Below the pieces are notes generated by a model. The model had not been told where the DNA came from. It searched no databases and worked only from the letters and a program-made list of their open reading frames with translations. The position numbers and the translations under genes were made by a program. From contig JAUNSK010000009.1 of NCBI GenBank assembly GCA_030539275.1, positions 1 through 64,000 on the forward strand: DNA of 64,000 nucleotides, read 5' to 3'. Source of the DNA: Oscillospiraceae bacterium. GTDB taxonomy: Bacteria; Bacillota; Clostridia; Oscillospirales; Ruminococcaceae. Numbering within the stretch: the first letter of the stretch is position 1; every line of letters starts with the position of its first letter. Shown piece by piece: positions 1 to 64,000 of this stretch.

Positions 1-52
1 CGTCGAAGATACTCGGTTGGTGACGACCCGGGAAAATAGATAAATGCCGGCA
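1..52 (+). rRNA. rrf: 5S ribosomal RNA, 3' end (partial)
   Basis: The first 50 or so bases match the 3' half of a bacterial 5S rRNA: the GATACT..GG..G loop/helix region, then the GGGAAAATAG segment, and a closing TGCCGGC end. A rho-independent terminator follows directly. The 5' part lies outside the window, so the window probably starts at the end of an rRNA operon transcribed to the right. Call by recalled consensus only. Confidence 0.8.
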
Positions 53-66
53 CAACTAATAAAAAA

Positions 67-97
67 AGAGATCAGTGATAAGCTGGTCTCTTTTTTT
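67..97 (+). terminator. rRNA operon terminator
   Basis: An 8-bp stem (AGAGATCA paired with TGGTCTCT, one G-T pair) with a 9-nt loop is followed by seven T residues. It sits 15 bases after the 5S rRNA and should end the rRNA operon transcript. Confidence 0.8.
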
Positions 98-196
98 GTT
101 GTCTGTCGATAACCACATTGCTGAGAACCATGACCACAAGCTGATACTTTATCTGTACGCCGCGCAGATACCTGAGAGCACCGGCAGACTAACTGC

Positions 197-414
197 GCCG
201 CGAATGAACTTGCAGATGATGATTATATTGTCCTTGCTGTCAACAGAGCAATTAAGTGAACGGGAACCATGTGGTACAACTGGATGAGTTATTCTTTACA
301 GAGGATGGTCAGACAGTGACGGACAGCAAGTCAATTGCTTTCCGGGGCTTCCTCATTAAAGATATGACGGTGCTGTCAGCAGGTTCAGGGATTTACCACT
401 ATGAGGTGAGCTGA
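197..414 (+). pseudogene. Degraded protein-coding remnant (unrecognised)
   Basis: Two short reading frames look protein-like but are not joined. The frame from 200 reads NELADDDYIVLAVNRAIK and stops at 254-259. A different frame continues, with QLDELFFTEDGQTVTDSK and then a run ending in IYHYEVS with a stop at 412-414. Read together they look like the C-terminal end of one protein broken by a frameshift. There is no start codon with a ribosome site, and upstream frames are also broken. The family is not recognised. It could also be chance open frame. Confidence 0.3.
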
Positions 415-630
415 AGCCATCACAACGTTATATTCTTGCCATATGACCATGTTCTCAGGACGATACATATCCATTACAGTGCTGCCGTGTAATGCACCGG
501 GCATTGCATGGATATAAGTGATTGTATTGCGTATAACAAACGGCAGGTGGCTGTACATATAAGCGATGATCAGATTTTTATCGTGTACACGGATACAATT
601 ATTCATAAGGATAAAGAATGTAAAAAAACA

Positions 631-676
631 AAAATCACTGCTCTGATGTTTTTTTCTCTCAGAGCAGTGATTTTTT
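631..676. terminator. Strong bidirectional hairpin terminator
   Basis: A perfect 16-bp stem (AAAATCACTGCTCTGA and its complement) with a 12-nt T-rich loop is flanked by A residues on the left and T residues on the right, so it can end transcription on both strands. No intact gene now lies next to it on either side, which suggests that the neighbouring genes have decayed or been lost. Confidence 0.7.
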
Positions 677-936
677 AAACGGATCAGCATATTAATCGAA
701 GTTTTGTACATAAAGCCCATTCATTTATATAATAACAATCTACCGGTATTATTATATGGAAGAGTAAAAAAGAAATGCTAAAACCTCAACATCACCAATA
801 TGCATACTTAATATAACGCATATTCATACTAAAATCAATAGAAAATGAATGAATGGTATCTGTATGTAACGAATGGTTAATAAAATGACATAATTCATGT
901 ACTTTACACAATTATCAACCAGTTCTGACAAAATAA

Positions 937-972
937 GTAAAAAAGTATGACTATAGTATAAAAATGGTCATA
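937..972 (-). terminator. Possible weak terminator after the acidic membrane protein gene
   Basis: Read on the minus strand, TATGAC and GTCATA can form a 6-bp stem around a 15-nt loop, followed after one base by a T run. It lies just after the stop of the gene at 975-1757. The stem is short, so this is tentative. Confidence 0.35.
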
Positions 973-974
973 GC

Positions 975-1757
975 TCAAAATATAGGCAAAAATGGTATGC
1001 AGGCAAGAGTTTTTTCATTGTAGTTTCCGGCAAAATTACGTAAAAAGGAGACTCCAAGATAAATGAGAGATAAAAGTCCGAGCAATGTCAGAAGTGCTAT
1101 TGACACGCCGATTATAAAATATAGTTTCGGATGTCTTATACTCTGTTCCTGCATAAATTTTTCTGAGTCAGACAGATCGGCGTCCTCATCTATGTCTGAA
1201 AATCCTGCAGATGTACTGTCCGGATTCTGGTTTCTGACACGTGAATCTAAGTTTGTGTCAGATGAAGTATTATCTGATGAAACAGGAGAATCTTCACTGA
1301 TAACATTTTTATAAGAAATAAAATCCAGAGCATTGTGTTCCATAAGAACATGATGAAAGTTTTCAGGTATTGTCAGCAGCTGTGTCTTGTATTCATCAAA
1401 ATAATTATCGTCGCTGCTTTCCTCTGATATTTCTTCCTGCTGTTCATCTTCCTGAATGACCGGTGTATCAGCTTCCTGAGGTATTATTGAAGGTTCATCA
1501 TCAATAATAACAGCTGATTCGTCGTGAGTGATACTGCGTGAGAGCGCCTCACTGGTATCTTGCTGCGAATATGCACGTTCATCTGGTTGGCAAGGGTCAA
1601 GACCATCCAGTTCTGCCAGAATATCCTCTGCTGATTCGGCAGCTGATCTGCTTACCGGAGTTTGCTCCTTCAGTTTGTCAGCATAGGATAAAATGTCATC
1701 CAGCTCGTCATTGTTCCTGTTCATCAGGCTGTCAATAAAATCTGTTGTTTTTAACAT
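975..1757 (-). CDS. Acidic single-pass membrane protein, function unknown
   Basis: 260 residues. Residues 1-200 are hydrophilic and very acidic, rich in Asp, Glu and Ser. One strongly hydrophobic segment at about residues 213-240 (YFIIGVSIALLTLLGLLSL) lies near the C-terminus, leaving about 20 residues behind it. There is no signal peptide, so a tail-anchored topology with a cytoplasmic acidic domain is likely. The start has a good ribosome site (AGGAGAT) 5 bases upstream. It follows proA by 93 nt on the same strand and may be the last gene of that transcript. No family is recognised. The low-complexity composition means similarity searches may give little. Confidence 0.6.
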   Translation of the reverse strand: MLKTTDFIDSLMNRNNDELDDILSYADKLKEQTPVSRSAAESAEDILAELDGLDPCQPDERAYSQQDTSEALSRSITHDESAVIIDDEPSIIPQEADTPVIQEDEQQEEISEESSDDNYFDEYKTQLLTIPENFHHVLMEHNALDFISYKNVISEDSPVSSDNTSSDTNLDSRVRNQNPDSTSAGFSDIDEDADLSDSEKFMQEQSIRHPKLYFIIGVSIALLTLLGLLSLIYLGVSFLRNFAGNYNEKTLACIPFLPIF

Positions 1758-1850
1758 GTTTTTATCTCCTGTAAGTTATTGTCGTGCATTCGCATAAAAT
1801 ATGAAACAGTATATGTCCGTACTTCTGATGCCGCCTTCAGGCGGACGTGG

Positions 1851-3098
1851 CTATCTTATTTGTCCGTTTCCGTTTATGAGGTACTTTACACTTGTAAGTT
1901 CACGCAGCCCCATAGGACCTCTTGCATGAAGCTTCTGAGTAGATATTCCGATCTCAGCTCCGAATCCGAATACTCCGCCGTCTGTAAATCTTGTTGATGC
2001 ATTCACATATACAGCAGCGGCATCTATCATTTTCTGGAACTTTTCGGCATTTACAAGATTATTTGTAATAATACACTCAGAATGATGACTGGTGAATCTG
2101 CTGATGTGATCAATTGCTTCGTCTATGTCGTTTACTACCTTGACTGATATCTTATAGTCAAGAAATTCAGTAGCGTAATCCTCGTCAGTTGCAGGTATAA
2201 CACAGTCACCGAGAATACGTGCTGTCTGAGGGCAGCCAAGTATTGTAACGTTGTGTTCGTCAAGTCTGGCCTTGACCATAGGCAGAAATTTTTCTGCAAT
2301 ATCCTTATGAACAAGAAGGCTTTCTATTGCATTGCAGACGCTTGGCCTCTGTGTCTTTGCGTTGTCTGTGATATTTACAGCCATTTCAAGATCAGCTGAT
2401 GAATCAACATACACATGGCAGTTTCCTACACCTGTTTGAATGACCGGTACTGTCGAATTTTCGAGAACTGCATTGATGAGTCTGGAACTTCCGCGCGGGA
2501 TAAGGACGTCAAGGTATTTGTTCTGGCGCATAAGCTCATTTGCACACTCATGTGAGGTGTCTGTTATGAGCTGAATTATATCCTCAGGAAGATTTGTGTC
2601 GTTGAGTGCTTTTCGCATGATCTTTGCAAGACATATATTTGAGTTGATTGCTTCTTTGCCGCCGCGGAGTATTACTGCATTTCCGGCTTTCATACAAAGG
2701 GTAGCTGCATCAACTGTAACATTCGGACGTGATTCAAATATTATTCCTATTACACCAAGCGGTACACGTGTCTTGCAGATCCTCAGGCCGTTAGGACGTA
2801 CAGCGCCGTATTCGACAGATCCTATGATATCCTCCAGGTCTATAAGCTTGAGTACGCTGCCTGCAATGTCCCTGATGCGCTCAGGTGTAAGTCTGAGTCT
2901 GTCCTGCATAACAGGGGAGATATTGTTCTGCGCTGCTTGTTTAAGATCCTTTTCATTCTCAGATAAGATAATATCTGTGTTTTCTACAAGTGCATCTGCA
3001 ATAGCTTTCAGAGCATCATTTTTCTGTTTTGTAGTAGCATTTGCAATATACCTTTCGGCAGCCTTTGCATTGCTGCCAAGCTGTTCAATATATGTCAT
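1851..3098 (-). CDS. proA: Glutamate-5-semialdehyde dehydrogenase (gamma-glutamyl phosphate reductase)
   Basis: 415 residues, full family length. The enzyme reduces L-glutamyl 5-phosphate to glutamate 5-semialdehyde with NADPH, the second step of proline synthesis, in the cytoplasm. Family marks include the substrate-loop phrase GVIGIIFESRPNVT (about residues 115-128), GNAVILRGGKEA, and the region TQRPSVCNAIESLLVH that carries the catalytic cysteine. The C-terminal GAEIGISTQKLHARGPMG is also typical. Its ribosome site (AAAGGATG) lies in the last codons of proB and only 5 bases separate the two genes, so they are translationally coupled. No unusual residue was noticed. Confidence 0.95.
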   Translation of the reverse strand: MTYIEQLGSNAKAAERYIANATTKQKNDALKAIADALVENTDIILSENEKDLKQAAQNNISPVMQDRLRLTPERIRDIAGSVLKLIDLEDIIGSVEYGAVRPNGLRICKTRVPLGVIGIIFESRPNVTVDAATLCMKAGNAVILRGGKEAINSNICLAKIMRKALNDTNLPEDIIQLITDTSHECANELMRQNKYLDVLIPRGSSRLINAVLENSTVPVIQTGVGNCHVYVDSSADLEMAVNITDNAKTQRPSVCNAIESLLVHKDIAEKFLPMVKARLDEHNVTILGCPQTARILGDCVIPATDEDYATEFLDYKISVKVVNDIDEAIDHISRFTSHHSECIITNNLVNAEKFQKMIDAAAVYVNASTRFTDGGVFGFGAEIGISTQKLHARGPMGLRELTSVKYLINGNGQIR

Positions 3099-3103
3099 TT
3101 ATA

Positions 3104-3922
3104 TCATCCTTTCATACATGCTGCAGTGTCGCTGCTGCAGGCTGTAAAGAGAGTTCCCATCGGCTTGTTGTCAAATACATCATACAGATGATCAGGATCG
3201 TTTCCGTTCATAATTATCATATCGATTCCTGCTTCTGTAGCAATTTTTGCCGCATTGATCTTGGTTATCATTCCGCCCGTGCCGAGTTTTGTTCCGGCAC
3301 CTCCGGCTATATTTTCTATATAGCTGTCAATATGGTCAACCTGTGAGATAAGCTTGGCTGACTGTGATGTGTGAGGATCGCTGTCAAAAAGTCCGTCTAT
3401 ATCGGACAGTATTATGAGAAGATCAGCCTTTGCGATCTTTGCTACTATGGCTGACAGAGAATCATTTTCACCTATCTCAAGTTCAAGTTCATCTATGGCA
3501 ACTGTGTCGTTTTCATTTACGACAGGAATAACATCCATTGAAAGAAGACGTTCAAATGTGTTCTCAACGTTCTTTCTTCGTTCATTTTCAATAATGGTCT
3601 TTGTAAGTAGGATCTGTGCTACTGTAATACCATAGTCATCAAAAAGATTATCGTACATATACATAAGCTCACACTGGCCTACAGCAGCAGCAGCCTGTTT
3701 TGAAGGTGTATCAGACGGACGCTCCCTGAGTCCGAGCTTTCCTGTTCCGAGTCCGATAGCACCGGATGATACTATGATTATTTCTTTTCCGGAATTGTGC
3801 AGATCAGCCATTACACGAACGAGATTTGTCATGCGTCTGATATTAAGTTTGCCTGTTTTATGTGCAAGAGTGGATGTACCGAGTTTTATAACAATACGCT
3901 TTTTGTCTGAGATATTGGACAT
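3104..3922 (-). CDS. proB: Glutamate 5-kinase, short form without PUA domain
   Basis: Phosphorylates L-glutamate with ATP to glutamyl 5-phosphate, the committed step of proline synthesis. The amino acid kinase fold is complete: RIVIKLGTSTL near the N-terminus, IIVSSGAIGLG, the VNENDTVA loop, and GTGGMITKINAA near residue 220. The protein ends at about 272 residues, whereas E. coli and Bacillus ProB have about 365, so the C-terminal PUA domain is absent. A TTG at 3934 would add four residues but abuts the AAAGGA ribosome site with no spacing, so I prefer the ATG at 3922. The gene is followed at once by proA. Feedback control by proline may differ without the PUA domain; that is inference. Confidence 0.92.
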   Translation of the reverse strand: MSNISDKKRIVIKLGTSTLAHKTGKLNIRRMTNLVRVMADLHNSGKEIIIVSSGAIGLGTGKLGLRERPSDTPSKQAAAAVGQCELMYMYDNLFDDYGITVAQILLTKTIIENERRKNVENTFERLLSMDVIPVVNENDTVAIDELELEIGENDSLSAIVAKIAKADLLIILSDIDGLFDSDPHTSQSAKLISQVDHIDSYIENIAGGAGTKLGTGGMITKINAAKIATEAGIDMIIMNGNDPDHLYDVFDNKPMGTLFTACSSDTAACMKG

Positions 3923-3967
3923 TTGTTTATTCAATCCTTTACGCTTGTTTTAATAAAATATAAATCA

Positions 3968-4003
3968 GACGATATTTAACGGCATTACCCGTAAAATATC
4001 GTC
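3968..4003 (-). terminator. Hairpin between the hydroxyacid dehydrogenase gene and proB
   Basis: GACGATATTT and AAATATCGTC pair around a CGG/CCG inner stem. On the minus strand it is followed by a T-rich but interrupted tract. It lies 6 nt after the stop of the upstream gene and about 45 nt before proB, so it may separate proBA from guaA transcription only partly. Confidence 0.5.
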
Positions 4004-4009
4004 AGTATA

Positions 4010-4993
4010 TTATTTATGCGGTGAATTAATTACATTGGAAGGGTTCCCTTCAATAAAGGAGCGCAGATTATTATTAACAATGGAGATAAGTCTCTGTCTG
4101 GTCTCAAGCGGTGCCCAGGCTATATGAGGTGTAATAAGGCAGTTTTTTGCATCTCTGAGCGGGGTGTCAGCTGACATAGGTTCCTGATTCAGAACATCAA
4201 GACAAGCACCGGCTATAGTACCGCTGCCAAGCGCATCTGCAAGAGCCTTTTCATCAACAACGCCTCCGCGTGAGGTGTTGACTACCAGAGCACTTTTTTT
4301 CATCATCCCAAGGTGCTTCTGATTTACAAGGTTCTGCGTCTGTGGTGTAAGCGGACAATGGAAAGTGATAATATCCGCAGCACTGAATGCTTCTTCAATT
4401 GAAACCAGTCTGTAAGGACAATCTTCAGGAGTGGTTCTTGTGTGGACAAGAACATTCATGTTGAAAGCTGAAGCAATTTTTGCGACAGCTCTGCCGATAC
4501 TGCCGTATCCTATTACAGAGATAGTTTTTGAACTGAGTTCGCTCATCGGATGACAAAGCATCGAAAAAGTAGCAGAGTTTATCCAGGCATTGTTTTTTAC
4601 ATCACTGGTGTATGCAGGAATGCTGCAGTAATGTGTAAGGATCATGGCGAATGTGAGCTGAGCTACTGCATCAGTAGAATATGACCCAGCATTGCAGACG
4701 GTTATTCCTGCTGCATTTGCGGCATCAAGGTCTATATTGTTGTAGCCTGTTGCAAACAGACCTATATATCTGAGAGACGGGCACTGTGATATTATCTGAG
4801 CTGTGATCTTAACCTTGTTGCAAAGTACCGCTTCACAGTCTTTTATACGGGATACAGTCTGAGAAGGGTCGGTAAGATCATAAAATTTTATTTCACCCGG
4901 AGAATAAATTTCTTCGGGTGTGATATCATTATTGCTTGACACGGTCGCCCAGTCAAGTACTGCTGTTTTAAAATGTTTATTGTGCATTTGCAT
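4010..4993 (-). CDS. D-isomer specific 2-hydroxyacid dehydrogenase (hydroxypyruvate/glycerate dehydrogenase-like)
   Basis: 327 residues. NAD(P)-dependent oxidoreductase of the D-2-hydroxyacid dehydrogenase family. The nucleotide-binding motif is VIGYGSIGRAVAK (near residue 160). The three catalytic residues are visible: Arg in NTSRGGVVDE, Glu in LNQEPM, and His in LITPHIAWAP. The mix of motifs is closest to glycerate dehydrogenase/hydroxypyruvate reductase, but the substrate cannot be read from sequence. The start codon overlaps the end of the upstream small gene by 17 bases, so they are co-transcribed. A GGAAG ribosome site precedes the first ATG; a second ATG two codons on is possible. Confidence 0.88.
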   Translation of the reverse strand: MQMHNKHFKTAVLDWATVSSNNDITPEEIYSPGEIKFYDLTDPSQTVSRIKDCEAVLCNKVKITAQIISQCPSLRYIGLFATGYNNIDLDAANAAGITVCNAGSYSTDAVAQLTFAMILTHYCSIPAYTSDVKNNAWINSATFSMLCHPMSELSSKTISVIGYGSIGRAVAKIASAFNMNVLVHTRTTPEDCPYRLVSIEEAFSAADIITFHCPLTPQTQNLVNQKHLGMMKKSALVVNTSRGGVVDEKALADALGSGTIAGACLDVLNQEPMSADTPLRDAKNCLITPHIAWAPLETRQRLISIVNNNLRSFIEGNPSNVINSPHK

Positions 4994-5261
4994 TTTTTTC
5001 TTCCGCTTTTTCCTGTTCTTCTTTCTTTTTTTCTGATGACATTGTTATAAATATGATTATAACAGCTATGCCTTCAAGAATGCCGACACTGTATCTGAAG
5101 ATAAGGCTGTCATTGAGATAAAGAAGAAAAGTTGAGGCTATAGCACCAGCTGTGATAAGCTGGTACTTGTAACCCTGTCTGAAATACTGCCACAGGAAAA
5201 AAGCTACTCCTATTATACAGAATATTAAGTGCTTATGAAATTCCAGGGGAAAAGTATACAT
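4977..5261 (-). CDS. Small membrane protein, function unknown
   Basis: 94 residues with three likely membrane segments: LIFCIIGVAFFLWQYF, LITAGAIASTFLLYL and ILEGIAVIIIFITM. The tail is charged and rich in Lys and Glu, likely cytoplasmic. A clear GAGGT ribosome site precedes the ATG. It sits 28 nt after guaA and overlaps the hydroxyacid dehydrogenase gene, so it belongs to that transcript. No family is recognised. Confidence 0.7.
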   Translation of the reverse strand: MYTFPLEFHKHLIFCIIGVAFFLWQYFRQGYKYQLITAGAIASTFLLYLNDSLIFRYSVGILEGIAVIIIFITMSSEKKKEEQEKAEEKNANAQ

Positions 5262-5289
5262 TTTTGTTACCTCGATTGTTGTTTATTTA

Positions 5290-6822
5290 TTATTCCCATT
5301 CTATAGTTGCCGGAGGCTTAGTTGTAATATCATAAACTACGCGGTTAATATTTTTAACCTCATTGACTATTCTTGCTGAAATTGTCTCAAGGACTTCATA
5401 AGGTATACGTGCAAAATCAGCTGTCATAAAGTCAGTAGTTGTGACACCTCTCAGTGCAAGCGTATAATCATAGGTTCTTCCGTCACCCATTACACCAACC
5501 GAGCGCATATTTGTGAGAACTGCAAAATACTGATGAATGCTTCTGTCAAGACCGGCTTTTGCAATTTCCTCTCTGAAGATGAAATCGGCGTCCTGAAGAA
5601 CAAGCAGCTTGTCGTCAGTTATATCACCGATAATACGGATCGCAAGTCCAGGTCCCGGGAACGGCTGACGCCATACAAGAACGTCGGAAAGACCAAGCTC
5701 TGTACCGAGTGCTCTTACTTCGTCCTTGAAAAGAAGACGAAGAGGTTCGATTATTTCTTTGAAGTCAACATAGTCAGGAAGACCTCCTACATTATGATGA
5801 GATTTGATAACGGCAGCATCGCCTGTTCCGCTTTCTATGACATCAGGATAAATAGTACCCTGAACAAGATAGTCAACCTTGCCTATTTTCTTAGCTTCCT
5901 GTTCAAAAACACGGATAAATTCTTCTCCGATATTCTTACGCTTTGTCTCAGGATCACTGACACCGTTGAGTCTTGCCATGAACTGCTCCTTGGCATTTAC
6001 TCTGACGAAATTTATTCCCCAGTCAGCAAAAGCAGCTTCTACTTCGTCACCTTCATTTTTTCTCATAAATCCATGATCTACAAATATACAGGTCAGCTGA
6101 CTTCCGACAGCTTTGGCCAGCAGTGCTGCAGCAACTGAACTGTCTACACCGCCTGAAAGGGCAAGCAGAACTTTTCCGTCACCGACTTTATTGCGGATGC
6201 TGTCAATTGCAGTTTTAGCGTAGTTGCCCATTGACCAGTCTCCTGTAAATCCGCAGACATTATAGAGGAAGTTATGGAGCATGCGTGTTCCGTCTTTTGT
6301 ATGATTAACCTCAGGGTGGAACTGAATTCCGTAGAGCTTCTTTTCCTTGTTTTCCATGGCTGCTACAGGACATGAATCAGAGTAAGCTGTTGATATAAAA
6401 CCATCAGGAAGCCTGTCTATCATATCAGTATGACTCATCCAGGATATATTTTCTTTTTCAAGACCTGTAAACAACAGGCTGTCTGTATTATAAAATGTCT
6501 GAGTTTTTCCGTATTCACTTGTTTTTGCAGTAATAACATCGCCGTCCATTACATGGGCCATAAGCTGGCATCCATAGCATATGCCCAAAACAGGTATACC
6601 AAGCTCAAAAAGTTCTTTATCGATCTTAGGTGAACCCTCTGCATATACACTGTTTGGCCCTCCGGTAAATATAATTCCGGTAGGTGACAGTTCTTTTATT
6701 TTTTCAATTGGCGTTTTGTAGCTGTAAACTTCGCAGTAAACACCGCATTCACGGACACGTCGTGCAATTAACTGATTGTACTGACCGCCAAAGTCTAAAA
6801 CTATACATAGCTGATGCGACAT
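5290..6822 (-). CDS. guaA: GMP synthase (glutamine-hydrolysing)
   Basis: 510 residues, full length. Converts XMP to GMP with ATP and glutamine. The N-terminal class I glutamine amidotransferase domain has the nucleophile in [11 protein letters not shown] and the His-Glu pair in [11 protein letters not shown]. The ATP pyrophosphatase domain has the P-loop [15 protein letters not shown] at about residue 221. The C-terminal dimerisation domain ends in the typical [14 protein letters not shown] ribosome site precedes the ATG. It is the first gene of a minus-strand transcript that continues into the small membrane protein and the dehydrogenase genes. Confidence 0.97.
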
Positions 6823-6853
6823 ATATAAACCTCATTTCAATAAATAATATTTA

Positions 6854-6882
6854 ATTATGCCATTATGCCGCTTAAAAATCAA
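6854..6882 (-). promoter_or_regulatory. Probable guaA promoter
   Basis: On the minus strand TTGATT is followed after 17 bases by CATAAT, placing a start of transcription about 25 bases before the guaA start codon. Both boxes are near consensus. The distance leaves no room for a leader riboswitch if this promoter is the main one. Confidence 0.5.
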
Positions 6883-7259
6883 GAGATATTTTGTAAACAA
6901 TTAAATTGTAAAAGCTGGAATAAGGTTTCTCTGATAATATTAGCACACACACAGGGAACATCTGTGTCATAATCTGATAGGCATTATTCGTATAAATCAA
7001 GCGGTATCTGATATTTGAAAAAGGAATGTGGACTATTTCATGAAAACATTTCAATAAGAACAGAAGAGGGGATATTAATGTTATAAAAATAAACAGAAGA
7101 TATCTTTCGTAACTAATACTGATTATATGGTTTTAATGTGTCAGAATTATTCCTTAAATTTCAAAGTTAAAACAAACAAATGTCATAGCAGCAACATCTC
7201 ACATACACATACTAATACTATTCTGAAAGACAAATAAAGATAAAGGGAGGCAGTAAACA
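6883..7259. other. Intergenic region between divergent transcripts
   Basis: About 380 AT-rich bases. It contains the upstream region of guaA and the leader of the glycosyltransferase gene. ACACAG/CTGTGT near 6947-6966 can form a small hairpin. I looked for a purine riboswitch core on both strands and did not find one. The minus-strand 60-codon frame at 6872-7054 overlaps the guaA promoter and has no ribosome site. No gene is supported. Confidence 0.5.
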
Positions 7260-8288
7260 ATGAAGATATTTGTTATTATTCCCGCACTTGATCCTGATGC
7301 CGGTTTGCTTTCACTTATCGATGACTGTATTGCTCTTGGTATTAAAGACATAATTATTGTTGATGACGGCAGCAGCTGCGCATGCAGTACTATCTTTGAT
7401 GGTGCACAGGCGAAAGGCTGCGTTGTCCTTCATCACAGCAATAATCTTGGCAAGGGGGCTGCAATAAAGACGGCTGTGAGATATCTTAATGATCATCATT
7501 GCTCTTATATTACAGCTGACTGCGACGGGCAGCATCTCGCATGTGACATAGCTCTGATGGTATCCGTGATGCGAAATTATCCGCATGCCCTTATTCTTGG
7601 TGTGAGAAATTTCAGAAGTCATGATATTCCGTGGCGCAGCAGATATGGAAATGCATTTTCATCATTTTTCTTCAGACTGTCTACCGGTACCCGCTGCTGT
7701 GATACCCAGACAGGACTCAGGGGAATTCCTGAAAGTCTGACAGATAAACTGCTGAGCACGCAGGGGACAAGATATGATTTTGAAATGAATTTTCTTACCC
7801 AGGCAGTAAAAAGCGGTACGCAGCTGAAAATGGTCAGTATACATACAGTATATGAAGATAAAAATAAATGCTCGCATTTTCATCCCTTGCGTGATTCGTT
7901 TCTTATTTATAAGGTACCGCTGACATTTGCTCTGTCATCTCTGACATCTGCAGCAGCAGACCTGGCTGTATTTTCACTTCTCAGATGTCTGTTCTCCGGA
8001 ACTTCAGTTTTACAGATAGGGGCATCAACAGCATGTGCAAGAATCTTTTCTGGTATGATAAACTTTCTGCTTAATAAAAAGTTCAGCTTTTCGTCACATG
8101 AAAGAACAGCTCCTGAGGCTGCAAAGTACCTGGTTTTATTTATTTTCCAGATCATACTCAGCTCCGTTCTTGTGTCTCTTTTGTCTGTAATTCCTGTTCC
8201 TGTTACAGCAATAAAATGCTTTGTAGATACAGGATTGTTTTTTGTAAGTTATTTTACCCAGAAATACTGGGTGTTCATGAGAAAGTGA
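7260..8288 (+). CDS. Family 2 glycosyltransferase fused to a GtrA-like membrane domain
   Basis: 342 residues. Residues 1-215 are a GT-A fold transferase: FVIIPALDPD at the start, IIIVDDGSS, the NLGKGAAIKTA segment and the metal-binding region TADCDGQH. It resembles dolichyl-phosphate or polyprenyl-phosphate sugar transferases. Residues about 220-342 are a GtrA domain with four membrane segments, with FLLNKKFSF and a C-terminal FFVSYFTQKYWVF as typical marks. GtrA proteins are thought to flip lipid-linked sugars. In many bacteria the two activities are separate proteins, so this single chain would make and move the lipid-linked sugar. An AAAGGGAGG ribosome site supports the ATG start. The next gene begins one base after the stop. 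Confidence 0.88.
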   Translation: MKIFVIIPALDPDAGLLSLIDDCIALGIKDIIIVDDGSSCACSTIFDGAQAKGCVVLHHSNNLGKGAAIKTAVRYLNDHHCSYITADCDGQHLACDIALMVSVMRNYPHALILGVRNFRSHDIPWRSRYGNAFSSFFFRLSTGTRCCDTQTGLRGIPESLTDKLLSTQGTRYDFEMNFLTQAVKSGTQLKMVSIHTVYEDKNKCSHFHPLRDSFLIYKVPLTFALSSLTSAAADLAVFSLLRCLFSGTSVLQIGASTACARIFSGMINFLLNKKFSFSSHERTAPEAAKYLVLFIFQIILSSVLVSLLSVIPVPVTAIKCFVDTGLFFVSYFTQKYWVFMRK

Positions 8289-8289
8289 G

Positions 8290-9255
8290 ATGTACTTAAT
8301 GCAGGGATTTTTCAAGAAACCTTACAGATATGCTTTGATTTATTCGTGTGTACTTATCTTATTTACCGTCTACGTTCTGCTTGATACTTTTGTGATTCCT
8401 CACAGACAGGAGAAAGCCAAAGATCCTCACAGCGTGACAGACGTATGCAGCACAGACAACAGTATGTGTATATCATCTGCTGCTGCCCGGACTGACAGCA
8501 GCAAAGCTGAAACTGCAGGTAATAACTATACAGTGACAGACAGCTCATATAAAGACGATAATATAAGTATAGATATTTCAGAAATAAATAAATATGATAC
8601 ACATATCTATATAGCGGATATCAGGCTGTCATCAGCTGATTTACTTAAAACAGCATTTGCAGAAAATACCTTCGGCAGAAATATTAAGGCAAAAACATCT
8701 GAGATCGCACAGGAAAGCAATGCTGTATTTGCTGTAAACGGAGATTACTGCGGTTTCAGGGACTATGGATATGTAATAAGAAATTCAAATGTATACAGAA
8801 ATAAAGCAGGTGACGGTGATGCTCTGATAATAAGCAAAGACGGAACTATGTCTGCGGTTTCAGAAAAAGACAGCGATGCTGAAGAACTGGTACAAAACGG
8901 TGTCGTTCAGGCTCTGTCATTCGGTCCAGTACTTGTAACTGATTCTATGACTGCAGTATCAGAAAACGAGGAAGTCGCAAGGGCTAAAAACAGCAATCCG
9001 AGGACGGCAGTCGGGATGATAGAACCGCTGCATTATATTTTTATTGTAGCAGACGGAAGAACAAGCGAAAGCAAAGGTCTGAGTCTGTACGAGCTTGCCG
9101 GTATCATGGCTGATAAGAGATGTACTTTTGCTTATAATCTCGACGGAGGAGGTTCTTCTGCTATGTGGTTTAACGGGCAGATAATCAATCATCCGACAGA
9201 CGGCAGATCAGAAGGTGAGAGGAGCGTGAGTGATATTGTCTATATCGGATACTGA
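8290..9255 (+). CDS. Phosphodiester glycosidase (NAGPA/DUF2233) family exported protein
   Basis: 321 residues. One N-terminal membrane segment (ALIYSCVLILFTVYVLL, about residues 17-33) acts as a signal anchor, followed by a Ser/Thr/Asp-rich linker to about residue 90. The rest matches the family of human N-acetylglucosamine-1-phosphodiester glycosidase: AVFAVNGDYCGFRDYGYVI, the phrase NPRTAVGM, and the C-terminal YNLDGGGSSAMWFNG. Family members remove sugars from phosphodiester-linked polymers or capsules; the substrate here is unknown. The gene begins one base after the GT2-GtrA gene, so a role on the sugar polymer made by that enzyme is a fair inference. Confidence 0.85.
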   Translation: MYLMQGFFKKPYRYALIYSCVLILFTVYVLLDTFVIPHRQEKAKDPHSVTDVCSTDNSMCISSAAARTDSSKAETAGNNYTVTDSSYKDDNISIDISEINKYDTHIYIADIRLSSADLLKTAFAENTFGRNIKAKTSEIAQESNAVFAVNGDYCGFRDYGYVIRNSNVYRNKAGDGDALIISKDGTMSAVSEKDSDAEELVQNGVVQALSFGPVLVTDSMTAVSENEEVARAKNSNPRTAVGMIEPLHYIFIVADGRTSESKGLSLYELAGIMADKRCTFAYNLDGGGSSAMWFNGQIINHPTDGRSEGERSVSDIVYIGY

Positions 9256-9637
9256 TATAAAGAAAGAACATAAAACATCAGTAATTTATATTATTGTCAC
9301 AGTATTGTGCACAGCAGTAAATCTGATATATTATCAGTTCGGTCATGGAGTCAGTTCAGATCATATGAAATATATGTTTCTGATACCGTTCCTGTCCGGG
9401 ACATGTTTGTTTGAACTCATGGCAGCACTGAAACTTCCGGCGCTTCCCAGATTATCATTCAATCTTCATAACAGCAGTGTGGCAGCCGTTACAACAGGTG
9501 AACTTGTTCATGGAATATGTGAGATAGCAGGGACATCTGCATCTTTTGAGGCAGTATATTTCGTCAGTGCACTTCTGATGGAGATCAGTGCGGCTGTGTT
9601 TTATATACGTTCAGTTATAATGAAAAGAAGCGGGTAA
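9230..9637 (+). CDS. Small integral membrane protein, function unknown
   Basis: 135 residues with about three or four membrane segments: SVIYIIVTVLCTAVNLIYY, MFLIPFLSGTCLFELMAAL, and a C-terminal FVSALLMEISAAVFYI. The start is GTG, 26 bases inside the preceding gene, with GAGAGGAG just upstream. The overlap and same strand suggest translational coupling with the glycosidase gene. No family is recognised. A bidirectional terminator follows. Confidence 0.65.
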   Translation: MILSISDTDIKKEHKTSVIYIIVTVLCTAVNLIYYQFGHGVSSDHMKYMFLIPFLSGTCLFELMAALKLPALPRLSFNLHNSSVAAVTTGELVHGICEIAGTSASFEAVYFVSALLMEISAAVFYIRSVIMKRSG

Positions 9638-9643
9638 ATAAAA

Positions 9644-9692
9644 AAACAGCTTTATCAGACCTGATATGCGGACTGATAAAGCTGTTTGATTT
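9644..9692. terminator. Bidirectional terminator between convergent operons
   Basis: A 15-bp stem (AAACAGCTTTATCAG and its complement) around a 14-nt loop has A residues on one side and T residues on the other. It ends both the plus-strand three-gene operon and the minus-strand rodA operon. Confidence 0.85.
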
Positions 9693-10817
9693 TTATGAAA
9701 ACATTCTGTATTCTTTTTCGTTATGAACTCTTGTACTGAGAACAAATCCAAGCATCACATACATACTTACAAGTGCTGTTCCTCCTGCACTTACAAACGG
9801 GAAAGGTATTCCGATAACCGGCATTACCTTGAAGACCATACCGATATTCATTGTACAATGTGTAAATATAACTGCAAAAGCACCCATACAGATGTTTTTG
9901 CCCAGTTCTTCTCTGGTACGGCGGCTGTCAGCAATGATCTTGAGACAGATATATAACATCAGTGCAATGAGTCCTATACATCCGACAAATCCGAAAGCAT
10001 AGCCTGCATATGAGAAGATAAAATCGTTGTGGATCTCAGGTACATTAAGATGTTCTTCCGAGAAAAGGCCTTTTCCGAAAATTCCTCCCGACGCAAGGGA
10101 ACTAAGCCCCAGATCCTGCTGCCATTCTATTCCTTCCGGGTCACTTCCCGGATTGAACAGTATCATGATTCGTTCCTTCTGGACTGATCCGATAAGATAA
10201 TTCCAGCCTACGTAGATCCCTATAGGAATAAGAAGGAGTGCAAGCAGTATATATCTCATGGGAAGACCTCCGGAATACAGCATTACGACAAACATAACAA
10301 TAAAAACAAGTGCTGTACCATGGTCACCCTGAGCCATTACAAGACCTATCGGTAAAAGACCGTGAATGCAGAGAAGCAGAATATGAAGAGGGTTTGTCAT
10401 GTCATCCTTTACCTTGTACAGATGATAGGAGAACGAGAGAAGAAAACAGATCTTAAGCAGTTCAGCCGGCTGGAATGTTACCGGACCGAGTGCAAGCCAT
10501 GCTACGTCATCAGTTCCTGATACGCCTATTCCGAGAGATGTGAATGTCAGAGCTACAAGACCGAGCGCGGCAGGCATATACAAAAACCATAGTCTGGCTA
10601 TATTTTTGTAGTCGATTGCGCTGATGACAAGACATCCGGCGAGACCTATGAACATTGATATGAGCTGAGTCCTGAAATAGCTTATATCAACAGCATCTCT
10701 GGCAGAAAGTGAATACAGCAGAACAATTCCTGCTGCCGTACACAGACAGACTGCTATGATCAGAAGCTTATCAAGTTTTTTAAAAAATAATAAAACGTTG
10801 TCCAATATATCTTTCAT
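9693..10817 (-). CDS. rodA: SEDS-family peptidoglycan polymerase, RodA-like
   Basis: 374 residues with about ten membrane segments. SEDS proteins polymerise lipid II glycan strands together with a class B penicillin-binding protein. Marks are QPAELLKICFLLSFS, the loop AQGDHGTALVF, the extracellular VPEIHNDFIFSYAG and near the C-terminus GIPFPFVSAGGTALV. The GDxGTA and HNDFIF motifs fit RodA better than FtsW, and no FtsW-specific tail is seen. No cognate PBP gene is next to it. Its ATG overlaps the stop of the Cof-phosphatase gene in an ATGA, so the two are coupled. Confidence 0.88.
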   Translation of the reverse strand: MKDILDNVLLFFKKLDKLLIIAVCLCTAAGIVLLYSLSARDAVDISYFRTQLISMFIGLAGCLVISAIDYKNIARLWFLYMPAALGLVALTFTSLGIGVSGTDDVAWLALGPVTFQPAELLKICFLLSFSYHLYKVKDDMTNPLHILLLCIHGLLPIGLVMAQGDHGTALVFIVMFVVMLYSGGLPMRYILLALLLIPIGIYVGWNYLIGSVQKERIMILFNPGSDPEGIEWQQDLGLSSLASGGIFGKGLFSEEHLNVPEIHNDFIFSYAGYAFGFVGCIGLIALMLYICLKIIADSRRTREELGKNICMGAFAVIFTHCTMNIGMVFKVMPVIGIPFPFVSAGGTALVSMYVMLGFVLSTRVHNEKEYRMFS

Positions 10818-11665
10818 ATTGATGTCCCGGCAGATGCTGCCGCTTTCAGGGTCCTTTCTGATAAATCGTTTCTGTTCTTTTCAAGATATCTGTATACTGT
10901 ATTTATTACTCCGTTTTTATCGTTGCCTTCACACAGATATCTGCCATACTGCTTCATATCATCATTTGCGTTTTCCATTACATAGCTGTAACGGGCGCAG
11001 GAAAGCATCTCTATATCATTATAGTAGTCACCAAATGCCATGGTTTCTTTTTCAGTGATCTTTTGCTGCTGCTGTATCTTTCTCAGTGCACAGCCTTTAT
11101 TTATTCCTCCGTTCATAATATCCATCCAGCTTGCACCTGATACCTGAAGGCTGAGCTTGCTGCCGAATATTTTACTTAGTGCTGCATAGGAATTTGTCTG
11201 CGGGTCCTTTGTGTCACATACCGCGATCTTGAAGATCTCGTCATGTACTTCATCAAGACTTTCGCATATGACGACATTGTTGTAATAGTGACTAAGTGAA
11301 TCAGTTATTCTGGCTTCGCTTTCACGTGTGACATATGTTCCGTTTCTGCCGCAGAGGACAGGGTATGCATTTTCTGTATGTTCGAGTATGTCAAGTATCA
11401 TTGCGAGTGTTGGCCGGGATATTATGCTTATGTCAGTTACTATACCGTCCGTTACAATAAATGCACCGTTGTCACATATAAATGTGGACAGGTCATGATA
11501 GTCACAAAACAGATGGGAAACAGCAGAATATGAGCGGCCGCTTGCGATAACAAATCGTATCCCGTACTGTGCAAGAGTGTGAAGAAGACTGTCAAATTGT
11601 GCGGGTATCTTTTTGTCTGCGTCAAGAAGAGTGCCGTCAATATCGCTGGCAATTAGTTTAACCAT
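10814..11665 (-). CDS. Cof-type HAD-superfamily hydrolase
   Basis: About 283 residues. HAD motif I is at the N-terminus (IASDIDGTLLDA), motif II at FVIASGRSY, and motif IV in AFGDYYNDIEML near residue 220. The large C2 cap between motifs II and III is typical of Cof/YidA sugar-phosphate and flavin-phosphate phosphatases; the substrate is not predictable. An upstream TTG at 11680 directly abuts the AAAGGA ribosome site, so the ATG at 11665 is preferred although its spacing is long. The gene lies between yifB and rodA in one minus-strand operon. Confidence 0.85.
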   Translation of the reverse strand: MVKLIASDIDGTLLDADKKIPAQFDSLLHTLAQYGIRFVIASGRSYSAVSHLFCDYHDLSTFICDNGAFIVTDGIVTDISIISRPTLAMILDILEHTENAYPVLCGRNGTYVTRESEARITDSLSHYYNNVVICESLDEVHDEIFKIAVCDTKDPQTNSYAALSKIFGSKLSLQVSGASWMDIMNGGINKGCALRKIQQQQKITEKETMAFGDYYNDIEMLSCARYSYVMENANDDMKQYGRYLCEGNDKNGVINTVYRYLEKNRNDLSERTLKAAASAGTSI

Positions 11666-11688
11666 ATTTTCTAAATTCAATCCTTTTT

Positions 11689-13224
11689 TTAAGCACCGCC
11701 CTGACTCCAGTATTTCCTGTCGAGAGACCTGTACTGTACGGCCTGTGCTATATGAGTTTTATTGATTACTTCCTTTTTGTCCAGGTCCGCAATAGTCCTT
11801 GCAACCTTAAGTATTCTGTCATAAGCGCGGGCCGACAGCCCCATTTTGTCAAATACATTGCTAAGAATTGCATTTGCAGAATCATTAAGCGGACAGTAAC
11901 GCCGAAGCTTGCCGGCAGTAATGCGGGCGTTGCAGGTAATATCAGTGCCTCTGAAGCGTTCCAGCTGTATTTCTCTGGCCGCCTGTATACGCTTGCGTAT
12001 ATCGGCACTGCATTCTTCTTCTTTTGAGCTCGTCAGACTTTCAAATTCAGCCGGCTCAACCTCTATATGCAGATCAAGTCTGTCCAGAAGAGGTCCTGAG
12101 ATCTTAGAAAGATAATTTGCGACCTGTTTTTGTGAACAGATGCATTTTTTCTTCGGATGACCGAAAAAACCGCAGGGGCACGGATTCATTGCTGCTATCA
12201 GCATAATAGACGAAGGGTAGGTGATCGTGCCAGCTGAGCGGGATATAGTTACCTTCTGATCCTCAAGAGGCTGACGGAGTATTTCAAGCGTGCGTCTGTC
12301 AAACTCTGCAAGCTCATCAAGAAAAAGCAGTCCGTTGTGGGCAAGTGAAATCTCGCCCGGATGAGGTATGCTTCCTCCGCCGGCGAGACCTGCCGATGAT
12401 ATAGTATGGTGAGGCGACCGGAACGGTCTTTTTGTTATAAGAGGCGTGTCCTTCTGAAGGAGACCGGAAATAGAATGTATATTGGTAGTTTCAATTGATT
12501 CCTGAAATGTCATAAGTGGCAGTATTGACGGCATTCGCTTGGCAAGCATGCTCTTTCCGCTGCCGGGACTGCCTATTAGAAGTGCATTGTGTCCTCCTGC
12601 AGCTGCAATTTCAAGGGCAAGTTTAGCACTGTGCTGACCTTTTACATCCCTGAAATCCAGAATATCATTATATGTCGCACCTGAGGCTATGTACTTTGCC
12701 TGTACAGGTATTTTTCCGCCGTCTGTAAAATGCCTTATAACATCCATAATTGATTTTACACCATAAACATGTATTTCGTCAACTACTGATGCCTCAAAAG
12801 CATTATCGGCAGGAACAAATATATTTTTTATTCCGTTTTTTCTTGCTGTAAGCGTCATCGGAAGCACACCGTTGACTCCGCGGACATCTCCGTTTAGTGA
12901 GACCTCACCGATAAAACAGCAGTCATCTGTCATGCCTGTTAAAAAATCCATTGCTTTGAGTACAGCCATGAGAATGGCGATGTCATGGACTGAACCGCTT
13001 TTTTTGGTGTCGGCAGGCGCAAGGTTTACCATGACTCGTGCATTGGGAAACTTGATCCCTGCTGAACGCATGGCTGATTTAATCCTTTCGCGGCTTTCCC
13101 TGACTACCATGTCAGGAAGACCGACAATTTCGAAGACAGGTGTACCTATGCTGATATCCACCTCTGCATAAACAGGGAATGCATTAAGTCCGTACAGACC
13201 CAGAGTATTGATTTTTGCAAACAT
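11689..13224 (-). CDS. comM: YifB/ComM-family Mg chelatase-like AAA+ ATPase
   Basis: 511 residues. The N-terminal domain (residues 1-170) resembles ribosomal S5/Lon domain 2 folds, followed by an AAA+ domain with Walker A GSPGSGKSMLAKRMPS, Walker B LLFLDELAEF and the sensor region AAMNPCPCGFFGHP. A C-terminal helical domain with RAYDRILKVARTIADL follows. Homologue ComM is a helicase that helps branch migration during natural transformation; many non-transformed bacteria also carry it. The cysteines in NPCPCGFFGHPKKKCIC look like a metal-binding loop. The ATG has an AAAGGAA ribosome site. It starts the minus-strand operon ending with rodA. Confidence 0.9.
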   Translation of the reverse strand: MFAKINTLGLYGLNAFPVYAEVDISIGTPVFEIVGLPDMVVRESRERIKSAMRSAGIKFPNARVMVNLAPADTKKSGSVHDIAILMAVLKAMDFLTGMTDDCCFIGEVSLNGDVRGVNGVLPMTLTARKNGIKNIFVPADNAFEASVVDEIHVYGVKSIMDVIRHFTDGGKIPVQAKYIASGATYNDILDFRDVKGQHSAKLALEIAAAGGHNALLIGSPGSGKSMLAKRMPSILPLMTFQESIETTNIHSISGLLQKDTPLITKRPFRSPHHTISSAGLAGGGSIPHPGEISLAHNGLLFLDELAEFDRRTLEILRQPLEDQKVTISRSAGTITYPSSIMLIAAMNPCPCGFFGHPKKKCICSQKQVANYLSKISGPLLDRLDLHIEVEPAEFESLTSSKEEECSADIRKRIQAAREIQLERFRGTDITCNARITAGKLRRYCPLNDSANAILSNVFDKMGLSARAYDRILKVARTIADLDKKEVINKTHIAQAVQYRSLDRKYWSQGGA

Positions 13225-13326
13225 TTTTTAGTTCCTTTCTCTTTGTATATATTTATAATTTGTATATTATATCATAAAATGTAAAATATTACAATATAAA
13301 ATACATCTGTTGTTGTAATAAAACAA

Positions 13327-13356
13327 AAAGACCGTAATTTCAAGATGAAATTACGG
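13327..13356 (-). terminator. Hairpin terminator on the minus strand upstream of yifB/comM
   Basis: An 11-bp perfect stem (CCGTAATTTCA and its complement) with a 3-nt loop is followed, on the minus strand, by TCTTTTTG. No minus-strand gene lies upstream, because rpoB is transcribed the other way. It could attenuate the yifB leader or stop antisense transcripts that run out of the rpoB region. Confidence 0.55.
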
Positions 13357-13383
13357 ACGAAATGACGATTTTAAAATTTTGGA

Positions 13384-13412
13384 TTGACAATCGTGCTGCG
13401 CTGTTGTATAAT
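13384..13412 (+). promoter_or_regulatory. Consensus sigma-A promoter for rpoBC
   Basis: TTGACA at 13384-13389 and TATAAT at 13407-13412 are separated by exactly 17 bases, a perfect consensus housekeeping promoter. The leader to the rpoB start codon is about 170 nt. The presence of a strong promoter here means rpoBC does not depend on an upstream rplJL transcript in this genome segment. Confidence 0.9.
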
Positions 13413-13589
13413 TATATAATGTATCATAATGGCTATTTATGTATCTGTTTTTATTATAATAGTATATCACAGTAAATTTCAAATAGCAATACTTTTGAAG
13501 ATTTATTGCCTGATGATTTAATGGTATTGTCTCAGACAATATTATACAATGGAGAACAGGCTATTAACAAAAAGGAGGACCAAACACCT

Positions 13590-16500
13590 ATGGTGAATGT
13601 CAAGCCTAAGCAGCTCGGAAAGAATGTCAGAATGAGCTTCGGAAAAATTAACGAAGCACTTGAAATGCCTAATCTTATCGAGGTGCAGAAAAATTCTTAC
13701 AAATGGTTTAAAGAGGAGGGACTTAAGGAGGTTTTCCACGATGTAGCGGCTATAACCGACTATAACGGAAACCTGGTTTTAAATTTTGTTGACTATAAGA
13801 TTGATGACACTCCCAAATACTCAATTGCTGAATGTAAAGAACGTGACGTTACTTATGCGGCACCGCTCAGGGTAATTGCTACCCTATGGAATAAAGAGAC
13901 CGGTGACGTTAAGGAAAGCGAAATTTTCATGGGCGATTTTCCGCTTATGACAGACAGCGGCACCTTTGTAATCAATGGTGCAGAGCGAGTAATTGTATCG
14001 CAGCTTGTAAGATCACCTGGTGTTTACTATTCATACGAGAAAGATAAGACAGGTAAAAATCTTTATAAATCGACAGTTATTCCTAACCGCGGTGCATGGC
14101 TTGAATATGAAATGGATTCTAATGATGTTGTCTATGTAAGAATAGACAAGAACAGAAAGATTCCTCTCACAACATTTATCAGAGCACTTGGAATAGGTAC
14201 AGATGAAGAAATTGAAGAGATGTTTGGCTTCGATGAAAGACTCAACCAGACAATTCTGCAGAAGGACGGCACAAAGAATAATTCTGATGCGCTGATTGAT
14301 GTTTACAAAAAGCTGCGTCCGGGTGAACCACCTACTGTTGAAAGTGCTCTTTCACATCTTAATAATCTGTTCTTTGATGCAAAGAGATATGATCTTTGCA
14401 GATTTGGCCGTTATAAATACAACAAAAAATTAGGCATTGCTTCAAGACTGGTCGGTCATGTACTTTCAAGACCTGTTGTAAATTCACTTACAGGCGAATT
14501 TATGGCTGATGAGGGAGATACAATAAGCTTTGAAAAGGCTTGTGAGATCGAACAGGCAGGTGTATACGAAGCATTTGTCAATGTTGACGTAAAGGAAGAC
14601 TATACTACTCCGACAGGTGAGAAAAAGGTCAAGCTTGTTCAGAGAGAAGTTAAAATAATAGGAAACGGCATGGTTGATATAACAGGTTATGTCAGCTTTG
14701 ATGTTTCAAAATACGGTATAAATGAAAAGGTTTCATTCAAGGTTCTCAAGGATATACTTGAAAGCTCTGCTGACGAGGAAGAACTTGAGGAAAATGTCAG
14801 GAAGAGATCAGAGGAACTTGTTCCTAAACACATCATCCTTGATGATATATATGCAACAATAAGCTACTTCCTTAACCTATGCAACGGAATCGGCCTTGTT
14901 GATGATATCGACCACCTTGGAAACAGAAGAATCCGCAGTGTCGGTGAACTTCTTCAGAACCAGTTCAGAATCGGATTTGCAAGAATGGAGAGAGTTATCC
15001 GTGAGAGAATGAACCTTCAGGCTCAGGATATGGATACTATCACTCCTCAGACTCTTGTAAATATCAGACCAATTACTGCAGCAATAAAAGAATTCTTTGG
15101 ATCATCTCCGCTGTCTCAGTTCATGGATCAGACCAATCCTCTTGCTGAGCTTACACATAAGAGACGTCTTTCAGCACTTGGTCCTGGCGGTCTTTCACGA
15201 GACAGAGCCGGATTTGAGGTTCGAGATGTTCACTACAGCCATTACGGAAGAATGTGTCCTATCGAGACTCCTGAAGGTCCTAACATCGGACTTATCTCAT
15301 ATCTTGCAACATTTGCAAGAATCAATGAATATGGATTCATCGAGGCACCTTACAGAAAAGTTGACAAGTCAACAGGCGTTGTAACAAACGAAGTTGTTTA
15401 TATGACAGCTGACATAGAAGATAACTATGTTGTAGCACAGGCAAATGAACCTCTTACTGAGGACGGAAAGTTTGCAAGAGCAAGAGTCAATGCCCGTTAC
15501 AGAGAGAAGATCCTCGAATGCGAAAACGATAAGGTTGATTACATGGATGTATCACCTAAGATGGTTGTATCTGTAGCTACTGCAATGATCCCGTTCCTTG
15601 AAAACGATGATGCGAACCGTGCCCTCATGGGATCAAACATGCAGAGACAGGCAGTTCCGCTTCTTAAAACCGAGAGTCCTATCGTAGGAACAGGTATGGA
15701 ATATAAGGCTGCTGTTGACTCAGGTGTATGTATCGTTTCAGAATATGAAGGTTATGTACAGAGTGTAAGCGCAGATGAAGTTATCATAAAGGATACAGAC
15801 GAGCTTGAACACAAATACAAGCTTACAAAATTCAAACGTTCAAATCAGGGAACATGTATAAACCAGAGACCTATCGTAAGTGTAGGCGAACAGATCAAAA
15901 AGGGTCAGGTTCTTGCTGACGGTCCTGCAACATGTGACGGTGAGATCTCACTCGGTAAAAATGCCCTCATCGGCTTTATGACATGGGAAGGCTATAACTA
16001 CGAGGATGCCGTACTTCTTAACGAAAGACTTGTACGAGAAGATGTTTATACATCTGTTCATATAGAAGAATATGAAATAGAGGCCAGAGATACAAAACTC
16101 GGACCTGAAGAAATAACAAGAGATATCCCTAACGTAGGTGACGATGCTCTCAAGGATCTTGACGAAAACGGTATTATCCGTATAGGTGCTGAGGTCCATG
16201 CAGGTGACATACTTGTAGGTAAGGTAACACCTAAGGGTGAAACAGAACTTACTGCTGAAGAACGTCTGCTCAGAGCTATTTTCGGTGAAAAGGCAAGAGA
16301 AGTCAGAGACAATTCACTTAAGGTACCTCACGGCGAAGCCGGTGTTATTGTTGACGTAAAGATATTTACAAGAGACAACTGCGATGAGCTGAGTCCCGGA
16401 GTAAATATGCTTGTACGCTGCTATATCGCTCAGAAGAGAAAGATCTCTGTCGGAGATAAGATGGCCGGCCGTCACGGAAACAAGGGTGTCGTTTCAAGAA

Positions 16501-17423
16501 TACTTCCTCAGGAAGATATGCCGTTCCTTCCGGACGGAACTCCGCTTGATATAGTTCTTAACCCTCTCGGCGTTCCTTCACGTATGAATATCGGTCAGGT
16601 TCTTGAAGTTCATCTTGGTATGGCCTGCAAGGCACTTGGCTGGAAGATCATGACTCCTGTATTTGACGGTGCTCATGAAGAAGATATCCGTGCATGCTTC
16701 AACGAAGCAGATAAGCATCTCAAACAGGTTGATAATCCTGATATGCTCTTTAACGGTGTTGACTTCAATGAAGACGGCAAGTTTACTCTGTATGACGGAA
16801 GAACAGGTGAACCTTTTGACAATAAGGTTACAGTAGGATATATGTACTATCTTAAACTGCATCACCTTGTAGATGATAAAATCCATGCACGTTCAGTTGG
16901 TCCTTACTCACTTGTTACACAGCAGCCTCTCGGCGGTAAAGCGCAGTTCGGCGGACAGCGTTTCGGTGAGATGGAAGTTTGGGCTCTTGAAGCTTACGGT
17001 GCCGCATATACGCTGCAGGAAATTCTGACAGTCAAGTCAGATGATACTGTAGGACGTGTTAATACCTATGAGGCTATTGTCAAGGGTCAGAATGTACCGA
17101 AGCCAAGCTTCCCTGAAGCATTCAAGGTTCTTATCAAGGAACTTCAGTCACTTGGTCTCGATGTAAGAGTTCTTGATGAAAACAAGGAAGAGATAGATCT
17201 TAAACAGACTTACGATGATGATGATATAATACCACCTCCAGTATCATCCCCTGATGATTCATCTATGCCGAAGGAACCGGACTACTTTGATTCAGAGGAA
17301 GGTGAAGACTCAGGTCTTACCGTTTCTGAAGAAGAAGAGGATCTTGATACCTTTGATGATGACAGCAGCAATATTGAAGACAACTTCAATTTTGATGATC
17401 TGACAAAAGATGAGGATTTTTAA
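13590..17423 (+). CDS. rpoB: DNA-directed RNA polymerase subunit beta
   Basis: 1277 residues from the ATG at 13590, chosen because AAAGGAGG lies 11 bases upstream; an open frame extends 28 codons further back but has no ribosome site. All beta landmarks are present, including the rifampicin region [20 protein letters not shown] followed by [13 protein letters not shown]. There the residues matching E. coli Q513, D516, H526 and S531 are the drug-sensitive type. [16 protein letters not shown] and the C-terminal [19 protein letters not shown] are also intact. The last 70 or so residues form a strongly acidic tail with many Asp and Glu, absent from E. coli beta. It is followed by rpoC after 103 nt. 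Confidence 0.98.
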
Positions 17424-17458
17424 AACAGCTAATTATTTGATCGGAATATGAGAGCTTG

Positions 17459-17505
17459 GGGGCAATAAGAAATTCCCGTAAAACGGAGTTTCTTTCGCTT
17501 GCCTC
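17459..17505 (+). promoter_or_regulatory. Two-level hairpin in the rpoB-rpoC spacer
   Basis: GGGGCAA (17459-17465) pairs with TTGCCTC (17499-17505), and inside it AGAAA..TCC pairs with GGA..TTTCT. No T run follows, so this is not a normal terminator. It lies 10 bases before the AGGAGG ribosome site of rpoC and may act in RNA processing or in setting the rpoB to rpoC ratio. That role is inference. Confidence 0.45.
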
Positions 17506-17526
17506 TTATAATAGGAGGATAACGCT

Positions 17527-20500
17527 TTGGAATTTAACGAATTCAAATCCATAAAAATCGGGCTGGCTTCACCGGAACAGATTCGCGCATGGTCATACGG
17601 GGCAGTTGAAAGACCGGAAACAATAAACTACAGAACACAAAAACCTGAACGTGACGGTCTGTTCTGCGAAAAAATATTCGGACCAACAAAGGACTGGGAA
17701 TGTCACTGCGGTAAATTCAAGAAGATCAGATTCAAGGGCAAGGTTTGTGACCGCTGCGGAGTTGAGGTTACACGTGCCAAGGTAAGACGTGAAAGAATGG
17801 GACACATTGAGCTTGCAGCTCCTGTATCACATATCTGGTATTTCAAAGGAACACCGTCCAGAATAGGTCAGGTTCTTGAAGTATCACAGAAGCGCCTTGA
17901 AGAAATACTTTACTTTACAAAATATATAGTTGTAGACGCGGGCAACACCACAGAGCTTCTTAAAAAACAGCTTCTCTCTGAAAAAGAATATCTTGATGCA
18001 CTTGAAAAGTACGGCGATGATTTCTATGCTGAGATGGGTGCTGAGGCAATAAAGGAGCTTCTTGAAGAGTACGATCCGGACAGATATGACGAATATATAA
18101 CACAGCATATTGAAAAGTTTGCAAAGGTTACAGGTATTCCTGAGAGAGAGATAATCGACTATCTTTCAAAGAGAATATATGTTATTGCAGATAATGCTGA
18201 AAATGAAGAATACGAAATTGGTCAGGTAGTAAGAAGATCTGTTTATCTCCAGAAGATCATGCGCTTTAACAGAGAGCAGGAGGAGAGAGGCAAGAAGAAG
18301 TTTATTACTGTAAAGACCGGTTCACAGTATATAGAAGAGATATTTAACAAAAACATAGCTGAGGCTAATGAAAACGGCGAGTATGATGAGATAGCAAACA
18401 AGGATAACTGGGTAAACAGCCTTGTATGGCTTTCAGAACAGCTCAAGGATGAACTTAAGGATCTTCCTTCAGGCCAGAAAAAAATCAAGCTTCTCAAGAG
18501 ACTTGAGATCATTGAAGCCTTCAGACTTTCAGGCAATAAACCTGAGTGGATGGTAATGGATGTTGTTCCTGTAATACCTCCGGAACTGAGACCTATGGTA
18601 ATGCTCGACGGCGGACGTTATGCTACTTCAGATCTTAATGATCTTTACAGAAGAGTTATTAACAGAAATAACAGACTTAAGAGAATGCTGACTCTTGAGG
18701 CACCTGACATCATTATCAGAAATGAAAAACGTATGCTTCAGGAAGCTGTTGATGCCCTTATAGACAACGGCAGACACGGCAGACCAGTTACAGGACCTAA
18801 CAACAGGGCACTCAAGTCATTATCTGACATGCTCAAGGGTAAACAGGGACGATTCAGACAGAATCTTCTCGGTAAACGTGTTGACTACTCAGGACGTTCA
18901 GTTATCGTTGTAGGACCGGAGCTCAAAATGTATCAGTGTGGTCTTCCTAAGGAAATGGCTCTTGAACTTTTCAAGCCTTTCGTACTCAAGAGACTTGTTG
19001 ATACAAAGGTTATTGCAAACATAAAGAGTGCAAGAAAGCTTGTTGACAGAGCAAAGACAGAAGTCTGGGATGCTCTTGAAAATGTTATCAAGGATCACCC
19101 GGTTCTTCTTAACCGTGCCCCCACACTTCACAGACTCGGTATCCAGGCATTCGAGCCTATACTTGTTGAAGGCCGTGCACTTAAGCTCCATCCTCTTGTA
19201 TGTACGGCATATAATGCAGACTTCGACGGAGACCAGATGGCTGTCCATCTTCCGCTTTCTGCTGAAGCACAGGCAGAAGCAAGGTTCCTTATGCTTGCTG
19301 CAAACAACCTTCTGAAACCGTCAGACGGACGTCCGGTTGCAGTTCCTACACAGGATATGGTACTCGGTTCTTACTATCTGACAATGCTCAAGGAAGGTGA
19401 ACTTGGCGAAGGCAAGGTATTCAAGGATATCAATGAAGCCCTTATGGCATATAATGAACATGCTGTTTCACTTCATGCTGCTGTAAAGGTAAGAGTAACA
19501 AAGGACATCGGCGGCAGAAAGGTTTCAAAGATCATTGACTGTACTGTAGGCCGACTCATATTCAACGAAAATATTCCTCAGAATCTCGGTTATATAGACA
19601 GAACAGACTCAGATAAGCAGTTCGATCTTGAGATCGCATTCCTCGTAGGCAAAAAACAGCTTTCAGATATTATTGAGAGATGTATCAGAATACATGGAAC
19701 AACTACAACTTCTGAGGTTCTTGATAAAATAAAGGCTCTTGGATTTAAGTATTCCACAAAGGCTGCTATAACGGTTGCAGTCTGTGATGCTGTTATCCCT
19801 CCGCAGAAAAAAGAAATTCTTGAAAATGCACAGGGAGAAATTGATGAAATAACAGAACAGTACGAATACGGTTATATTTCAGCAAATGAAAAATCCAAAA
19901 AGGTTATTAAAATATGGAACAAGGCAACAGATGATGTTACCGTTGCACTGAAAAATAATCTTGGTAAGTATAATCCGATCTTCATGATGGCCGATTCAGG
20001 TGCCCGTGGTAGTATAAACCAGATAAGACAGCTCGCAGGTATGCGTGGACTTATCGCCAACACATCAGGTACAACAATCGAGATACCGATCAGATCAAAC
20101 TACCGTGAAGGTCTTAATATCCTCGAATACTTCATTTCTTCACGTGGTGCCCGTAAGGGACTTGCTGATACAGCGCTCAGAACTGCTGACTCAGGATATC
20201 TGACAAGACGTCTTGTTGATGTATCACAGGATGTTATTATCCGTGAATGTGACTGCGGAACTGAAGATGGTATTGACATTTATGAGATCAAAAACGGCAA
20301 TGAAATGATCGAGCCGCTTTCAGAACGTCTTATTGGTCGTTATCTTGCTGAAAACTTCTGCGATCCTGAAACAGGAGAGGTAATAGTAAGCAAGAATAAA
20401 CTTCTGACAGAGACAGAGGCAAAGAAGATATGTTCTTATGGTATAGACAAGATCAGGATCCGTTCAGTACTTCACTGTAAGGCTAAACAGGGTGTATGTG

Positions 20501-21411
20501 CAAAATGCTATGGTGCAAACCTTGCAAACGGAAATCTTGTTGCAGTCGGTGAAGCAGTTGGTATCATTGCAGCGCAGTCTATCGGTGAACCTGGTACACA
20601 GCTTACAATGAGAACATTCCATACAGGTGGTATCGCGAGTGCAGAAGATATCACACAGGGTCTTCCACGAGTTGAGGAACTGTTTGAAAGCCGTCGTCCT
20701 AAAAATGCAGCTATCATATCAAGAATAGATGGTACTGTAAAGATCGAAGAAGTTAAAACAACTAAAAATGTTATTATCGTAAACGAAGAGACAGGTGAAG
20801 AGGAGTCATATATGATCCCTTGGAATCTGAAACTCAGAGTGCGTGAAAATATGTTTATTACAAAGGGTACACGTATTACAGAAGGTAACTGTTACCCTGC
20901 TGATATTCTGGCTGTTCAGGGAACTGAAGAAGTTCAGAACTATATAATCAGTGAAGTTCAGAAGGTTTACCGTCTTCAGGGTGTTGATATCAATGATAAG
21001 CATATCGAAGTTATCGTACGTCAGATGCTCAGAAAGATCAAAGTTGATGACAGCGGAAGCAGCTACCTCCTTCCTGGTTCACTTGTTGACAAGAAGGAAA
21101 TCGATGCTATCAATGCGCAATTGCAGCAGAGAATGGATGACGGCGAACTCGGACTTTCATTTGTTACAACAGTTCCTGTACTTCAGGGTATTACAAAAGC
21201 TTCTTCCAGTTCAGACAGCTTCCTTTCAGCCGCATCATTCCAGGAAACAACAAAAGCACTTACTGATGCTGCAATCAGAGGTAAGAGTGATAATCTGCTT
21301 GGACTTAAGGAAAATGTTATTATCGGTAAGCTTGTTCCTGCCGGAACTGGTATGGAAGTATATAACAAGGTTAAGATAGTAAAAAATGATTCAACACTGG
21401 CAGAACATTAA
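17527..21411 (+). CDS. rpoC: DNA-directed RNA polymerase subunit beta'
   Basis: 1294 residues beginning with TTG, 7 bases after AGGAGG. The N-terminal zinc site is [13 protein letters not shown] (about residues 58-80). The catalytic [14 protein letters not shown] is near residue 565. The second zinc cluster has C-D-C at CDCGTEDG and [12 protein letters not shown] further on. The bridge-helix and trigger-loop region [16 protein letters not shown] is intact. Length is somewhat longer than the shortest Firmicute homologues. It shares the rpoB promoter. A strong terminator follows 17 bases after the stop. Confidence 0.98.
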
Positions 21412-21427
21412 TTAATAAATATAAAAG

Positions 21428-21500
21428 AACTCTTGTATAAAAAACTAACAGAACCGGACCTGATGCCAAATCAGGTTCGGCTTTGTAAGAGTTTTTTTTT
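21428..21500 (+). terminator. rpoBC terminator
   Basis: An inner stem CCGGACCTGAT/ATCAGGTTCGG is enclosed by an outer AACTCTT/AAGAGTT stem and followed by a run of ten T residues. It ends the rpoBC operon and keeps it apart from the BY-kinase gene. Confidence 0.85.
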
Positions 21501-21531
21501 ATGGGGATTGTTTCTAGATTTGTGTCTGTAC

Positions 21532-21560
21532 TTGATTTTATCTAAGAACTAAGTTATAAT
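21532..21560 (+). promoter_or_regulatory. Promoter of the BY-kinase gene
   Basis: TTGATT at 21532-21537 and TATAAT at 21555-21560 with a 17-base spacer. The start codon used lies about 50 bases downstream. No other gene is read from it before the next terminator, so the kinase gene is monocistronic. Confidence 0.7.
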
Positions 21561-21613
21561 GTTAAAGGTAAAGATTTTGAAATTCAGAAATTAGGGTGAA
21601 AGGAAATATTCAA

Positions 21614-23158
21614 ATGGAAAACAAGAATGTAGTCAAAAGTGACTATAATATCAAAGAGATCATCGGAATATTAATGAGCAGATGGTTGATGATAGCTGGT
21701 CTTGCAATTGTGACGGGATTAATATTTTCACTTTTTACAATGTTTATGATCACTCCGATGTACTCATCAACGGCCCAGTATTATGCTGTTGACAGTACAA
21801 ATCAGTCAGTTGGATCAGACAACTCAGAACTTACATATCTGCAGAAAATTGTTGATACATATATTGAATTATTCAAGACGGATGTTTTTATGGATAATGT
21901 CATTGTATCTTCAGGAATAGAGAAAACAACAGGACAGTTAAAAGGAATGGTTTCGCTTTCCGGAAAATCAGGCACATCAATATTCAGTGTTACTGTAACT
22001 GGTTCAAATCCGGATGAAATAATGCTTATTCAGAATACTATTGCCGAACTTGCTCCTGACATGATAAAGGGAATAACGACAACAGGTGAAGTTGTTATAT
22101 GTGACCCTGCAAAGACACCAACATCACCTATCTCACCAAACCAGACTAAAAATACTCTTCTTGGTGTTGTTCTTGGATTTGCAGTAGGTGTGTTCCTTGC
22201 ACTTCTTCTCGATATGCTTGATCAGAATATCAAGGGCAAGCAGGAACTCGAGGACAGATGCAGTCTACCGGTTCTTTCTCAGATTCCTTCATTTGAAGAG
22301 GATAAGAAGGAAATAAAGAAGAAAAAGAAGATGAAGAAGAATAACAACAATGTATCGCTCAGAACTATCAACATGATAGATGAGAATACAGACTTTGCTA
22401 TTACGGAATCATATAAGACACTTCGTACAAATCTTCAGTTTACGATCCACGGAAACAAGTGTAAAAAGATCATACTTACAAGTCCGATACCACAGGATGG
22501 TAAGAGTACAACAAGCGTAAATCTTGCTATAACAATGGCACAGACAGGACATAAGGTTCTCCTCGTTGACGGTGATATGAGAAAGGGCCGTGTTCATAAG
22601 TATTTTGATCTGCATAATGATGTTGGTCTCAGTAATCTTATTTCCGGAATGGCTGATATAGATACAACGATCAAGACAGTTAAAAAATATAACAACCTCT
22701 GTGTTCTTACTTCAGGTACAATTCCTCCGAATCCTTCAGAGCTTGCAGCCAGTGAAGAAATGAAACAGCTTATGGACAAGCTTTCAGAGAAATTTGAATA
22801 CATTCTTATTGACTCACCTCCGATCAATATCGTATCTGACTCGATCCCGCTTTCAAAACTCGCAGACGGCGTTGTTGTTGTTGTTCGTCAGAACAAGAGT
22901 ACATATGCTGAAATCGAAACAGCTCTTAACAGCTTCAGACTTGTAAACAGTAATATCATCGGTCTTGTTCTCAATGATGTTGATATAAGTACAGGCAAGA
23001 GCTATGGTAAGTATAAGTACAAGTACAAGTACGGTTATAATGCATATTCACATTATGAACAGTACGATAACAGAGTTCCTGGTGATTCAGAAAAAAAATC
23101 TTCTTCTTCAAGTGAATCAGAGAAGAAAAGCAATTCAGGCAAATCAAAATCCAAATAA
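21614..23158 (+). CDS. Bacterial tyrosine kinase with Wzz-type membrane domain (single-chain BY-kinase)
   Basis: 514 residues from the ATG at 21614 (AAAGGA 9 bases upstream; an in-frame GTG at 21596 lies before the ribosome site). Residues 1-200 are a Wzz/chain-length domain with membrane segments at about 25-48 and 180-200. A Lys-rich linker (residues about 230-245) leads to the kinase domain with Walker A (PIPQDGKSTTSVNLA, about residue 290), Walker A' (VLLVDGDMRKG, about 318) and Walker B (ILIDSPPIN, about 396). The C-terminal tail has an alternating Lys-Tyr cluster and more Tyr, the usual autophosphorylation site. Most Firmicutes split these parts into two proteins. No polysaccharide genes or tyrosine phosphatase are near, so its target is not shown by context. 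Confidence 0.88.
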   Translation: MENKNVVKSDYNIKEIIGILMSRWLMIAGLAIVTGLIFSLFTMFMITPMYSSTAQYYAVDSTNQSVGSDNSELTYLQKIVDTYIELFKTDVFMDNVIVSSGIEKTTGQLKGMVSLSGKSGTSIFSVTVTGSNPDEIMLIQNTIAELAPDMIKGITTTGEVVICDPAKTPTSPISPNQTKNTLLGVVLGFAVGVFLALLLDMLDQNIKGKQELEDRCSLPVLSQIPSFEEDKKEIKKKKKMKKNNNNVSLRTINMIDENTDFAITESYKTLRTNLQFTIHGNKCKKIILTSPIPQDGKSTTSVNLAITMAQTGHKVLLVDGDMRKGRVHKYFDLHNDVGLSNLISGMADIDTTIKTVKKYNNLCVLTSGTIPPNPSELAASEEMKQLMDKLSEKFEYILIDSPPINIVSDSIPLSKLADGVVVVVRQNKSTYAEIETALNSFRLVNSNIIGLVLNDVDISTGKSYGKYKYKYKYGYNAYSHYEQYDNRVPGDSEKKSSSSSESEKKSNSGKSKSK

Positions 23159-23190
23159 TATTCCTTTCACTATAAACATAATACCTATAA

Positions 23191-23234
23191 AAAAATTCCT
23201 CATCAGAATGACACTCTGATGAGGAATTTTTTTA
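23191..23234. terminator. Bidirectional terminator after the BY-kinase gene
   Basis: A 17-bp perfect stem (AAAAATTCCTCATCAGA and its complement) with a 7-nt loop, flanked by A and T runs. It can end both the plus-strand kinase gene and the minus-strand ABC transporter operon. Confidence 0.9.
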
Positions 23235-23249
23235 TTTATCTCAATATTT

Positions 23250-24977
23250 TTACTGGGATGTGGCTGACGTATACATCGTATAATAAAATCCCTTGCGTGA
23301 CATCAGTTCATGATGTTTTCCATGTTCAATTATATTGCCGTCACGCATTACAAGTATCATATCTGTATTGCGTATAGTAGAAAGTCTGTGTGCAATAATA
23401 AAGCTTGTTTTGCCCTTCATAAGCTTTTCAAAAGCCTGCTGTATTTTAATTTCTGTACGGATATCGATACTGCTTGTAGCTTCATCAAGGATGAGCATCG
23501 GAGGATTTGTAAGCATTATTCGTGCAATGGTCAGAAGCTGCTTTTGTCCCTGTGAAAGGTTTCCTCCGTTTTCACCGATAACAGTATCGTAGCCGTCAGG
23601 AAGTCTTTTAATAAAACCATGGGCATGAGCTGATTTTGCTGCGGCAATGACCTCATCACGTGAGGCATCCGGTTTGCCATATGAAATATTGTCATGTATC
23701 GTAGCGCTAAAAAGCCATGTATCCTGAAGGACCATTCCGAATCTGCTCCTGAGACTGTCACGGGTTATCTCATTTATATTTTCTCCACAGACGTATATTG
23801 CTCCCGAATTTACATCATAAAAACGCATGAGGAGATTGATTATTGTAGTCTTGCCGCATCCGGTAGGTCCGACGATAGCTATACGCTGACCGGGGTGAAT
23901 ATCAAGACTTACATCCTGTATAAGCTGTTTATCCTTTGTATATGAAAACCAGACGTTTTCAAACCTGACAGAACCCTCATATGACTGCAGCGTCTTAAGC
24001 TTTGAGTCATCAGGCTCGTCCTTTGCGTCACAAACCTGAAAAACTCTCTGTGCGGACGCAATTGCATTCTGAAGCTCTGAAACAACACCCGAGATCTCAT
24101 TAAACGGCTTTGTATACTGGTTGGCGTATGAAAGGAAGCTTACCAGAGTACCTACAGACATTCCGCCCGCTATAACGCGCAGTGCACCAAAAAGACCTAC
24201 AAATGCATATATAAGACCGTTAATGAATCTTGTTGATGGGTTTGTAATTGATGAAAAGAAAGTAGCCTTGATTCCTATTTGTGCATAATCGTTGTTGAGA
24301 CGGTCAAATTTGTTCTGGACATCAGTCTCCTGACCGAATGCTTTGACAATATTCTGATTTTTAAGCATTTCATCTGTAAATCCTGAGAGCTGTCCTCTTA
24401 TGGCAGACTGTTTAGCAAATGAATTATGAGACAGACTTGTTATTTTTGCTGCAACAAACAGTGAAACAGGTGTAAGAAAAACGACTATAAGAGTAATTCT
24501 GAAATCAATAAACAGCATAAAGATCAGTGTACCGAGAATAGTTATGATACCGGTAAAAAACTGTGTGAATCCCTGATTGAGTGCATCAGATATTATCTCT
24601 ATGTCATTTGTTGCACGACTTATATAGTCACCCTTTGAGGCGCTGTCAATATAGCTTATAGGTACGCTGTTGAGTTTTCTGAAGTACTGGGTTCGTATAT
24701 CCCTGACAGTCCTGAAGGAAAGTTTGTTCGTGCACAGTGTCATTATCCACTGTGAAACGCCGCTTATTGCTACGGTGATCATAAGAATAATAAGGATCTT
24801 TGCAGTACTGCTGAAATCAACATTATTTTCCCCGGTTATGAAGTCTATCGACCTTCCTATAAATATTGGTATAAGAAGTGAAAGAACAACACTTATAAGA
24901 GCGAATATTACAGCTGGGATGAAGTATGTTATATAACTTCTGACATACAGGAAAATACGTTTAAGAGTTTTTATCAT
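23250..24977 (-). CDS. ABC exporter half-transporter (catalytically intact subunit)
   Basis: 575 residues from the ATG at 24977; longer open frame upstream lies inside the preceding gene. Residues 1-310 are a six-helix type IV (exporter) membrane domain. The nucleotide-binding domain has Walker A IVGPTGCGKTTI, signature LSQGQ (canonical LSGGQ), Walker B LILDEATSS with the catalytic Glu, and H-loop IIAHRLSTI with the His. It begins 1 base after the stop of the partner half-transporter. Such pairs export drugs, lipids or peptides; the substrate is not evident. The partner has a degenerate ATPase site, so hydrolysis probably relies on this subunit. Confidence 0.92.
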   Translation of the reverse strand: MIKTLKRIFLYVRSYITYFIPAVIFALISVVLSLLIPIFIGRSIDFITGENNVDFSSTAKILIILMITVAISGVSQWIMTLCTNKLSFRTVRDIRTQYFRKLNSVPISYIDSASKGDYISRATNDIEIISDALNQGFTQFFTGIITILGTLIFMLFIDFRITLIVVFLTPVSLFVAAKITSLSHNSFAKQSAIRGQLSGFTDEMLKNQNIVKAFGQETDVQNKFDRLNNDYAQIGIKATFFSSITNPSTRFINGLIYAFVGLFGALRVIAGGMSVGTLVSFLSYANQYTKPFNEISGVVSELQNAIASAQRVFQVCDAKDEPDDSKLKTLQSYEGSVRFENVWFSYTKDKQLIQDVSLDIHPGQRIAIVGPTGCGKTTIINLLMRFYDVNSGAIYVCGENINEITRDSLRSRFGMVLQDTWLFSATIHDNISYGKPDASRDEVIAAAKSAHAHGFIKRLPDGYDTVIGENGGNLSQGQKQLLTIARIMLTNPPMLILDEATSSIDIRTEIKIQQAFEKLMKGKTSFIIAHRLSTIRNTDMILVMRDGNIIEHGKHHELMSRKGFYYTMYTSATSQ

Positions 24978-24978
24978 A

Positions 24979-26703
24979 TTATTCACCGGCTTTCTGAGTA
25001 TCAATAATTTCCTTGTACACCATACATTCTTTTTCAAGGGTATCATTTGTGCCGGCACCTACACATTCGCCGTCATCAAGAACAAGAATAAGATCCGAAT
25101 TTTTAAGTGATGTTGCACGCTGTGAGATCATGATAACCGAGGTGCCTTTCAGTGACTGGGAAATTGCTTTTCTGAGGTTATAGTCAGTTTGCTGGTCAAG
25201 AGCACTTGAACTGTCATCGAGGATCAGTACGTCAGGTTTAGCAGCAACAGCACGTGCAATAGTAAGACGCTGTCTCTGTCCTCCGGAAAAGTTCCGGCCG
25301 CCCGGAGAAACCTGAGAGTGAATGCCGTCTGGCAGCTTGCATACAAATTCATATGCCTGTGCTGTTATCAGAGCCTGAATTATATCTTCTTCAGAAGCAT
25401 CCTTATTGCCTGTTCTGATATTTTCTGCAATAGTACCGGAGACAAGTGAAGCCTTCTGAGGTACGACTGCAATTTTTTTACGCAGATCTGAAATATCCAT
25501 TTCTCTGATATCTTTGTGATTTATCAGAACAGTTCCTTCCGTTGCATCATAAAATCTCGGGATAAGTGATGCAATAGTTGATTTGCCGCTTCCTGTTCCG
25601 CCGATGATTCCAAGAGTCTGTCCTGCCGGAAGACAAAATGAGATATTATTTATAGCATTTTCACTTGATGACGGATAATGAAAGGAGACATTTCTGAACT
25701 CTACGGATATACGTTCATTTTTATCTATATGTCCGGTACCGTTTTCAAGTCCGGGCATTGTCTCAAATACAGCTGAAATTCTGTTTGCACTTGCCAATGC
25801 CTTATTGAAGTATATAATGAGGTTTGCAAAGACAACAAGTGACAGTGAGATCTGCGTCAGATAGTTTACAAATGCAGTTATCTCACCCTGAGTAAGACTG
25901 CCTGTATTAACTCTTATTCCTCCGAACCAGATTATTGCTGTTATAGCAAAGTTCATAATAATAAAAGTAGCCGGATTGAGAATGGCTGATATTTTGCTTA
26001 CGGCGATCTGATTTACTGACAGATCATCGCTTGCACTGTCAAATTCGCTTATTTCTTCCTTTTGTCTTGAAAAGGCACGGATAACTCGTACACCTTCAAG
26101 ATTTTCACCTGTAAGAAGTGAAATTTTATCAAGTCGCTTCTGATTATTTTTATACATCGGTATTGAAATGCTCATGACCTTATAGACGATAAAAGCTATA
26201 AGAGGAGCTGCTACAAGAAAAATAAGAGAAAGCTTTGCATCAATTGAAACAGCCATGATAATAGCACCGATTATCAGAAAAGGTGATCTTGTAGCAAGTC
26301 GGATGAACATATTGACACCTGTCTGTACTGCATTGGTATCATTGATTATTCTTGTGGTGAGTGTTGACGCACCGAGCTTGTCAAGCTCAGCATGAGAAAA
26401 ACTGTTTATATGTCTGTAAAGATCGCTTCTTAAGTCAGATGCAAAGCCATATGCACACTTTGCAGCGAAATACTGACATGTAAGTGCGAACGCAAGTCCG
26501 CAGACGCCAAGAAGAATAATGACGCAGCTCATTCTGATGACATATGGTCTGTCACCATTGTGAATACCGGTGTCAATGATCCTTGACATTACCAGAGGTA
26601 CGATCAGCTCGAAAATTGCTTCGAGAAGCTTGAAGAGCGGCCCGAGAATAAGATACTTTTCATATCCCTTAAAATATCGAAATAGTCGTTTCAAAAAATG
26701 CAC
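24979..26703 (-). CDS. ABC exporter half-transporter (degenerate ATPase site subunit)
   Basis: 574 residues beginning with GTG (a TTG three codons on is possible). Membrane domain of six helices in residues 1-315, then a nucleotide-binding domain with Walker A IIGGTGSGKSTI and canonical signature FSGGQ. After Walker B the catalytic Glu is replaced by Asp (LILDDSSSALD), and the H-loop His is Gln (MISQRATSL). These two changes are typical of the non-catalytic site in heterodimeric exporters such as LmrCD, BmrCD and TM287/288. It is the first gene of a two-gene minus-strand operon. Confidence 0.92.
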   Translation of the reverse strand: MHFLKRLFRYFKGYEKYLILGPLFKLLEAIFELIVPLVMSRIIDTGIHNGDRPYVIRMSCVIILLGVCGLAFALTCQYFAAKCAYGFASDLRSDLYRHINSFSHAELDKLGASTLTTRIINDTNAVQTGVNMFIRLATRSPFLIIGAIIMAVSIDAKLSLIFLVAAPLIAFIVYKVMSISIPMYKNNQKRLDKISLLTGENLEGVRVIRAFSRQKEEISEFDSASDDLSVNQIAVSKISAILNPATFIIMNFAITAIIWFGGIRVNTGSLTQGEITAFVNYLTQISLSLVVFANLIIYFNKALASANRISAVFETMPGLENGTGHIDKNERISVEFRNVSFHYPSSSENAINNISFCLPAGQTLGIIGGTGSGKSTIASLIPRFYDATEGTVLINHKDIREMDISDLRKKIAVVPQKASLVSGTIAENIRTGNKDASEEDIIQALITAQAYEFVCKLPDGIHSQVSPGGRNFSGGQRQRLTIARAVAAKPDVLILDDSSSALDQQTDYNLRKAISQSLKGTSVIMISQRATSLKNSDLILVLDDGECVGAGTNDTLEKECMVYKEIIDTQKAGE

Positions 26704-27285
26704 TTCTTTCTGTTTATATTATATCCACTAATTATTATATATAAAAACCATTGGTTTATCAATGAAAACAAGCTTGAATATGAATATTAATTATTAATTT
26801 TGTAATGTTATATTATTAGTTAAAACAAAACAAGGAATAAAAAAGAACATACAGGTATCTGTGGAGTTTATAGGCTGTGTCTAATTATTTAACACAGGTG
26901 CAAAACTATTGAAACATTTTCTTTAATGCTCTCAGAAAAATACTTCCTTTCAGATCTTACTCTTATTGCGGGTTTTATCTGATTGGAAGTATTGTATCTA
27001 TACATTTTTTTCAGGGTCTCTATGTTATAACCATATTGTTATTCATTGAGTAAAATAGTTACTCTGCTCTGAATGTTTTTTGCTGTCTCCTGTAATGATA
27101 TAAATTATGTAAACCTGTATAATTTCTACACATTAAAAATAATAATAATTATAAATGTGCGGGGTCAATTATATTTAAATATGTATTAATTATACTATTA
27201 TTGATTAAATTTATCAATAATGTAAAACACATTTTTTAATTACGGGTGTTTCTGACGTAAAGCCTGCAACATAACAGAATCAGAA
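26704..27285. other. AT-rich gene-free region
   Basis: About 580 bases between the ABC operon start and the tyrS terminator. No open frame with a ribosome site was found. It holds two inverted repeats (26939-26993 and 27197-27221) and otherwise AT-rich sequence in which the promoter of the ABC operon should lie. A small RNA gene or a decayed gene cannot be excluded. Confidence 0.45.
26939..26993. repeat. Long imperfect inverted repeat in gene-free DNA
   Basis: AATACTTCC pairs with GGAAGTATT, and the adjoining TCAGAT pairs with ATCTGA, giving a stem of about 15 pairs with a small internal loop and a 21-nt apical loop. No T run follows. It may be part of a structured RNA or a protein-binding site. 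Confidence 0.4.
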
Positions 27286-27329
27286 AAAAAGCGAATGATG
27301 CAATAAATACAATGCATCATTCGCTTTTT
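27286..27329. terminator. tyrS terminator
   Basis: A 17-bp perfect stem (AAAAAGCGAATGATGCA and its complement) with a 10-nt loop and a T run on the minus strand, 20 bases past the tyrS stop. It also has T residues on the plus side. Confidence 0.85.
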
Positions 27330-27348
27330 ATAGCCAGTTAAAAAATTT

Positions 27349-28566
27349 CTACTTTACGCAAACCTTATGGAATGTCTTTTTGCCCTTTTTAAGAATTACG
27401 TCACCGTCGATCTTTATCATAGCCTGCGGATCAGTGATCTTCTGATCATTTACAGACAATCCGCCCTGTGTTACAGTTCTGCGTGCATCACCGTTAGATG
27501 AAGCAAGTCCTGTCTTGACCATAAGAGTAAGTACACCGATTGAACCGTCAGTCAGATCATCAGCTGAAAGTTCAGTCGATGGCATGTCACTGCTGCTTCC
27601 GCCGCCTGCAAATACATCCTTTGCAGCCTGAGCGCACTTGTCTGCCTCTTCTTTGCCGTGTATCATCTTAGTTACTTCCCACGCAAGGATCTCCTTAGCC
27701 TTGTTAAGTCCGGCACCTTCCATTGTTCGTTCCATCTCTTCGATCTCTTCGATAGGGATGAATGTAAGGAGCTTCAGGCAGTTGATTACGTCATCATCAC
27801 TTACGTTTCTCCAGTACTGGAAGAAGTCATATGGTGAGCACTTCTGTGCATCAAGCCAGAGTGCGCCCTTTTCAGTCTTGCCCATCTTCTTGCCTTCCTT
27901 TGTAGTTAGGAGAGTAAATGTCATACCGTATGCTTCCTTGCCTTCAACACGTCTTACAAGCTCTACGCCGCCGAGCATATTGCTCCACTGATCATTTCCG
28001 CCAAGTTCGAGCTTAACGCCCTTGTTCTGGTACAGGTATAGAAAATCGTAGCTCTGCATAAGCATGTAGTTAAATTCGAGAAATGAAAGACCCTTTTCGA
28101 GACGTGTCTTGAAGCATTCCTTTGTAAGCATCTGATTTACAGAGAAGTGTCTTCCGATATCTCTTAAGAATGAGATGTAGTTCATGTCAAGGAACCAGTC
28201 ACCGTTTCTTACGATCTCTGCCTTGCCGTCAGAAAAATCAATAAACCTGGACATCTGCTGTCTGAAGCATTCTGCATTATGGTTTATTTCTTCTACTGTG
28301 AGCATCGGACGCATATCAGTTTTGCCTGTAGGGTCACCGATCATTGTTGTAGCTGTTCCGAGAAGAGCGATCGGCTTATGTCCGTGATTCTGCATATGCT
28401 TCATAACAACAAGCTGCAGAAAGTGACCTACATGAAGGCTGTCAGCAGTAGCATCAAAGCCGATATAGAAGGATACCTTTTCATTGTTGAGAAGATCTTC
28501 GATCTCTTTTTCATGTGTCATCTGGGCAATAAGTCCGCGACGTTTGAGTTCTTCAAATAAAGTCAT
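27349..28566 (-). CDS. tyrS: Tyrosyl-tRNA synthetase
   Basis: About 405 residues from the ATG at 28566, which has GGAGGT 7 bases upstream; the open frame extends 16 codons further into the T-box terminator and is not used. Class I synthetase marks: HVGHF (HIGH motif) near residue 47, the tyrosine-binding LGGNDQWSNM, and KMGKTEKG (KMSKS motif) near residue 230. The C-terminal S4 RNA-binding domain contains GDARRTVTQGGLSVND. Type TyrRS of the Bacillus TyrS class. Expression is controlled by the T-box directly upstream. A strong terminator follows. Confidence 0.95.
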   Translation of the reverse strand: MTLFEELKRRGLIAQMTHEKEIEDLLNNEKVSFYIGFDATADSLHVGHFLQLVVMKHMQNHGHKPIALLGTATTMIGDPTGKTDMRPMLTVEEINHNAECFRQQMSRFIDFSDGKAEIVRNGDWFLDMNYISFLRDIGRHFSVNQMLTKECFKTRLEKGLSFLEFNYMLMQSYDFLYLYQNKGVKLELGGNDQWSNMLGGVELVRRVEGKEAYGMTFTLLTTKEGKKMGKTEKGALWLDAQKCSPYDFFQYWRNVSDDDVINCLKLLTFIPIEEIEEMERTMEGAGLNKAKEILAWEVTKMIHGKEEADKCAQAAKDVFAGGGSSSDMPSTELSADDLTDGSIGVLTLMVKTGLASSNGDARRTVTQGGLSVNDQKITDPQAMIKIDGDVILKKGKKTFHKVCVK

Positions 28567-28585
28567 TTTTTTACCTCCATAAATT

Positions 28586-28850
28586 AAAAAGTCCTCTGAT
28601 GAAATAGCTTTCATCAGAGGACGATATTTTTACCGTGGTACCACCTCAGTTTACTGTCATGAAGATATGACAGCCTTAAAAACACTGTAACGGGTGTGAC
28701 CCGGATACTTCTACTACATTTTTCAAAATATCTGCTCGGGGATGTATTCGTGTATGCAGCCAGTGCCTTTTTCCACCAACCAAAGGCTCTCTGTGACTTG
28801 ACCGTCATTCATTACTTGTTCCCGTCATGGCATTTGTAACGTATATAAGA
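28586..28850 (-). promoter_or_regulatory. T-box riboswitch (tyrosine) controlling tyrS
   Basis: On the minus strand the leader carries the T-box core GGTGGTACCACGG (28632-28646), which pairs with the uncharged tRNA acceptor end. It is followed by a terminator stem GTCCTCTGATGAAA with its complement (28591-28622) and a T run. Upstream the Stem I features are visible: AGAGAGCC, GGTTGGTGGAA, and a specifier loop GAATACATCCCC whose TAC (28744-28746) is a tyrosine codon. This agrees with the downstream gene. Low charged tRNA-Tyr should favour the antiterminator and raise tyrS expression. Confidence 0.9.
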
Positions 28851-28883
28851 TTAGCATATCACAGCACTTCTTGTCAAGTATTT

Positions 28884-29900
28884 TTACTTATCTGCTTTGT
28901 AAAAATCAAGAGTCTGTCTTGAATTAGCAGCAGCCTTTATTGCCCGTACATCCTTACCCGTGAACTTAAGATACTGGTACATTGTAAAAAGTCTTGATAC
29001 TATTCGCTGGTCATACCTTTTTTCAAGCTCTATTGGCGTAAGATTTGTACTGATTATTGTCGGCAGACTTTTGTTGAGACGGGTATTTATAATATTATAA
29101 ATAGTAGATGTGTAAAAGCTTGTTTCATACTCACTTCCGAGGTCATCAAGGATAAGCAGATCTGTGTCAAGAAGGATCTGAAGAGTATCTGTATTGTCAC
29201 TTGTTTTTCCGAAGTGTTCCTTTTCAATCTGCATAAGATAGTTGATAGCTGAGTCATAAAGGACATTCCAGCCCTTCTGAAGAAGCTTTTCAGCGATCGA
29301 AAGTGACAGGTGTGTCTTTCCGAGTCCTGTTTTTCCTGCCATAAGGATATTTGGTGACTTGAGAGAAAAGGTTTCTGCATACTTTTTGCAGTGTTCAAAG
29401 CTTACAGACATTGTTCTGTAGCAGTCGTTATCCTCAGGAGTCTGAATATTTTTATAGTAGGTCAGATCAAATGTATCAAAGCTGCACAGCTTTATCTGCG
29501 AGTGTGAGTTAAGCTCGGTAACAGCAAGCTTTCCGATAAGTGCATTGAGACATTCACAGCGTTCACCGTTCATGAAACCTGTATCGGAGCATTTGGGACA
29601 TGTGTATTTCATATCAAGATAATTGTGTGGATAGCCGTGAGCCATAAGGATCTGTGAGATCATCATCTGTGCCTGCTGATTCTTTTTGCCAAGCTCCTGG
29701 ACCTGTCCCTGAACATTCTGCCCGCTGCTGATGATTTTAATAAGCTCAACACTTGTCTTTGCAAGCAGACCGTTTATTTCCCGTATTTCAGGGATATTTT
29801 CTTCTATCTCACTGAAACGTCTGTTATTTTCTGATTTTGCTGTAAGTCTTCTGTTGTTGATTATATCAAGAGCTTTGCTGTATACAGCTGAATTAACCAT
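28884..29900 (-). CDS. dnaI: DnaI/DnaC-type helicase loader ATPase
   Basis: 338 residues. An N-terminal region with predicted helices is followed by a cysteine cluster (CPKCSDTG..GERCEC, about residues 99-115) like the zinc site of DnaI, and an AAA+ domain with Walker A GKTGLGKTHLS, Walker B LLILDDLGSE and the arginine region RYDQRIVSRLF. Related to DnaC/IstB proteins that load the replicative helicase DnaB. The stop of the preceding DnaD-like gene is 2 nt before its ATG, and this pairing is typical for replication restart/initiation genes in Firmicutes. No transposase is nearby, which argues against IstB. Confidence 0.85.
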   Translation of the reverse strand: MVNSAVYSKALDIINNRRLTAKSENNRRFSEIEENIPEIREINGLLAKTSVELIKIISSGQNVQGQVQELGKKNQQAQMMISQILMAHGYPHNYLDMKYTCPKCSDTGFMNGERCECLNALIGKLAVTELNSHSQIKLCSFDTFDLTYYKNIQTPEDNDCYRTMSVSFEHCKKYAETFSLKSPNILMAGKTGLGKTHLSLSIAEKLLQKGWNVLYDSAINYLMQIEKEHFGKTSDNTDTLQILLDTDLLILDDLGSEYETSFYTSTIYNIINTRLNKSLPTIISTNLTPIELEKRYDQRIVSRLFTMYQYLKFTGKDVRAIKAAANSRQTLDFYKADK

Positions 29901-29902
29901 TA

Positions 29903-30946
29903 TTAATCTGTCCCTTTCATATTCTCACTGTAGTTTATTGCAAACTTGTCAAATTCACTTATATTATATGAAGCATCACTTTTTGGCTGATACTGTTTTT
30001 TATAGCTTTGTTTCGTACCGGCATTTCTGAATGTAGTCTCTGCCTGTGCACGTGTTGTTATGCCTTCGTTTCGCCAGTTTACTATTATCGCATTGACATA
30101 ATTCATAGTAAGCGTCTTGTTAAGATCGACCGTTCTTTCACAGGCGCATGCTATCAGATCAGGGTCAACGCCGGCACTGAACCATTCCTCAATAAACTTC
30201 TGCTGATTTGGTGTGGGGCTTCGCTTGAGTCCGAAGGATGCACTCACTTTGCTTGCAAAGCTTCTTGAATCAGTCATACGCTGTATTTCATTCTGTGCCT
30301 TTTCAAGGCTGTTGATCTCTCTCTGACTCCAGTCAATTGCGACAGTCTCTATATATGCTGAGCTTGTCTTGCCGATCGATACACAGTAGCTCAGAAGCAT
30401 AAGGATCACGTCAATGCTGAGTCCCAGATAATCGTTCTGCCACAGCAGTGATTTGCAGAGTGAATGGTTAAGTGTAGTTCCGAGTGTCTGCTGAGCTATG
30501 TCAAACATCATCTTGATATCTTTTGATTTTTCCATTCTGGCTGTCAGCTCGCTTGGAGTAATGTGGAAGTTTCCGCTTGACTGCTGAATATAGCTTTGAG
30601 TTTCATTTGCAGCTTCGGCATTTAAAGATGCCTGAGTTTTCTGTGGTGCAGGTGTTGTTTCTTTTACGGTGCTGTTTACCGGAACTGCCGGAGCAGAATT
30701 TACAGAAGGGGCATTTTCCAGAAGCTTTACTTCCTGCCAGAACCTTATCGCGTCACAAACATCGTCTTTGCCTAAGTTCAGAGACTGCGATATAGTTTCA
30801 TCTGAGATTTTCTGACCGTTGTGTCTGAGCATATAGAGCAGCACCTTTACCGCATTTCCCGATGCAAGCTTTATGTATTCGTCGACCACAGCAGACGGAA
30901 CTGCAAAGACAGATGACCAGCATCCCATATTTACTGTATATTCCAT
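29903..30946 (-). CDS. DnaD/DnaB-domain replication initiation protein
   Basis: About 347 residues. An N-terminal winged-helix region (VPSAVVDEYIKLASGNAV, LLYMLRHNGQKISDETIS) is followed by a Pro/Thr/Gln-rich linker (residues about 90-140) and a DnaD-type domain with FGLKRSPTPNQQKFIEEW and YVNAIIVNWRNEGITT. DnaD family proteins remodel DNA and recruit DnaI and the helicase at the origin. An upstream in-frame ATG at 30958 overlaps the AAAGGA ribosome site, so the ATG at 30946 is preferred. It forms a minus-strand operon with dnaI; whether the operon also reaches tyrS is doubtful because the T-box lies between. Confidence 0.82.
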   Translation of the reverse strand: MEYTVNMGCWSSVFAVPSAVVDEYIKLASGNAVKVLLYMLRHNGQKISDETISQSLNLGKDDVCDAIRFWQEVKLLENAPSVNSAPAVPVNSTVKETTPAPQKTQASLNAEAANETQSYIQQSSGNFHITPSELTARMEKSKDIKMMFDIAQQTLGTTLNHSLCKSLLWQNDYLGLSIDVILMLLSYCVSIGKTSSAYIETVAIDWSQREINSLEKAQNEIQRMTDSRSFASKVSASFGLKRSPTPNQQKFIEEWFSAGVDPDLIACACERTVDLNKTLTMNYVNAIIVNWRNEGITTRAQAETTFRNAGTKQSYKKQYQPKSDASYNISEFDKFAINYSENMKGTD

Positions 30947-31104
30947 TTTAAACGACATCCTTTCAAAGCATATGACTTAAGGATAACACATTTTTGTTTC
31001 AAAAACAAGAGAGGTTATAAGGGAGAAAGAAATATAAAAATGTTGTACTTATAAATGCATAAACATTCAAAATATTCTATTTAAGATCAAAATCTTTTTC
31101 TCAC

Positions 31105-31133
31105 TTGTAAAAATATAATCTCTATGATATAAT
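31105..31133 (+). promoter_or_regulatory. Promoter of the miaB operon
   Basis: TTGTAA at 31105-31110, a 17-base spacer, and TATAAT at 31128-31133. The TTG start of miaB lies about 50 bases downstream. The run of same-strand genes behind it suggests it may serve miaB and possibly the mismatch repair genes. Confidence 0.65.
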
Positions 31134-31182
31134 TAAAACCGATATATTTTAAAGCAAACTCATTTTTCTGGAGGTTATTTAA

Positions 31183-32577
31183 TTGCCTGAAAAAGCTATA
31201 GATTCACAGACATACATAGAGTATGTTAAAAGAATAAATGACAGCAGAATTTCACCGCCGCTTGCACATATTCATAATTACGGCTGCCAGCTCAATGTCT
31301 CTGACGGAGAAAAGATGAAGGGACAGCTGATGAAAATGGGCTTCGGATTTACGGACAGTGCTGAAAATGCAGACCTGGTTCTGTTTAATACCTGTGCTGT
31401 AAGGGAAGGTGCACAGGAGAGGGTGCTCGGAAATCTGGGCTTTCTTAAACATTACAAGGAACTCAACAAAAATATGATAATCGGTATCGGAGGCTGCATG
31501 ACACAGCAGTCACAGGTAGCTGAAAAGATAAAACAGTCATACAGATTTGTAGATCTTGTTTTCGGGACAGGTTCGATCTCAAAGCTGCCACAGATGATCT
31601 ATGATGTATACAACGGCCGTAAATGCTGTGAACATACTGAAAATGACCTGAGTCTTAATGAAGGAATAGAGCAGGTTCGTGACAGTGCATTCAAGGCTTC
31701 TGTACCGATAATGTACGGCTGCAATAACTTCTGTACATATTGTATAGTACCGTATGTGCGCGGCAGAGAGAGAAGCAGAAGTCCGCGTCTGATCATAGAT
31801 GAGGTTACAAAGCTTGTTGACAGCGGTTATAAGGAGATCATGCTGCTCGGACAGAATGTAAACTCATACGGCAATGACCTTGAGGATGAAAACACAACAT
31901 TTCCGCAGCTGCTCAGAATGATAAATGACATACCGGGTGAATTTATCATAAGATTCATGTCATCTCATCCGAAGGATGCGACCCCGGAACTTATTGATGC
32001 AATAATTGAATGCCCGAAGGCTGCAAAGCATCTGCATCTTCCTGTTCAGTCAGGAAGCAATGAGATTTTAGATAAAATGAACAGACGATATACAGTACAA
32101 AAATATCTTGAGACAGTAGACTATGCAAGGTCGAAAATAAGTGATTTTTCATTTACAACTGATATAATTGTCGGATTTCCGAATGAGAGCAATGAGGATT
32201 TTGAGAAAACTCTTGATATTATGCGAACAGTCAGGTATGATAATATATACAGCTTCATCTATTCGGTAAGAGAAGGAACAAAAGCCGCACTTATTGAAGA
32301 CAGAACTCCTCACAGTGAAAAGCAGGAAAGAATGCAGAGACTGCTTGAGCTGCAGAGAGAAATAAGTACACAAAGCTACAAACGATTTGAGGGACGTGTT
32401 CTCGATGTTCTGGTTGATTCTACAGGCAGGAGCGGTGAAGGATCACTTACCGGAAAGAGCAATGAATTTGTAATAGTGAACTTTTCAGGCGACAGATCAC
32501 TTATCGGAAACTTTGTAAAGGTAAAAATTACAAAGGCGCATAACTGGGCACTTGACGGTGAACTGGTTGAAGACTAA
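31183..32577 (+). CDS. miaB: tRNA-2-methylthio-N6-isopentenyladenosine-37 synthase
   Basis: 464 residues starting with TTG, 7 bases after GGAGGT. Radical SAM methylthiotransferase that adds a methylthio group to i6A37 in tRNA. The N-terminal UPF0004 domain has the three cluster cysteines in YGCQLNVSD, NTCAVRE and GGCMTQQS. The radical SAM motif is CNNFCTYCIVPYVRGRE (near residue 183). The C-terminal TRAM domain is present. It works after MiaA, whose gene lies 5.4 kb downstream in the same run of genes. Confidence 0.96.
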   Translation: MPEKAIDSQTYIEYVKRINDSRISPPLAHIHNYGCQLNVSDGEKMKGQLMKMGFGFTDSAENADLVLFNTCAVREGAQERVLGNLGFLKHYKELNKNMIIGIGGCMTQQSQVAEKIKQSYRFVDLVFGTGSISKLPQMIYDVYNGRKCCEHTENDLSLNEGIEQVRDSAFKASVPIMYGCNNFCTYCIVPYVRGRERSRSPRLIIDEVTKLVDSGYKEIMLLGQNVNSYGNDLEDENTTFPQLLRMINDIPGEFIIRFMSSHPKDATPELIDAIIECPKAAKHLHLPVQSGSNEILDKMNRRYTVQKYLETVDYARSKISDFSFTTDIIVGFPNESNEDFEKTLDIMRTVRYDNIYSFIYSVREGTKAALIEDRTPHSEKQERMQRLLELQREISTQSYKRFEGRVLDVLVDSTGRSGEGSLTGKSNEFVIVNFSGDRSLIGNFVKVKITKAHNWALDGELVED

Positions 32578-32625
32578 AGCCTTTTTAATTAATAAACAGC
32601 ATAACAATTTTGGAGGAATAAAAAA

Positions 32626-33030
32626 ATGGATATTATCGAACAGACAAGACAGCTTGGCAAAGCAATACAGCAGGATGAAAGATATACAGCATACTGCACT
32701 GCCAAGAAAAATAATGACGATGACAAGGAGCTTCAGGAGCTTATCGGAAACTTCAATATGAAGCGTATGGATCTCAATAATGAGATGTCAAAGGAAGATA
32801 AGGATACTGAAAGACTTAAGGAACTTGATAATGATATTAAGGATCTGTATGCAGGCATCATGAAAAATAAGAGTATGACAGCCTTCAATGAAGCTAAAAC
32901 AGCTATGGATTCACTAATGTCACAGATAAACAATATTATCACAGCGAGTGCAAACGGTGAGGATCCTGAAACATGCGCTGCGCAGTCAAGCTGCAGCGGA
33001 AGCTGTTCATCATGTTCAGGCTGCCACTGA
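32626..33030 (+). CDS. YlbF/YmcA family protein with cysteine-rich tail
   Basis: 134 residues, helical, with the short motif DIIEQTRQLGKAIQQDERYT at the N-terminus that is typical of the YlbF/YmcA (DUF964) family. The C-terminus has five cysteines in a Ser/Gly-rich tail (CAAQSSCSGSCSSCSGCH). In B. subtilis YlbF and YmcA form a complex with YaaT that carries iron-sulfur clusters and guides RNase Y. By analogy the tail could bind a cluster. Only one family member is in the window. TGGAGG precedes the ATG. It lies between miaB and mutS. Confidence 0.8.
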   Translation: MDIIEQTRQLGKAIQQDERYTAYCTAKKNNDDDKELQELIGNFNMKRMDLNNEMSKEDKDTERLKELDNDIKDLYAGIMKNKSMTAFNEAKTAMDSLMSQINNIITASANGEDPETCAAQSSCSGSCSSCSGCH

Positions 33031-33201
33031 TAACAGAATTTTATACATTTTCCGGCTGTTATATTATAAAAAGTATATAATAGCAGCACCGGATATATAC
33101 TGACAGGACTATTGGGTACGGGGACTTTGCTTTTATTTTTTAAGAGCATAGCCTGCGTACTCATTGTATTTAATGTAAATTATAAAGGACGACTGTAAAA
33201 T

Positions 33202-35820
33202 ATGTTGTTAAATGATATAGACAGACAGAAGATTTCTCCTATGATGCAGCAGTATCTGAATGTGAAGGACAAGTATATGGATTATATAGTGTTTTTCAGA
33301 CTCGGAGACTTTTATGAAATGTTTTTCGATGATGCGATAGCGGTGTCAAAAGCACTTGAACTTACGCTTACAGGCCGAGACTGCGGTCTTGAGGAGCGTG
33401 CACCTATGTGCGGCATTCCGTTTCACAGCAGTGATGTTTATATAAAGAGACTGATAGATGCAGGCTTCAAGGTAGTTATATGTGAACAGCTTACAGATCC
33501 TAAGGAATCAAAGGGCATAGTAGTGCGTGATGTTGTCAGAATCGTTACTCCGGGTACTGTAACTGAGAGCAGCATGCTCGACGATGCATCAAACAATTAT
33601 ATTGCATGTGCATATACAGCAGATGATCAGTGTGCGGTGTGCTATGCCGATATTTCGACCGGAGAGGTATCAGTTTCGATAAACAGCGGCAGGGAACTTG
33701 AAAATGACATTATAAATGACCTTTCAAGATACAGGCCTGCTGAAATAATATACAGCAGCGGCTTTGAAAAGCTTAAAACTGTAAATGAATTTATAAAGCA
33801 GAAGCTTAAATGTCTTTGCAGTGTCAGAAGCGATGAAAGCTTTGATACACAGCTTAAAAAAGAAGAGGTACTCGGTCAGTTTTCCGTAAGCTCATATGAT
33901 GAATTGTATCTTGATGAGACAGATATAAGAACCAGCGCTGTATGCGGAATGTTTGATTATATTTTTGAAACACAGAAGGCACTTGTAGGGAGATTTACTC
34001 AGATAAATATATATGGTCAGAATGCGTTTATGGGGCTTGATCTTGCTGCAAGACGCAATCTGGAGCTTACTGAAACTCTGAGAAACAAGGAAAAAAGAGG
34101 TTCACTGCTGTGGGTACTTGATTCTACAAAGACATCAATGGGCAGAAGACTTCTGAAGACCTGGATCGAACAGCCGCTTCTCAGTCCTGCAAGAATTATA
34201 GACAGACTCGGCGCAGTTGAGGCACTGTGCAGTGACTGTGTAACACTTTCTGAGATAAGAGATGCTCTTGACAGGGTTTATGATATAGAACGTCTGATGA
34301 CCAGAATAATGTACAAGTCAGCTACGCCCAGGGATCTGAAGTCGCTTTCGCTTGCAGCCCTTCAGCTTCCGAAACTCAAAAAACAGCTTGAAAATGTCAG
34401 CTCTTCAAAGCTGCTCGCAGCTCTTGACTCAGACATTTCAACTCTTGATGAAATATCAGCACTTATTGAAAATGCGATAATCGACGAACCTCCTGTAAAT
34501 GTCAAGGACGGCGGAGTCATAAAAGACGGCTTCAATCCTCAGCTTGATGAACTGCGAAATCTCATATCCCACGGAAATGATCTTATTTCATCAATAGAGC
34601 AAAGAGAAAAGGAACGTACCGGCATAAAGGGCCTGAAGACCGGGTACAACCGTGTATTCGGTTATTATCTTGAGGTCACACGTTCATACTATGATCTTGT
34701 TCCTCCGGAGTATATAAGAAAACAGACGCTTGCCAACTGTGAGAGATTTATTACACAGGAACTGAAAAATGCAGAAAACAGTATTCTGGGTGCTAAGGAT
34801 AAGTCGCTTGCGCTGGAGGCTGATATTTTTGCAGAGGTACGTGATTTTATTGCACTCAGACTTGATGAGGTTCAGAAGACCGCAGCTGCCATCGCTGCTG
34901 TTGATGTACTTTGTTCTTTTGCGCAGACAGCACTTAACGATCAGTATACTAAACCTGAGATAAGTGCTGACGGAGTGATAGAGATAAAGGACGGAAGACA
35001 TCCGGTTGTCGAACTGATGCTTGAGGATGAGATATTTGTACCGAATGATACCTATATCGATACAAAGACGAACAGAATGTCCGTTATTACCGGACCTAAT
35101 ATGTCAGGTAAATCCACATATATGCGACAGGTTGCACTCATAACTCTGATGGCACAGATAGGTTCATTCGTACCGGCGCGTTATGCAAGGATCTCAGTTG
35201 TCGATAAGATATTTACAAGAATTGGTGCCTCGGATGACCTGACAGCAGGACAGAGTACATTTATGGTCGAAATGAGCGAAGTTGCTGACATTCTCAAGCA
35301 TGCTACAAAGCAGAGCCTTGTAATACTTGATGAGGTCGGACGAGGAACATCGACATTTGACGGAATAAGCATCGCAAGAAGTGTGGCAGAGCATATCTGC
35401 AACTCGAGAACTCTCGGCTGCAAAACACTCTTTGCAACACACTATCATGAACTGATAGCTCTTGAAAAGGAACTCGACGGTGTGAAAAATTTCAGCGTAG
35501 CAGTTAAGAAACACGGTGACGATATCAGATTTTTAAGAAAGATAGTTCCGGGCGGTGTAGACGACAGCTACGGCATAGAGGTCGCTAAGTTTGCAGGTAT
35601 TCCGCAGAAGGTAATAACAAGGGCAAAACAGCTTCTTGCAGAACTGGAGCGACAGACTAAAAACAAAGCCTGTGATGAACAGAGCGGTCATGAACAGATA
35701 AGCTTTGATAATATGAGTCAGGAAAATGTTCTGGATGCTATCAGAAAAGTAAATATTTCTGAGCTGTCAGATGCGGAATGCCGTGAATTTCTTGAGGATA
35801 TATCCGGAATGCTCAGATAG
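33202..35820 (+). CDS. mutS: DNA mismatch repair ATPase MutS
   Basis: 872 residues. MutS1 type: the mismatch-contacting Phe-X-Glu is in FRLGDFYEMF (near residue 35). The ATPase domain has Walker A GPNMSGKSTYMRQ, the FTRIGASDDL loop, Walker B DEVGRGTSTFDG and FATHYHEL. The C-terminal extension ends in the family's usual dimerisation motif region. The gene ends in TAG. Ribosome site AAAGGACG lies upstream. mutL follows after 27 bases, forming a mismatch repair operon. Confidence 0.98.
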   Translation: MLLNDIDRQKISPMMQQYLNVKDKYMDYIVFFRLGDFYEMFFDDAIAVSKALELTLTGRDCGLEERAPMCGIPFHSSDVYIKRLIDAGFKVVICEQLTDPKESKGIVVRDVVRIVTPGTVTESSMLDDASNNYIACAYTADDQCAVCYADISTGEVSVSINSGRELENDIINDLSRYRPAEIIYSSGFEKLKTVNEFIKQKLKCLCSVRSDESFDTQLKKEEVLGQFSVSSYDELYLDETDIRTSAVCGMFDYIFETQKALVGRFTQINIYGQNAFMGLDLAARRNLELTETLRNKEKRGSLLWVLDSTKTSMGRRLLKTWIEQPLLSPARIIDRLGAVEALCSDCVTLSEIRDALDRVYDIERLMTRIMYKSATPRDLKSLSLAALQLPKLKKQLENVSSSKLLAALDSDISTLDEISALIENAIIDEPPVNVKDGGVIKDGFNPQLDELRNLISHGNDLISSIEQREKERTGIKGLKTGYNRVFGYYLEVTRSYYDLVPPEYIRKQTLANCERFITQELKNAENSILGAKDKSLALEADIFAEVRDFIALRLDEVQKTAAAIAAVDVLCSFAQTALNDQYTKPEISADGVIEIKDGRHPVVELMLEDEIFVPNDTYIDTKTNRMSVITGPNMSGKSTYMRQVALITLMAQIGSFVPARYARISVVDKIFTRIGASDDLTAGQSTFMVEMSEVADILKHATKQSLVILDEVGRGTSTFDGISIARSVAEHICNSRTLGCKTLFATHYHELIALEKELDGVKNFSVAVKKHGDDIRFLRKIVPGGVDDSYGIEVAKFAGIPQKVITRAKQLLAELERQTKNKACDEQSGHEQISFDNMSQENVLDAIRKVNISELSDAECREFLEDISGMLR

Positions 35821-35847
35821 GATACGATATTATGAAAGGGGAATAAA

Positions 35848-37977
35848 ATGCCTTCAATAAATATACTCAGCCGTGAACTGTCAGAACTTATCGCGGCAGG
35901 TGAGGTTATAGAGAGACCAGCTTCTGTTATAAAGGAACTGGTCGAAAATTCGATTGACGCCGGAGCAAAACATATAACTGTAGAGATAAAGCGCGGCGGT
36001 ACGACATATATGAGAATAACAGATGACGGCTGCGGTATTTCATATGAAGATGTCCCGAAAGCTTTTCTGAGACATGCGACAAGCAAGATAATGACAGAAA
36101 AAGACCTGTCTTCTATCATGACGCTTGGCTTCAGGGGAGAAGCACTTGCAAGTGTCTGTGCAGTATCAAGAACTGAGATAATGACAAAACCACCCGGTGA
36201 GGAATTCGGAACTCACTATAAAATAGAAGGATCACAGGAGACGGAATATGAGAAGATAGGCTGTCCTGACGGTACAACAGTAATGATCCGTGATCTGTTC
36301 TATAATGTACCGGCCAGACAGAAGTTTATGAAAAAGGATACATCAGAGGGAAATGTGGTCTGCAGCATTGTGAGCAAGATCGCTCTTTCCCATCCTGACA
36401 TCTCAATAAAGCTGATAAGAGACAACAAGCCGGAATTTGTTACTCCCGGAGACGGGAAGCTTTATTCATCTGTTTTCTCAGTCTATGGCAGACAGTATGC
36501 GGGCGATCTTATCAAGGTAGATTATGAAATGAATTCTATAAAGATAAGCGGTCTGTGCGTAAAGCCTCTGTATTCAAAATCAAACAGAATATATCAGGAC
36601 TTTTTTGTCAACGGAAGATATATTAAATCACATGTGTGTTCCGGTGCACTTGAAGAGGCATACAGAGGGCTTATTATGACAGGAAAGTTTCCGGCATGTG
36701 TTCTGAAGATAGATATTTCTCCGGATGTAGTTGATGTTAATGTTCATCCGGCAAAGGTAGAAATAAAGTTTTCTGAAGACAAGCCTGTATATGAATGTAT
36801 CTATTTTGCAGTAAAATCAGCCCTGATGAATTCCGGTCTTGTTTATGATTTTGCGCTGAAAAGTCCTGACAGCAGTAATACGGGATCTCAGTGTGAGGAA
36901 TTTGTACAGCCTCAGCTTACAGGCTGTGATGAACAGAGTCACAGAGTTGATAATATTCAGAATCCGCCGGTGCCTGAGAAGGCAGAAACTAAGGACTGTG
37001 TCTGCGGTGCTCCAAAAATACATGATGAAGTAAAAGTAGCTCAGATATCAGTAAGGAAAGAGCATCAAGATTCTGCTGACAACATGACTTCAAAGGTAAG
37101 TGCAGATGTACAGGGCAGCAGCCGGCAGAAAGCTTATGACAGCAATTACAGTAAAACTGAGAACATAAAACCGGTTATTCAGACAGCTTCGGATACAACG
37201 ACGTCCGCAAAACAGGCAAATGAAAACAGGAGCATAGCCCTTGCTGCTGTACAGATGTCTGCTGTGAGCGGTGTGATAAAGCCTCCTGTTATAAAGCCTC
37301 CTGTTATCACACAGGAAGAAAAGTACTCTTATATAAATGAGTCTTCATTTGAGAAAAAACCTGAGCCAGTAAAGCCGGAAAGTGCAGAAACGGCGGCTGC
37401 CGGGGAGAAAAAGATACGGTACATAGGTGAAGCATTCAAAGGATATATTATTGCTGAGGCTGACAACAAGATAATAATTATAGACAAGCATGCGGCCCAT
37501 GAAAGGATCCTGTTTGAAAAACTAAGAAGTGAGAGAAATGATCCGGCAAGTCAGCTGCTTATCTCACCATGCGGAATGCTTATGTCTCTTGATGAGGCAC
37601 AGGCACTTCAGGAAAATCAGGAAGTACTTATAGATATGGGATTTGAGCTCGACTGCAGCGCAAATCCTTATGTAACAGTAAAGGCAGTGCCTACGATCAT
37701 AGCAGAGCTTGACTTTGAAGCAGTCGTCCATGAAATTGCCGGAAATCTGTGCTCAAACAAGCATAGTCCTGAGCCGGCGGTCATAGATGATATTCTTCAT
37801 ACCATTGCCTGCAAGGCAGCGATAAAGGCAAATGATATAAATAATGCTGTCGAACTTCAGAAACTGGCAGAGGATGTTTATACAAATGATAAAATAAGAC
37901 ACTGCCCTCACGGCCGTCCGGTCATGTTTATAATTTCCAAGTATGAGCTGGAAAAACAGTTTAAACGCATAGTATAG
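35848..37977 (+). CDS. mutL: DNA mismatch repair protein MutL (endonuclease type)
   Basis: 709 residues. The GHKL ATPase part covers residues 1-330 with RELSELIAAGEVIERPASVI, DDGCGISYEDV and LGFRGEALAS. A long Ser/Thr/Gln-rich linker (about 345-520) contains a 15-base tandem duplication at 37276-37305 that encodes VIKPP twice. The C-terminal domain has the endonuclease motif DKHAAHERILFE, which fits the DQHA(X)2E(X)4E pattern with Lys in place of Gln. It also has ACKAAIKAND and CPHGRP. It therefore should nick DNA as in other bacteria that lack MutH. The gene ends in TAG and is followed by miaA after 13 bases. Confidence 0.96.
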   Translation: MPSINILSRELSELIAAGEVIERPASVIKELVENSIDAGAKHITVEIKRGGTTYMRITDDGCGISYEDVPKAFLRHATSKIMTEKDLSSIMTLGFRGEALASVCAVSRTEIMTKPPGEEFGTHYKIEGSQETEYEKIGCPDGTTVMIRDLFYNVPARQKFMKKDTSEGNVVCSIVSKIALSHPDISIKLIRDNKPEFVTPGDGKLYSSVFSVYGRQYAGDLIKVDYEMNSIKISGLCVKPLYSKSNRIYQDFFVNGRYIKSHVCSGALEEAYRGLIMTGKFPACVLKIDISPDVVDVNVHPAKVEIKFSEDKPVYECIYFAVKSALMNSGLVYDFALKSPDSSNTGSQCEEFVQPQLTGCDEQSHRVDNIQNPPVPEKAETKDCVCGAPKIHDEVKVAQISVRKEHQDSADNMTSKVSADVQGSSRQKAYDSNYSKTENIKPVIQTASDTTTSAKQANENRSIALAAVQMSAVSGVIKPPVIKPPVITQEEKYSYINESSFEKKPEPVKPESAETAAAGEKKIRYIGEAFKGYIIAEADNKIIIIDKHAAHERILFEKLRSERNDPASQLLISPCGMLMSLDEAQALQENQEVLIDMGFELDCSANPYVTVKAVPTIIAELDFEAVVHEIAGNLCSNKHSPEPAVIDDILHTIACKAAIKANDINNAVELQKLAEDVYTNDKIRHCPHGRPVMFIISKYELEKQFKRIV

Positions 37978-37990
37978 ATGAGGTGAAAAA

Positions 37991-38923
37991 TTGAAGCCTG
38001 ATATAATTGTAATAACAGGACCCACTGCATCAGGGAAAACAGCCCTTGGAGTGGAAATGGCATTAAGGCATAACGGAGAAATAATTTCAGCCGATTCAAT
38101 GCAGATATATAAAGGTATGGATATAGCAACTGCAAAGCCGTCGGTTTCTGAGATGAAGGGTATCCCGCATCATCTGATAGGATTTCTTGATAATGATGCG
38201 GAGTTTTCAGTTGCTGATTATGTAGAACTTGCAAATGAAAAAATCCGGGATATACTTTCAAAGGGAAAACTCCCGGTGATAGTCGGAGGAACCGGTCTCT
38301 ACATCAGTTCGCTCACAAGCAATATAAGATTTGCTGATGTAAGAAGTGATCCCAGGCTTCGTGAAGAACTCGCAGCACAGGCCCGCAGCGAAGGAAATGA
38401 GGTGCTCCTTGAAAGGCTGGCTGCAGTAGATCCTGCAACTGCATCACAGCTTCACGCCAACAATCTTACAAGAGTGATCCGTGCACTTGAGGTCTATGAG
38501 CTTACAGGGAGAACACTGAGTGAACTTAATGAGGAAAGCAGAAAGTATGAGTCACCTTATAATTTTATAAAGGCCGGCATCAATTATACTGACAGGCAGT
38601 TTCTGTATGACAGGATAAATTCCAGAGTGGATGCTATGATAGAAGCTGGTCTCATTGAAGAGGCAAGACACATGTATCAGACATCACAGTCTATGAAAAC
38701 AGCACGCCAGGCAATAGGCTTCAAGGAGCTTATTCCATACTTTAAAGATGAACAGACACTTGAATCATGTATTGACAAGATCAAACAGGAAACAAGAAGA
38801 TACGCAAAGAGACAGCTGACCTGGTTCAGACGTGACGGAGAAATACAGTGGATTATGGCGGATAATACGTCTGATATAAATTTTTTTATAAAAAAATGTG
38901 AAAATATTATAGCCAAACAATAA
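37991..38923 (+). CDS. miaA: tRNA dimethylallyltransferase
   Basis: 310 residues beginning with TTG, 5 bases after AGGTGA. Transfers a dimethylallyl group to A37 of tRNAs that read UNN codons. Marks are the P-loop GPTASGKTALG, the substrate motif ISADSMQIYKGMDIATAKP, and GGTGLYISSL. It lies right after mutL, as in E. coli and many Firmicutes, where hfq follows miaA. The product of this reaction is modified further by MiaB, encoded upstream. Confidence 0.96.
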   Translation: MKPDIIVITGPTASGKTALGVEMALRHNGEIISADSMQIYKGMDIATAKPSVSEMKGIPHHLIGFLDNDAEFSVADYVELANEKIRDILSKGKLPVIVGGTGLYISSLTSNIRFADVRSDPRLREELAAQARSEGNEVLLERLAAVDPATASQLHANNLTRVIRALEVYELTGRTLSELNEESRKYESPYNFIKAGINYTDRQFLYDRINSRVDAMIEAGLIEEARHMYQTSQSMKTARQAIGFKELIPYFKDEQTLESCIDKIKQETRRYAKRQLTWFRRDGEIQWIMADNTSDINFFIKKCENIIAKQ

Positions 38924-38929
38924 TTTATG

Positions 38930-38938
38930 TGATATAAT
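38930..38938 (+). promoter_or_regulatory. Possible extended -10 promoter before hfq
   Basis: TGATATAAT is an extended -10 element about 140 bases upstream of the hfq start; no good -35 box is seen 17 bases before it. The leader has a GC-richer segment (39001-39032) with a GGAC/GTCC closing pair that may fold. Confidence 0.35.
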
Positions 38939-39081
38939 AAAAACACGTAGGCAAAAAAGTTATATCCAAGAAATAATAAAAAGAAAATTGTAAAGAAATA
39001 AGGACAGGCCCTTTCGCAGGAGAAGCAGGTCCGATTTATTGAGTTTATTTTATTTTATCTGCGAGGAAACGGAGTATCATT

Positions 39082-39333
39082 ATGAACAAACAGTTAAATT
39101 TACAGGATGTATTCTTAAACCAGGCACGTAAGGAAAAGATATCTATAACTATCTTCCTCATGAACGGTTTTCAGTTCAAGGGAATGGTTAAGGGCTTTGA
39201 CAGCTAGATCGTAATACTTGATTCCGACGGAAAACAGTATATGGTTTATAAGCATGCTATATCTACAATCATTCCTAACAGACACATTTCAATACTTGAC
39301 AATGCATCTGCTTCAGACGACAGGGAAGACTAA
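39082..39333 (+). pseudogene. hfq: RNA chaperone Hfq, reading frame interrupted by an amber codon
   Basis: The frame from ATG 39082 reads as Hfq over 83 codons. Sm1 motif residues [20 protein letters not shown] are followed by [17 protein letters not shown], then TAG (39205-39207, codon 42), then [19 protein letters not shown]. The Sm2 motif YKHAIS is intact. Codon 42 is the place of the conserved Phe or Tyr that stacks with RNA bases in other Hfq proteins; a TAT/TAC to TAG change would explain it. Reading stays in frame on both sides, so there is one event. TAG ends mutS and mutL, so the codon is used as a stop here. It could be a strain mutation, a sequencing error, or a codon read through. 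It ends directly at the start of the next gene. Confidence 0.85.
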
Positions 39334-40611
39334 ATGAATACGCGCACTACAAAGATGCTGCTGGGTCTTTTGATCATATTCATGACGCTGACAGTGGTTA
39401 ATGTTGTAGTTCATCTTTTCAAAAATGAATATGTTACCGAAACTGCTGTTGCTGTTTCCGCTTCAAATTCTGTTACATTTCATGGAGTATATGTACGTAA
39501 TGAAGAAGTCCTCAGTTATAACGGCAGCGGAGTCGTAAGCTATCCGATAGCTGACGGCGGAAGGCTCAGCCAGGGCGAAACAGCAGTATGTATATATGAT
39601 TCAGAAGAGCAGATACAGATAAGTAAAAGAATAAAACAGATCGATTCTGAAATAAGTACTCTGGAAAAGATACAGAATCCTGGTAATAAAGAGGTATCCC
39701 AGCCTGCTTATCTTGCCACCCTTATTGAGGAAAAATACAAAAGTATAGCATATTACAAAGAGATCGGCAATCTTACACAGCTTGCAAATGAAAAACAGGA
39801 ATTTCTCTTTTATATGAGTACTATGCAGTATGTAACTCAGGAAGTTAATGACTTTTCTGATAAGATCACAAGTCTCCAGGTTGAAAAGGATCGGCTGGAA
39901 AGTCAGCAGGAACAACCTGTAGAGCCTCCTCTCACGGCTCGTACTTCTGCATACTTTGTCAGTTATGCTGACGGATATGAAGATACACTTACTTATGATT
40001 CAGTAAATACACTAAGTGCCGAAGAACTGAATTCAATTACAGACTATTCAATGACTTCAAAGGTTCCGAATGCCGTAGGCAAGCTTATTTACGGATACAG
40101 CTGGAAAATTGTCGGAGTTATTGATGATCCGAGAAATACATTTGATAAAGACGACATCATTGATCTGTATTTTCCTTCATGTGCCAAGACCATTAATGGT
40201 ACGGTTGAGAGTATAAGGGATGCCGGCAGTGAAGGAAAAGTGATACTTACTATTGTCTGTACCGATATGTCTTATGATTTTGTTCAGCACAGGGCAGAAA
40301 CAGTAGAGATATCAAATCAGATATATGAGGGTATACGTATTCCAAGATCGGCTATCTGGGTACTTGATCAGGAAGAAAGCAGCAGTGTTACTTCTGCTGA
40401 TGCTGTTTTAACCACTACAGAGGGTGACAGCACAGCAAAGGACAACAGAAATAAGGGCGTATATATCAAGTATGGTGAAAAAGTTGTATACAAGAAAATT
40501 GATACTATATTTGAGGGCGATGATTTCGTTGTTTCAAAGCTTCACCCGACCGATGACGACTACGTTCAGCTGTATGATGATATGATTGTAAAAGGTGTTG
40601 ATATGGAATGA
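39334..40611 (+). CDS. HlyD-like membrane-fusion protein in the sepF-divIVA cluster
   Basis: 425 residues. One N-terminal membrane segment (MLLGLLIIFMTLTVVNVVVHLF), then a half-lipoyl-like part (GVVSYPIADGGRLSQGETAVCIYD), a coiled coil (about 90-190, with QIDSEISTLEKIQ), and a second barrel-like part. The C-terminal region contains YEGIRIPRSAIWV, typical of HlyD adaptors. No efflux transporter is next to it. Its ATG directly follows the hfq stop and its stop overlaps yggS by ATGA. The close link to yggS, sepF and divIVA suggests a cell envelope or division role, which is inference. Confidence 0.75.
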   Translation: MNTRTTKMLLGLLIIFMTLTVVNVVVHLFKNEYVTETAVAVSASNSVTFHGVYVRNEEVLSYNGSGVVSYPIADGGRLSQGETAVCIYDSEEQIQISKRIKQIDSEISTLEKIQNPGNKEVSQPAYLATLIEEKYKSIAYYKEIGNLTQLANEKQEFLFYMSTMQYVTQEVNDFSDKITSLQVEKDRLESQQEQPVEPPLTARTSAYFVSYADGYEDTLTYDSVNTLSAEELNSITDYSMTSKVPNAVGKLIYGYSWKIVGVIDDPRNTFDKDDIIDLYFPSCAKTINGTVESIRDAGSEGKVILTIVCTDMSYDFVQHRAETVEISNQIYEGIRIPRSAIWVLDQEESSSVTSADAVLTTTEGDSTAKDNRNKGVYIKYGEKVVYKKIDTIFEGDDFVVSKLHPTDDDYVQLYDDMIVKGVDME

Positions 40612-41303
40612 TAACAGGTTTTGATTATATTAATGAAAATTTTAAAAAGATAGAATATAATCTGAATGAAGCCAAAGCAAAATTCAGAAATCCGGAAGAT
40701 GAGATCAGTATTATGGCAGTAACCAAGACTGTAGATCCTCATGCTGTAAACTTTGCGGTTGCGAACTGTGGCATCAGGCTGCTTGGAGAAAACCGTGTAC
40801 AGGAATATCTTTCGAAAAAAGATGAATATGCGAAGGCCTCTGTTCATTTTATAGGTCAGCTTCAGACAAACAAAGTAAAGTATATCATCGACAGTATCGA
40901 TGTGATTGAGTCTGTCGACAGCTTGAAACTGGCATCTGAAATAGACAAGCATGCAGCAAGGATAGGAAAAAAGCAGAATGTGCTTGTTGAGGTCAATATC
41001 GCAGGTGAAGAAGCAAAAGGCGGTGTTGCACCTGATAAACTCGAAGAACTGCTGTATGAGATGTCACAGCTTAAAAATATTCAGGTTACAGGACTCATGA
41101 CTGTTCCTCCGGCAATCGATTCTGAGGCATTTCTATATAAAATGCAAAAAATATATATTGACATTTCGGATAAAAACATAGATAATATTAATATGAGTCT
41201 TTTATCTATGGGTATGTCTGGGGATTATGAACTTGCTGTAAAGTATGGCTCGACACAGGTGCGGATAGGAAGCGCTTTATTTGGTGCCAGAGTTTATAAA
41301 TAA
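40608..41303 (+). CDS. YggS-family PLP-binding protein
   Basis: 231 residues. PLP homeostasis protein with alanine racemase-like barrel. Lys in MAVTKTVDPHAV (residue about 38) is the cofactor-binding residue; IRLLGENRVQEYL, HFIGQLQTNK and MSLLSMGMSGDYE are the family's conserved blocks, and the last phosphate-binding part is IGSALFGAR. It overlaps the preceding gene by 4 bases. In many Gram-positive bacteria (YlmE in Bacillus) it lies just upstream of sepF, as here. Confidence 0.93.
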   Translation: MITGFDYINENFKKIEYNLNEAKAKFRNPEDEISIMAVTKTVDPHAVNFAVANCGIRLLGENRVQEYLSKKDEYAKASVHFIGQLQTNKVKYIIDSIDVIESVDSLKLASEIDKHAARIGKKQNVLVEVNIAGEEAKGGVAPDKLEELLYEMSQLKNIQVTGLMTVPPAIDSEAFLYKMQKIYIDISDKNIDNINMSLLSMGMSGDYELAVKYGSTQVRIGSALFGARVYK

Positions 41304-41343
41304 GATATATTGACTTTTATTTAATATTTGTTTTTATCATTGA

Positions 41344-41391
41344 TCGCACATAGTGATAAAAGCTCCTACTATTTTTATTTGTCATGTGCGA
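41344..41391 (+). promoter_or_regulatory. Inverted repeat just before the sepF ribosome site
   Basis: TCGCACAT (41344-41351) and ATGTGCGA (41384-41391) are perfect 8-bp inverted repeats. A shorter ATAAAA/TTTTAT pair lies inside. The right arm touches the AGGAAAGG ribosome site of sepF, so the hairpin could affect translation start or stabilise the processed mRNA. Confidence 0.4.
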
Positions 41392-41407
41392 GGAAAGGAA
41401 GATCATA

Positions 41408-41851
41408 ATGAAACTTTTAGACAGTATAAAGGATTTTTTCTTACCGCCTGAGCAGGAAGATGATTATCAGCCGGAGGCTCCGAAACAGGAAACTCAGGTT
41501 CATCAGCCGCAGCCTAGCGAGATAGAGACGCCTGATGAAAAAAGAAATAAGGTTGTTAATATCCAGGCAACTGCACAGCTTCAGGTTGTCCTTGTAAAGC
41601 CTGAGGTTTTCACAGATGCAAAGCAGATCGCTGACCACCTTATTGCAAAAAAGACTGTCGTACTGAATCTGGAAACAGCTTCATCTGAAAACAAGAGAAG
41701 AATAATAGATTTTCTTGTTGGCGTTGCATATGCAAACGGAGGAAGTCTTAAGCCGGTAGCTAATCTGACATATATTATAACACCATATAATGTCGGCTTT
41801 ATAGGAGAAGATCTGGTGGGGGAACTGGAGAATAACGGAGTTATTATCTGA
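41408..41851 (+). CDS. sepF: Cell division protein SepF
   Basis: 147 residues from the ATG at 41408 behind AGGAAAGGAAG; an in-frame ATG at 41384 lies in the hairpin and is unlikely. An amphipathic N-terminal helix (MKLLDSIKDFFL) fits membrane binding, then an acidic Gln/Pro-rich linker to about residue 50. The SepF core has VVLVKPEVFTDAKQIADHL, the KKTVVLNLE strand and the helix NKRRIIDFLVGVAYANGG. SepF anchors FtsZ to the membrane and arranges filaments. It is followed by divIVA after 59 bases. Confidence 0.93.
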   Translation: MKLLDSIKDFFLPPEQEDDYQPEAPKQETQVHQPQPSEIETPDEKRNKVVNIQATAQLQVVLVKPEVFTDAKQIADHLIAKKTVVLNLETASSENKRRIIDFLVGVAYANGGSLKPVANLTYIITPYNVGFIGEDLVGELENNGVII

Positions 41852-41910
41852 TTTTTCTTACCGGGCATCAGAGTGTAATTTATAAAGTAATTTAAGAGGT
41901 GATAAAGTTG

Positions 41911-42633
41911 ATGAAGGCAAAAGACATTAATAGTCAAAGATTTGAAAAAGCAGCATTTGGATACAAGCAGGAAGATATAGACGAATTTCTCAACGAACTG
42001 GCTGCTGATTATTCTCAACTTGAAAAAGATAATGAGGAAATAAACACAAAGCTTCAGGTTCTTGCTGATAAAGTGAGGGAATACAGAAAAGACGAAGATG
42101 CAGTTAAGGATGCACTCCTTTTTGCACAGAAAGAAGGACACAGAGTTCTTTCTGAAGCCAAGGAAAAGGCAGATTCAATAGTCAACAATGCCAAACTTGA
42201 AGGAGAACGTATTATCAGCGAAGCGACAATTGATTCACAGAAAGCTATTGACGAAATAAGAATCCAGCTTAAAAATGAACAGGCTTCTCTTACAAGAATG
42301 AAGAAGCAGGTATCTGAATTCAAAAAAGATCTTTTTGATTTATACAAATCTCACCTTGAGTTAATTTCTTCTATACCACAGCTTGACGAAGAGGAAGAAG
42401 AGCCGGAATACGATGAAGCAGAAGAAGCAGTTTCAGAACCGGAGACAGTAAAATCTGTACAGGTAAGAGAAACAGCTCCTGAACCACAGGCTTTTGCAGC
42501 AGCTCCTGTTAAAACTGTAAAAAAAGAAGAAGAAACTATTAAACCTGATCCATTCAGAACTCAGTCCATACCGGTAATCGGAACTCCGGATAACAGATAT
42601 GCAGAACTTCAGTTCGGTAATCAGAAGAAGTAA
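41911..42633 (+). CDS. divIVA: DivIVA-domain cell division/polar protein
   Basis: 240 residues from the ATG at 41911 (AGAGGTGAT upstream; an in-frame GTG at 41899 overlaps it). The DivIVA N-terminal domain has FEKAAFGYKQEDIDEFLNE, and a long coiled coil runs from about 30 to 155. The C-terminal 85 residues are an acidic, Pro-rich tail unlike B. subtilis DivIVA. It binds curved membrane and guides septum or pole placement. It follows sepF and precedes ileS, the usual order in Firmicutes. Confidence 0.9.
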   Translation: MKAKDINSQRFEKAAFGYKQEDIDEFLNELAADYSQLEKDNEEINTKLQVLADKVREYRKDEDAVKDALLFAQKEGHRVLSEAKEKADSIVNNAKLEGERIISEATIDSQKAIDEIRIQLKNEQASLTRMKKQVSEFKKDLFDLYKSHLELISSIPQLDEEEEEPEYDEAEEAVSEPETVKSVQVRETAPEPQAFAAAPVKTVKKEEETIKPDPFRTQSIPVIGTPDNRYAELQFGNQKK

Positions 42634-42689
42634 TCTGCTTTATGCAATAAATTTATAACAATCAAATATATGCAAAGGAAGAATATAAA

Positions 42690-45503
42690 ATGTCTCAGGA
42701 TTATAATAATACCTTAAATCTGCCAAAGACAGACTTCCCTATGAGAGGAAATCTGACAAAAAAGGAACCTGAAACACTTAATAAGTGGGAATCAGAACGC
42801 CTTTACTACAAAATGATTGAGAAAAATACAGGTAAACCACTGTATGTTCTCCACGACGGCCCTCCTTATGCAAATGGTGAGATTCATCTGGGAACTGCTC
42901 TTAACAAAATTCTCAAGGATTTTATAGTAAAGTATAAAAACATGAGTGGATTTTGTGCTCCATATGTACCGGGATGGGACACACACGGACTGCCGATCGA
43001 ACTTAAGGCAATAAAATCAGTTGGTGTGGAAAATGGTGCAATACCTCCTGTTGAACTGAGAAAGCACTGTAAAAACTTCGCACTTAAACATGTAAAGAAT
43101 CAGATGAAGCAGTTTAAGAGACTCGGAAGTCTCGGCAACTATGATGATCCATATCTGACACTCAAGCCTGAGTATGAAGCAAGACAGGTTGAGGTATTCG
43201 GAAAAATGGCTAAGGATGGATATATGTATAAGGGCCTCAAGCCTGTATACTGGTGTCCTGACTGTAATACAGCACTTGCTGAAGCAGAAATCGAGTATGC
43301 TAATGATGACTGCTATTCAATATATGTTAAGTTCAATGTTACTGATGACAAGGGACTTTTTACAGCTCTCGGTCTGGATCTTTCAAAGGTTTATTTTGTA
43401 ATATGGACAACTACTACATGGACTATCCCTGGAAACCTTGCAGTATGTCTTGGTCCTGAGTACAGTTATACTCTTGTTAATGCAAACGGCGAATATTATG
43501 TTATGGCTGAAGAACTGGTAAGCACAGCAATGGCTGCTGCAAAGATCACTGATTATACAACGATCGGTCACTTCAGCGGTAAAGAACTTGAATATATAAA
43601 GACAAAGCATCCTCTGTTTGACAGGCAGTCACCTGTTATAGTCGGAGATCATGTAACACTTGAAAGCGGTACCGGATGTGTACATACCGCTCCTGGACAT
43701 GGTGTTGAGGACTATGAGGTATGCAAAAACTATCCGGAAATAGGCATAATCGTACCGGTCGATGCAAAGGGCAATCTTACTGATGAAGCAGGCGAATTCA
43801 GCGGAATGACAACAACTCAGGCAAATAAGGCAATCGCTGCAAAGCTTGAGGAGATAGGTGCGTTATTTGCTATAGAAAAAATAATCCATCAGTATCCGCA
43901 CTGCTGGCGCTGCAACAGTCCTATCATATTCAGAGCTACTGACCAGTGGTTCTGTTCAGTAAACGGCTTCAAGGACAAGGCTATAAAAGCAATTGAAGAT
44001 GTAAACTGGATCCCGGGCTGGGGCGAGGACAGAATAAAAGGAATGGTACGTGACAGAAGTGACTGGTGCATATCCAGACAGAGAACATGGGGCGTTCCTA
44101 TTCCGATCATCTACTGTAAAGAGTGCCATAAGCCTATCGTGAATGATACAACTATAAAGGCAATCTCTGATCTGTTCAGAAAAGAGGGCGCTGATTCATG
44201 GTGGACAAAGGAACTCTCTGAGTTTATTCCTGACTCAGTCAAGTGCGAATGTGGCTGCGGCGAATTCACAAAAGAACATGACATCATGGATGTATGGTTC
44301 GACAGCGGTGTATCTCATACAGCTGTTATGGACGAATACGATGAACTCAGATGGCCGGCTGACCTTTATCTTGAAGGTGCTGACCAGTACAGAGGCTGGT
44401 TCCAGTCATCACTCCTCACATCAGTAGTATACAGAGGAACAGCTCCTTATAAAAATGTATGTACTCATGGCTGGGTAGTTGACGGACAGGGCAGAAAGAT
44501 GTCCAAGTCACTCGGTAACGGTATTACACCTGATGAAATAATCAATCAGTACGGTGCAGATATTCTAAGACTCTGGGTTGCATCCAGTGATTATCACTCT
44601 GACATAAGAATTTCGCAGGATATATTAAAGCAGCTTTCTGATGCATACAAGAAGATCCGCAATACTGCAAGATTTATTCTTGGAAACATCTCAAATGGTG
44701 AAAACGGCTTTGATCCCAAGAAGGATATGGTAGCAGACGATAAGCTTTCAGAGATCGACAAGTGGGCTCTCAAGAAGCTTGATGAACTCATAGACAGAGT
44801 CAATGAAGGATACAACAAGCTTGATTTCCATATAGTGCTTCACAGCATTCATAACTTCTGTGTAACAGACATGTCAAACTTCTACCTTGATATCATAAAG
44901 GACAGACTTTACTGTACAAAGGAATCATCTGTAGAAAGATGTGCAGCTCAGACTGCCATGTACAGAATATTAAGTGCAGTTGCAAGACTTATTGCGCCTG
45001 TAATGTCATTTACAGCAGAAGAGATATGGAGCTTCCTGCCGCATCTTGACGGTGAGGATGATCAGAGCATATTCCTCAATGAAATGCCTGAAAAGAGCAA
45101 TATATCCGTATCAGCTCAGTTTGATGAGAAATGGGCACTGATATATGATTTAAGACAGGCTGTCAACAAGGCTCTCGAGGAAAAGAGAAACGAGAAAGTT
45201 ATCGGTAAATCACTTGAAGCAAATGTTAAGATATTCTGCAGTACAAGTTATGATAAAATAAATGCAGTGTCAGACGAGCTTGCATCAATCTTTATCGTTT
45301 CTGATGTTCAGATCCTGAATGAAGGAAACGGCGAATATGATGCTGATGCGCTGTCAGCACCGGCTTGCATCTCTGATATCTCAGTTACTATTGAAAAGGC
45401 TGAGGGCGAGAAATGTGAAAGATGCTGGGTATACTCAAAAACAGTAGGACAGGATAATGAGCATCCTACATTATGCGCACGCTGTGCAGCTGTATTAAAA
45501 TAA
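42690..45503 (+). CDS. ileS: Isoleucyl-tRNA synthetase
   Basis: 937 residues. Class I synthetase: HIGH-like HLGT at GEIHLGTALNKILKD (near residue 58), KMSKS in GRKMSKSLGNG (near residue 604), and a CP1 editing domain with WTTTTWTIPGN. The C-terminal zinc domain has CERCWVYSKTVG and CARCAAVL, so this is the common bacterial IleS1 type with a zinc finger. It follows divIVA. An imperfect terminator separates it from lspA. No T-box is seen in the 56-nt gap. Confidence 0.97.
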   Translation: MSQDYNNTLNLPKTDFPMRGNLTKKEPETLNKWESERLYYKMIEKNTGKPLYVLHDGPPYANGEIHLGTALNKILKDFIVKYKNMSGFCAPYVPGWDTHGLPIELKAIKSVGVENGAIPPVELRKHCKNFALKHVKNQMKQFKRLGSLGNYDDPYLTLKPEYEARQVEVFGKMAKDGYMYKGLKPVYWCPDCNTALAEAEIEYANDDCYSIYVKFNVTDDKGLFTALGLDLSKVYFVIWTTTTWTIPGNLAVCLGPEYSYTLVNANGEYYVMAEELVSTAMAAAKITDYTTIGHFSGKELEYIKTKHPLFDRQSPVIVGDHVTLESGTGCVHTAPGHGVEDYEVCKNYPEIGIIVPVDAKGNLTDEAGEFSGMTTTQANKAIAAKLEEIGALFAIEKIIHQYPHCWRCNSPIIFRATDQWFCSVNGFKDKAIKAIEDVNWIPGWGEDRIKGMVRDRSDWCISRQRTWGVPIPIIYCKECHKPIVNDTTIKAISDLFRKEGADSWWTKELSEFIPDSVKCECGCGEFTKEHDIMDVWFDSGVSHTAVMDEYDELRWPADLYLEGADQYRGWFQSSLLTSVVYRGTAPYKNVCTHGWVVDGQGRKMSKSLGNGITPDEIINQYGADILRLWVASSDYHSDIRISQDILKQLSDAYKKIRNTARFILGNISNGENGFDPKKDMVADDKLSEIDKWALKKLDELIDRVNEGYNKLDFHIVLHSIHNFCVTDMSNFYLDIIKDRLYCTKESSVERCAAQTAMYRILSAVARLIAPVMSFTAEEIWSFLPHLDGEDDQSIFLNEMPEKSNISVSAQFDEKWALIYDLRQAVNKALEEKRNEKVIGKSLEANVKIFCSTSYDKINAVSDELASIFIVSDVQILNEGNGEYDADALSAPACISDISVTIEKAEGEKCERCWVYSKTVGQDNEHPTLCARCAAVLK

Positions 45504-45510
45504 ACTGATA

Positions 45511-45559
45511 AAACAGGCTTGTCGTCTTTATAACATATAAGATCGGCAGGCCTTGTTTT
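45511..45559 (+). terminator. Terminator between ileS and lspA
   Basis: AAACAGGCTTGTCG pairs with CGGCAGGCCTTGTTT over about 14 pairs with one bulge, followed by a short T tract in TTTTC. The weak T tract suggests some read-through into lspA-rluD, which have no evident promoter of their own. Confidence 0.6.
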
Positions 45560-45591
45560 CGTAAATACTGATATTTTTAAGGGGGCTTATT

Positions 45592-46083
45592 TTGCTGATA
45601 TTTTTAATTATACTTACGGCACTGCTGACAGGCGCTGATCAGCTGATAAAGTTCTGGGCAGTAAATGAACTTTCCGGTACAGGTGTTTCAAGACCGTTTA
45701 TCAGCTTCGGTTCCAGAGAGATCATTAATCTGACATATACTGAAAACACTGGTGCTGCATTCAGCATGATGAGTGGAAAGGCCTGGTTTACTATCGGCTT
45801 TACTACTGTTGCGCTTATTTTGTTTGCAGTATATATGATAAAAAATTACAGGCAGTCAAAGTCACTAATGACTGTTACAGCAATAGTTGCAGCAGGCGGT
45901 CTTGGGAATCTTATAGACAGAATAAGACTTGGCTATGTTGTAGATTATATAGAAGTAAGACTGTTCAGGTTTGCAATTTTCAATTTTGCAGATATTTGTG
46001 TAACTGTCGGAATGGTTTTGCTGCTGATCTTTCTCTTTATAGTGGAATCAAGAAAAAAAACCACGGAGAATACCAATGGATAA
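45592..46083 (+). CDS. lspA: Lipoprotein signal peptidase (signal peptidase II)
   Basis: 163 residues starting at TTG with AAGGGGG upstream. Four membrane segments. The family blocks are TYTENTGAAFSMM, GLGNLIDRIRLGYVVDYIEV (first catalytic Asp) and FNFADICVTVG (second catalytic Asp). It cleaves signal peptides of prolipoproteins in the membrane. Its last 8 bases overlap the start of rluD. Confidence 0.95.
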   Translation: MLIFLIILTALLTGADQLIKFWAVNELSGTGVSRPFISFGSREIINLTYTENTGAAFSMMSGKAWFTIGFTTVALILFAVYMIKNYRQSKSLMTVTAIVAAGGLGNLIDRIRLGYVVDYIEVRLFRFAIFNFADICVTVGMVLLLIFLFIVESRKKTTENTNG

Positions 46084-46990
46084 AATAGAAACTGCTGTTG
46101 CTGCAGAATATGCAGGGGCCAGAATAGACAAGTTCGTCAGTGAAAATGTACCCGGAATATCAAGAAGTGCAGCAGCAAAAATGCTCTCAGAAGGCTCAAT
46201 ACTTGTAAATGACAGACAGGTCAGTAAAAACTGCAGGCTGAGGACAGATGACCGCGTTACAGCGATCATTCCTGATCCGGTGGAACTTGAGGCACAGGCT
46301 GAAAACATTCCTGTGAATATTATCTACGAGGACGATCATCTTCTTGTCGTTGACAAGCCTAAGGGCATGGTTGTCCATCCTGCGGCAGGAAATTATAACG
46401 GTACGCTTGTAAACGCACTGCTGTATCACTGCAAGGGAAGACTTTCATCGATCAACGGAGTAATACGTCCGGGGATTGTACACAGAATAGACAAAAACAC
46501 AAGCGGCCTCCTTATTGTCGCAAAGACAGATGAGGCTCATAATGGTCTGGCGGCTCAGATAAAGGAACATTCGTTTACACGTGAATACGAGGCAATCGTA
46601 GAAGGCCGTATGAAAGATATGACCGGTGTGATCGATGCTCCGATCGGACGACATAAAACAGACAGAAAAAAGATGTGTGTTACGGATAAGAATTCAAAAA
46701 ATGCTGTAACTCACTATGAAGTACTTGAGGAGCTTGGAAGTTATACTTACATGAAACTGCGCCTCGAAACTGGCCGTACTCATCAGATAAGGGTCCATAT
46801 GAAATATATCGGGCATCCCGTTCTCGGTGATGATGTATACGGCAAACCTTATAAGGGCATTGACGGACAGTGTCTTCATGCCAGAAAAATAGGATTTATA
46901 CATCCTGTTACCGGTGAATATCTTGAATTTACAAGCGAGCTACCTGAGTATTTTCAGAATATACTTTCAAAGCTTAGAAAATGCAGATAA
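46076..46990 (+). CDS. rluD: RluD-family 23S rRNA pseudouridine synthase
   Basis: 304 residues. An N-terminal S4 domain (ARIDKFVSENVPGISRSAAAK) is followed by the RluA/RluD catalytic domain with the catalytic Asp in GIVHRIDKNTSGLL (near residue 140). LLVVDKPKGMVVHP and LETGRTHQIRVHM are also typical. It converts uridines in 23S rRNA; the exact sites are assigned by family and not tested here. It overlaps lspA by 8 bases, a common Firmicute pair. Confidence 0.92.
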   Translation: MDKIETAVAAEYAGARIDKFVSENVPGISRSAAAKMLSEGSILVNDRQVSKNCRLRTDDRVTAIIPDPVELEAQAENIPVNIIYEDDHLLVVDKPKGMVVHPAAGNYNGTLVNALLYHCKGRLSSINGVIRPGIVHRIDKNTSGLLIVAKTDEAHNGLAAQIKEHSFTREYEAIVEGRMKDMTGVIDAPIGRHKTDRKKMCVTDKNSKNAVTHYEVLEELGSYTYMKLRLETGRTHQIRVHMKYIGHPVLGDDVYGKPYKGIDGQCLHARKIGFIHPVTGEYLEFTSELPEYFQNILSKLRKCR

Positions 46991-47020
46991 AACTTTTAAA
47001 TAAATACGGAGGAAATATTT

Positions 47021-47863
47021 ATGGATGCTACAATTAAAAAACAGCTTGAAATTACAGCGCTTAAGGTAAGGATGGGCATTATCGAGGGCACATTTAATGC
47101 AAAATCCGGACATCCGGGCGGATCACTCTCTATTTCTGATGTTCTGACATATCTTTACTGCGTAAAAATGAATGTAAATCCGGCTGATCCGGATATGCCT
47201 GAAAGAGACAGACTTGTTCTTTCAAAAGGTCACTGTGCACCTGCACTTTATTCAGTTCTTTCTGAGAAAGGATTCTTCCCGAAAGAAGAACTCAAGTCAC
47301 TCAGACATATAGGTGCTATGCTTCAGGGACATCCATGCATAAAGATCCCGGGTGTTGATATGAGCAGCGGTTCACTCGGACAGGGTATATCTGTTGCATG
47401 CGGCATGGCTCTTGCAGGAAAGACAGACAATGCAGATTACAAGGTATATACGATCCTCGGCGACGGTGAGCTCGAGGAAGGTGAAGTATGGGAGGCAGCA
47501 ATGTTTGCAGCTCACAACAAGCTTGATAATCTAGTAGCAATAGTTGACAACAATGGCCTTCAGATAGACGGAAGCATTAACGATGTATGCTCACCGGAGC
47601 CGATCGATGAAAAGTTTGCAGCATTCGGCTGGCATGTAATAAAGACTCCTGCTCATGATTTTGATGAACTTGAAAAGGCATTTGATGAAGCTGAAAAGAT
47701 CTCTTCAAAGCCTGTAGTAATTATTCAGAAGAGTGTAAAGGGCAGCGGTGTTTCATTTATGGAAAACATGTGTTCATGGCATGGCAAGGCACCTGACAAG
47801 GAGCAGTATGATAAGGCCATGAGTGAACTCTCACAGCGTATAGAAGAGCTTGAATCCAAGTAA
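47021..47863 (+). CDS. Transketolase, N-terminal (TPP-binding) subunit
   Basis: 280 residues, corresponding to the first domain of full-length transketolase. TPP site: GHPGGSLSISDVLTYLY, then the GDGELEEGEVWEAA motif with N at LVAIVDNNGLQIDG. The rest of the enzyme is encoded by the next gene 26 bases after the stop. The split form is usual in Clostridia and archaea. Transfers two-carbon units in the pentose phosphate pathway. Confidence 0.94.
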   Translation: MDATIKKQLEITALKVRMGIIEGTFNAKSGHPGGSLSISDVLTYLYCVKMNVNPADPDMPERDRLVLSKGHCAPALYSVLSEKGFFPKEELKSLRHIGAMLQGHPCIKIPGVDMSSGSLGQGISVACGMALAGKTDNADYKVYTILGDGELEEGEVWEAAMFAAHNKLDNLVAIVDNNGLQIDGSINDVCSPEPIDEKFAAFGWHVIKTPAHDFDELEKAFDEAEKISSKPVVIIQKSVKGSGVSFMENMCSWHGKAPDKEQYDKAMSELSQRIEELESK

Positions 47864-47889
47864 TAACCTTAAGAATTGGAGTGTGTGTT

Positions 47890-48840
47890 ATGTCAGAAGT
47901 AAAAAAAATAGCTACAAGAGAAAGTTACGGTCAGGCTCTTACTGAACTGGCTGAAGAATACAGCAATCTGGTCGTTCTTGATGCAGACCTTGCTGAAGCA
48001 ACTAAAACAGTTATTTTCAAGAAAGCATATCCTGAAAGATTTTTTGACTGCGGAATAGCTGAATGCAATATGATGGGTGTTGCAGCAGGACTTGCAGCAG
48101 CAGGAAAAATCCCTTTTGCAAGCAGCTTTGCAATGTTTGCGGCAGGACGTGCATTTGAAATTGTGAGAAACTCTATAGGTTATCCTCATCTAAATGTAAA
48201 AATCGGCGCTACTCATGCAGGAATATCTGTAGGTGAAGACGGTGCAACACATCAGTGCAACGAGGATATAGCTCTTATGAGAACTATTCCTGGTATGACT
48301 ATAATAAACCCGGCTGATGCTGTTGAGGCAAAGGCAGCAGTCAGAGCTGCAGTTGAGTACGTAGGACCTGTATACATGAGATTCGGCAGACTTGCAACAC
48401 CGGTATTTAACGACGAAAGCACATATAAGTTCGAGATGGGCAAGGGAGTAACACTCAGAGACGGAAAAGATGTTACAATCGTTGCAACAGGACTCATGGT
48501 CAATGAAGCTCTTGAAGCTGCAAAGGAACTTGAAGGTCAGGGTATTGATGCCAGAGTTATCAATATTCATACTATCAAGCCTCTTGACAAGGAGATCATT
48601 CAGAAAGCAGCCCAGGAGACAGGACTGATAATCACAGCTGAGGAACACAACATAATCGGCGGTCTCGGAAGTGCTGTTACAGAAGCAGTATGCGAAGCAA
48701 CTCCTGTTCCTGTAGTAAGAATCGGTGTAAATGATGAGTTCGGATACAGCGGTCCGGCTGCAGATCTTCTTAAGAAATTCGGTCTGTGCAGTGAAAATAT
48801 CACAGCTAAGACTATTGAAGCTGTAAAGAAGTTCAAGTAA
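47890..48840 (+). CDS. Transketolase, C-terminal subunit
   Basis: 316 residues from ATG 47890, since GGAG ends only nine bases before it; an in-frame GTG at 47881 overlaps the ribosome site. It holds the pyrimidine-binding domain (RESYGQALTELAEE, FDCGIAECNMMGVAAGLA with the catalytic Glu, THAGISVGEDGATHQ) and the C-terminal domain (EEHNIIGGLGSAVTE). It forms a heteromeric transketolase with the preceding gene product. A terminator follows. Confidence 0.94.
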   Translation: MSEVKKIATRESYGQALTELAEEYSNLVVLDADLAEATKTVIFKKAYPERFFDCGIAECNMMGVAAGLAAAGKIPFASSFAMFAAGRAFEIVRNSIGYPHLNVKIGATHAGISVGEDGATHQCNEDIALMRTIPGMTIINPADAVEAKAAVRAAVEYVGPVYMRFGRLATPVFNDESTYKFEMGKGVTLRDGKDVTIVATGLMVNEALEAAKELEGQGIDARVINIHTIKPLDKEIIQKAAQETGLIITAEEHNIIGGLGSAVTEAVCEATPVPVVRIGVNDEFGYSGPAADLLKKFGLCSENITAKTIEAVKKFK

Positions 48841-48870
48841 ATAATTATTTAATATCAGGATTTTAATATA

Positions 48871-48930
48871 AATGCCTTTCATATATACTCCGGATCAGAA
48901 TGTCTGTGGTTAATGTGAAAGGCATTTTTT
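48871..48930 (+). terminator. Terminator after transketolase
   Basis: AATGCCTTTCA and TGAAAGGCATT form an 11-bp stem with a 34-nt loop, followed by TTTTTT. The T run is the outermost part of the next palindrome. Confidence 0.75.
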
Positions 48931-48979
48931 AATTTCATTTAAATATTTTTAGTAAGAATATTTAAATGAAATTAAAAAA
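48925..48979. repeat. Perfect 23-bp palindrome before the ECF sigma factor gene
   Basis: Left arm 48925-48947 and right arm 48957-48979 are exact inverted repeats (arm starts TTTTTTAATTTCATTT), separated by 9 bases. It is AT-only apart from one C/G pair per arm. It lies about 60 bases before the sigma factor start codon. Possible roles: operator, transcript-end hairpin or cruciform. No -35/-10 pair was found clearly inside it. Confidence 0.6.
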
Positions 48980-49037
48980 ATGTGACCATATAATTCCGAT
49001 AACTGTTTCTATTATGAAAGGGGGGTTAAAACATAGA

Positions 49038-49544
49038 ATGAATAATGCATTATTTGAAGAAAAATATAATCTTTACAGCAGTCTTATCTATAAACTTGCC
49101 ATGACATATCTGGGAAGTGTTCATGATGCCGAAGATATAACTCAGGAAGTGTTTACGAAGCTGTTTATAAGAACAAAGGAATTTGAAAATGATGAACATG
49201 AACGATACTGGGTAATCAGAGTAACCGTGAATATGTGTAAGAACAATCTGAAAACATTCTGGAAAAGATATATACTTCCTATTGAAGAAGCCGCTGATAA
49301 AACTGATAGTTTACATAACGACGATACAGTGAAAATGCTGATGAGTCTAAAACCAAAGTACAGGATCGTATTATATATGTTTTACTACGAAGGATACAGC
49401 ATAAAAGAGACTGCTGACATTCTCAGTATTTCCGAGTCGTGTGTCAAGATGCGTCTGAAACGCGGCAAAGAGAAACTGAAACTGAACATAGAGGAGGAGA
49501 ATTATGGACAAGAAGGAGTTTATTCATGCAATAGACAGTTTTAA
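49038..49544 (+). CDS. ECF-type RNA polymerase sigma factor
   Basis: 168 residues from ATG 49038; longer frames exist to 48966 but start in the palindrome, and AAAGGGGGG lies 12 bases before 49038. Region 2 is seen in IYKLAMTYLGSVHDAEDITQEVFTKLF and region 4 in LKPKYRIVLYMFYYEGYSIKETADILSISESCVKMRLKRGKEKL (helix-turn-helix; listed here in part). The tail overlaps the next gene by 41 bases, the usual arrangement for a sigma factor and its anti-sigma factor. The signal and regulon are unknown. Confidence 0.85.
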   Translation: MNNALFEEKYNLYSSLIYKLAMTYLGSVHDAEDITQEVFTKLFIRTKEFENDEHERYWVIRVTVNMCKNNLKTFWKRYILPIEEAADKTDSLHNDDTVKMLMSLKPKYRIVLYMFYYEGYSIKETADILSISESCVKMRLKRGKEKLKLNIEEENYGQEGVYSCNRQF

Positions 49545-51081
49545 ACCAGATAAAAGTCTGAAACAAAAAATATATAATAAAATAACAGACAATGAAAAAC
49601 AAAATGAGTGTATAGTTTACAAGGAAAAAATAAATGTGATCAAAAAGCCGGTTCTGATATGCACAGCGTGCATCATTGCAGTTTTTATTGCTGTGTCTGC
49701 TGTTATGACTGTCGGAGGAGAACAACTCAGAAGTATGTTTGCCGGTGAAAAAATCACGCGTGATGATAACAGCGACAGCATTATAATAAATAATGACGCT
49801 GTAACAGATGATCAGCCGCAGGAAGACGGTGTCAGTGTAAACATTGACAGTAATTACTGTGACGGATGGCACCTGAGTATTTTTTATGAAGTATATGCGA
49901 CTGGTGAAAAGCTGTCATTATGCGATAACCTGGAAGGACAAGTCAGCATTAAAGTAAATGGTAAGCCTGAAGACAGTAAACTTACGTATAGTAATGAATT
50001 TTATATATACGGCAGCAAGCCAGGGACTTTTTCTGGTGAATTGCAGATAACAGCACATGATCCTGATGTGTTTCAAGATTCAACGAGCATAGAGATTGTC
50101 CTTACAGATTTCGTAGGACGAAATACAGTAAACAGATACTATAACAGCGAAAAAGCTGAGTATGAACAATTAGTATGCTATAAAAAGGCACTGACTGCAT
50201 CAGCAGACTTTATATTAAACATTTCAGAAGATGAGAACAAACAGAGTTATGATGTTAATGAAACAAAGGAGGGTTTTTGCCTTGAGAAAGTTATTATAAC
50301 ACCATACCTTACACAGATAAATATAAGCGGATCGGAATATGATCAACAAAAGAATATTTTATATACAATAAATGTAAGCGACAGTACAGGTAAAGTACTT
50401 GAAATGAAACATGAACAGTCCTGGGAAGGAAAGTGGTATGATGTTGCTATGAAAGAAGCGACATCAATTATAATAGAAATATTCAGGCAGGGAACTAACC
50501 CGCAGGATTCTGAGACAATATGTGTTTTTGATGTTCCTATAGACAAGGGCTATAATATTGCATTGGCTCCTGTTAATAGTAAGATCATATACAATCCGCC
50601 GATATCGGATGTTGAGGAGCAGATAAGTGACAGGATTTTAAATGAAACAGATTTTGTTATGCCGGGTCAGTGCAGTAAAGAATTGATGCGCAGCTGTACT
50701 GTAAATATAGAAGACAGCTGCATAACAGACAATATAAAAAGTGCAGGAAACTTAAATTACTTTATTACAGATGATGTACAGTATATAAATGCTGACGGAT
50801 CATTTTGCGAAGGTTTCAGCGGACTTATAATAGATGTTACTGTTTACAACAACTGTTTATTCAGTGAGTATTTTCAACCTGGTTTTGAACTTCAGGATAC
50901 ACTTGGAGGAGACTGGATCAAGCCTGTTGGAGTATCAGATTTCGACTCAGCAAGCTCGATCGGGGAAGTTGACGACCTGAGTTTTAAGGTGGTGTTTGTG
51001 GTATCGAATGATAACCTGAAGCTTCCTGTTATGTGCACATACGGTTCTGATGATGATATTTATCGTGTACGTGTCAACTAA
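49504..51081 (+). CDS. Putative membrane anti-sigma factor with large extracytoplasmic domain
   Basis: 525 residues. A short cytoplasmic part (residues 1-48) is followed by one membrane segment (VLICTACIIAVFIAVSAVMTVGG, about 50-72). A large extracytoplasmic region of about 450 residues has mixed beta-strand character (NGKPEDSKLTYSNEFYIYG) and few charged runs. This layout matches DUF4179-type proteins that pair with ECF sigma factors. GAGGAGGAG precedes its ATG, which lies inside the sigma gene. The name rests on context and topology; no anti-sigma zinc motif was seen. Confidence 0.7.
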   Translation: MDKKEFIHAIDSFKPDKSLKQKIYNKITDNEKQNECIVYKEKINVIKKPVLICTACIIAVFIAVSAVMTVGGEQLRSMFAGEKITRDDNSDSIIINNDAVTDDQPQEDGVSVNIDSNYCDGWHLSIFYEVYATGEKLSLCDNLEGQVSIKVNGKPEDSKLTYSNEFYIYGSKPGTFSGELQITAHDPDVFQDSTSIEIVLTDFVGRNTVNRYYNSEKAEYEQLVCYKKALTASADFILNISEDENKQSYDVNETKEGFCLEKVIITPYLTQINISGSEYDQQKNILYTINVSDSTGKVLEMKHEQSWEGKWYDVAMKEATSIIIEIFRQGTNPQDSETICVFDVPIDKGYNIALAPVNSKIIYNPPISDVEEQISDRILNETDFVMPGQCSKELMRSCTVNIEDSCITDNIKSAGNLNYFITDDVQYINADGSFCEGFSGLIIDVTVYNNCLFSEYFQPGFELQDTLGGDWIKPVGVSDFDSASSIGEVDDLSFKVVFVVSNDNLKLPVMCTYGSDDDIYRVRVN

Positions 51082-51192
51082 AAAGAAAAATGGAGCTGCT
51101 GTGCAAAATTTTGCATAGCAATTTATTGACATATATATTTGCTTAAGTAGCGCTGATTTTCATATATATCTGCTTTATAGTATTAAAATTGA

Positions 51193-52056
51193 CAAAATAT
51201 ATTCGAGCCGCTTGAGATGGATCATTCCTATGTGGATATTGAAAAGGCAAAGCAGGATAACATGATAAAGGGCAGCCGTAATTACTTTGGTTTCTATGTA
51301 CATCAGAAAATGCCTTACCCTGGGGACATGACGTCTGACTGGATGACATTATCCAGTGCATACATAATATCATCTGCTAATGATATGGGAAAATATCTTC
51401 AGTGGTATATTTCAGACTCGCATCCGGAGATCCTGAGTAAAGAAAACCGTCAGAGAATGTTCAGCGAAACGGTAAATGCCGCTGACAATTATAAGTACGG
51501 ATTCGGCTGGGGAGTTGTTTCCTCAGAAGGACGGGAGTTGTATCTGCACGGCGGAAATGTAGAAAATTATACAACGTATATGATTATAGTTCCTGAAAAA
51601 AAAATCGGGATTATAGCACTGACAAATTCGTGTGACTTTTTTGTTGCAGACGGATATACGGTAAGTATTCCGATGAACACTGCATACGAGATCATTAACT
51701 GGGATACAAATGATATTTCGGAAAATGATTATATGTACAAGCATCTTATGTATGATCTTATAAAGCTGATTCTTACAGCAGCATGCAGTCTGCCGGTATG
51801 GCGTTACAAAAAATGGAGAAATAAAAATAATAATAAAATTTTATCCGGTATTTTCATAGCAGTTATACATATCATTGTTCCGACACTTCTTCTTACGGTT
51901 TTCAGTATTACCATGGACAGACCGTTATTTGTGGTAAGAAGATTTGCCCCTGATGTATTTATTACTCAGTGTATCTGTACCGTCTGTCTTTATGGTACAG
52001 GACTTTTGAAAATAATAAACCTGATAAAGAAGAACAAAGAATTGAAAGCAAAATAG
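51193..52056 (+). pseudogene. Serine hydrolase (beta-lactamase/PBP class C family), N-terminus missing
   Basis: The open frame starts directly after a stop (51190-51192) and reads QNIFEPLEMDHSYVDI, which is the middle of a class C beta-lactamase-like domain (usual form IFEPLGM). The Ser-X-X-Lys and Tyr-X-Asn motifs that lie before this point are absent, while the HGG box (LYLHGGNVENYTTY) and a C-terminal three-helix membrane part are kept. So about 150 N-terminal residues, including the catalytic Ser, are gone. An ATG at 51217 exists without a ribosome site. Upstream bases between 51082 and 51192 contain only an imperfect hairpin (51097-51120). A truncated gene is the simplest reading. Confidence 0.7.
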
Positions 52057-52086
52057 TTTTATCCTAATGTAATAGAAAAACAGTAT

Positions 52087-52126
52087 AATAAAAGCCGCAG
52101 CCCTCAGTAAATCTGAGGCTGCGGCT
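52087..52126 (-). terminator. Terminator of the TasA-like gene
   Basis: AGCCGCAG..CTCAG pairs with CTGAG..CTGCGGCT around a 5-nt loop; on the minus strand it is followed by TTTATTAT. It lies 34 bases past the stop of the minus-strand gene. The plus side lacks a T run. Confidence 0.75.
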
Positions 52127-52159
52127 AAAATTATACATAGATATAGTTATTAACTTAAA

Positions 52160-52933
52160 TTATGCGCCGAACTTATTGTTGTTGTCAGCTGCCTGTGCAA
52201 GTCCTGCAACAGGGTTAGCAGTCATAAGTTCCTTGAGCTGGTATGCAGCACTTTCAGCGTCTGAATCAGCAAGTCCTGAACTCAGATCAACAGAAACAGC
52301 GTAACCGCCTACAACGATCTCAAACTTAGGAAGTTCACCGGCTGTGTCAGCACCTGTGAGAGTGTAGTTATTGCCGTCCTTACCTTCAAACTCTGTTCCG
52401 ATCTTTGTCTCGATATCAGCATCAGGAGTTACAGTTGTAAAGAGGTTAGGTGACTGTTCGCCTGGTGTAAGTGCGATGAGGTCTGTACCGTCAGCATAGT
52501 AGAACTGTGTGAATGCTGAATCACCGGATACCTGATGCCAGTCTGTATCATTCCAGGCAATTGCATTTGTACCTACTACTGACTGGAATACCGGATATGT
52601 AACTTCTACAGCAGCACCTGTGTTGTCATAGAGGTAAAAGCCTACCTGCATGGATACGTATTCATCATAGCTGCATGTATTTACAAGATAAGGTTCCTTC
52701 TGAATTGAAGTACCAGGTGCATAGTCTGCAGCACTGTCCTTATCGAAAACTTCTTCGATGGTAACGTCAAGATTGGATTTACCGGTAAATGTATTAGTTA
52801 CCTTGTCTGTTTTTGAAGTAAGAAATGCAAGTGTAACACCGACAGAAACTGCAGCAGTTGTAATTAAAGCGAGTGCCATTGCAGCAATCTTTTTGCTGTT
52901 GACTGTTTTTTCAGATCCTTTGTTAGTTGCCAT
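52160..52933 (-). CDS. TasA/camelysin-like secreted protein (SipW-type signal peptide)
   Basis: 257 residues from ATG 52933, which has AAGGAGA 6 bases upstream; the open frame reaches back to 53089 without a ribosome site. The N-terminus is a Lys-rich stretch, then hydrophobic IAAMALALITTAAVSVGVT, then LAFLTSKTDKVTNTFTGK, the mark of the TasA/camelysin family whose signal peptides are cut by SipW. The mature part is acidic and beta-rich (VEVTYPVFQSVVGTNAIAW, FEIVVGGYAVSVDL). TasA-type proteins form matrix fibres. No SipW peptidase gene lies in the window. It is divergently transcribed from the small secreted protein gene. Confidence 0.8.
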   Translation of the reverse strand: MATNKGSEKTVNSKKIAAMALALITTAAVSVGVTLAFLTSKTDKVTNTFTGKSNLDVTIEEVFDKDSAADYAPGTSIQKEPYLVNTCSYDEYVSMQVGFYLYDNTGAAVEVTYPVFQSVVGTNAIAWNDTDWHQVSGDSAFTQFYYADGTDLIALTPGEQSPNLFTTVTPDADIETKIGTEFEGKDGNNYTLTGADTAGELPKFEIVVGGYAVSVDLSSGLADSDAESAAYQLKELMTANPVAGLAQAADNNNKFGA

Positions 52934-53060
52934 ATTATTTCTCCTTGTAATAAAAAATGAATTGATTATGAAATAATTTACCGTCAAAATAATATGTCGT
53001 ACTATGTTGTCATATGTTGTGGCACAATATGGAACATCACTTGACAGTGCCGTTAAGTAC

Positions 53061-53089
53061 ACAATATCATAAAAACATATTTCCGTCAA
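53061..53089 (-). promoter_or_regulatory. Promoter of the TasA-like gene
   Basis: On the minus strand TTGACG and TATTGT are 17 bases apart. The leader to the start codon is about 120 nt. A second TTGACG closer to the gene lacks a good -10. Confidence 0.55.
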
Positions 53090-53157
53090 TACTCCAATTT
53101 TTTCACTGTTAATTTACTATAAAATACACGAAGTGCAGAATTATTTCTTTATGCAAT

Positions 53158-53174
53158 TATACTAAATTAGTATA
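53158..53174. promoter_or_regulatory. Palindromic site in the divergent promoter region
   Basis: TATACTAA, one base, TTAGTATA: a perfect 8-bp inverted repeat. It lies 69 bases upstream of the minus-strand -35 box and 18 bases upstream of the plus-strand -35 box, so a bound protein could affect both genes. No regulator gene adjoins it. Confidence 0.45.
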
Positions 53175-53191
53175 CAACCAAAACTTTCCGA

Positions 53192-53221
53192 TTGACTCCG
53201 GTTAGTCTGCTATGCTAGAAT
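53192..53221 (+). promoter_or_regulatory. Promoter of the surface protein operon
   Basis: TTGACT and TAGAAT separated by 18 bases. The next start codon lies 70 bases downstream. It would serve the small secreted protein and the large surface protein. Confidence 0.55.
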
Positions 53222-53291
53222 TTCTATAAATAATTTTATTATTATTATTAAATTAAGGCGTACATATAATGAAAGAATTGGAAGTGAACAT

Positions 53292-53855
53292 ATGCCATAC
53301 AGAAAAAAAGTTATTTTATTTTTTTTATCATTGACTCTATCTTCACAGTTCATTTTTGTAAATGAAACCTATGCATTCCAAAGCAGCATTTCACAGTCAG
53401 CGGTGAATACATTTACGTCAGAAAAAAAATCAGTAAGTTCAGATATAGATGAACCTAACGGTGACAGTTATAATATTACTTCCGGAAAAGTATCAGATAA
53501 GCTTATAAAAATTAAAAATACAAGTGATGTGCCTGTTTATGTGAGAGTAAAGATAAGCGTATGTGTAAAGGATACGACTTCAGATCTTATAACAGATAAA
53601 CCGGTGGTCATAAACGGAGTTTCGGATGATTACTGTGCAGCCTTGTCTTTTATAATTAATGAAGCCGGAGGCTGGAAAAAATCAGATGACGGATTTTTCT
53701 ATTACACCAGAGCATTGAGACCAGGTGAAAGTACGACACAGCTTATTGAAGGTACGTCAGGAGGCGAAATAAACATAAGCGGTCTCATGAACAATGAGTA
53801 TATTTCGTTCACAGTGTTATCAGAAACATCACAGGAGGCATTCTATGATAAATAA
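53292..53855 (+). CDS. Small secreted protein, TasA/SipW-dependent-like
   Basis: 187 residues. N-terminal signal peptide: charged PYRKK, then VILFFLSLTLSSQFIFVNETYA. The mature part begins FQSSISQSAVNTFTSEKKSV, which resembles the TasA-family NTFT motif after the cut. It then has beta-strand alternation (IKIKNTSDVPVYVRVKISVCV) and RALRPGESTTQ, as in TasA-like and camelysin folds. A GGAAG ribosome site precedes the ATG. It overlaps the large surface protein gene by 11 bases and so is co-expressed with it. The family assignment is probable and not certain. Confidence 0.65.
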   Translation: MPYRKKVILFFLSLTLSSQFIFVNETYAFQSSISQSAVNTFTSEKKSVSSDIDEPNGDSYNITSGKVSDKLIKIKNTSDVPVYVRVKISVCVKDTTSDLITDKPVVINGVSDDYCAALSFIINEAGGWKKSDDGFFYYTRALRPGESTTQLIEGTSGGEINISGLMNNEYISFTVLSETSQEAFYDK

Positions 53856-56800
53856 TAATCTATTCAGACGTATTACTGCATCAGCTCTTGCATGTATCAT
53901 AACACTGGGTTCATTAGCAGCAGGCAGCGAGAAAAAGAGCGAAACTGTTTATGCACTTACAGATAACCAGATGTCAGTTCTTCTGGCCGGAAATGAATAT
54001 GCAGGGTTATCGCTTGAGGATACAAAAAACAGACTGTCACAGAAATATGTTCTCTCAACAGCCTCATTGTTTTCTATGTTTGTATATGATTCATTCACAG
54101 CAACAAACTCTGACGTTGAAGGACGTCTGGCTGCAGGCGGCAATATATTTCAGGAAACCGGAAACGATACATTTCAGATAGGCTGCGGTTCTGATGATTA
54201 CAACATTAAAAACCATAACGGTTCAGCTCATATAATTTCACAGGGCAGACAGGCAGGTACATATTATAAATCATTTGCATACGTAAGCGGTTTTAAGCCA
54301 TGGGAATCAAAAGAGAATGCATCTGACTGGTTCGGAAATTACCTTCATCCTAAAACTGCTGTTTTCAGATCTGACACTGAGATATGGATAAACAACAACG
54401 GTCTGCTTGATGCTGATTCATATCAGTATGCTGATGCAGACAACAACGGAAACTGGCTTCAGTATAATGTAATAGATAATTCTGATATATACAGGCTTGG
54501 AGAGGGACAGAAGATCATAGACTTTGATGAGGAGTTTAAAGAACTGCGTAAAAGAAGCAGCTTTTTATCAACTCAGAGCACACCGCGTACCTGGCTTGGT
54601 GAGCGGGAAGATGGTATAGAATTATCATACAGCGGAAATGACAGCCCTTCTGTAATATATTTTAATATACCAACAGGTGCAACGTCAGGCGCTTCAGAAT
54701 CAAATCTGTATTTTGATGTACCTATGAGTTCCAGGGTCGTTCTGAATTTCGCAGGAAAAAATCCGAAAACGACTTCTTCATATAAGGCATATTTTAAGAA
54801 CGCCTCAGGTGAGTACGAACAATTTGAAAACAATGATACACAGACTAAAAATTATCTGTATAATTTTTATGAAGCGGAAAACCTTCTGATAAGCAACAGT
54901 GTATTTGGCACAGTATTTGCTCCATATGCAAAGGTAACAGGGTACAACGGTCATGTATCAGGCGGTGTTATAGCTTATTCATTTTACGGTTCAACCGAAA
55001 TAGGGCATACGTCGTTTGTACTTGATTCAACATATATTCCCGGTATTGCAAACGGCTATGTTGCAGGAGTTGCAAAAGTTAATGAAAACGGACAATTTGT
55101 TGCCGGAGCGGAGCTCTCTCTTTATGAAGCAGATCCGTCATCACAGAGCCTTATTGGTGCTCCCCTTGATACATGGATATCAGACGGCGGAAGTCATATA
55201 ATCCCAGTGGAATACAAGGGCAGCGAAGAGATCAGGTGGTACGGAATAAAGGAAACAAAAGCTCCTGCAGGGTATGAGCTTACAGAGGATATATTTATAT
55301 TCAGCGTCTCCAGACAGACCAGGGAGACTGATCTGACACGGGAAGCAGAACTGCTGCAGGAAACTGCTGCGCAACAGGAATCTGACTTTGCGCAGCAAAC
55401 AGAATTATCTCAGGATGTGTATTTACAGACACCCGAAACCAAACAGCTTACATATTCACGCAGGGACGGCGGGGCTTTTTATTTCAGCAATACAAATATA
55501 GATCAGAGCAGGAAGATCAAGTCTATAACCTTTACTTTTACAAATGATATTCTTGCAGGTGCTGCGGGCTTTATCGGTTCACAGGCAAATGACGGTACCG
55601 GGTGGATGGGCTTTAATTATGATGAACCATCAAGCACGATAACTGTTGAATTATCAAATCAGCCGAATTACAGCAAATTTGATTTCAATGAGTTTGAACT
55701 TCAGATATGGAGATATACTGACACTTCCGGAAACCTGGTGTGGGAATATGAGCAGATGAGTGTTGTAGAAATTGCAGATGTTTATATTACATATGATGAC
55801 TCATCATCAGAGCTGCCGGATGCACCTGAAACACCTTCAGAGCCGGTTCCCGAAAAGAAACCGGTAAAAGCAGTGACTGACACATACACAGTAAAAGCAC
55901 TGGACGGCAGCCTGCTTGGTACAGTAACAGCAACAACTTATCACTATGATGACGGCTCAACAGCAACTGATTACAGCGGACAGCAGGCAACAATAAGTAT
56001 CCTCAACAAAAAGCTTCCGTCTGATATAAGTCTTTCTAAAACTGCACAGAGTATAGGCTCATACACAAAAGAAACATCAGATGAAAACTGGGTATATCTT
56101 GATAAGACGGACAATGCGGACGGGGATTATATCATAGATCTTAAAGCGTATGATCAGACAGTGAAGAGTTTAGAGATAACAGCCATTGATTTTAATGAGG
56201 ATTTTGCATGTGATATTTATTTCAACAGCGGAAAAGCACAGCAGTTAAAGATCGAACAGTTCTCCGGTGATACAATGACAGTAAACGGAGGATGGTGGAA
56301 TCAGCCGGATGCAAATGAACTTATAACGATCAGGACAAAAGAACTGTGGTGGGGATACACAGGAGAAGGAAACATATCACAGGTAAAGGTTATATTGAAT
56401 GATGATACAGAAATTATCTGTACCACTGTAAATACTCAGAAGGATTTTGTATTTACCGAGGATAAGGAGGCCACGCTTAGCGGTGAATATACAGGCAGCA
56501 ATAATGCCGTAATGTATAAGATAACGGTGAGCGGAAACAATCTTGCATTACATCCTGTGACTGATATTCTTCCTGAAGGCATAAAATTTCTGAAGCTGAT
56601 GTCACCGACAGATAAACTGACCTATACAGAAACCGGCAGCGAGATAGAATTCAAATTTAATTCTGATATTGATGCATCATACAGCACATATGATATAGTT
56701 TATCTGTGTGAAATACAGGATACATCAGCAGTAAGATATATAAACCGTGTATACGCAGACGATGAGGAAGCGAGTGCACAGATAAAGCAGAAGACATATC

Positions 56801-57189
56801 ATGCACAGCTTGAAATTATTAAAAAATATATAAACGGTGAAAATCAGCCGGCAAATGCCGATCCTTTTGCATCTGTTGTTATAGGCATAACAAAAACAGA
56901 TGAATCGGGCGGATCATCATTATTTGATGTTGTTATGCAGGCAGATGAAAACGGAGCGTTCTCTAGTGTAAAGATTGAACTTACAGTCGGCTATACCTAC
57001 AAAATAACTGAGATATACAGCAGCTGCGGTTCATTTTACAGTATGGTTTCACCCTCAGCAGTTGCTGCAGACGGAGTTCTGACACTCATTCCTGAAAAGG
57101 ACAAGGATTATGTATGCGAAATCACAAATAAGAAATCAATAAATAAAATATATTCTGACTCAGCGGAAAACAAGCTGTATCTGAAATAA
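53845..57189 (+). CDS. Large choice-of-anchor A surface protein with SpaA-like and beta-sandwich domains
   Basis: 1114 residues from ATG 53845 (AGGAGG 7 bases upstream); a longer frame begins in the previous gene. A signal peptide covers about residues 1-37 (LACIITLGSLAAGSE). Residues about 70-400 match the choice-of-anchor A domain (SDVEGRLAAGGNI, VFGTVFAPYAKVTGYNGHVSGG). A SpaA-like isopeptide domain lies at about 403-490, with VAKVNENG and KETKAPAGYEL as Lys and Glu positions. A Gln/Glu-rich linker follows. Two carbohydrate-binding-like beta domains (about 540-650 and 720-850, Trp-rich in GGWWNQP and LWWGY) flank a Pro-rich hinge. Two further Cna-like beta domains (about 880-985, 990-1110) end the protein. 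There is no LPXTG motif or membrane tail, so the attachment is unknown. Confidence 0.8.
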   Translation: MINNNLFRRITASALACIITLGSLAAGSEKKSETVYALTDNQMSVLLAGNEYAGLSLEDTKNRLSQKYVLSTASLFSMFVYDSFTATNSDVEGRLAAGGNIFQETGNDTFQIGCGSDDYNIKNHNGSAHIISQGRQAGTYYKSFAYVSGFKPWESKENASDWFGNYLHPKTAVFRSDTEIWINNNGLLDADSYQYADADNNGNWLQYNVIDNSDIYRLGEGQKIIDFDEEFKELRKRSSFLSTQSTPRTWLGEREDGIELSYSGNDSPSVIYFNIPTGATSGASESNLYFDVPMSSRVVLNFAGKNPKTTSSYKAYFKNASGEYEQFENNDTQTKNYLYNFYEAENLLISNSVFGTVFAPYAKVTGYNGHVSGGVIAYSFYGSTEIGHTSFVLDSTYIPGIANGYVAGVAKVNENGQFVAGAELSLYEADPSSQSLIGAPLDTWISDGGSHIIPVEYKGSEEIRWYGIKETKAPAGYELTEDIFIFSVSRQTRETDLTREAELLQETAAQQESDFAQQTELSQDVYLQTPETKQLTYSRRDGGAFYFSNTNIDQSRKIKSITFTFTNDILAGAAGFIGSQANDGTGWMGFNYDEPSSTITVELSNQPNYSKFDFNEFELQIWRYTDTSGNLVWEYEQMSVVEIADVYITYDDSSSELPDAPETPSEPVPEKKPVKAVTDTYTVKALDGSLLGTVTATTYHYDDGSTATDYSGQQATISILNKKLPSDISLSKTAQSIGSYTKETSDENWVYLDKTDNADGDYIIDLKAYDQTVKSLEITAIDFNEDFACDIYFNSGKAQQLKIEQFSGDTMTVNGGWWNQPDANELITIRTKELWWGYTGEGNISQVKVILNDDTEIICTTVNTQKDFVFTEDKEATLSGEYTGSNNAVMYKITVSGNNLALHPVTDILPEGIKFLKLMSPTDKLTYTETGSEIEFKFNSDIDASYSTYDIVYLCEIQDTSAVRYINRVYADDEEASAQIKQKTYHAQLEIIKKYINGENQPANADPFASVVIGITKTDESGGSSLFDVVMQADENGAFSSVKIELTVGYTYKITEIYSSCGSFYSMVSPSAVAADGVLTLIPEKDKDYVCEITNKKSINKIYSDSAENKLYLK

Positions 57190-57211
57190 ATTTAAATCTT
57201 CGGATAAACTA

Positions 57212-57254
57212 AGAGCCTCTGTCATATTGTATGACATGAGGCCCTCTTTTTTGA
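57212..57254 (+). terminator. Terminator after the surface protein gene
   Basis: AGAGCCTC/GAGGCCCTCT and an inner TGTCAT/ATGACA stem with one bulge and a 5-nt loop, followed by TTTTTT. Confidence 0.85.
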
Positions 57255-57300
57255 AGATATCAGATAAGGCTCAGTTTGATATTCTTATATCATAAAATGC

Positions 57301-57329
57301 TTGAAGTTTACCGTTAATTATGTTAAAAT
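57301..57329 (+). promoter_or_regulatory. Promoter of the ddl-like gene
   Basis: TTGAAG at 57301-57306 and TAAAAT at 57324-57329 with a 17-base spacer, about 65 bases before the start codon. It may serve the three-gene run ddl-like, murI-like and DUF1934. Confidence 0.5.
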
Positions 57330-57394
57330 AAATAAATATAACAGTACATAAAAATAATGACTGTCAAAAATAAATGATTGAGGGAGGGTTATAA

Positions 57395-58465
57395 ATGTCA
57401 AAGGTCAGAGTAGCGATAATTTTCGGTGGTGTTTCAAATGAATATGAAACCTCTCTGTTATGTGCTTCGTCAGTCATTGACAATATATGCTGTGATGATT
57501 ATGAGGTTGTCAGCATAGGAATAACACGTAAGGGACGGTGGCTGTATTATCCGGGAAATACCGATGATATAAGAAATGACACCTGGAGCGAAAATGAAGA
57601 CTGTATACCTGTTGTAATTTCTCCTGATCCGAACCGTAAGGGACTTATTAAGATCGAAAACGGTGAGGCCTCATTTACCCGGCTTGATGTTATTTTCCCG
57701 CTTCTTTACGGTAAAAACGGAGAAGATGGTACAATATCAGGTATTCTCAGAGTTACAGGCATTCCTTACGTAGGCAGCGATCTGATGGCATCTGCTGCAT
57801 GTATGGATAAAACATATACACGAATGGTCCTTGGATACAACAACATTAGAACCTCTAACTGGAGAATGATGTTCAGAAATCAGCTCAATAATATAGATGA
57901 GCTGTGTGAGGAGTTCTGTGCCGAACTTGCTTATCCGATCATAGTCAAACCTGCAAACTTTGGTTCATCTCAGACTGTAAACAAAGCATCTGATTTCGAA
58001 ACTCTCAAGGATGCAGTCAAGTTAGCGCTTGCACAGGATGATAAGGTGGTAGTTGAAGAGTTTGTCGAGGGCAAGGAGCTTCAGGTTGCAGTAATGGGTT
58101 ATGAGAGGCTGGTTGTAACTGATCCGGGAGAAGTAATAACAGAGCATGATGACTTTGATTTCAATTCAATGTTTTCTAAGGTGAACAACGTTATTCCTGC
58201 AAAGATCGAAAACGGTGTTGCGGTCACACTCAGACAGATGGCAAGAAACGTATATGAACTAATGGGCTGCACAGGAATGGCAAGAATTGATTTCTATTGT
58301 ACAGATGACGGAAGTATAATAATAAGTCAGATAAATACAGTACCTGAACTTTCATCAGACAGTATGTATGTAAAACTGATGGAACACTCGGGATACGGAT
58401 TTTCTAATCTTATTGATACACTTATAAATGAAGCTATAGATAATTATGACGGAAAATCCGTATAA
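57395..58465 (+). CDS. D-alanine-D-alanine ligase-like ATP-grasp protein with altered metal-binding loop
   Basis: 356 residues. ATP-grasp fold of the Ddl family: N-terminal FGGVSNEYETSL, YGKNGEDGTISG, PYVGSDLMASAACMDK, the ATP lid KPANFGSSQTVNKA, and ARIDFY with the conserved Arg and Asp. In known Ddl enzymes the last metal site reads E-X-N-T-X-P-G. Here it is Q312-I-N314-T-V-P-E318, so the metal-binding Glu is Gln and the Gly is Glu. The GSSVG loop is also GSSQT. GAGGGAGGG precedes the ATG. The partner downstream is a racemase-like protein with its own catalytic change. It may be a paralogue with a different product, or inactive. Confidence 0.78.
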   Translation: MSKVRVAIIFGGVSNEYETSLLCASSVIDNICCDDYEVVSIGITRKGRWLYYPGNTDDIRNDTWSENEDCIPVVISPDPNRKGLIKIENGEASFTRLDVIFPLLYGKNGEDGTISGILRVTGIPYVGSDLMASAACMDKTYTRMVLGYNNIRTSNWRMMFRNQLNNIDELCEEFCAELAYPIIVKPANFGSSQTVNKASDFETLKDAVKLALAQDDKVVVEEFVEGKELQVAVMGYERLVVTDPGEVITEHDDFDFNSMFSKVNNVIPAKIENGVAVTLRQMARNVYELMGCTGMARIDFYCTDDGSIIISQINTVPELSSDSMYVKLMEHSGYGFSNLIDTLINEAIDNYDGKSV

Positions 58466-58497
58466 ATATATTGATACGGAAAGGGCGTATTTTGCTA

Positions 58498-59298
58498 ATG
58501 AATGATTGCGCAATAGGAATATTTGATTCTGGAATAGGCGGTCTTGCACTGGTGGATGAACTGAATAAATATCTTCCTGATGAGGATATTATTTTTCATT
58601 ATGATCCGCTTGAGCTTACGGACACTGAAAATGATAAAAACTTAATAAAAGAATATATAAACAAGAACATTCAGTATTTTCTAAATAAAAATGTTAAAAT
58701 GATTTTATCCTGTTCGAGTGAGGCAAATACTGTTTCAGGATTAAAAACGCCTGATACTCAGGTAAAGTATTCAGGAGTATTCCTGCCGGCGGCACAGGCC
58801 GCATGCGGCGCTACGAAAAACAACAAGATCGGTATTCTTGGTTCAGCACAGGTAGTAAAAAAAGGCGGGTATGTTCGTGTCATTAAAAACATCAAGCCTA
58901 ATGCAGCGGTCACAGGCTGTATTTGTCCTATGCTGTCACAGATAATTGAAACAGGACTTACTGCCGGTGATCCGGCGGTCAGACTTGCACTTGAACAGTC
59001 ACTCCAGACTCTTATTGCGGACAAAACAGATACTGTTATCCTGGCTGACGGACACTATACCGCAGTCAGAACACTTGCAGCTGAGATCCTCGGACCATCT
59101 GTTGCAGTTATTTCACCATTTGAGGAAACTGCGAAGCAGGCATACAATTATCTTTTAAGTTCAGATCTTCTTACTTTCAGGGAAACGACGGGTCTTAACC
59201 GTATTGATCTTGAGACAGATCATGAAAACTTTTCCGGTATAGCTTCAATGTTTATTGAAAGGGAAAACACAGTATTCAGTGACTGCAGGCAAAAATAA
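58498..59298 (+). CDS. Glutamate racemase-like protein lacking the second catalytic cysteine
   Basis: 266 residues from ATG 58498, with GGAAAGGGCG upstream; a frame from TTG 58471 is also open. Asp/Glu racemase fold. The N-terminal IGIFDSGIGGLALVDEL fits MurI, with D10 and S11. The first catalytic Cys is kept (SCSSEA, C72; usual form ACNTA). The second Cys, normally in GCTHYP, is Asp184 in LADGHY, while His186 and Tyr187 remain. The usual GDT after strand 2 reads YDP. The protein therefore cannot use the two-Cys racemase mechanism. The gene follows the ddl-like gene by 32 bases. Confidence 0.8.
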   Translation: MNDCAIGIFDSGIGGLALVDELNKYLPDEDIIFHYDPLELTDTENDKNLIKEYINKNIQYFLNKNVKMILSCSSEANTVSGLKTPDTQVKYSGVFLPAAQAACGATKNNKIGILGSAQVVKKGGYVRVIKNIKPNAAVTGCICPMLSQIIETGLTAGDPAVRLALEQSLQTLIADKTDTVILADGHYTAVRTLAAEILGPSVAVISPFEETAKQAYNYLLSSDLLTFRETTGLNRIDLETDHENFSGIASMFIERENTVFSDCRQK

Positions 59299-59317
59299 AT
59301 TAAAAAGGAATCTTAAA

Positions 59318-59734
59318 ATGTCCAAAACCATTATGATCAAAATGAAAAGTATTCAGACTATGGAAGAAGAAAAAAATGAAATGGAGCTTATTACTGAAGG
59401 CAGTCTAGAGATAAGCGACGGCATGATACGGATATCATATGTCGATTCAGAGGCTACCGGATTTGAAGGTTCAGATACGACAATACAGATAGATTCTTCC
59501 AATACAGCGACAATAAACAGGACCGGAAAATCAAACTCAAATCTTGTCCTTGAAATGAATAAAAAGCATTACTGTCATTATGGCACTCCTTACGGAGATA
59601 TGATGGTAGGCGTTTTTACCCATAGTATAAAAAACAATATAAATAATAACGGCGGAAGCCTGTATATGAAGTATACGCTGGATATAAATTCCTCATATGT
59701 ATCAGATAATGAGATTTTTCTTGATATAGAGTAA
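59318..59734 (+). CDS. DUF1934 (YwiB-like) protein
   Basis: 138 residues from ATG 59318 (AAAAGGAAT upstream; an in-frame ATG at 59255 lies in the preceding gene). A small lipocalin-like beta barrel: MIKMKSIQTMEEEKNEMELITEG (listed in part), ISDGMIRISYVDSEATGFEGS, and LVLEMNKKHYCHYGTPYGDM. The function of DUF1934 proteins is not known. It follows the murI-like gene by 19 bases, so the three form one transcript. Confidence 0.8.
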   Translation: MSKTIMIKMKSIQTMEEEKNEMELITEGSLEISDGMIRISYVDSEATGFEGSDTTIQIDSSNTATINRTGKSNSNLVLEMNKKHYCHYGTPYGDMMVGVFTHSIKNNINNNGGSLYMKYTLDINSSYVSDNEIFLDIE

Positions 59735-59763
59735 TTTTTCGATTATATATCGTAAAAATTACT
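59730..59763 (+). terminator. Possible terminator after the DUF1934 gene
   Basis: AGTAATTTTTCGAT pairs with ATCGTAAAAATTACT with one bulge around a 5-nt loop. It overlaps the stop codon and lacks a T run after it, so it may be a weak end or a stabilising hairpin. About 220 bases of AT-rich leader follow to the next gene. Confidence 0.35.
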
Positions 59764-59985
59764 CTATTGATAAAATATTATTTGTAAAATATGTATACAA
59801 ATAAAGTCTCAAAAACATTTATTTTGGGGCGCTTGTGAATAATATACAAGTTTCCGATAAAAATGCCGACATAATTAACAATTTGTTAACATATAAGAAC
59901 GTATTATGTGTTACAATTTGTAATAATATAATTCGATAAATGATGGGATAAAACGTTCAATTATATTCAGAAAGGGATAATGTTT

Positions 59986-61071
59986 ATGGCTAATAGATTA
60001 TTTCAGGGACTGGTTCATCAGATGTGCGAAACGATAGATGCTACTATCGGTGTTGTTGACGAGACAGCTACTATTATCGCCTGCAGTGAACTTACAAAGA
60101 TAGGTACAACTAATGAGTTTGTATCACTCGACCTTAATGGTTCAAGCGACACTTTTATTCGTGACGGCTATACATACAAGCCGTTTGGCTCAAATATTAA
60201 ACCTGACTATGCTGTATTTGTAGAGGGCGTTGATGAAACAGCAGCCAAGTATGCAAATATTCTTGCTATCACACTTACAAATATCAAGCAGTATTATGAT
60301 GAAAAGTATGACAGAAACAACTTTATAAAGAATGTTGTACTTGACAATGTTCTGCCTGGTGATATTGTTATCAAGGCAAGAGAACTTCACTTCAATGCAG
60401 AAGTAAGCCGTGTTGTTCTCCTTATCAGAATCGTTTCAGCTAACGATATTTCTGCTTACGATGTAATACAGAACTTATTCCCTGATAAGAGCAAGGACTT
60501 TGTTTTCAATATAACAGAAACAGATATAGTTCTTGTAAAGGAAATTAAAAATACAGTTGACAGCAAGGATCTCGAAAAGCTTGCAAGATCAATTGCAGAT
60601 ACTCTCAGCGGAGAGTTCTACACAAGAGTTAATGTCGGTATAGGAAATCCGGTTATCGGAGTTAAGGACCTTGCAAGATCATTCAAGGAAGCACAGACTG
60701 CACTTGAGGTCGGTAAGGTATTTGATACGGACAAGGTTATCGTAAGCTATGATAACCTTGGTATTGCGAGACTTGTATATCATCTCCCTACAACACTCTG
60801 TGAAACATTTTTACATGAAGTATTCAAGAGAGGCAGCATAGAGTCACTCGATCATGAAACATTGTTTACAATACAGCGTTTCTTTGAAAATAACCTCAAC
60901 GTTTCAGAAACTTCAAGAAAACTCTTTGTACATCGTAATACTCTGGTGTACAGACTTGAAAAAATCAAAAAACTTACAGGTCTTGATCTGAGAGAGTTTG
61001 ATCATGCTATAATATTCAAGATTGCATTAATGGTTAAAAAGTATCTGTCCGCTAACCCGGTGAAGTTCTGA
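59986..61071 (+). CDS. PucR/CdaR-family helix-turn-helix regulator
   Basis: 361 residues from ATG 59986 (AAAGGG 9 bases upstream; an in-frame ATG at 59980 has too little spacing). The N-terminal part (1-130) looks like a sensor domain (IGVVDETATIIACSELTKIG). A middle GGDEF-like CdaR region follows. The C-terminal HTH_30-type domain has FFENNLNVSETSRKLFVHRNT and LEKIKKLTGLDLREFDHAI. Family members sense small molecules such as sugar acids or purine breakdown products; the ligand here is unknown. No obvious target operon is beside it: ftsEX follows behind a terminator. Confidence 0.82.
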   Translation: MANRLFQGLVHQMCETIDATIGVVDETATIIACSELTKIGTTNEFVSLDLNGSSDTFIRDGYTYKPFGSNIKPDYAVFVEGVDETAAKYANILAITLTNIKQYYDEKYDRNNFIKNVVLDNVLPGDIVIKARELHFNAEVSRVVLLIRIVSANDISAYDVIQNLFPDKSKDFVFNITETDIVLVKEIKNTVDSKDLEKLARSIADTLSGEFYTRVNVGIGNPVIGVKDLARSFKEAQTALEVGKVFDTDKVIVSYDNLGIARLVYHLPTTLCETFLHEVFKRGSIESLDHETLFTIQRFFENNLNVSETSRKLFVHRNTLVYRLEKIKKLTGLDLREFDHAIIFKIALMVKKYLSANPVKF

Positions 61072-61076
61072 TCGAC

Positions 61077-61125
61077 TGCGGCAAGGAATTCCTGCCATGC
61101 GGGTGGAATCCTTGCCGCATTTTGT
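61077..61125 (+). terminator. Terminator between the regulator and ftsE
   Basis: TGCGGCAAGGA..TTCC pairs with GGAA..TCCTTGCCGCA around a 12-nt loop, followed by TTTTGTTTG. It ends the regulator transcript. Confidence 0.8.
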
Positions 61126-61165
61126 TTGACTTTGCTTTTAGCTGTAAAAATTAGGTGGTGTATTT

Positions 61166-61984
61166 GTGGTAGATCTGAAAAATGTTTCAGTTGCTTACAA
61201 TAAAGGACATGACGTAATCAAAGGTATTGATATTCATATTGATGACGGAGATTTTACTTTTATTGTTGGTGCGTCAGGAGCCGGCAAGAGTACAATTATA
61301 AAACTTCTGCTTAAGGAAATAGATGCATCTGACGGAATGGTATGGGTAAACGGATATAATCTCAGAACCCTGAAAAAATCAAGGATCCCGAAGTTCAGAA
61401 GAACTATCGGAGTTGTGTTTCAGGACTTCAGGCTTATACCTACAATGACAGTATATGACAATATTGCGTTTGTTCTCAGAGTTATCAATGCGCCAAGATC
61501 ATATATCAGGAAAAGAGTTCCGTATGTGATTGGTCTTGTAGGTCTTCAGAGCAAAATAAAGTCATATCCAAACGAACTTTCAGGCGGTGAGCAGCAGCGT
61601 GTTGCACTGGCACGTGCACTTGTTAATGATCCTAAACTGCTCATTGCAGATGAGCCGACAGGAAACGTTGATCCGGAACTGTCGCAGGAGATAGTAGGAC
61701 TTCTCAAGGCAATAAATCAGTGCGGGACTACAGTTGTAATGGTTACTCATGAACATGAACTGGTAAAGCATTTCGGAGGACGTCTGATCAATATTAACCA
61801 GGGTAAGATCATCTATGATGATTTTATTAACGGAGAATCTGAATCAGAAGAAGATTATGATTCAGAAGCAGTTGTTGAGTATGATTCCGATTATGATCCG
61901 GATGAACAGCAGCAGATAATGTCAGATGTTCTGGATGAAACCGATAATCAGGACAGCACCGGTGACAAAACTGAGGGTGTCTGA
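61166..61984 (+). CDS. ftsE: Cell division ATP-binding protein FtsE
   Basis: 272 residues starting at GTG behind TAGGTGGTG. ABC ATPase: Walker [13 protein letters not shown]-loop GVVFQDFRL, signature [15 protein letters not shown], Walker [15 protein letters not shown]-loop VMVTHEHEL. The last 50 or so residues are an extra acidic tail rich in Glu, Asp and Ser (from about residue 222), absent from most FtsE proteins. FtsE pairs with FtsX to transmit a signal to a cell wall hydrolase activator. ftsX starts about 50 bases after its stop. Confidence 0.93.
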
Positions 61985-62037
61985 TATTTCCTGATTATGT
62001 TGTGTAATATTTTAAGGGGTGATTTTGCATTAGTAGT

Positions 62038-62931
62038 TTGTTTTATCTCATAGGACAAGGTTTCCGCAACATATGGAAAAACAGAGTCATGGGTATGGCA
62101 TCAGTATGTGTACTGATGGTATCCCTTCTGCTTGTCGGTGTCTGCGTTCTGTTTGTTATGAACGTAGAAATACTGCTTGATGCTATTGAGAATAAAAATG
62201 AAATTGTTGTATTTCTGAAAGATGAAGTAACAGTTGAAGAGGTTCCTGAGATAGAGGATACGCTCAAATCAATGGGTAATGTAAGTTCAGCAGTCTACTG
62301 TTCCAAGGAACAGGCTCTTGATAACTATATTAACCAGATGGAAGGATACGAGGATATATTTGAATCACTCAAGACGGATAATCCGCTTCCTGATTCATTC
62401 AATGTAAAAATTGCAGATACAACTCAGCTGACACAGACTGTAGACCAGATAAATGCCATGAGTTTTACTCAGTCAATACAGGCACCTACGGATTTTGTTG
62501 AAGTACTTAACAAACTGAAGAAGGTCGTATCACTGATCTCGATTGCAGTTCTTTCTGTACTCATAGTAGTATCACTTATTATGATCTCAAATACTACAAG
62601 GGCAAGTGTGTATGCACGACGCAGAGAGATAAACATTATGAAATATGTTGGTGCAACTAACTCATTTATCAGGGTGCCGTTTTTCTTTGAAGGGCTGTTT
62701 ACCGGATTTATTGCCGGAGTCGGTGCATCAGCAGTAACTTATTTCGGATATACAAAGCTTATGAATATTATCACTAATGATATAAGCTTCTGGGAAGTTA
62801 TCGGTGTAGCTGAACCGCTTCCTTTTGACAATGAAGTAAGAATATTTGTTATTTCCCTGTATCTTTGTATAGGTGCAGTAATTGGTGCTCTGGGAAGTGT
62901 CTCAAGTACTACTAAACACCTTCAGGTTTGA
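62038..62931 (+). CDS. ftsX: Cell division protein FtsX
   Basis: 297 residues as given, from TTG 62038. Four membrane segments: VLMVSLLLVGVCVLFVM near residue 22, and three in the C-terminal half. The extracytoplasmic loop (about 45-170) binds the hydrolase regulator in other species. The N-terminal YLIGQGFRNIWKNR and ASVYARRREINIMKYVGATN are family marks. The TTG is 18 bases after the AAGGGG ribosome site; an in-frame ATT at 62029 has a 9-base spacing and would give an N-terminus of three further residues. So the true start may be ATT. It forms an operon with ftsE and the next gene. Confidence 0.93.
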   Translation: MFYLIGQGFRNIWKNRVMGMASVCVLMVSLLLVGVCVLFVMNVEILLDAIENKNEIVVFLKDEVTVEEVPEIEDTLKSMGNVSSAVYCSKEQALDNYINQMEGYEDIFESLKTDNPLPDSFNVKIADTTQLTQTVDQINAMSFTQSIQAPTDFVEVLNKLKKVVSLISIAVLSVLIVVSLIMISNTTRASVYARRREINIMKYVGATNSFIRVPFFFEGLFTGFIAGVGASAVTYFGYTKLMNIITNDISFWEVIGVAEPLPFDNEVRIFVISLYLCIGAVIGALGSVSSTTKHLQV

Positions 62932-63018
62932 CATATCTATTTATCATACGCTTTTTAAAGAAAATTTTAGACATCTGAGAGATATCGGATAAGTCAGATT
63001 TTTAAAAGGACTTTTAAA

Positions 63019-64000
63019 ATGAGAGGAATTAAAATGAGAAACAGTAAAAAAATAAAGGTTTTTGCATTTTTGGTTGCAGCTTTTCTCAGTATCAATATGT
63101 ATACTGTGAACAGAGCTCCGGGTGTTCAGGTTACAGCTGACACAGTGAGTGATCTTGAAAAACTCAAGGATGAAAACAATCAGAAAATTAAAAAGCTTCA
63201 GGATGAAATAAATGCGGCACAGGCACAGTACGATAATCTTGAACAGGATGAGATTGCAAAAAATCTTTATATCGATTCACTGAATCAGAAAATAGATCTT
63301 CAGAATCAGAATATTCAGTATGTTAAGGACCAGATGGATCAGATAGATGCTGATATAAAAGAAAACCAGGACAATATTGCGAAGCTTAAGGTAGACATTG
63401 AAAAGAAAAATACTGATATTGATGCAAATATGGAACTGTTCAAGCAGAGACTGAGAGCATCATATATGGTAGGAGATTCAACGATCGCTGCAGTATTTAC
63501 CGGGTCTGCAGATTTTTATGATGTCCTTGCAAAGTATGAACTTGTCTGCAAGGTTGCAAAGCATGATGATGATCTTATAAAAACTCTTAAGACACAGCTT
63601 GAAGATCTGCATGACATGAACCAGGCACTTGATGTAAGACAGCAGGAGCTTGATGCAAGTATGGCTGATGCTGTTGTGAAGAAGGACGAGTTTTCTGCGA
63701 AGCTCAATGATCTTACAATTGATTACCAGAATACACAGTCTGAACTCGAAAAGCTTGGGGTAAAGAAAACAGATCTGTCACAGAGTATAGAGTTAAAACA
63801 GAAGCTGGCTGAAGAAGAAGAAGCAGAACATGACCAGATCGTAGCTCAGATTGAGGCTGCAAAGGAACAGATAAGAAAAGCTCAGGAATCAAGCATAGCA
63901 GAATCAAAGAGAGTATCTGAAGAACAGTCAAAGGCTGCTGAAGAAGAAAAGAGGAAACAGGAAGAAGAGGAGAAAAAACAGCAGGCCACAACACAGGCAC
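63019..64000 (+). CDS. PcsB/EnvC-like coiled-coil cell wall hydrolase regulator (partial, 3' end outside)
   Basis: 327 codons are seen, and the frame is still open at the end of the window. Two start candidates: ATG 63019 (AAAAGGA 8 bases upstream) and ATG 63034 (GAGAGGA 6 bases upstream). A signal peptide follows (KVFAFLVAAFLSINMYTV, then a cut near VTADT). The mature part is almost wholly coiled coil: LEKLKDENNQKIKKLQDEI, a hinge with LRASYMVGDSTIAAVFTGS typical of EnvC/PcsB, then a second coiled coil ending in an EEEKRKQEEEEKKQQ tract. The C-terminal catalytic or CHAP/M23 domain would lie beyond the window. Location after ftsEX fits a partner of FtsX. Confidence 0.85.
   Translation, partial: MRGIKMRNSKKIKVFAFLVAAFLSINMYTVNRAPGVQVTADTVSDLEKLKDENNQKIKKLQDEINAAQAQYDNLEQDEIAKNLYIDSLNQKIDLQNQNIQYVKDQMDQIDADIKENQDNIAKLKVDIEKKNTDIDANMELFKQRLRASYMVGDSTIAAVFTGSADFYDVLAKYELVCKVAKHDDDLIKTLKTQLEDLHDMNQALDVRQQELDASMADAVVKKDEFSAKLNDLTIDYQNTQSELEKLGVKKTDLSQSIELKQKLAEEEEAEHDQIVAQIEAAKEQIRKAQESSIAESKRVSEEQSKAAEEEKRKQEEEEKKQQATTQA

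Follow-up and report, generated by a model that had tools for sequence, protein, structure and literature searches.

Within the window (the whole 64,000-nucleotide stretch of DNA analyzed here), a forward-strand frame of 83 codons (39082-39333) is open except for a TAG at codon 42 (39205-39207). The frame begins with an ATG at 39082, preceded by a GGAG motif 8 to 11 bases upstream, and ends with a TAA at 39331-39333; the remaining two forward frames at the locus contain several stops each. The Pfam Hfq profile spans the internal TAG (E = 2.4e-31; 109.4 bits). Because this match crosses the stop and each half of the frame also matches Hfq alone, the hfq frame is not a product of chance. The genes and features at the locus are as follows.

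37991..38923, + strand: miaA, intact, 5' of hfq; near full-length match in 11 of 12 relatives
39082..39204, + strand: hfq codons 1 to 41 (N-terminal helix and part of Sm1); NCBIfam Hfq match of this part alone, E = 1.9e-15
39205..39207, + strand: codon 42, an in-frame TAG in place of the proximal-site aromatic residue; all 98 distinct relatives have Tyr or Phe here
39208..39333, + strand: hfq codons 43 to 83 plus TAA (Sm2 and C-terminal tail); NCBIfam Hfq match of this part alone, E = 2.6e-09
39334..40611, + strand: HlyD-family gene (Pfam PF12700, E = 6.6e-32); unbroken in 12 of 12 relatives compared

A preliminary description of this DNA had proposed an Hfq frame of 83 codons intact on either side of one TAG, with no frameshift and with its Sm2 motif kept. 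The frame reading and the Pfam match confirmed the first of these points, the reading from ATG to TAA in a single frame bore out the second, and the third agrees with the Hfq match of codons 43 to 83 and with the presence there of a YKH motif, which we take to be part of Sm2. Homology to Hfq (PF17209/TIGR02383) was accordingly found over both Sm1 and Sm2, and the uninterrupted frame of a hexamer-forming Hfq is broken by the TAG at codon 42. Judged by its sequence, the locus is an hfq gene by descent, and Hfq is only its putative product.

The upstream gene is presumably miaA, given the common order mutS-mutL-miaA-hfq; in the twelfth relative, its match was interrupted by a contig end. The ATG of the HlyD-family gene directly follows the hfq TAA, and an AGGGAAG stretch within the end of hfq is a possible ribosome site for it. 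Given this abutting start and the possible ribosome site inside hfq (39322-39336), the stop in hfq could alter translation of the HlyD-family gene. Both genes flank hfq in the relatives compared as well.

In the Hfq alignment of 98 distinct relatives, most of them from the Clostridia, the residue in column 42 is Phe (53) or Tyr (45) and never another. The aromatic residue at this position stacks on uracil on the proximal face of Hfq, according to passages of one report (PMC5379935). These data sustain the earlier identification of codon 42 as the conserved proximal-site Phe/Tyr. Tyr is found in all nine genus relatives with hfq, and Tyr codons are one substitution away from amber, as expected if a single-base change from a Tyr codon gave rise to the TAG. 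With X placed at codon 42, the Hfq translation is 87 to 92% identical to those of six genus relatives over codons 1 to 77, and 75 to 76% identical to those of three further genus relatives over 83 codons. A comparison with close relatives had been suggested, and hfq proved to be free of internal stops in all nine of these genomes. Nor was an in-frame stop at codon 42 present in any of the 98 distinct relatives, an absence that is characteristic of a nonsense pseudogene. The gene resembles the hfq of Ruminococcus and other Clostridia (PF17209 and TIGR02383) in its location after miaA and in its YKH motif; it differs in carrying TAG where all 98 relatives keep an aromatic residue. The loss of the aromatic residue itself is beside the point, however, because a stop at codon 42 removes the entire Sm2 half.

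A Pfam Hfq search of the genome's own assembly (3.68 Mb; 49 contigs; 96% complete) gave one match. We thus rejected a second hfq copy in this assembly, which the preliminary description had named as an observation that would count against it. Within the genus, Hfq was detected in 10 of 11 genomes, with one match each, and the internal stop was confined to the genome studied here; the eleventh genome, which had no Hfq match, is 88% complete. At the level of the family, Hfq was found in 156 of 297 sampled genomes (133 of the 221 good ones) and had no match in 141 (88 of the good ones). Among the matches listed in this survey, the internal stop is unique to the copy studied here. Hfq occurs in 70 of the 126 genera of the family, i.e., its spread is patchy. 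This distribution, read from genome sequences, suggests that the RNA chaperone may have been lost repeatedly in the family. Broken copies are rare and absence is common, and it seems that loss is frequent and that the intermediates are either short-lived or errors. With 141 of the 297 family genomes showing no Hfq, loss of hfq is unremarkable, and a broken copy is less of a surprise than the preliminary description had implied.

Genomes are known in which amber is recoded as a sense codon by means of a CUA tRNA. Such genomes resemble the present one in having an in-frame TAG in a conserved gene. They differ in that the TAG here affects one gene only among those compared, release factor 1 (RF1) is present, no normal CUA tRNA was found, and TAG serves as a terminator. 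RF1 is intact (534.3 bits; no stop). TAG ends 5 of the 43 window open reading frames (ORFs) of 150 codons or more, and mutS and mutL end in TAG, as had been stated. It also ends 3 of the 18 ORFs counted in a prophage of the same genome (18 of 27 ORFs; eight minus-strand ORFs and one overlapping plus-strand ORF were left out). Neither loss of RF1 nor depletion of TAG as a terminator was thus observed, and amber reassignment was rejected, in line with the earlier view that a genome-wide change of code is unlikely.

A narrower form of decoding, in which a suppressor tRNA or programmed readthrough would allow some full-length Hfq to be made, has the conservation of the codons downstream of the TAG in its favor. 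None of 48 tRNA places (Rfam tRNA model; ARAGORN on 47 loci) carries a normal CUA anticodon. The catalogue, built by scoring 150 of the 182 candidates from a first look, lacks Ala, Ile-GAU, and Leu-UAA tRNAs, and a suppressor could be missed in this incomplete set. The best match to pyrrolysyl-tRNA synthetase (PylS) scored 23.4 bits, below the cutoff of 178.15; of 14 control genomes, 13 gave matches at E <= 0.001, with one of these above the cutoff. No PylS was accordingly recognized, and the proposed check for an amber-suppressor tRNA turned up no normal CUA anticodon within this incomplete tRNA set.

The prophage (locus L183, contig C35:9600-29599) was recognized by eye from ORF translations (i.e., recombination, terminase, portal, and capsid-like ORFs), and it carries a tRNA-Ile(UAU) gene with an adjacent 38-bit tRNA-like gene.

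About L183:9913-10071, also L154:413-571: prophage tRNA pair (Rfam and ARAGORN)

The anticodon arm of the tRNA-like gene has 17 letters, compared with 11 in the Rfam model, and the letters CTA are present in it. We set this gene aside as a suppressor since its arm is abnormal and ARAGORN names a different anticodon. When the pair was sought in 40 relatives, the matches covered the tRNA-Ile part only; a search of this kind could overlook a diverged equivalent of the neighboring tRNA-like gene.

Programmed readthrough would be expected to show a stop that is conserved in relatives or followed by a stimulating structure. No RNA structure was detected in the 100 bases 3' of the TAG (fold z = +0.82), no Rfam family reached its gathering score at 38900-39400, and no relative compared shares the TAG. 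The earlier suggestion of suppression or readthrough thus gained no support, and the incompleteness of the tRNA set keeps its suppressor part alive. The abnormal prophage tRNA-like gene speaks for decoding; against it stand the intact RF1, the lack of a normal CUA tRNA in the places scored, the low PylS score, and the use of TAG to end ordinary genes, including genes of the prophage with the odd tRNA. We regard decoding of the codon as very unlikely. It is likewise scarcely probable that amber decoding, through an undetected suppressor tRNA or regulated leakiness, sets the dose of Hfq or the residue at its uracil-stacking site.

Translation from the start codon to the TAG would yield a product of 41 amino acids. 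A GGAAAA stretch precedes an ATG at 39241 (codon 54), and a split Hfq could be imagined in which codons 1 to 41 and a product restarted at this ATG act together. The restart product (30 amino acids), however, would miss codons 43 to 53, and no relative has an internal stop among the matches listed. We give this arrangement almost no credence.

To place the event in time, we examined selection on the branch leading to this genome. The lineage is distant from the relatives compared, i.e., MutS is 74.7 to 77.5% identical in seven relatives and IleS is 77.1 to 84.6% identical in eight (one partial), and this divergence of flanking genes from all compared relatives indicates that the terminal branch is long. 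The species tree comprised 11 taxa and was based on five flanking proteins; for the fixed-length test, branch lengths were taken from 707 flanking codons in 8 of the 11 taxa. With lengths fixed, the omega of hfq was 0.089 on the studied branch and 0.028 elsewhere (72 codons; 2dL = 3.75), or 0.144 and 0.036, respectively, when 78 codons including the loose tail were used (2dL = 8.53). The best fit for the neutral fraction of the branch was about 0.06; the range within 1.92 log units ran from slightly more than 0 up to about 0.16.

Among the control branches, G005 showed no departure (2dL of 0.05 and 0.03), and G001 and G007 departed downwards, with omega near 0 (2dL, 3.39 to 4.55 over both codon sets); with 72 codons, the values were 3.39 for G001, 4.29 for G007, and 0.05 for G005. 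Omega on the studied branch was also raised in three of four flanking genes, namely, miaA (0.29 versus 0.14; 2dL = 1.25), yggS (0.21 versus 0.08; 2dL = 3.16), and mutS (0.13 versus 0.08; 2dL = 1.86), and was lower in ileS (2dL = 1.53). Part of the rise in hfq may therefore be lineage-wide. When branch lengths were left free, the fits were unstable: omega was 0.68 with a length of 0.30 for 78 codons (2dL = 8.30), 7.7 with a length of 0.01 for 72 codons (2dL = 3.78), and 20 with a length of 0.01 for 72 codons with the outgroup removed (2dL = 6.65). We relied on the fixed-length test, since synonymous sites are close to saturated and the deepest part of the tree is weakly constrained.

At the amino acid level, a relative-rate test revealed no acceleration of Hfq (multiplier, 1.5; 2dL = 0.69; three control branches, 1.19, 2.49, and 0.0). 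The Hfq core contains two residues that are unique among 99 sequences, of which 57 have none, 23 have one, 8 have two, and 11 have three or more; two is within the ordinary range. Purifying selection acted on hfq over most of the branch, with omega far below 1, which agrees with the earlier proposal of a recent or tolerated event. We read these values as indicating that the gene was kept over most of the branch, that any loss would be recent, and that the traces of relaxation are weak.

The same data bear on whether the TAG is an artifact, be it an error of sequencing or assembly in the consensus or a variant confined to a minority, to a culture, or to a single mutant clone, with an intact hfq in the living population. 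The lesion is a single substitution in a gene of strong past conservation with no further lesion, the TAG was seen in one genome with no internal stop in any other of the matches listed, and the amino acid rate of Hfq is not raised, all of which would suit an artifact. The lack of a second lesion in hfq is expected equally from a sequence error and from decoding. On the other hand, no other in-frame stop was found within window genes where relatives provide coverage (about 29 to 49 and 57 to 63 kb), indicating an assembly that is not riddled with errors in this region. Nine further stop positions in the alignments lay upstream of a start or at the gene's own end; the scan kept 129 of 496 protein matches, and those dropped ran across a region better matched in a different frame. 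Lone substitution errors are rarer in consensus sequences than indel errors, and an error at codon 42 would be of this less common kind. We consider an artifact unlikely, albeit the main rival of a real null allele.

On balance, the TAG is probably a recent nonsense null allele of hfq, i.e., a pseudogene at its very start. In this reading, a nonsense substitution recently hit the only hfq copy found in this Ruminococcus-like genome, at the position (42) that is Tyr in its genus relatives, and translation would yield 41 residues and never reach the Sm2 motif. With the stop preceding this motif, no Hfq hexamer could form, making the allele null. The conserved frame, the one hfq match, the neutral fraction of about 0.06, the intact RF1, and the common absence of Hfq in the family all support a null allele, and the omega pattern together with the small neutral fraction fits a long-kept gene that was lost lately. 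If so, the TAG base would be real, readthrough would be absent, and the cell would do without Hfq, apparently like many other species of the family.

Changes in hfq are tolerated or favored elsewhere. In glucose-limited Escherichia coli chemostats, hfq mutations were eventually carried by more than 50% of the cells in every population, as described in passages of PMC7863352. That case differs in being laboratory evolution in another phylum, and the same passages are silent on which alleles were nonsense. Judging by the titles among the matches listed, the literature contained no natural hfq nonsense allele in Clostridia and nothing on point for hfq with Ruminococcus; for hfq pseudogenes, no paper was found. 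A broken hfq is an ordinary finding for a family often without Hfq and represents no new kind of system. If the base is real, this genome would present a global RNA regulator caught as it is lost, or close to that moment, in a family where about half of the sampled species have Hfq, and it could serve as a natural starting point for asking what role Hfq plays in rumen Clostridia.

Elsewhere in the window, rpoB and rpoC lie in tandem at 13506-21411, as identified from their Pfam domains; their listed starts are TTG and are perhaps misplaced.
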